DNA from: a virus
Length of the DNA stretch: 20,177 nt
Reading direction: 5' to 3' (one strand)
Virus record (IMG/VR): IMGVR_UViG_3300030430_001866
Span: 1-20,177 of that record
How positions within the stretch are numbered: position 1 is the stretch's first letter; every line of letters starts with the position of its first letter. Both the position numbers and the translations under genes were made by a program. The notes under the pieces are model-generated. The model made no database searches and was not told the origin of the DNA. It worked only from the letters and a program-made list of their open reading frames with translations. Below are positions 1 to 20,177 of this stretch, piece by piece.

Positions 1-21
1 CTTCCAACTTACGACTTCTAA
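1..21 (+). CDS. C-terminal end of an upstream gene (partial)
   Basis: Frame 1 is open from the left edge and reads LPTYDF followed by TAA at 19-21, two bases before the next start at 24. The close spacing and shared direction fit the end of the preceding gene in the same operon. Only six residues are visible, so nothing can be said about function, and a chance open frame is not excluded. Confidence 0.35.
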   Translation, partial: LPTYDF

Positions 22-23
22 CA

Positions 24-716
24 ATGAAAACCTTCCAACTTTTAAAACCTCTTCCAATCAAAAGAGATGAAAATACACACAGATATGTGAATACAGAAAC
101 AAGACAATGGATGTCTTATTCAACTACTCAAGTCTGTAGTGAACTATCTGAAGAAGACAAAGAAAATATTGAAAAGTGGAGATCACAATGGCAGCCCAGA
201 GGAGAAAAATGCCATGAATGTCTAGCTGAACATATGTTAGGCAATGGCAAGATTGATCCTGATGAATATGGTGCATGGGTTGAACCTTTACTTCAACATG
301 ATCTGTTCACACATTTTGAACCGATGGCAGTTGAACATATGATGTCGATACCTGATAAATCAGTTGGTGGTCAACTTGATCTACTTGGTAAAGATACAAA
401 AACTAACCAGATAAGATTGATCGACTTGAAGACAAAAAGCAGTTGTGATTACTTCATGCGAAAGAGAAAAAAAGATGGTTTGTTATATATCGAGGATCTT
501 GATATGTATTGGAAAGAACCTTACTCAACTGATAAACAACTTGGTTGCTACGTTGAAATGTTGAAACTAAACTACGATTTAAGACCAGATGTATGTAATA
601 CAATCTGGGCATTTGAAGGTAGATGTATTATGAACATTGATCAACCAACAGAAAGATGCGAAGCTGCATGGCAGAAAGCATGGGAGAAGTTTGAATCAGA
701 ACAGGAGTTGTTTTGA
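24..716 (+). CDS. PD-(D/E)XK (RecB/Cas4-like) phage exonuclease
   Basis: A 230-residue protein with the layout of a phage PD-(D/E)XK nuclease. GGQLDLLG at about 115-122 supplies the metal-binding Asp (D119). RLIDLKTKS at 131-139 is the (D/E)xK strand (D134, K136). A downstream Q172-xxx-Y176 helix is the QxxxY element of RecB/Cas4 and lambda-type exonucleases, and H64/E65 in the helix before it fit an N-terminal acidic/His helix. Family knowledge: such enzymes resect dsDNA ends to make ssDNA for an annealing protein, and an ERF annealing protein is encoded 1.3 kb downstream in the same operon. A Cas4-type iron-sulfur cluster looks unlikely because no C-terminal Cys triplet is visible. The class call is firm. 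Whether it resects 5' or 3' ends is not visible. Confidence 0.8.
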   Translation: MKTFQLLKPLPIKRDENTHRYVNTETRQWMSYSTTQVCSELSEEDKENIEKWRSQWQPRGEKCHECLAEHMLGNGKIDPDEYGAWVEPLLQHDLFTHFEPMAVEHMMSIPDKSVGGQLDLLGKDTKTNQIRLIDLKTKSSCDYFMRKRKKDGLLYIEDLDMYWKEPYSTDKQLGCYVEMLKLNYDLRPDVCNTIWAFEGRCIMNIDQPTERCEAAWQKAWEKFESEQELF

Positions 717-717
717 T

Positions 718-1011
718 ATGGGTTACGTTTATTTCAAAACTGTAGGTTATTTACCAACAGACCTTTCTAATTGGCAAAAAAAACATATTGGTATTCAAGA
801 CGAATATGGTGTGTATTTAAATGAAGATCCTGGTATTGCTGAATGTCACATTGCAGCTTATAAACGTTGTGGTCAATATAAATTAAAAGAAATGTATGAG
901 AAACAAGGAAAACCTTATTATTATACTTGTGCTCTATATCCGAATGCACCATTTATAGTTTTTAAACAGAAAAAAAATGAAGAGAGGTTAGAAGTAAGAA
1001 ATGAGTACTGA
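718..1011 (+). CDS. hypothetical protein
   Basis: The protein has 97 residues when started at ATG 718. AGGAG at 703-707 lies ten bases upstream, and the start sits just after the TGA of the nuclease gene. A longer frame from 637 exists, but its first 27 residues are an out-of-frame reading of the nuclease C-terminus, so I reject that start. The protein begins MGYVYFKTVGYLP and is rich in Tyr, Lys and Cys. It has no signal peptide, membrane segment or motif I recognise. Its position between the nuclease and the resolvase-like gene suggests an accessory role in DNA metabolism, by context only. Confidence 0.7.
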   Translation: MGYVYFKTVGYLPTDLSNWQKKHIGIQDEYGVYLNEDPGIAECHIAAYKRCGQYKLKEMYEKQGKPYYYTCALYPNAPFIVFKQKKNEERLEVRNEY

Positions 1012-1252
1012 AGAAATAAAAAAATTAAAAGATAAATATGAAAGATACCAAGGTTTTTGGAAACTTAATAAAAGTTTAGAAAGTCAAGGTGTTTATGGTT
1101 TTATCAAAACTGAAAATAAAATTAAATATATTGAGTTTTTTAAATATTATGAAAGTAAAATTTTAAACAAAAAAAATGACAAAAAAAGACAGAATCGAAG
1201 CTGCTCAGAAACGTATCGAGGAGCTAAGAAAACTTATCTCGGAGTGGACTAA
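1001..1252 (+). CDS. hypothetical protein; C-terminus possibly out of frame
   Basis: The start at 1001 overlaps the previous gene by 11 bases, with a purine-rich AGAGAGG upstream. The first ~58 residues (lysine- and tyrosine-rich, with KYERYQGFWKLNKS) look like a normal small phage protein. After an eight-A run at 1169-1176 the frame reads a low-complexity tail ending YLGVD. In the +1 frame from 1176 the same DNA gives a much more protein-like amphipathic helix that ends with an ATGA overlap onto the next gene. The visible C-terminus may therefore be a non-coding reading, the result of an indel in the A run, or the zero-frame product of a frameshift. No function recognised. Confidence 0.55.
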   Translation: MSTEEIKKLKDKYERYQGFWKLNKSLESQGVYGFIKTENKIKYIEFFKYYESKILNKKNDKKRQNRSCSETYRGAKKTYLGVD

Positions 1253-1259
1253 AAGATGA
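1176..1259 (+). CDS. 27-residue helical peptide overlapping the gene at 1001
   Basis: ATG 1176 opens a 27-codon frame beginning MTKKDRIEAAQKRIEELRKL and ending SEWTKR. It has heptad-like spacing of Ile, Ala and Leu among charged residues, so a short coiled coil is likely. Its TGA (1257-1259) overlaps the ATG (1256) of the next gene, the same junction used elsewhere in this operon. No Shine-Dalgarno is visible before 1176. Either it is reached by translational coupling, or it is the true C-terminus of the 1001 gene joined by a +1 shift (or a missing base) in the A8 run. It is too short for certainty. Confidence 0.45.
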   Translation: MTKKDRIEAAQKRIEELRKLISEWTKR

Positions 1260-1462
1260 GATATATACTTGATGTCTCAGGTAGAGATTTGGAGCTAATA
1301 AAAGCTTCAATCGTTAACTTTGAAAGGTCATTAGAAATGTCATCGCAGGGAGACTTTAGTCACTTGATTGATGAACTGAATGACACTTATTTAAATTTGA
1401 AAAGACAGAAAAGAAAACAATTAAATGCAAAACTAAGAAGAAAATGGAAAGTAATGAGATGA
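1256..1462 (+). CDS. hypothetical protein
   Basis: A 68-residue protein starting MRYILDVSGRDLELIKASI. The N-terminal half is balanced and helical, and the C-terminus is strongly basic (KRQKRKQLNAKLRRKWKVM), which could bind nucleic acid. Its ATG shares bases with the TGA of the 27-residue frame upstream, and its TGA overlaps the ATG of the next gene at 1459, so translation is probably coupled along the operon. I recognise no family. The junctions on both sides make it likely to be a real gene. Confidence 0.65.
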   Translation: MRYILDVSGRDLELIKASIVNFERSLEMSSQGDFSHLIDELNDTYLNLKRQKRKQLNAKLRRKWKVMR

Positions 1463-1629
1463 AATGTTTTTATCGAGAACTTGATCGAAGAAAAAAGTAT
1501 TTGATCACAAAATTAAATAATGAAATTGCAACACTTGAATGGCAATGGTTTCAAAAAGAAATTACAGATAAAGAATATGTTGTAGCATTTGATGACATAC
1601 AAAGACGCATTCGATCATTACAAGGATGA
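1459..1629 (+). CDS. small helical hypothetical protein
   Basis: A 56-residue protein starting MKCFYRELDRRKKY. I prefer ATG 1459 because it forms an ATGA overlap with the preceding stop (1460-1462) and has GGAAAG at 1446-1451 before it. An in-frame ATG at 1444 would add five residues. The protein is charged and mostly helical, with no membrane segment. It ends in another ATGA overlap with the resolvase-like gene at 1626, so it may be co-produced with that enzyme. Function unknown. Confidence 0.65.
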   Translation: MKCFYRELDRRKKYLITKLNNEIATLEWQWFQKEITDKEYVVAFDDIQRRIRSLQG

Positions 1630-1961
1630 CAAATCCAAATAAAAGAAAAGGAGATAAAGCTGAAAGAGAAGCAGCAGAACTTTTAACAGAAGTTACTGGT
1701 TTTGAATGCAAAAGAAATCTTGCAGCAGGAATACCAGATGATGTTGGAGATATTTATGGCATACCAAACTGCGTGATACAGGTAGCAGATTACAAAGACA
1801 AATCCAGAGCTTGTTTAGTAAAACCCAGGGAAGTAGAAACACAGAGAAAAAATGCTGGTGTTGACTTTGTTGCAAGCATGGTTAGGTTTAGAGGGGGTCA
1901 ATGGAGAATGGTCTTGACTCCAGAACAATTCAACACATTATTACAAGCTGCCTTGCAGTAA
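1626..1961 (+). CDS. Holliday-junction-resolvase-like PD-(D/E)XK protein
   Basis: A 111-residue protein whose order of elements matches the small archaeal Hjc/phage resolvase-type nucleases. An N-terminal basic helix contains KGDKAEREAAELL (acidic E13/E15), then GFECKRNLAAG, then GDIYGIP with D42 of the catalytic strand, then IQVADYKDKSRA (51-62), where the family has ExK. Here the ExK acid appears as Gln or shifted (Q52, D55, K57), so activity cannot be assumed. The family cuts branched DNA during recombination and packaging. The gene overlaps its upstream neighbour by ATGA and lies before the ERF annealing gene, which suits a recombination role. The fold call is moderate; the catalytic call is uncertain. 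Confidence 0.6.
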   Translation: MTNPNKRKGDKAEREAAELLTEVTGFECKRNLAAGIPDDVGDIYGIPNCVIQVADYKDKSRACLVKPREVETQRKNAGVDFVASMVRFRGGQWRMVLTPEQFNTLLQAALQ

Positions 1962-1978
1962 ACATGATATATGTGTAA

Positions 1979-1984
1979 TATAAT
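1979..1984 (+). promoter_or_regulatory. candidate -10 element upstream of the ERF gene
   Basis: A perfect TATAAT lies 20 bases before the start at 2005, in the only sizeable gap (43 bases) of this part of the operon. No good -35 hexamer sits at 17 bases. TTGCAG at 1953-1958 is 20 bases away. A small inverted repeat (ACAT-ATGT) lies just upstream. It may be a secondary promoter. AT-rich chance is the main alternative. Confidence 0.35.
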
Positions 1985-2004
1985 TATCAAGTAAACAATT
2001 ACTC

Positions 2005-2709
2005 ATGACCACTAAACAGCCTTCGACACTAGTTGAAGCACTTAACGCTTTCCAGCAAAAGCATCATGCTGCTGGTTTAGATGGAAGCAATCCATTTTAT
2101 AAAAGCAAATACACAACACTAGCTCAAGCTTTACTTGCTGTTCAACCAGCTACAGAGTTTGGTCTTTGTCATACACAATTGAATGATTATGTGATCACTC
2201 CAGAGGGAGAAGTTATTACAATAGTCATTACAAAATTAATGCACGTTTCTGGAGATGAACCTTTAGTCAGTAAGTTTCCTGTTCCAAAGATTCCAAGTAA
2301 CGTAAAAAATGCACATCAGGAAGCTGGTTCTGCACAAACCTATGCTCGTAGATATGGATTACTTTCTGTTTACGGATTAGCTAACGATGATGATGATGGT
2401 AACTCTTTAACAAAGACACCACCACCAAAAGTTGGTGTAGCTGAAACTCGTACCAAACCTAATGAAAAATTAAAACCTACATCTGTTTTAGATAAACTTC
2501 CTGATCCTATTACTAAAGAAGCAAAAGAAGTAATTCTTGAAAAGTTACAGGCACTTCATCAAACGAAGCCACTCAAGATGAAAGACGTAGTCGAATCTTT
2601 CAGAAAAAAGTTCAGTATTAAAGATACAAAAATTACCAGACATATTACTACTGCTGAACATGGTGAGTTTTTAGCTCTTGAAATCTCTAAGATAGATGAG
2701 AGCTTATGA
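2005..2709 (+). CDS. erf: ERF-family single-strand DNA annealing protein
   Basis: A 234-residue protein with the hallmarks of the ERF superfamily (P22 Erf type). NPFYKSKYTTL lies at 29-39, followed by a beta-rich core, then GSAQTYARRYGL at 108-119 and the acidic DDDDGN at 128-133. A linker rich in Pro, Thr and Lys follows, and then a C-terminal helical region from about 160. Family function: it binds ssDNA made by an exonuclease and anneals complementary strands for phage recombination and genome circularisation. The PD-(D/E)XK nuclease at 24 is the likely partner. The length is typical. No clear Shine-Dalgarno precedes ATG 2005, but a TATAAT lies upstream. The TGA overlaps the next ATG (ATGA). 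Confidence 0.92.
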   Translation: MTTKQPSTLVEALNAFQQKHHAAGLDGSNPFYKSKYTTLAQALLAVQPATEFGLCHTQLNDYVITPEGEVITIVITKLMHVSGDEPLVSKFPVPKIPSNVKNAHQEAGSAQTYARRYGLLSVYGLANDDDDGNSLTKTPPPKVGVAETRTKPNEKLKPTSVLDKLPDPITKEAKEVILEKLQALHQTKPLKMKDVVESFRKKFSIKDTKITRHITTAEHGEFLALEISKIDESL

Positions 2710-2918
2710 CACCAGATGAAACTGCTAACACTGCGAGAGAACAAGTATTGAATGAACTTCTTCTCCGCAAACAGCAACGCAAAAAAGATTGGAACAAAAA
2801 CATCTTTAGTGTCAGAACTAATGACACTCTTGCTTCCAAAATAAAAGATCATTGTAAAGAAAACAAAGTTTCTTTTAATTCATTCTTTAACACTTTATTA
2901 ACTCAATTTTTTAATTAA
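2706..2918 (+). CDS. small ribbon-helix-helix-like protein
   Basis: A 70-residue protein with a charged helical N-terminus. Residues 34-69 (FSVRTNDTLASKIKDHC, then KVSFNSFFNTLLTQFF) have the beta strand, helix, turn with polar Ser, helix pattern of Arc/MetJ ribbon-helix-helix DNA-binding domains. Such proteins dimerise and insert the strand into the DNA major groove, often to repress phage promoters. It overlaps the ERF stop by ATGA, so it is probably co-translated. It could regulate this operon or the promoter near 6075. That link is inference. Confidence 0.55.
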   Translation: MTPDETANTAREQVLNELLLRKQQRKKDWNKNIFSVRTNDTLASKIKDHCKENKVSFNSFFNTLLTQFFN

Positions 2919-2920
2919 TT

Positions 2921-3229
2921 ATGGAATTTAATCCAGCACTACCTCTCCCAATCAAATGGACTATTGGCGATGATCGTTTTGTAGAAGGAGGACAAGTTTT
3001 GAGTCTCACAATTCCTGTTGACTCCGTCACTCATTTAATAGATCATTTACAAAATCTAGTTAACACAAAAGCAAAAGATGGAGATGTCTACGACTTCAGC
3101 AAAAAAGACACAGTTAAAACTCAATGTATACAAATCTACTCTAAAGTCATGGAAGGCAAATACGGCACTTGGGGTAATATTAATCCACAGAAGATTGAGA
3201 CAGGAGTAAATGAAGAACTTCCCTTCTAA
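2921..3229 (+). CDS. hypothetical protein with SSB-like acidic C-terminal tip
   Basis: A 102-residue protein starting MEFNPALPLPIKWTIGDD. It has a conserved-looking core (HLIDHLQNLVN, VYDFSKKDTVKTQC, GKYGTWGNINPQ) and ends NEELPF. That ending resembles the acidic, Phe-terminated tip of bacterial SSB (DDDIPF type), which docks partner proteins such as exonuclease and RecO. No OB-fold can be asserted by eye. I recall similar small proteins in marine cyanophage replication/recombination regions but know no function. It begins two bases after the preceding stop and overlaps the next small gene by 20 bases. Confidence 0.65.
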   Translation: MEFNPALPLPIKWTIGDDRFVEGGQVLSLTIPVDSVTHLIDHLQNLVNTKAKDGDVYDFSKKDTVKTQCIQIYSKVMEGKYGTWGNINPQKIETGVNEELPF

Positions 3230-3338
3230 ATGTAAAGATGAATATTTAGTTAAAGATCCTAATTTAAATATTCACTTTAAAATAATAAATGGTGTACGCT
3301 ACTGGCTTACACCTCCTCCTTTAGACTATAAAAAATGA
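3210..3338 (+). CDS. 42-residue hypothetical protein
   Basis: ATG 3210 follows AGGAG at 3202-3206. The frame (MKNFPSKCKDEYLVKDPNLN onward, ending TPPPLDYKK) starts inside the end of the previous gene and stops at TGA 3336-3338, in an ATGA overlap with the gene at 3335. It fills what would otherwise be the largest gap of the operon. The Shine-Dalgarno, the overlap on both sides and the normal amino-acid composition support a real gene. It has no known motif; IHFKIINGVRYWLTPP could form a small beta hairpin. Confidence 0.6.
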   Translation: MKNFPSKCKDEYLVKDPNLNIHFKIINGVRYWLTPPPLDYKK

Positions 3339-3622
3339 AACCAGTTAGAAAATCTATCCTCAAGTTAAGAAAACTCAAAGAAATAAGACGTAAAAACTTA
3401 GAAAAAAACTTTTTAGAAATACAAATGAAAGGACAAGATCATTATGTTTTTATTAAAAAAAATGGCAAAGCTCAAGTAGTTTACGATAAAGGTCATTGGG
3501 TTACAAAACATATAAGAACTGCAATTCTTAAATATAATTATGAAATAGACAAGATAGATAAATTATTAGTTCGTGATTTTACTGATGAGGAACTTATCGA
3601 ATACGAAAAAACTTTACAATAG
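3335..3622 (+). CDS. basic hypothetical protein
   Basis: A 95-residue protein. Its N-terminus is very basic (KPVRKSILKLRKLKEIRRKN), followed by a compact core (DHYVFIKKNGKAQVVYDKGHW) and an acidic C-terminal helix (FTDEELIEYEKTLQ). The start overlaps the 42-residue gene by ATGA. The 3' end overlaps the opposite-strand gene at 3594-3622 by 29 bases, tail to tail. It is the last + strand gene before the inverted cassette. A nucleic-acid-binding role is possible from charge alone. I do not recognise the family. Confidence 0.65.
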   Translation: MKPVRKSILKLRKLKEIRRKNLEKNFLEIQMKGQDHYVFIKKNGKAQVVYDKGHWVTKHIRTAILKYNYEIDKIDKLLVRDFTDEELIEYEKTLQ

Positions 3623-3869
3623 GATTTATTGGTTTTCTTTTTCTCATTTCAACTACAACACGATTAGCTTCTAATTCAATCAATCTATTTAATAACGCAG
3701 CCATAAATATATCTTGATCAAATTTTTTTCTAACAAGATGAGTGCAATATCTTTTTACATTATCTAAATCGTTACTCTGCATAATTTCTCTACATTGCAT
3801 TTCAATTTGAAGTTCCAACTCAGGAGGTGCTGGTTCTATATCTATGTTGAGAAATTTAGTTATTTTCAT
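3594..3869 (-). CDS. cyanophage-style hypothetical protein
   Basis: A 91-residue protein starting MKITKFLNIDIEPAPPEL, with a helical middle (QIEMQCREIMQSNDLDNVKR) and a basic C-terminus ending FFRIR. It reads opposite to its neighbours and converges with the gene ending at 3622. Its ATG shares a base with the stop of the small gene upstream (TAATG), so the two form a small operon. The sequence looks like small conserved proteins I associate with marine cyanophages. There is no motif that gives a function, no signal peptide and no membrane helix. Confidence 0.7.
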   Translation of the reverse strand: MKITKFLNIDIEPAPPELELQIEMQCREIMQSNDLDNVKRYCTHLVRKKFDQDIFMAALLNRLIELEANRVVVEMRKRKPINPIVKFFRIR

Positions 3870-4042
3870 TAAAGATTAGTAGTAGAACCTGGAAACATTC
3901 TTGCTTCAATAAAATTTATAGCCTGATCGTCTAATGTATTGTCTGTTTGTTTAACTAATGCTTTTAGTAAATCAAGCACTAACCTTTTCATTGCCTTTGA
4001 TTTTATAAAAAGCAAAAGTATAGGTTTAAAAATTTTTACCAT
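3869..4042 (-). CDS. 57-residue hypothetical protein
   Basis: The start is CAT at 4040-4042 and the stop TAA at 3871-3869, one base shared with the ATG of the next gene. The protein begins MVKIFKPILLLFIKSKAMKR and ends EARMFPGSTTNL. The N-terminus is hydrophobic with flanking Lys (residues 3-14). That is short for a membrane helix, so it may be an amphipathic membrane-associating helix. The downstream half is acidic and helical (TDNTLDDQAINFIEARMF). No clear Shine-Dalgarno is present. The coupling with the downstream gene and the sensible composition support it. Function unknown. Confidence 0.6.
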   Translation of the reverse strand: MVKIFKPILLLFIKSKAMKRLVLDLLKALVKQTDNTLDDQAINFIEARMFPGSTTNL

Positions 4043-4051
4043 TTGTCTGTT

Positions 4052-4129
4052 ATGTCTACCTCTACCTTAACGCTTATTGCAAATCTTGGCCTTAATCTTT
4101 ATATTTATAGTATATCACTAGGATTATGA
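4052..4129 (+). CDS. possible 25-residue hydrophobic peptide
   Basis: ATG 4052 opens a 25-codon frame (MSTSTLTLIANLGLNLYIYS, then ISLGL) whose TGA overlaps ATG 4126 as ATGA, the junction type used throughout this operon. It would be a single membrane-spanning peptide encoded in the divergent gap before the membrane protein gene. There is no Shine-Dalgarno, and a frame this short could arise by chance, so the call is tentative. Confidence 0.3.
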   Translation: MSTSTLTLIANLGLNLYIYSISLGL

Positions 4130-4410
4130 CAACAAAAGACACAAAAACCGAACCAATAATAGAAGAAAAAGAAGATAAAGAAGGTCCTTCTCTTATCTCA
4201 AATCTAGTTCAAATGATTATTTTGTTTTGGAGTTTAGCAGTAATTTCTTTTGCATATTTTGGAAATTCAACCAGACAAATTGACACAACTTTTGCTGCTG
4301 GACTTTTGGCATCAGTGATGCAAAATATGGGATTACAGGTCAAAAACAATAGTAATGGCAAGAAGAAGCTAAATAATGTAACATCAGGTAAAGATCCTTC
4401 AAGTAAATGA
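4126..4410 (+). CDS. small membrane protein, possible holin-like
   Basis: A 94-residue protein. An acidic, Lys-rich N-terminus (EEKEDKEGPS) is followed by a strong transmembrane helix at about 23-45 (SNLVQMIILFWSLAVISFAY). A second weaker hydrophobic stretch lies at 54-71 (TFAAGLLASVMQNMGLQV), with a hydrophilic basic tail after it. The size and one or two helices fit holin-type or other inner-membrane phage proteins, but no endolysin gene is visible nearby, so holin is only a possibility. Its TGA overlaps the ATG of the exported protein gene at 4407. Similar proteins precede such exported proteins in marine cyanophages, as far as I recall. Confidence 0.6.
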   Translation: MTTKDTKTEPIIEEKEDKEGPSLISNLVQMIILFWSLAVISFAYFGNSTRQIDTTFAAGLLASVMQNMGLQVKNNSNGKKKLNNVTSGKDPSSK

Positions 4411-4895
4411 AAAAGCTATTTTTACTTTTATTTCTTGCTGGTATTCCAGCTTCATATGCAGATATAAATCACAGTATTACATCAAGCGTACAGATTGAGG
4501 CGGTTTCTGCAGGTAGTACAGCAGATAAAATCGGTAGTTCCTACAGTATTTCAGGTAGCGGTATCACAACTGTAGATTCTGATGGTAATTCTACTATTGG
4601 AGGATTTGGCACAGTAACAGATGGTGTACCAGCATTAACAACAATTACAGCTTCTCAATCCAGTAGTGGAGATGCGTTTTCATTTTCTCAAAGTTATCTG
4701 GAAGGTGATGCAACACCAGCAGCAGCAGCTACCGTAGGTGAAATTCCCAACTTTTCAGATATAACATCTACTCAGGAAGCAAATATAGGTACTTCTGATA
4801 TTGGTTTAGATAATCATACAATCACCCTAACCCCTGGAACTGGTACAGGTGTTACGCTTACTGGATCGTTTGTTACTGATCTAACCATTGACTGA
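4407..4895 (+). CDS. exported Ser/Thr/Gly-rich protein
   Basis: A 162-residue protein with a textbook signal peptide: MKK, hydrophobic LFLLLFLAGIP, then ASYA with probable cleavage after A18. The mature part is rich in Ser, Thr and Gly and has no Cys. It contains IGSSYSISGSGI and, later, DAFSFSQSYLEG and EIPNFSDITS. This composition suits a beta-rich extracytoplasmic protein. I recognise the style as a recurrent cyanophage family of unknown function. It is followed at a TGATG junction by a second exported protein with related motifs (Y-S-(I/V)-(S/T)-G-S-G), so the two may share a fold or act together at the cell envelope. Confidence 0.75.
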   Translation: MKKLFLLLFLAGIPASYADINHSITSSVQIEAVSAGSTADKIGSSYSISGSGITTVDSDGNSTIGGFGTVTDGVPALTTITASQSSSGDAFSFSQSYLEGDATPAAAATVGEIPNFSDITSTQEANIGTSDIGLDNHTITLTPGTGTGVTLTGSFVTDLTID

Positions 4896-5320
4896 TGTGG
4901 AGGACACTTCCGTTTGTTTTTCTTATATCTAGCCCTATCTACGCTGTGCCTGTGGTTCCTAACTTCAGCCAAGGCTCAAGTACTTCAAGAACAGAAACTA
5001 CCACAAATATTACAGAAACTATACGAACAACAAACTTTAATTCTGGGTACACATATTCAGTTACAGGATCAGGTGTTGAACATGATGGATCGACTATCTC
5101 TGCTCCAAATGCAACTGTTAATGAAACTATAAACGGTACAACATATACATGGACAGGTTTAGATTTAGGAGAAAAACCAAATTGGAGACAAACAACCCCT
5201 GGAAATGCTTTTCAATTTACAGAAGTTTATACACCACCTGGGCTAGAATCTATAACAGACGTAACACGCACCATAGAATCTCAAAGCGTAACAGATACAA
5301 CTACAGTATTTTCTCAGTAG
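4895..5320 (+). CDS. exported Thr-rich protein
   Basis: A 141-residue protein. MWRTLPFVFLISSPIYA is a signal peptide with probable cleavage after A17. The mature chain is Thr/Ser-rich (TSRTETTTNITETIRTTNF) and contains YTYSVTGSGV, like the preceding protein, then NWRQTTPGNAFQFTEVYTPP and a Ser/Thr-rich end finishing TTTVFSQ. ATG 4895 shares its A with the TGA of the gene before, so the two are translationally coupled. The family recurs beside the previous one in cyanophages, from memory. No enzymatic motif is visible. A role in the host envelope or at lysis is inference from export and gene order. Confidence 0.75.
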   Translation: MWRTLPFVFLISSPIYAVPVVPNFSQGSSTSRTETTTNITETIRTTNFNSGYTYSVTGSGVEHDGSTISAPNATVNETINGTTYTWTGLDLGEKPNWRQTTPGNAFQFTEVYTPPGLESITDVTRTIESQSVTDTTTVFSQ

Positions 5321-5928
5321 CAGCAATATTAATTGGGAGTCCAGTGTTTGCTAATACCTCAAATACTGCGGCTCCCCAGGCTAGTGCATCAGGGTCAGTC
5401 TCAAATTTCGCAACGCAGGTTTTACAAGGAAATACTATAGAAAATCATTATGGTAACGGTATAAGATGCCAAGGTCCACAGATGTCTGTTAGTCCATTTG
5501 CCACTACTAATCTGAATATAAAAAGACCGATGGATTATATATACTACACTCCCTACTACAACCCAGCAGTAGATGATAATGGTAATTTAACAAACCCAGG
5601 TGAAATCTTGTTTCAGCAAGAAAACTATAGTGGTAATAAGGATTCTCTAGGATTAAATGTAGGAGTGGCTTTAACTTTTACCTTTCCATTAGATAACAGA
5701 TTTCAAGATGCTTGCTTGCAGTCTGCTACGACTCAAGAGAAAATACAAAGGCAGATACTATCTAAAGAACGCCTTAACTACGAGCTTGCAAGGCTAAAAA
5801 ATTGTGGAGAGTTGAAGATAGCTGGAATATCGTTTGCTGTAGATAGCCCTTATTATGATCTATGCAAAGATGTAATTGTCGCTGAAAAGATGAATCAAGT
5901 ATTACCGCACACGCATAAATTAAAATAG
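5149..5928 (+). CDS. third exported protein; start codon unresolved
   Basis: The credible protein begins near 5278 or 5308. A signal sequence SIFSVAAILIGSPVFA lies at residues 53-68 of the open frame, followed by a Ser/Ala-rich segment, GIRCQGPQMSVSPFATTN, GVALTFTFPLDNRF, and a helical C-terminus with ERLNYELARLKNCGEL and two further Cys. The only ATG in frame is 5149. The ~43 residues from there to about 5278 are an out-of-frame reading of the previous gene and look non-coding. No ATG, GTG or TTG lies between there and the signal sequence; ATC 5278 (before SKRNRYNYS) or ATT 5308 would be needed. It is the third member of the exported trio. The four mature Cys could make disulfides. The gene is certain as a coding region and uncertain at its N-terminus. 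Confidence 0.7.
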   Translation: MDRFRFRRKTKLETNNPWKCFSIYRSLYTTWARIYNRRNTHHRISKRNRYNYSIFSVAAILIGSPVFANTSNTAAPQASASGSVSNFATQVLQGNTIENHYGNGIRCQGPQMSVSPFATTNLNIKRPMDYIYYTPYYNPAVDDNGNLTNPGEILFQQENYSGNKDSLGLNVGVALTFTFPLDNRFQDACLQSATTQEKIQRQILSKERLNYELARLKNCGELKIAGISFAVDSPYYDLCKDVIVAEKMNQVLPHTHKLK

Positions 5929-6014
5929 TAGACAACCCACGGGCTTAAGTTGTCTACCAAAATAATTATAAAGTAGATAAGCCCCTTCCAAGTAACCTAT
6001 CTACTTTAGGCTTA
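5928..6014 (+). promoter_or_regulatory. two stem-loops with complementary loops (candidate RNA element)
   Basis: Stem 1 pairs GTAGACAAC (5928-5936) with GTTGTCTAC (5949-5957). Stem 2 pairs TAAAGTAGATA (5969-5979) with TATCTACTTTA (5998-6008). Both are perfect. Loop 1 contains GGGCT (5941-5945), complementary to AGCCC (5980-5984) at the start of loop 2; the match is seven bases if the inner edge of stem 2 opens. GGCTTA at 6009-6014, just after stem 2, can compete for the same TAAGCC. No T-run follows either stem in the + direction, so it is not a plain terminator. It could be a kissing-loop RNA, a processing site or a protein-binding pair. Confidence 0.55.
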
Positions 6015-6059
6015 ATCTCACAGCCAAATTCATTATATCAAATATTTTCATTTTGTAAC

Positions 6060-6093
6060 ATAAATAATATAAATTTGACATATAAATAATATA
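6060..6093 (+). repeat. 12-bp direct repeat ATAAATAATATA (x2)
   Basis: ATAAATAATATA occurs at 6060-6071 and 6082-6093, 22 bases apart (two helical turns), bracketing the TTGACA of the promoter at 6075. The phasing suits an operator for a dimeric regulator. AT-rich chance is the alternative. Confidence 0.4.
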
Positions 6094-6103
6094 TGTCTAA
6101 TAT
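6075..6103 (+). promoter_or_regulatory. candidate sigma70-type promoter for the 6156 operon
   Basis: A perfect TTGACA at 6075-6080, a 17-base spacer, and TAATAT at 6098-6103 (four of six consensus bases) predict transcription from about 6110. That leaves ATG 6093 upstream of the transcript start, supports ATG 6156 as the translation start, and gives a 5' leader of about 45 bases. Confidence 0.5.
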
Positions 6104-6110
6104 AAAAAAG

Positions 6111-6145
6111 TCCGTTAAGGATTTACACTTTCACTCCGTTAAGGA
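6111..6145 (+). repeat. 11-bp direct repeat TCCGTTAAGGA in the leader
   Basis: TCCGTTAAGGA occurs at 6111-6121 and 6135-6145, 24 bases apart. The second copy contains the AAGGA that is the only plausible ribosome-binding site for ATG 6156, ten bases later. The duplicate could be a decoy or a binding site for a translational or transcriptional regulator. Confidence 0.5.
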
Positions 6146-6155
6146 AACTTTTATT

Positions 6156-6791
6156 ATGGCACTTAACAGCTATCAAGTCACAGTTCGTGGAACTGCTGGA
6201 CTTCTTTGTTCAAATGTACAAAACTCTGATCCATTAGGTGAAGGAGCAAAACAAAAATCATTTTTCTCTAGTAAAAAAAAGAAAAACGATGAAGATCATC
6301 TTTGTCTTCGTGCGTTAGATTGGGTTTTTTCTGGATATTGGAAAAATCAAGGTAAGGTTAAAGTTAACGAAACTAAAAACTCTATCGAATTTGATGGATT
6401 TTCTGATCCATATATGCCAGGTGCTAACTTCTTGCGTTGTCTAAGAAACGCTGCTACCAAATGGAAGTTAGGTAAAGACGTTCTTCGTTCTGTTGTTGTT
6501 ACTAATGATCCATTAATCGAATATGAAGGATCAAAAGATGCTTTGGAAATGTACACTAAAGATCAAAGTTATTTTTCTAATACAGCATTTACATCAAGAG
6601 GTGTCTGGGTTCAAAGACTACTATTCCCAGATTGGAAATGTACTTTTGAACTAATGGTTGACGATGAGATATTAAGTGTATCTCAGCTAAATAGAATCAT
6701 TACTATGGCTGGAAAAGCTGAAGGATTAGGTACATGGAGGCCAAGATTTGGTAGATTTTCTGCATCTGAACTAGTGGAGATGGCTGACTAA
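6156..6791 (+). CDS. phage protein with RAMP/Cas7-like features
   Basis: A 211-residue protein from ATG 6156, with AAGGA at 6141-6145. ATG 6093 would add 21 residues but lies upstream of the predicted transcript start. Features: a beta strand VTVRGTAGLLCS (8-19), a Lys-rich loop with KSFFSSKKKKND (34-45), YMPGANFLRCLRNAA (86-100), RGVWVQRLLFPDW (148-160), and near the end AGKAEGLGTWRPRFGRF (185-201). This order is shared with a widespread phage family of unknown function ending in a GxGxWRP...FGxF signature. That signature resembles the glycine-rich loop of RAMP (Cas5/6/7-type) RNA-binding proteins. The fold is inference. It is co-transcribed with the basic gene at 6791 and directly precedes the stem-loop repeat array. 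Confidence 0.7.
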   Translation: MALNSYQVTVRGTAGLLCSNVQNSDPLGEGAKQKSFFSSKKKKNDEDHLCLRALDWVFSGYWKNQGKVKVNETKNSIEFDGFSDPYMPGANFLRCLRNAATKWKLGKDVLRSVVVTNDPLIEYEGSKDALEMYTKDQSYFSNTAFTSRGVWVQRLLFPDWKCTFELMVDDEILSVSQLNRIITMAGKAEGLGTWRPRFGRFSASELVEMAD

Positions 6792-7288
6792 TGACAGATA
6801 ATCCAAGAATAAGTGGTATCGATTGGCAAGGTCTACAGAAAGGAGATCTTGTACCACACGATCAAGTCAAAGAATTTTACTATAGCATTTTTCCAGACAG
6901 AGAATGGGATGATTTCAGCATGGTAAAAGTTATTGAAAAACTAATGAAACTGCGTGAAACAATCAATAGACCTCTAATTATTAAAGAGGTTTATAAAGAT
7001 CAATCTTTACGAGTACTTACTGATAAAGAAGGTGTAGATTATTCTGCACAACAGGCCAACGCTGGTATCAAAAAACATCGTAGACATACTCGTAGATTGT
7101 TTACTCACATCAATAAAGACAATCTAGATCCATCAAAACAACGTGAGTTGGAAACTAAACAAATTCATCATGCGTTCATAGCTTCTGCTGCTGATGGTGC
7201 TAGAAAAGAATCTTTGCAACTGCAAAGAAAAGGAGAAAGATTACCTAAGTCTTTGATCGAAAAATCAGAGTTTAAGAAATCTTCTTAA
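6791..7288 (+). CDS. basic hypothetical protein paired with the RAMP-like gene
   Basis: A 165-residue protein. Its ATG shares a base with the stop of the preceding gene (TAATG). The N-terminal half is acidic to neutral (SGIDWQGLQKGDLVPHDQVK, DREWDDFSMVKVIEKLMKL). The C-terminal half is strongly basic and helical (GIKKHRRHTRRLF, KQRELETKQIHHAF, RKESLQLQRKGERLPKS), as in nucleic-acid-binding proteins. No catalytic motif is recognised. Coupling with the RAMP-like gene suggests a complex or sequential action. Its stop is followed immediately by the gene-free structured repeat region. Confidence 0.65.
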   Translation: MTDNPRISGIDWQGLQKGDLVPHDQVKEFYYSIFPDREWDDFSMVKVIEKLMKLRETINRPLIIKEVYKDQSLRVLTDKEGVDYSAQQANAGIKKHRRHTRRLFTHINKDNLDPSKQRELETKQIHHAFIASAADGARKESLQLQRKGERLPKSLIEKSEFKKSS

Positions 7289-7387
7289 CGACTCCATTCA
7301 CATCTTATTATCGCACCTTCTGTCTTATCGTATCGCAGTTCCGTGGCTCCGCCCCACTCGATTCTCCGTAATTCCTCGTTTCAAGCC

Positions 7388-7451
7388 CTCGTTGTAAGTG
7401 TTACGATAAACTTTCCTTAACATCTCTATGACTTAACAGGTTTGCGAGATG
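7388..7451 (-). repeat. structured repeat unit 1 (two stem-loops)
   Basis: On the + strand, hairpin H1 pairs AAGT (7396-7399) with ACTT (7410-7413) around loop GTTACGATAA. Hairpin H2 pairs CATCTC (7421-7426) with GAGATG (7446-7451) around the 19-base loop TATGACTTAACAGGTTTGC. CTCGTTGT precedes H1. Confidence 0.7.
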
Positions 7452-7570
7452 ATCACGTTTCTTTTCGATTAGCCGTAACTCTCTGTGGCTCACTGTCGAT
7501 CAACTTTCAGCTTCCATCATGCTGCTTATTGTCACTCGTTGTGCTTCTTCTCTATTTGCCTCAAATCAAA

Positions 7571-7632
7571 CGTTATGAGTGCTACGACAAACTCTTCTTA
7601 ACATCTTTGATACTTAATAGGTTGACAAGATG
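7571..7632 (-). repeat. structured repeat unit 2 (two stem-loops)
   Basis: H1 pairs GAGT (7577-7580) with ACTC (7591-7594) around GCTACGACAA. H2 pairs CATCTT (7602-7607) with AAGATG (7627-7632) around a 19-base loop containing ACTTAATAGGTT. Both stems differ from unit 1 on both sides, so pairing is kept. Confidence 0.7.
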
Positions 7633-7750
7633 ACTACAGTTACCCTCACCTCGTTGTGATTCCGCTTATGTCAATTCCCATCCTCTTAGCTTGATTCCAC
7701 TCAAATTACTGCCACTCGCTACATTTCTTTTCGACTTATGTCAATTCAAT

Positions 7751-7813
7751 CGTTGTCAGTTTACGATTAAAACTGTCCTTAACACTTCTATGACTTAATA
7801 GGTTTGCGAAGTG
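7751..7813 (-). repeat. structured repeat unit 3 (two stem-loops)
   Basis: H1 pairs CAGTTT (7757-7762) with AAACTG (7770-7775) around ACGATTA. H2 pairs CACTTC (7783-7788) with GAAGTG (7808-7813) around TATGACTTAATAGGTTTGC, nearly identical to the unit 1 loop although the stem has changed. Confidence 0.7.
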
Positions 7814-7982
7814 ATTACAACCCATAGTTTCTCGTTGTCATTCGACTCAGAGTCACTTCTAACATCGTATTTCAATCGCCTTGCGTTTTATCTCGTTACA
7901 TCTCGGCTTTTGGCAAATCAACTTTATTTCCCGTGAATCTTATCAACTTGAATCTGCCCGCTTCAGCTTATTACTATTCCAT

Positions 7983-8042
7983 CGTTTAAGGTGTTACGTT
8001 AAACCTTTTTAACACCTCTAGGATTTAATCGTCTACGAGGTG
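7983..8042 (-). repeat. structured repeat unit 4 (two stem-loops)
   Basis: H1 pairs AAGGT (7988-7992) with ACCTT (8003-8007) around GTTACGTTAA. H2 pairs CACCTC (8013-8018) with GAGGTG (8037-8042) around an 18-base loop that is the most diverged of the four (GGATTTAATCGTC core). Confidence 0.7.
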
Positions 8043-8136
8043 AAAATCGCCTCAACGTGCGTATCGTGGCTCCATGTTCCTCGTGACGATTCGTATTCAT
8101 TCGACTAACTTTACCGCTATTTTTTTCAAATCAATC

Positions 8137-8165
8137 GCTTACCAGTTCTACGATTAAGAACTGGT
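8137..8165 (-). repeat. structured repeat unit 5 (H1 only)
   Basis: A perfect nine-base stem pairs ACCAGTTCT (8141-8149) with AGAACTGGT (8157-8165) around ACGATTA, the same loop as unit 3. No H2 follows. It overlaps the last four codons of the minus-strand gene ending at 8154 and would be the first unit in a leftward transcript. Confidence 0.65.
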
Positions 8166-8178
8166 TTCCTTTTTCTTT
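8141..8178 (+). terminator. possible + strand terminator formed by repeat unit 5
   Basis: Read on the + strand, the nine-base stem at 8141-8165 is followed by a T-rich tract (TTCCTTTTTCTTT). It could stop rightward transcripts from the 6156 operon before they enter the minus-strand block. The tract is interrupted by C, so termination strength is uncertain. Confidence 0.35.
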
Positions 8179-8783
8179 GTTAGTTTCTTAATTACATTTT
8201 TAACTATTGGTTTTACTAAATTAAGAATGATCGGAGCAGAACAGCCGACCAGAGCAAGACTAAAAACCCCAGTAAACTGCTTAAAACTTGGAATGTATTG
8301 GGAGATGAACGGTACGTCTTCATACAAAGTGATACATTCTATCCCATTTGTACCACGTTCATAGCCAATAACACGTTCCAGCTTTTTATCGTTACGAAAA
8401 TCCCCGATTTTTTGCTCTTTTTTACCAGGACAGGGTAGTATTTCTAGTTTTTTATCTTTTTTCTTTTGTGGTATCTGAAGCTTTTGCTGTGGAAGTTGCG
8501 GTTGTTGTTGCTCCTGTTGCTTTGCAGGTGCAGTATACTGAAAGTCAGCAGGATTATATTCAAGTGGTTCATAGCTAGGGATATTAAACGTACCACAAGC
8601 TTTATATGTACCTAGTTCATCTTCATTTATAAGTCCTGTCAGATTATTTCTATGAGCATCAACACATCCTGGAATATCTACAACTGGCTTAGTAATTAAA
8701 TCTAATATTGGTGGTTGTACCTCCCATGTTCTTATTTTTGGAACGTAAACTTCTTTTATTTCAATCTTTGGTATCTTCGTCAT
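8154..8783 (-). CDS. membrane-anchored hypothetical protein with Gln/Pro linker
   Basis: A 209-residue protein. The N-terminal domain (MTKIPKIEIKEVYVPKIRTW, then VVDIPGCVDAHRNN with C40 and further Cys at 63) is followed by YEPLEYNPADFQYTAP, a Gln/Pro/Lys-rich linker (88-112), a second small domain with ERVIGYERGTNGIECITLYE, and a C-terminal transmembrane helix at about 171-191, with a Lys-rich cytoplasmic-type tail. GGAG lies six bases before ATG 8783, inside the overlapping upstream gene (23-base overlap). I recognise the DIPGC...YNP style from marine cyanophages, function unknown. It is the last protein gene of the leftward block, and its 3' end lies in repeat unit 5. Confidence 0.7.
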   Translation of the reverse strand: MTKIPKIEIKEVYVPKIRTWEVQPPILDLITKPVVDIPGCVDAHRNNLTGLINEDELGTYKACGTFNIPSYEPLEYNPADFQYTAPAKQQEQQQPQLPQQKLQIPQKKKDKKLEILPCPGKKEQKIGDFRNDKKLERVIGYERGTNGIECITLYEDVPFISQYIPSFKQFTGVFSLALVGCSAPIILNLVKPIVKNVIKKLTKKKETSS

Positions 8784-8985
8784 CTATATCTCCAATAGAA
8801 ATAGACCAGCCATCTTCTCCAAATGTACCTTTCTCTATTACTTTAGGTTTTTCTTTCTTCTCAAAACTATCGTGATACTTTTTTATCTCACTGTCCAATT
8901 CAAGTTGCAGTTTTTTTACTCTTAGCCAAGACACAAGTTTATCAATATAATATTTAATTAGTTTTTTAAAAAATCCAAATATCAT
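8761..8985 (-). CDS. small amphipathic/coiled-coil hypothetical protein
   Basis: A 74-residue protein from ATG 8985, chosen because the ATG overlaps the TAA of the zinc-ribbon gene upstream (TAATG). A start at 9033 would add 16 residues read out of frame from that gene. It begins MIFGFFKKLIKYYIDKLVSW, an amphipathic membrane-associating helix. A charged helical segment (LQLELDSEIKKYHDSFEKK) follows, then an acidic end with GEDGWSISIGDIDDEDTKD. It overlaps the next gene by 23 bases. The function is unknown; a membrane-surface role is inferred from the N-terminal helix. Confidence 0.65.
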   Translation of the reverse strand: MIFGFFKKLIKYYIDKLVSWLRVKKLQLELDSEIKKYHDSFEKKEKPKVIEKGTFGEDGWSISIGDIDDEDTKD

Positions 8986-9152
8986 TAATCGTAAGCATCT
9001 CTCGGTAAATACACTTCTACAAAAGAATGACATTTAGGACAGGAAAGATTAGTTACCATACTGTATTCACCAGACATTATCGGGTGATCGTCACCATCTA
9101 AGCTATGGTCTCCACCCCAGATTAGTTCAGTTTTACAATGCCAACAGTTCAT
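8985..9152 (-). CDS. zinc-ribbon protein A
   Basis: A 55-residue protein starting MNCWHCKTELIWGGDHSL. Two Cys pairs, C3-xx-C6 and C38-xx-C41 (SCPKCHSF), make a zinc ribbon that fills the whole protein. His, Asp and Tyr in the loop (DGDDHPIMSGEYSM) separate the knuckles. Such tiny ribbons often contact nucleic acid or polymerase subunits, but no target can be read here. It starts three bases after the stop of its paralogue (9156-9302), so the pair is co-translated. Similar proteins are common in marine cyanophages, from memory. Confidence 0.75.
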   Translation of the reverse strand: MNCWHCKTELIWGGDHSLDGDDHPIMSGEYSMVTNLSCPKCHSFVEVYLPRDAYD

Positions 9153-9155
9153 TTA

Positions 9156-9302
9156 TTATTTATGAAAAAACTCGACATAAGCATTGCATTTTGGACAGGT
9201 AAAATTTGATTGCATTAAGTATCTATTACATAAATCTTTATTATCCTTCAATGATTTATTTTCACGCCAAACTAATTCAGTTTTACAATTCCAACAATTC
9301 AT
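9156..9302 (-). CDS. zinc-ribbon protein B (paralogue of A)
   Basis: A 48-residue protein starting MNCWNCKTELVWRENKSL, with C3-xx-C6 and C36-xx-C39 (TCPKCNAYVEF), plus an extra C25. It aligns with protein A over the first 12 residues and around the second knuckle, so the two are tandem duplicates. The loop between the knuckles has changed from acidic to more basic. Its ATG overlaps the TGA of the membrane protein gene upstream (ATGA). Both copies keep all four ligands, so both should bind zinc. Confidence 0.7.
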   Translation of the reverse strand: MNCWNCKTELVWRENKSLKDNKDLCNRYLMQSNFTCPKCNAYVEFFHK

Positions 9303-9538
9303 AATGGCAACATAGGACCTGTTACTTTTGGTAGCTTTTTATCTATTTGATTAGGCAAGATTTTACTTACACTGTCCATAACCTTTTCCATCATCATTGC
9401 TTCAAACTGTGGACTTGTAATGTAACGATAACCTGCATATCCAGCAGCAATAGTTGTGACGCTAATGATAAAAGATAAGATAGATAAAATAGATGAGATT
9501 TTATTTAGCATGATAAAACTGCTTGTATTACTTACCAT
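9299..9538 (-). CDS. small single-pass membrane protein
   Basis: A 79-residue protein with a transmembrane helix at about 13-36 (ISSILSILSFIISVTTIAAG), then YAGYRYITSPQFEAMMMEKV and a soluble C-terminus ending LPKVTGPMLPL. A strong GAGAGGAG (9557-9550) lies 11 bases before ATG 9538, which favours this start over the internal ATG at 9511. The topology suggests an inner-membrane anchor with a short helical domain. Cyanophages carry similar proteins near tail fibre genes, from memory, but their job is unknown. The TGA overlaps the start of zinc-ribbon B. Confidence 0.7.
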   Translation of the reverse strand: MVSNTSSFIMLNKISSILSILSFIISVTTIAAGYAGYRYITSPQFEAMMMEKVMDSVSKILPNQIDKKLPKVTGPMLPL

Positions 9539-9573
9539 TATAGGAATTACTCCTCTCTATGTCATATTAGGAA

Positions 9574-9867
9574 TTATGACTCGTCAGATGTTTTATTTGC
9601 TATCAAAAAAGCTTTATAAGAACTTTTAACTGAATCTGTCCATACTGCATTACAAATTGCTTGCACTTTTGCTGGCTGACTAGATATATCTGTATCTACC
9701 AAATTATCAGAAGCATCTAATGTACCAATCTCTAGTACATATCTATGAAAAGATCTTGTTAATTCTTTACCATCTTTTTTAATAACAGTTGCTTCACGCA
9801 CCTGTACGGTTGCATATTCACCGACAACTTCTATTTTGTCGTATTCGATTGATTCAGATAATGCCAT
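9574..9867 (-). CDS. conserved cyanophage-style hypothetical protein
   Basis: A 97-residue protein starting MALSESIEYDKIEVVGEYAT. A beta-rich first half (VQVREATVIKKDGKELTRSF) leads to HRYVLEIGTLDA, and a helical C-terminus follows (AKVQAICNAVWTDSVKSSYK). GGAGGA at 9882-9877 lies nine bases before the ATG, one of the best ribosome-binding sites in the window, so high expression with the structural genes is likely. I recognise the opening from marine cyanophages, where it sits close to tail fibre genes. No function is established to my knowledge. Confidence 0.75.
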   Translation of the reverse strand: MALSESIEYDKIEVVGEYATVQVREATVIKKDGKELTRSFHRYVLEIGTLDASDNLVDTDISSQPAKVQAICNAVWTDSVKSSYKAFLIANKTSDES

Positions 9868-9933
9868 TTAGGAAAGTCCTCCAGACTTAACAGGTTTATG
9901 GTGCTTAGTTTAAAGACTTAGCTGCGGTCTAAA

Positions 9934-12846
9934 TTATGTAATCTCATAAGTTAAAGTAAATCTAAGATTATTATCTTCACCATTATCACTAATATGAGAA
10001 TGTCTAACGCCTGAAAAGTGATTTGTTGGTACACCAAATCTAAAGCTTATTCCATAAGACCCACTGTTATATATAATGTAAGCGACTATAATATCTGACC
10101 CACCATAACGCTCTCCATGACAGACACCACTATGTTCATTTGAGACAGTTCCCGAAGGAACAAAAGGCAAACCTCCGATTTTAATAAAGGTGCTAGATGT
10201 GGTGTCACTTAATTGATGAATGTCAGCATTTATTGTTACTAGCCTTCCTATTTTTGTGTATGTGCAAGTAATTTGTGGGGTTCCAATATTACCTTCACTT
10301 AATACAGTTGGTGTCCATGTACCTTCTTCATAATCATCAAGTGTGTTGGCATCTGCTGTGTCATTGTTAAATAATATGCCACTAGATCCTCTAATATCGC
10401 CATTTACATCAATACCATTATTTGTAGTTGATAATCTTTTCGTGGTAGTGCCACTTGTAGTTTCAAATAATTGAACCTGACCACCATTTTCATTCGGTTG
10501 TATTTTTACATTGCCAATTTCAGATGTTATTAAAGCATTCCCACCAGTACCACTATGAAATAATTTTATAAGGTCACCATTCGCCACGTTTCTTAATTTA
10601 ATATTAGTACCAATAACATTAAATCCTGTAGAAGTTGTTTGTGCCTTAGTAGAAAAAGTACCGTTAACTGTATCTGCGTAATTTAGTAGAACTGCATCAC
10701 TAATTTGCAACATAGGAGTTGCTGTGCCCGATGGGTCATCTATATCACCTTTACCAACTGTAAAATAATAATTAGAACTTATAAAACCAGCTTCAATAAA
10801 CCAATTATTAGCTAATGTACCAGAATGATTATTAGAAAAAACTAATCTTGCAACAGAAGATGCAGTCTTAGAAGCAATTTTTAATCCTGATCCAGCATTT
10901 TCGGTTTTAAAAATACTATAACCGTTTGTACTGTGAGTTGTATTTAAAAAACCCGAAATGTCAAATCCAGCACTAGATGTCTCAGCTTTTTTCGTGCCCG
11001 AATGGTGTAGCTCAATAGCTCCGCTACCTATTCCTATGGCATTACTAAAACTAACACCATTATTTGAACTTATTTGTAATTGTAATGTACCACCACCTGC
11101 GTCAAGTCTAAATCTATTAGCATTATTAGTGTCTATAAAATTGATTTTTGGTGCAGTGCTTTTTACAAGTAATTCACCTGAAACGTCAAATCCTGTCAAA
11201 GATGTTTCCGCTTTTTTTGAACCCGCATAATTTAATTCAATAGAATCAGAACCAATTTCTAGCTGAGTTCTTAATTCGTTTGCTATAGAATCATATATTA
11301 AAAATTGTAAGTCAGTAAACGCATTTCTGAATTTAATTTGTGCTTGATCTTCATTAGTATGATTACCAAAATTTATTCTTGAGTTAGCACCTCCTTTACA
11401 CAAAATTGAAATCGCAGAACTAGTATTTTGCGAAGAATCTGTATTATCAAAAGAACCACTAAAAACTGCTCTAGTAACAGGATTAATTGAGGGTAAATCA
11501 CCTTCAAATCCAGTTTTTAATTTTCCTACAATCCTTACACCATCACTTTCGGTTGCTAGTCTACGACTATTGCTATGGTAAAGATCAACGTGTTCTGATC
11601 CAGTTGTACCATCACAAACAATTATATTTGTATGTGTGCCATCATTATCATCAGTTCTAAATAATATATTGTTACCAGTGCCAGTTTCTAGTCTTAAATT
11701 TCCTGTACTATTTACAATATCGGCTAAAGAACCACTATGTTTTATTTTAAAATCATTGTCCGTACCAAAAAATAATTCTTTACCGTCATTGAGTGTTACA
11801 TTTCCATTTATAGTGCCACCAGAAAGAGAAAGTTTTGTTGCTATTGAGTTTGTTACTGTAGTTGAAAAATTAGCATCATCTCCAAGGGCTGCTGCAAGCT
11901 CATTGAGAGTATTTAAAGCTGCTGGTGAACTATCTACTAAATTAGATATTGCTGTATCAGTGTAGGCTGTTGTAGCCACCTTTGCGCTGTTATCTCCCGC
12001 TGATTGGGTCGTTGCAGTAACCCCATTAGTAAGTACAGCAGAACCAGATGATAAACCACTAACTGCTGTGTTAAGATTGCTAAATGATGTGTTAAGAGCA
12101 GCAATATCAACCCCATCAACTGTTCCTGTAACTGTAATATCTCCATTAGCAGCATTGACTAAAAATCTATTTACATTGTTGGTTGTATCTCTAATCGCAA
12201 AAGTACCGTTACGATTTTGAAGTATAAAATCAGGATTTGCACCAGTATCTTCAAAAATTAATCCAGGTTGTCCATCACTAATTGTAATACTTGAACAAGT
12301 GACTCTATTTGTTGCTGTTATATCACCAGTTATATCAAGCCCTGCACCAACATCTAAGTTGCCAGAAAAATTAGCTGTACCATCCGAAGTAATTGTTAAT
12401 CTATTGCTACCATTAGTTACATCTTTAATTGTAAATGTACCGCTATAATTTTGAATCCGATAATCAGAATCACTAATAGTATTAGTTAAATTAATTGTGG
12501 GTATGGTATTAATAATGCTTAAATCATTTGAAAACGTTCCACCTGCCCCAGCTATGTTTCCTGTTGTAGTTATATTTTGACTACCGAAATTAGGAGAAAT
12601 CTTTGTTCCTAAAATTCCAGCACTAGCATTTATATCTGCATTTAATATTGTTCCATCAAGTATCTTATCTGAGGTTACAGCACCAGTATTAATAGTAGCT
12701 GTTTGCGATCCATTACCAGCTATAGCAACTGTAAAATCACCTCTATTACCAGCTTGTAGTACAGCATCAGCACCTTGTGGCCCTTGACTGGTTATTGTAA
12801 CAACAGATGCGTTGCTATCTAAATTTGAAACATTGTAAGTTGTCAT
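9934..12846 (-). CDS. large tail-fibre-like protein (fibre 2)
   Basis: A 970-residue protein. The N-terminus has a short collagen-like GPQGADAV, then repeated beta-rich Ser/Thr/Asn/Gly segments. A recurring motif of the type KKAETSxxGFDxSG occurs near residues 547 and 624, with diverged copies near 427, 735 and 805. The C-terminal domain opens with DDYEEGTWTPT at about 840, a motif common in marine phage fibre and structural proteins. Such proteins form trimeric beta-helical fibres that contact the host surface. No intramolecular chaperone (S74) motif is visible. It follows a baseplate-like small protein at an ATGA overlap and lies in the adsorption module with the J-like protein. The target receptor is unknown. 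Confidence 0.8.
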   Translation of the reverse strand: MTTYNVSNLDSNASVVTITSQGPQGADAVLQAGNRGDFTVAIAGNGSQTATINTGAVTSDKILDGTILNADINASAGILGTKISPNFGSQNITTTGNIAGAGGTFSNDLSIINTIPTINLTNTISDSDYRIQNYSGTFTIKDVTNGSNRLTITSDGTANFSGNLDVGAGLDITGDITATNRVTCSSITISDGQPGLIFEDTGANPDFILQNRNGTFAIRDTTNNVNRFLVNAANGDITVTGTVDGVDIAALNTSFSNLNTAVSGLSSGSAVLTNGVTATTQSAGDNSAKVATTAYTDTAISNLVDSSPAALNTLNELAAALGDDANFSTTVTNSIATKLSLSGGTINGNVTLNDGKELFFGTDNDFKIKHSGSLADIVNSTGNLRLETGTGNNILFRTDDNDGTHTNIIVCDGTTGSEHVDLYHSNSRRLATESDGVRIVGKLKTGFEGDLPSINPVTRAVFSGSFDNTDSSQNTSSAISILCKGGANSRINFGNHTNEDQAQIKFRNAFTDLQFLIYDSIANELRTQLEIGSDSIELNYAGSKKAETSLTGFDVSGELLVKSTAPKINFIDTNNANRFRLDAGGGTLQLQISSNNGVSFSNAIGIGSGAIELHHSGTKKAETSSAGFDISGFLNTTHSTNGYSIFKTENAGSGLKIASKTASSVARLVFSNNHSGTLANNWFIEAGFISSNYYFTVGKGDIDDPSGTATPMLQISDAVLLNYADTVNGTFSTKAQTTSTGFNVIGTNIKLRNVANGDLIKLFHSGTGGNALITSEIGNVKIQPNENGGQVQLFETTSGTTTKRLSTTNNGIDVNGDIRGSSGILFNNDTADANTLDDYEEGTWTPTVLSEGNIGTPQITCTYTKIGRLVTINADIHQLSDTTSSTFIKIGGLPFVPSGTVSNEHSGVCHGERYGGSDIIVAYIIYNSGSYGISFRFGVPTNHFSGVRHSHISDNGEDNNLRFTLTYEIT

Positions 12847-13184
12847 TGTGCTGTATAACCTTCAGACATATATATTGTACCTTCTAAAAAGTATTCTCTT
12901 TCACCATTGGCATGAATCTTTAGAACATCATAATTATAAATATTATCTGTCATATTAGCTGTATCAGTATGAGACACCTTCCAACTTATATCACCACCTG
13001 TTGCATCAGTTATTGTAGTCGTTGCATCTGCCACTTTATTCGTTCTGGATTCATCCCATATTTGCGATAATATTGTCTTGCCTGTAAGATTTATATTTGA
13101 ATTATTACTGTCTTTTAAATTAATCCCAAAAGCATAACCACTTCTTCTCTGTAAAGTAAGGTTTAACTTTCCAGGGCCTTTCAT
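12843..13184 (-). CDS. small fibre/baseplate connector-like protein
   Basis: A 113-residue beta-rich protein starting MKGPGKLNLTLQRRSGYAFG. The order INLTGKTILSQIWDES, then DATGGDISWKVSHTDT, then YNYDVLKIHANGEREYFLEG and IYMSEGYT resembles the N-terminal domain of BppU-type baseplate proteins and similar small tail proteins that clip fibres to the tail. The resemblance is by pattern only. The last base of its stop overlaps the fibre 2 start (ATGA). A promoter candidate lies just upstream, and an imperfect palindrome (13183-13206) covers its start codon. There is no Shine-Dalgarno. Confidence 0.65.
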   Translation of the reverse strand: MKGPGKLNLTLQRRSGYAFGINLKDSNNSNINLTGKTILSQIWDESRTNKVADATTTITDATGGDISWKVSHTDTANMTDNIYNYDVLKIHANGEREYFLEGTIYMSEGYTAQ

Positions 13185-13237
13185 TTATACATTATGTATT
13201 ATAAATTCATTATATGGATATAAATTCAAAAAGTCTA
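13183..13237 (-). promoter_or_regulatory. candidate late promoter P1 with overlapping palindrome
   Basis: On the minus strand, AAATAGACT places TAGACT at 13237-13232, then a 17-base spacer, then a perfect TATAAT at 13214-13209. The predicted start is near 13202, 18 bases before ATG 13184. An inverted repeat (ATTTATACAT against ATGTATTATAAAT, 13183-13206) spans the start site and could be an operator. Confidence 0.5.
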
Positions 13238-13270
13238 TTTCTTTAAAAATAAAATTGTTATTTTTTAAAT

Positions 13271-13618
13271 TTAACTAGATGCCCAACTTGTAGGTGCTGT
13301 TGAAATACTTGCAGGTGTTCTCTTATCTATACATTCTTGCTTTACCTGTGCTTCTAGCTTTGTCACTTCATCAGAACCAAGTTTTGTTTTTATCCATCCT
13401 ATTACTTGATCTTTTGTTAAATCTTTCAAAGGAATAACAGTATCACCTTTTTCTAAACCCATTGCATCAAAATAATAACCAGTAAATCCATCACTTGCTG
13501 TGCAGGTTAAATTCCAGTGAACAGTTGTAACAAGGCCGTCATCATCTCCACCATTAACAGCTTCTAATGGTGTTGCGGATTGAAACCCCCAAATTGTTTC
13601 GTATGTAGGATCAGCCAT
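13271..13618 (-). CDS. conserved cyanophage-style structural-region protein
   Basis: A 115-residue protein starting MADPTYETIWGFQSATPLEA. It has a beta-rich first part (LVTTVHWNLTCTASDGFTGY), then PLKDLTKDQVIGWIKTKLG, a helical DEVTKLEAQVKQECIDKR and a Pro/Ser-rich end. The pattern of HWxLTxxDG followed by DLTxxQVIGWxK is one I have seen in many marine cyanophages beside tail genes, function unknown. It is separated by two bases from the coiled-coil gene upstream and by 86 bases, containing promoter P1, from the gene downstream. Confidence 0.75.
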   Translation of the reverse strand: MADPTYETIWGFQSATPLEAVNGGDDDGLVTTVHWNLTCTASDGFTGYYFDAMGLEKGDTVIPLKDLTKDQVIGWIKTKLGSDEVTKLEAQVKQECIDKRTPASISTAPTSWASS

Positions 13619-13620
13619 GA

Positions 13621-13827
13621 TTAGTTGTTAGTGAAACCTGCTGGTTCTGTTGGAAATTTTGCTTCTTCTGGTAAATACATTTTATGTGTATCTATTGCTT
13701 TTTGTATAGCAATAATTTGATCTCTGCAGTTTTTCATTACTTGATCTGCTTGCAGGTAATTATCTTGCATTGTTTTTAATTCGGTTTCAAGTTTTGTAAT
13801 TTCTTCTTGTGGATTAGGTGCTGTCAT
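13621..13827 (-). CDS. short coiled-coil protein
   Basis: A 68-residue protein starting MTAPNPQEEITKLETELKTM. Residues about 7-48 form one long charged helix with heptad-spaced Ile, Leu and Met, then a Pro-rich tail (LPEEAKFPTEPAGFTNN). It would oligomerise as a coiled coil, perhaps as a fibre spacer or chaperone, given its place between the two fibre genes; that is inference. There is no Shine-Dalgarno before the ATG, but promoter candidate P2 lies directly upstream. Confidence 0.65.
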   Translation of the reverse strand: MTAPNPQEEITKLETELKTMQDNYLQADQVMKNCRDQIIAIQKAIDTHKMYLPEEAKFPTEPAGFTNN

Positions 13828-13843
13828 TTTTTAAAAACAATTT

Positions 13844-13878
13844 TTACTTAGTATAAGTAATAATATTAAATTCGTCTA
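13844..13878 (-). promoter_or_regulatory. candidate late promoter P2 with palindromic -10 region
   Basis: On the minus strand, AAATAGACG places TAGACG at 13878-13873, then a 17-base spacer, then TATACT at 13855-13850; the start is predicted near 13843. The perfect inverted repeat TTACTTA-TAAGTAA (13844-13860) covers the -10 element. AAATAGAC and the spacing match candidate P1. Confidence 0.45.
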
Positions 13879-13886
13879 TTTATAAA

Positions 13887-16778
13887 TTAAACACCAAATT
13901 CAAGAACTATAATACAAGCATTTTTTATTCTTGCACCTTGAGTACTGCTTGAGCTAGTACTTCTTACTTGCAAAGCATAAGTTCTGTTGTCGGTATTGGA
14001 ATTAACATCAAATTCCATAAAACTAAATTGACCATCGTTATAGTCAACATCACTATTACCAACTACTCTGTCTACCATAAGATTTCCATTAGTAACTGCA
14101 ATTTTTGCTTGAGCCGTACCACCTTGCGTACTCATACTTCTTATTTCAAAACTTGTAAATACTACGAACCTTGAATCGCTTGGTACATTGTCAAATGTTA
14201 CTGACAAATGATTTTCAAAATCGCCACCAGTAAATAATGTTTCAGTGCCTAAATTAGCTTGTTTTATTCTTCTAACTGCTTGTGAAATACCAGTTAAATT
14301 AGACCCATCTCCATATAAAGTATCAAAATAACCATTTGCAAATCTTACACTATTTGTACCAATATCAATAGCACTATCACTAGAAGGAATAATATTTTCA
14401 TGAGCTTTTACGGAAGTTTCACTTAAGGTTAAAATATTTGTTAAAGCAACAGCCGTACCTTGTGTTACTCCGCTTTTAAGTTCAAAATACATTGCAGCAC
14501 CAGTATTTGAATCTGTATTAACTTCTATTCTTGCTGCATTACCATTATTATCTGGCTTTCCATTTACATGGTTAAAGGTTAAATTTGCGTTACCGTAGCC
14601 GTCATTTGGTGTCAACCCAATACTTCCTGATCCCCTACCAGCGACAATACTTGAGTTTGTACTAATATTTCCACCCGTTACAGATAATCTATCACCAGTA
14701 GTTCCAGATGTTTGCATAGTAGTACTACCAATCGACACACCCCCACCGACAAAAAGACGTAAATATTCAAGTTCAGTGCTATTGTCATTACCTACAAATG
14801 CAAAAGTTCCGTTTGCGGTATTATTTCTTGCAATAAATTTTGTAAGGCCATCAGTAACATCAATATCCATATATCTTGTACTAGATCCAGAATCTTCTAT
14901 CCTTATAGAACCAGCATTATCAGTTAATTGTTTTACATGTAGCGGTAAAGCAGGTGAAGTTTTTATGATTCCAAAAAACCGATCATGGGTCATTGTATAA
15001 TTTGTATTTAACGTACCACTGTCATCTCTTATCTGAAATGTAATGTCAGTCGGCATTGCATTAGAACCAACAGTACCGTTAACAGTTGCAGTTATTCTTG
15101 CACCATTAGTAAAGTTGGAGCCATCATATCCACTCATTGTAAAATCACAAATTGCATCACCATTTGTAACTACTGAAGGAGAAGCTGCTGTTCCTCTTGC
15201 TTTTTGTATATGTAATCTTCCACTTCCTGTACTATTTGAATATCTAGTAATAGACATCGCACCTACCGAATCGCTATGTATCTGTAAATCAGGTTGAAAA
15301 TTAGACGTACCTGCTCTTGAATTTCTCTGTGTAGTATGTCCAAACACTAAAATTTTGTCTCTAGTAAGTCGCATTGCTTCTGTTGTACTTCCAGCAGTTC
15401 CAGCAGCAAATCTTAAATCTGTTTGACCATTATTACCACTAGCAATGGCTTCTATAAAAGCACAAATTCCAGAATTATTAGCATCATTTCCAGAAAATTC
15501 GATCATTCCAATTCTATCTGTAATTGCTATACCTCCATCACTTGAATGAAGTCTGATTATTGAACTTTGATCTGCTGAAGATAATTCCAGTAATGTTTGT
15601 GGATTTGTAGTGCCAATACCAATCTGATTACTCGGTCTAATATATAACTTTGAAACATCACTACCACCTAGAGAACCATCCGTAATCGAGTTGTTATTTA
15701 ACCTAAAATCAAAAAATCCTCTTGTCGTATTACCTTGCTGTTTACCACCAATAATAGAACCTAGCCTTGAGCCCGCAGCATAATTTCCACCACCTGTATC
15801 ATTTGTCTCAAAAACAATTCGATTTATGTCAGTTGGCGCACCAGTTCTTGCTCCACGCAACCTTAATATTGCATCATGGCTGGAAGCAGCAGATGATCTA
15901 ATAATCATCTCTGGTGTACCAGCACTGGCAATATCAAAAAGTTTTGATGGGGAGGTAGTTCCGATACCTGTCAGTCCGTTCTGATCTATAAATAGTCTTG
16001 TTGCACCATTAGTTCTTAAAGCTATCTTTCCAGCGTCATTTGCACTAATTTGTAACTGTGCAGTACCTCTGTGTTGAAGAATTGTATTTGAATTAGCTCC
16101 ACTTGAACCTCTAATAAATCTTGCTCCATAAGTGCTGTAAGTCGTATCAGTTACTAAATCTAAATATGAATTACCATTTCCTGTTCGACCTGCTCCAATT
16201 CTTATAAGCCTATCGCCTACACCCCCAGAACCATCTGTTGTAATATTTGTACCAATGGCTGCTTGCCCTGTGGTTGTTAATTCACCTGTTACCGTTACTC
16301 CATTAGCAGCAGTTGATAATTTTGGAGCAGAATAAGAACCTTGATCGTAAAATAAATCAACACTGCCGTCAGAATTGCAGTCAATAAATTGTTCAGCAGT
16401 ATTTCCTTTAAATAATGTTATATCTCCACCTTTTATAAAAAGATGATCTGAAGCTGATTCAACTCTTGACCTCGTACCGTCATTATAAATTTGTAATTCC
16501 TGTGAACCACCAAATCTGGCACGTTTATTATGTCCTAAATCAAGTTGCGTAGCTTCTACATTTGTAAAATTATATGTATCGGAAAGGTGACTATTAAAAC
16601 TACCACTAACTTTTTGTACAAATTTATTGTTATCAGAATCCCATTTTATTGCACCATTTGGAATATTTGTATGACTACCAGATGACAACATCTGTAAAGC
16701 CGCATCTACACTAGCCCTTATCTCAGTTGGAAAATCTGTATAATTACTTCCTACTGTTGGATTCGCAAAATTAGCCAT
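13887..16778 (-). CDS. large tail-fibre-like protein (fibre 1)
   Basis: A 963-residue protein. The N-terminus is MANFANPTVGSNYTDFPTEI, with an early helix (ASVDAALQML). The middle is beta-rich with repeated GIGTTxPxxL motifs near residues 271 and 389 (GIGTTSPSKLF, GIGTTNPQTLLEL), a pattern typical of phage fibres. Near 810-830, IDIGTNSVRFANGYFDTLYG and DGSNLTGIS form the kind of junction that precedes C-terminal domains in marine phage fibres. The last ~130 residues are a compact beta domain ending VLEFGV. No S74 peptidase catalytic motif is visible. GAGGAA lies before ATG 16778, which directly follows the stop of the J-like gene. Probable role: receptor-binding side fibre. Confidence 0.8.
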   Translation of the reverse strand: MANFANPTVGSNYTDFPTEIRASVDAALQMLSSGSHTNIPNGAIKWDSDNNKFVQKVSGSFNSHLSDTYNFTNVEATQLDLGHNKRARFGGSQELQIYNDGTRSRVESASDHLFIKGGDITLFKGNTAEQFIDCNSDGSVDLFYDQGSYSAPKLSTAANGVTVTGELTTTGQAAIGTNITTDGSGGVGDRLIRIGAGRTGNGNSYLDLVTDTTYSTYGARFIRGSSGANSNTILQHRGTAQLQISANDAGKIALRTNGATRLFIDQNGLTGIGTTSPSKLFDIASAGTPEMIIRSSAASSHDAILRLRGARTGAPTDINRIVFETNDTGGGNYAAGSRLGSIIGGKQQGNTTRGFFDFRLNNNSITDGSLGGSDVSKLYIRPSNQIGIGTTNPQTLLELSSADQSSIIRLHSSDGGIAITDRIGMIEFSGNDANNSGICAFIEAIASGNNGQTDLRFAAGTAGSTTEAMRLTRDKILVFGHTTQRNSRAGTSNFQPDLQIHSDSVGAMSITRYSNSTGSGRLHIQKARGTAASPSVVTNGDAICDFTMSGYDGSNFTNGARITATVNGTVGSNAMPTDITFQIRDDSGTLNTNYTMTHDRFFGIIKTSPALPLHVKQLTDNAGSIRIEDSGSSTRYMDIDVTDGLTKFIARNNTANGTFAFVGNDNSTELEYLRLFVGGGVSIGSTTMQTSGTTGDRLSVTGGNISTNSSIVAGRGSGSIGLTPNDGYGNANLTFNHVNGKPDNNGNAARIEVNTDSNTGAAMYFELKSGVTQGTAVALTNILTLSETSVKAHENIIPSSDSAIDIGTNSVRFANGYFDTLYGDGSNLTGISQAVRRIKQANLGTETLFTGGDFENHLSVTFDNVPSDSRFVVFTSFEIRSMSTQGGTAQAKIAVTNGNLMVDRVVGNSDVDYNDGQFSFMEFDVNSNTDNRTYALQVRSTSSSSTQGARIKNACIIVLEFGV

Positions 16779-19700
16779 TTAAGTTCCTCTGCATTGCCAT
16801 GTGAAGTTACCACTAACTCTAACCCCACTCGTATTGTATAGCAAAACTTTAAATGAGGTAGGATTTGGTACGTCTTGAAAATCAACAACTGCAAACACAG
16901 CAGATGTTGTATTTGGTGTTACTGCAAGACCTTGTACATCAACAAAAGACACGTTGAAATTTACAACAGTACCAGCGCTATCACTAGCATTTGCCGTTCC
17001 AGTGCCTGTATCATTTTTAATTTTTACATCTATTTTTAAATTTAAATTAGTTATTTTTATCAAAGAACCTGCAACAGATATTGCTCTTGTCTTATATCTA
17101 ACTCTTTGAAATCCTACTCCAAATCTTTGTGCCGAATTAGAATTTGATTCTGTACCATTACTAAAAGTTCCACCCGACCCACCAGATACAAGATCAAGTC
17201 TTTGTGATTGATTAACAGTTCCAGATCCTTGATTTGCAAATTCAGCTAAACTTGATACTTTAGATGAAGCTAAATTCGTACCAAAATCAAAAACCTCTTG
17301 ATACTGACCTCTATTAGAATTTCCTGTAGGTGCTGGTTCTAAATATGCAGAGAAACCAGCACTTTGTATTGCAGAAATATTTGCAAATTGTGGACTTGCA
17401 TTTGATCCAGTGCCAACAAAATGTTCTTGCCAAGTTTGCGTTCCAACGCCACTACTATTTGTTAAAACTGGCAAATAAAGAACGTTTTTATTCAAAGCAA
17501 TATCAAAAACTTTAAGACAGTTAGTAAATGCTACAGAATCAACTTCTTGAGGTGATGTAAGACCTGTACCTGATGTACTAAAAACTGAGTCATAATCAGC
17601 ATTTAAAACAAAATCAGGTGGTTGAGATACTGAAAGTGATTTAAAAAATATAGGTGTATCTTTAGATTCATTCCCAGCAGTATCAACTGCTTTTATAAGA
17701 TAGGTGTAAGTATCTGGAGCAGTTTCAAAAACTACACTGAATCTTGAGTCGGTTATTGTTTTACCAGTACCTTTTCCTATCGGTGAACCTGTACTCCAAA
17801 CCTGGCTTGCTGCACCACTGCCAGTATGTTTTTTTATCTCATAATGATCTATTTTTAATTGATTTGTACTATTAACAGCTGGTTCGCCCCAACGTAATAA
17901 AACATTATTATCAATAACCTCACAAGTACCACCATCAGGTACTTTTAATGGTCTAAATATTTCTACTTTTATCCTCAAAACTGCTCCTTCATTATTTAAT
18001 AAATCTCTCGGAATTATGTAATAATATCTTGTTATAGAATTAACAGTACTATCACTAGCTAATTTCCAACTAACCTCCTCTTTAAATGATTCAGTATCTT
18101 GTATAACTAATAAATCATTTGTTGAATTAAAATTACTTAATGCTGCTGAAAGTGTGTCAAAGCTACTTCTTATAATTTTAAAATCTTTTAAATCTAAATT
18201 GTTTGCTGAATTGACAGTAGGTGATGTCCAAGATGAAGTAACAAATCCTAAACCTCCTTCACTACCTAAAACAAAAGAACCATTTGTAGGTGCTGGTAGA
18301 TTTTGTCTTGTAATAGTAAAATTGCTACCTGTACCAATAAATAATGCCTGTGCTGTTGAATCACCTACTGCATTTATATAAGCTGCACTAAAAGCTTTGA
18401 TCTGAATAGTTTTATCATTAAAATTAGCTTTTAAAGTAAATTCTCTACTATCAGCTTCGCCTATCAAATCACCTTCATTATCAAAAATTCCATATCTTAT
18501 TGTTTTCAAAGATCCGTTTACTTCACCCCATTTTATTCTTACAAAATCTAACTCAAAACTAAACGAAGGAGTAGGTGCTGGTGCAACACTTATTGATATG
18601 GTTGTAGTTGCTTGGTTTGATGATGGCCTTCCATCTGTAGGAAAGGCTGGATCTGCATAAACAGCAGCTACCTGATAACTTGCCTGTGCTGTACCGTTTA
18701 CATTTGGAAAGTTTGTAGAATTAACTAATAAAGTAAATTCTGTTCCTTTTATCTGTGCAATACTATCTGTTCCATTATTTCTATAGATCCTATAGCCAAT
18801 AACAGGTGGTTGTAATGTTGAAGCAGTTGGTAAATTTTCTTCCCATTTTAAAACAACAGAATCAGTAGTAAAACTATGAGTTAGATTATTAGGTGCTGCT
18901 GGTTCTGGAATTGGAAAATTAACTGTTGTTTCTGCACCACTATTGCCTGCAATATCAATAGCAGTTATAAAAAAATTTCGTGATGAACCTACCCAAGATC
19001 CTGGTGTTTGAAATTCTGTGCTATCTGCAAATATTGTTTTTGCCGAACCATCATTAAATGTAATTTGATAATTTTTTATTTTATAAGTTGATGAAGGTGC
19101 AGTCCATCTAATTTTTATAATTCCATTTTCTGCTGATTTAACAACATTCTCTATAGCTGAAGGTACATTTATTGTTACGACAACTGATGTTGCTGTTGCA
19201 CTGAACCTACCACCATCATCTCTTGCTTTTATAAAATAACTGGTAGTTGCAGATGGAAAGTCACCAGTAACAGTATCAGGTGCTTGATCTCTTGTTAAAT
19301 ATGTTGACGCTGCTTTATTACCAAAATTACTATCCGTAATTGTCGTACCAGCACCGCCAGTTAACTTATGTATTTCATAATAAGCTATATCTAAATCTTT
19401 AAATTCAACATCTGTTCCAGTAAATCCATCAGGATTTGGTGCGTTTTCTGTCCAAGATAAAATTACACCAGCGATAGGATCAACTGTTGCTGTAAATGCA
19501 CTTACATTAGATGGTGAGTCTGTTTTACCTACAGTAGTTCTTGTTGCTATCGCAGCAGTTGGTGATTGTTGATTTGCACCATTTAATGCAAATACTTTAA
19601 ACTTATAAACTTTGCCAGCTTGTACATCTGGCAATTCAAAATCTAAACCTTGTACAATTACACTTTCATAACTACCATTATCTTTTTTAAATTGAACTTG

Positions 19701-20177
19701 ATAATTTACTACACCTTTAACCTGTGCCCAATTAACAATTAATTTTACTTTTACCTTACCTTTGTTTGATATTTTCTCATTCGCATTTGTGGTTGCATTT
19801 TGATTTGTAACTTCTTTGTACAACCTTTCAGTAATAGTCACTGATGCTGGTGCTAATGGTAATTCGTTTAAATTCGTTGCATCTCTGAAAGTAACATCAG
19901 CACCACTTTCAACATGAGCATAAGCAGATTCATTGTATGTAAGTGCAGTTACTTTATATTTAATACCTTCTTGTTCAGTTACCGAAATAACTCTGTAAAG
20001 TGAATTTTGTATGTTTTGTGCTGAACTTCCACCTGATGTTTCTAATACCCAAACACTATTAACATTTGGTGCTGTTGCTGTTGTTCCTACGGTAAATGCA
20101 GTATTAACTGTAATAACTGAACCTGTAATGTCCGTAATTGTTCTTTGTGAAACACTGCCATCAGGCATTAAAACATT
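16779..20177 (-). CDS. tail-tip/host-specificity protein J-like (partial, N-terminus outside)
   Basis: The frame is open to the right edge. ATG 20168 is internal, so the visible 1131 or so residues are the C-terminal part. The segment LYRVISVTEQEGIKYKVTAL with TYNESAYAHVE matches the conserved block of lambda J-type central tail-tip proteins. About seven fibronectin-type III-like repeats of ~100 residues follow, beginning near residues 104, 218, 334, 426, 529, 623 and 741 (counted from 20168), with repeated IKWGE/LSWTE/LRWGE strands. A beta-rich C-terminal domain ends NFTWQCRGT. Family role: closes the tail tube, contacts the receptor and triggers DNA release. It is directly followed by fibre 1, so the adsorption module is intact. 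This protein is the main evidence for siphovirus morphology. Confidence 0.85.
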   Translation of the reverse strand, partial: NVLMPDGSVSQRTITDITGSVITVNTAFTVGTTATAPNVNSVWVLETSGGSSAQNIQNSLYRVISVTEQEGIKYKVTALTYNESAYAHVESGADVTFRDATNLNELPLAPASVTITERLYKEVTNQNATTNANEKISNKGKVKVKLIVNWAQVKGVVNYQVQFKKDNGSYESVIVQGLDFELPDVQAGKVYKFKVFALNGANQQSPTAAIATRTTVGKTDSPSNVSAFTATVDPIAGVILSWTENAPNPDGFTGTDVEFKDLDIAYYEIHKLTGGAGTTITDSNFGNKAASTYLTRDQAPDTVTGDFPSATTSYFIKARDDGGRFSATATSVVVTINVPSAIENVVKSAENGIIKIRWTAPSSTYKIKNYQITFNDGSAKTIFADSTEFQTPGSWVGSSRNFFITAIDIAGNSGAETTVNFPIPEPAAPNNLTHSFTTDSVVLKWEENLPTASTLQPPVIGYRIYRNNGTDSIAQIKGTEFTLLVNSTNFPNVNGTAQASYQVAAVYADPAFPTDGRPSSNQATTTISISVAPAPTPSFSFELDFVRIKWGEVNGSLKTIRYGIFDNEGDLIGEADSREFTLKANFNDKTIQIKAFSAAYINAVGDSTAQALFIGTGSNFTITRQNLPAPTNGSFVLGSEGGLGFVTSSWTSPTVNSANNLDLKDFKIIRSSFDTLSAALSNFNSTNDLLVIQDTESFKEEVSWKLASDSTVNSITRYYYIIPRDLLNNEGAVLRIKVEIFRPLKVPDGGTCEVIDNNVLLRWGEPAVNSTNQLKIDHYEIKKHTGSGAASQVWSTGSPIGKGTGKTITDSRFSVVFETAPDTYTYLIKAVDTAGNESKDTPIFFKSLSVSQPPDFVLNADYDSVFSTSGTGLTSPQEVDSVAFTNCLKVFDIALNKNVLYLPVLTNSSGVGTQTWQEHFVGTGSNASPQFANISAIQSAGFSAYLEPAPTGNSNRGQYQEVFDFGTNLASSKVSSLAEFANQGSGTVNQSQRLDLVSGGSGGTFSNGTESNSNSAQRFGVGFQRVRYKTRAISVAGSLIKITNLNLKIDVKIKNDTGTGTANASDSAGTVVNFNVSFVDVQGLAVTPNTTSAVFAVVDFQDVPNPTSFKVLLYNTSGVRVSGNFTWQCRGT

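What the first reader, a model, noticed from the sequence alone, without database searches (positions are those of the whole stretch)
7388..8165. Tandem two-hairpin repeats with compensatory base changes in a gene-free phage region
Four units carry an H2 stem whose two arms change together: CATCTC/GAGATG, CATCTT/AAGATG, CACTTC/GAAGTG, CACCTC/GAGGTG. The 18-19-base loop stays largely the same. H1 stems also co-vary (AAGT/ACTT, GAGT/ACTC, CAGT/ACTG, AAGGT/ACCTT, ACCAGTTCT/AGAACTGGT) around a fixed loop of the type TACGATTAA. Pairing kept while sequence changes is the classical sign of selection on structure. I recognise no known phage RNA here (tRNA, riboswitch, CRISPR). Giant phage RNAs such as GOLLD or ROOL are of similar size, but I cannot match a consensus. 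Novel structured RNA array, hairpin-based origin or packaging array are the live options.
Basis: seen in the sequence. Interest (0 to 1): 0.9.

Follow-up and report, generated by a model that had tools for sequence, protein, structure and literature searches.

The report
Guide-RNA array of phage VIPR system
The hairpin repeats are the structured tails of a string of guide RNAs belonging to a recently described, CRISPR-related phage weapon (VIPR), here in a marine cyanophage-like virus and with a different five-letter repeat motif.

Summary
In detail: four two-hairpin units (7388-8043) plus a fifth H1-only unit that is the terminator. Both stems covary strongly across 35 homologous tails. The decisive feature was missed. 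The 'spacers' between hairpins are tandem pentamers, NN-Y-K-Y (mostly NNYTC), with exact 5-nt periodicity (z about 15-18) in fixed register with each hairpin. Two upstream genes complete the picture. ORF 6156-6791 is a RAMP-fold protein (Foldseek to Csm3/Cas7) of phrog_4652, the family that also holds the SUSP1 Vipr. ORF 6791-7288 sits where vap sits. The locus is therefore a VIPR system (preprint PMC13142463): RAMP protein, accessory protein, and an array of guide RNAs made of pentamers plus a structured, probably pseudoknotted 3' tail. Differences: YTC-like instead of GGY fixed triplets, longer guides, an extra H2 hairpin. About 50 related marine contigs carry 2-8 guides each (129 guide groups). 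Targets were sought and not found. NN dinucleotides resemble codon positions 1-2, weak support for the published 1-nt-skip code. A new variant of a known kind; whether the preprint's supplement already lists this motif could not be checked.

The parts
6156..6791 (+). vipr gene (RAMP-fold protein, 211 aa; the longest ORF opens at 6093 but homologues start at MALNSYQV = 6156)
   Evidence: phrog_4652 E 1.8e-32; SUSP1 Vipr hits the same family E 1.4e-96; hhalign E 7e-24, 30% identity; model pLDDT 83.8; Foldseek top hits Csm3/Cas7 RAMPs; start by comparison
6791..7288 (+). vap-like accessory gene (165 aa), overlapping the vipr stop codon; same position as vap1 in SUSP1
   Evidence: 51 relatives, 60 with the alignment; hhalign to SUSP1 Vap1 E 0.0097, probability 4% (inconclusive); low-confidence model with N-terminal helix-helix-hairpin, no significant PDB match
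7290..7379 (+). guide 1 (about 18 pentamers)
   Evidence: Viterbi pentamer segmentation; YKY in phase 0.58 vs 0.34 shuffled, p 0.0016
7388..7452 (+). tail 1: CTCG.., H1 7396-7413, H2 7421-7451
   Evidence: sequence, repeats, covariation
7457..7567 (+). guide 2 (two in-phase stretches, 7457-7511 and 7518-7567, with a phase slip; possibly degraded)
   Evidence: single-phase score not significant alone, p 0.11
7569..7633 (+). tail 2
7643..7747 (+). guide 3 (21 pentamers; same guide group in L006, L027, L029)
   Evidence: p 0.0002
7749..7814 (+). tail 3 (H1 CAGTTT/AAACTG, H2 CACTTC/GAAGTG)
7829..7979 (+). guide 4 (two stretches, 7829-7873 and 7875-7979)
   Evidence: p 0.02
7981..8043 (+). tail 4
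8058..8132 (+). guide 5 (15 pentamers)
   Evidence: p 0.0002
8133..8178 (+). last tail: AATCG + H1 (8141-8165) + T-run; intrinsic terminator of the array, overlapping the 3' end of the convergent gene 8154-8783
   Evidence: terminator scan; fold z -3.33
6075..6103 (+). candidate promoter TTGACA-17-TAATAT upstream of vipr
   Evidence: consensus match only; number of such matches not above shuffles

Best explanation
The locus is a VIPR system: vipr (6156-6791), a vap-like gene (6791-7288) and a downstream array of five guide RNAs (vrRNAs) ending in a terminator. Each vrRNA is a tract of about 15-21 pentamers in which two positions (NN) are free and three are constrained (Y-K-Y, mostly YTC), followed by a structured 3' tail (H1, probably part of an H-type pseudoknot with the preceding ATCG, plus H2). 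Inferred mechanism, by homology to SUSP1 VIPR: the array is transcribed with the operon or alone, cut into units, and Vipr subunits polymerise on each guide at one pentamer per subunit, holding the fixed triplet as Cas7 thumbs do. The NN pairs then jointly read double-stranded DNA with one skipped base per pair, and binding represses competing phages or satellites. SHOWN here: the gene family and fold, pentamer periodicity and register, tail covariation, guide diversity, locus layout. INFERRED: expression and processing, Vipr-RNA binding, target code, and anti-competitor role.
For: RAMP fold: PDB matches are Csm3, Csf2/Cas7 and gRAMP, best E 1.6e-5; closest named viral match 'Cas system-associated RAMP superfamily protein', E 2.2e-5. 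Same family as the experimentally studied Vipr of SUSP1. Exact 5-nt period in 57 spacers and nowhere else in the window; PWM positions 1-2 free, 3 Y, 4 T/G, 5 C/T with G 0.1%, kept from the tail back to about 20 pentamers. Same order vipr-vap-array as SUSP1, whose record shows NNGGT pentamers and a tail GTAG-GTCTCA-CTAC-TGAGAC with the same pseudoknot topology. Tails covary. L127 and L128 are 99.75% identical upstream and 62/62 identical in the tail but carry different guides. All six array-bearing records searched whole hold phrog_4652; MED4-184 and AG-345-A17, without the array, do not. Unrelated phages found only by the pentamer pattern (L237, L241, L242) also have a Vipr-like gene beside the tract. 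Published system: PMC13142463.
Against: The fixed triplet is Y-K-Y, not GGY. No target was found for any guide in the sequences tried. Homology of the vap-like protein to SUSP1 Vap1 is not established. The pseudoknot helix is nearly invariant, so covariation neither supports nor refutes it. No expression data. Guides 2 and 4 of the window have phase slips.
Confidence: 0.93

Rival explanations
1. It is a VIPR relative, but the array works as an RNA scaffold or decoy rather than by reading DNA: Vipr coats the pentamer RNA and the NN positions carry no information.
For: No targets found. Many guides are shared between phages and diverge like ordinary DNA.
Against: Between homologous guides NN positions change less (0.17) than the partly free position 3 (0.26). 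NN dinucleotides resemble codon positions 1-2 of phage genes (r 0.87; KL 0.056 vs 0.10 for other step rules). Guide differs entirely between L127 and L128 while the surroundings are constant.
Confidence: 0.05
2. A structured non-coding RNA array unrelated to a guide system (GOLLD/ROOL type, packaging RNA, 3' UTR stabilisers or a rut-like C-rich terminator region).
For: Large gene-free, C-rich, G-poor region with repeated covarying hairpins between convergent operons.
Against: No Rfam match. Does not explain strict 5-nt period, register with tails, or the constant neighbour of the Vipr family.
Confidence: 0.02
3. A DNA element (iteron-like origin, integrase/attP arms or terminase site) that acts as double- or single-stranded DNA.
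For: In L034/L035 the array lies beside a convergent integrase-like gene (motif only; no Pfam match).
Against: A 5.0-nt period over 20 repeats drifts out of helical phase; U-G pairs recur in the + strand structure; the array ends in a + strand terminator.
Confidence: 0.02

Closest known systems
VIPR (Viral Interference Programmable Repeat), type II, Escherichia phage SUSP1 (PMC13142463; KT454805)
   Same: RAMP-fold Vipr of the same family, small second gene, downstream array of vrRNAs made of pentamers with two free and three fixed positions plus a structured 3' tail with H-type pseudoknot topology
   Different: Fixed triplet Y-K-Y (mostly YTC) instead of GGY; guides mostly 12-22 pentamers instead of 9-16; tail carries a second covarying hairpin H2; up to about 8 guides per array; vap-like protein not demonstrably homologous
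Class 1 CRISPR-Cas effectors (Csm3/Cas7 backbone)
   Same: RAMP fold of the protein; array of variable guides separated by structured repeats
   Different: No cas operon, no identical direct repeats, periodic guides with fixed triplets
GOLLD / ROOL large phage RNAs (Rfam)
   Same: Large structured phage non-coding region
   Different: No Rfam match; repetitive guide-tail organisation

Membership tests
VIPR | Vipr protein: RAMP/RRM fold with G-loop, phage encoded | tested here: met
   AlphaFold model and Foldseek; conserved G-x-G-x-W-R-P-R-x-G-R-F motif
VIPR | Vipr homologous to an experimentally studied Vipr (SUSP1) | tested here: met
   Both in phrog_4652 (E 1.8e-32 and 1.4e-96); hhalign E 7e-24; tblastn to Felixounavirus proteins E about 1e-12
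VIPR | ncRNA of tandem pentanucleotide repeats, three fixed and two hypervariable positions (GGY/NN 'or a related consensus') | tested here: met
   5-nt period z about 15-18; PWM; consensus is Y-K-Y/NN, so met only as a related consensus
VIPR | Invariable structured 3' tail after the repeats | tested here: met
   Covarying H1 and H2 3' of each tract
VIPR | Pseudoknot in the tail (stated for the SUSP1 clade) | tested here: inconclusive
   ATCGT/ACGAT 88.6% paired but nearly invariant; same topology as SUSP1 tail
VIPR | Minimal locus: vipr, vap, flanking vrRNA regions | tested here: met
   Window layout and SUSP1 layout
VIPR | vap gene of one of six known kinds | tested here: inconclusive
   hhalign to Vap1 probability 4%; model too weak for a fold match; other vaps not at hand
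VIPR | Target recognition by the 1-nt skip rule | tested here: inconclusive
   No targets found; NN composition favours codon positions 1-2 with wobble skipped
VIPR | vrRNAs expressed and bound by Vipr | not testable with these tools
   needs RNA sequencing and pull-down
VIPR type II (SUSP1 motif) | GGY/NN repeat motif | tested here: not met
   Position 3 is C/T, position 4 T/G, position 5 C/T; not filed as type II
CRISPR array | Near-identical direct repeats and adjacent cas genes | tested here: not met
   Tails only 67-78% alike; no cas operon among the ORFs
GOLLD/ROOL or other Rfam RNA | Match to the family covariance model | tested here: not met
   No match at E<=1; only chance-level matches at E<=10

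The most novel reading that the evidence does not exclude
Marine cyanophage-like viruses carry an unlisted VIPR type whose Vipr reads guides built on a YTC-like rather than GGY fixed triplet, with long multi-guide arrays whose guides and tail modules are shuffled between phages; the fixed triplet can therefore be exchanged in evolution while the NN code persists.
Probability: 0.4. Interest if true: 0.75.

Novelty: new variant of a known kind. Interest (0 to 1): 0.66.

Why it matters
VIPR is proposed as the ancestor of CRISPR effectors and was characterised in two clades (SUSP1, Pseudomonas fulva). This locus extends it to ocean viruses with more than 100 distinct guides. It shows that the constrained triplet is not fixed to GGY, and offers a natural library for working out which phages fight each other in the sea.

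Tried and rejected
Rfam, tRNA/tmRNA, and similarity in cultured phage records: nothing. Rho rut-like region, TRAP-like NAG repeats, integron attC, iteron origin, packaging RNA: considered from memory; the strict 5-nt period with Vipr next door made them unnecessary. The minus-strand reading (GARNN) was rejected because the tails would then lie 5' and the terminator would be on the wrong strand. Target searches: all guides against the fetched loci with skips 0-2, no better than shuffled guides (skip 3 only re-finds the arrays themselves); full contigs of five relatives plus MED4-184; gapped patterns in 2.9 million viral contigs for four guide cores (none; 71-72 and 92/99: chance-level matches only); two decoded peptides by tblastn (none). 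Three guide groups that decode to similar peptides first looked like evidence of a shared target, but they are related as DNA, so this was dropped. Host search with Vipr and with the L035 integrase-like protein in 84,980 genomes: no relative. Structural search with the vap-like protein: no significant match.

Full report
What was checked. The window is a 20,177-base virus record from a marine, cyanophage-like tailed phage: the gene after the array, 8154-8783, has homologues only in Synechococcus, Prochlorococcus, cyanophage or marine virus records (95 records). A + strand early operon (exonuclease, RusA-like, Erf-like genes) ends at 7288; the convergent late operon ends at 8154. The 870 bases between hold no gene. 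The core repeats at 181-base spacing.

Covariation. Relatives of ORF 6791-7288 gave 51 loci; more came by DNA pattern and with an alignment. Nearly all those with enough downstream sequence have a gene-free region with 2-8 units. On 35 distinct tails H2 is 98.6% paired with double changes in 5 of 6 pairs, H1 has double changes in 5 of 7, and the apical stem inside the H2 loop covaries too. There are 104 doubly changed cells against 34.1 in shuffles (0 of 500) and 16-22 when arms are slid. The tree of the sequences is not corrected for, but the slid controls keep relatedness. Some tails join an H1 of the L046 type to an H2 of the window type, so modules recombine.

The spacers. Pooled over 57 spacers (5,547 nt), the dinucleotide TC recurs at lags 5, 10, 15, 20, 25 and 30 with z about 15-18 and is depleted at all other lags. 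A scan of the window finds such phase-locked stretches only from 7271 to about 7790 and only on the + strand. In the window's own spacers TC pairs at lags 5, 10 and 15 number 18, 22 and 18 against 3-9 at other lags. A Viterbi/PWM fit gives: positions 1-2 free, position 3 C .39/T .42/A .15, position 4 T .71/G .21, position 5 C .69/T .28/G .001. The phase is fixed relative to the NATCG that opens each tail.

The neighbours. A pattern of seven YTCNN pentamers in 2.9 million viral contigs picked up three unrelated phages, L237, L241 and L242, with such tracts. In each the tract lies beside a gene resembling window ORF 6093-6791 (L237 confirmed by phrog_4652 E 2.1e-8; the other two rest on the alignment). 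This pointed to the protein. The AlphaFold model (pLDDT 83.8) matches CRISPR RAMP subunits: Csm3 E 1.6e-5, type IV and type VII Cas7, gRAMP.

Identification. A literature search found VIPR (PMC13142463): a RAMP-family Vipr, an accessory vap, and vrRNAs of 9-16 YNNGG repeats followed by a structured 3' tail, with a pseudoknot in the SUSP1 clade. I fetched SUSP1. Its ORF 28474-29061 belongs to phrog_4652 (E 1.4e-96), as does the window protein (E 1.8e-32). Profile comparison gives E 7e-24 with 30% identity and shared SDPL, KRKKTDED and WRPRFGRF motifs. The order vipr, second gene, array is the same, its repeats read NNGGT, and its tail GTAG-TTA-GTCTCA-G-CTAC-ATTAAAA-TGAGAC has the topology of ATCGT-x-CAGTTT-ACGAT-TA-AAACTG in the window. 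That the two SUSP1 genes are vipr and vap1 is my assignment from size, order, family and repeats; the main text gives no coordinates.

Differences. The constrained triplet is Y-K-Y (mostly YTC), not GGY; guides are longer; H2 is extra. The main text of the preprint says all seven types use GGY/NN 'or a related consensus (fig. S17)'; the supplement could not be read here, so the motif may already be listed. The Gordonia phage MakoManhole, whose Vipr is 35% identical to the window's, has GGY-like repeats, so the triplet differs between lineages of one protein family.

Do the guides carry information? Guides fall into 129 groups. Between homologous guides NN positions differ at 0.17 per site, position 3 at 0.26, positions 4 and 5 at 0.15. 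L127 and L128 are 99.75% identical over the 400 bases before the guide and identical over 62 tail bases, yet the guides differ. NN dinucleotides correlate with codon positions 1-2 of phage genes (r 0.87; other frames 0.02-0.46). A wobble-skipping step of three fits better (KL 0.056-0.067 bits) than steps of 2, 4 or 5 (0.104-0.106), although no model fits within sampling noise. This agrees with the published 1-nt skip, but it is indirect.

Targets. None was found: all guides against the fetched loci with skips 0-2, whole contigs of five relatives and MED4-184, four gapped patterns over the viral contigs and two decoded peptides. These cover few guides at depth, so absence is not evidence against targeting.

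Mechanism and its limits. Shown: family, fold, periodicity, register, covariation, guide turnover, layout. Inferred from the SUSP1 work: expression, processing, one Vipr per pentamer, reading of NN pairs with a skipped base, and repression of competing phages. The phage host is inferred only from protein relatives; no genome in the bacterial collection held a relative of Vipr or of the L035 integrase-like protein.

Noticed in passing
L237 (minus strand, both sides of 6756-7343), L241 7829-8588, L242 13410-13789: Pentamer tracts beside Vipr-like genes in three unrelated phages; on the vipr strand they read NNCTC in L237 but GARNN and GGANN in L241 and L242, so orientation or motif differs between lineages.
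   Followed up: partly
L289 2885-3140 (Gordonia phage MakoManhole): GGY-type guides whose tails contain GGTGGGGTTCGACTCCCCACC, which looks like a tRNA T-arm.
   Followed up: no
L046, L049, L086, L088, L091-L094: In this sister clade many tails are H1 followed by a T-run and TGTCTTAGC, as if each guide RNA had its own terminator; CTTAGC also precedes the first guide in L046 and L047.
   Followed up: no
L034 and L035 (L035 5863-7080, minus strand): Array sits beside a convergent 405-aa protein with integrase-like C-terminal motifs (no Pfam match), suggesting temperate relatives.
   Followed up: partly
L127/L128 about 4490-4570: Single-guide loci with near-identical flanks and completely different guides, and fixed positions that look like K-C-Y rather than Y-T-C.
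   Followed up: partly
L290 2262-2319 and 3655-3712 (phage wV8): The depositor annotated 58-nt direct repeats DR_4 on both sides of the vipr-like gene; these are probably vrRNA tails recorded as unexplained repeats.
   Followed up: no
window 6093-6155: N-terminal extension of the vipr ORF is disordered in the model and absent from many homologues; translation probably starts at 6156.
   Followed up: partly
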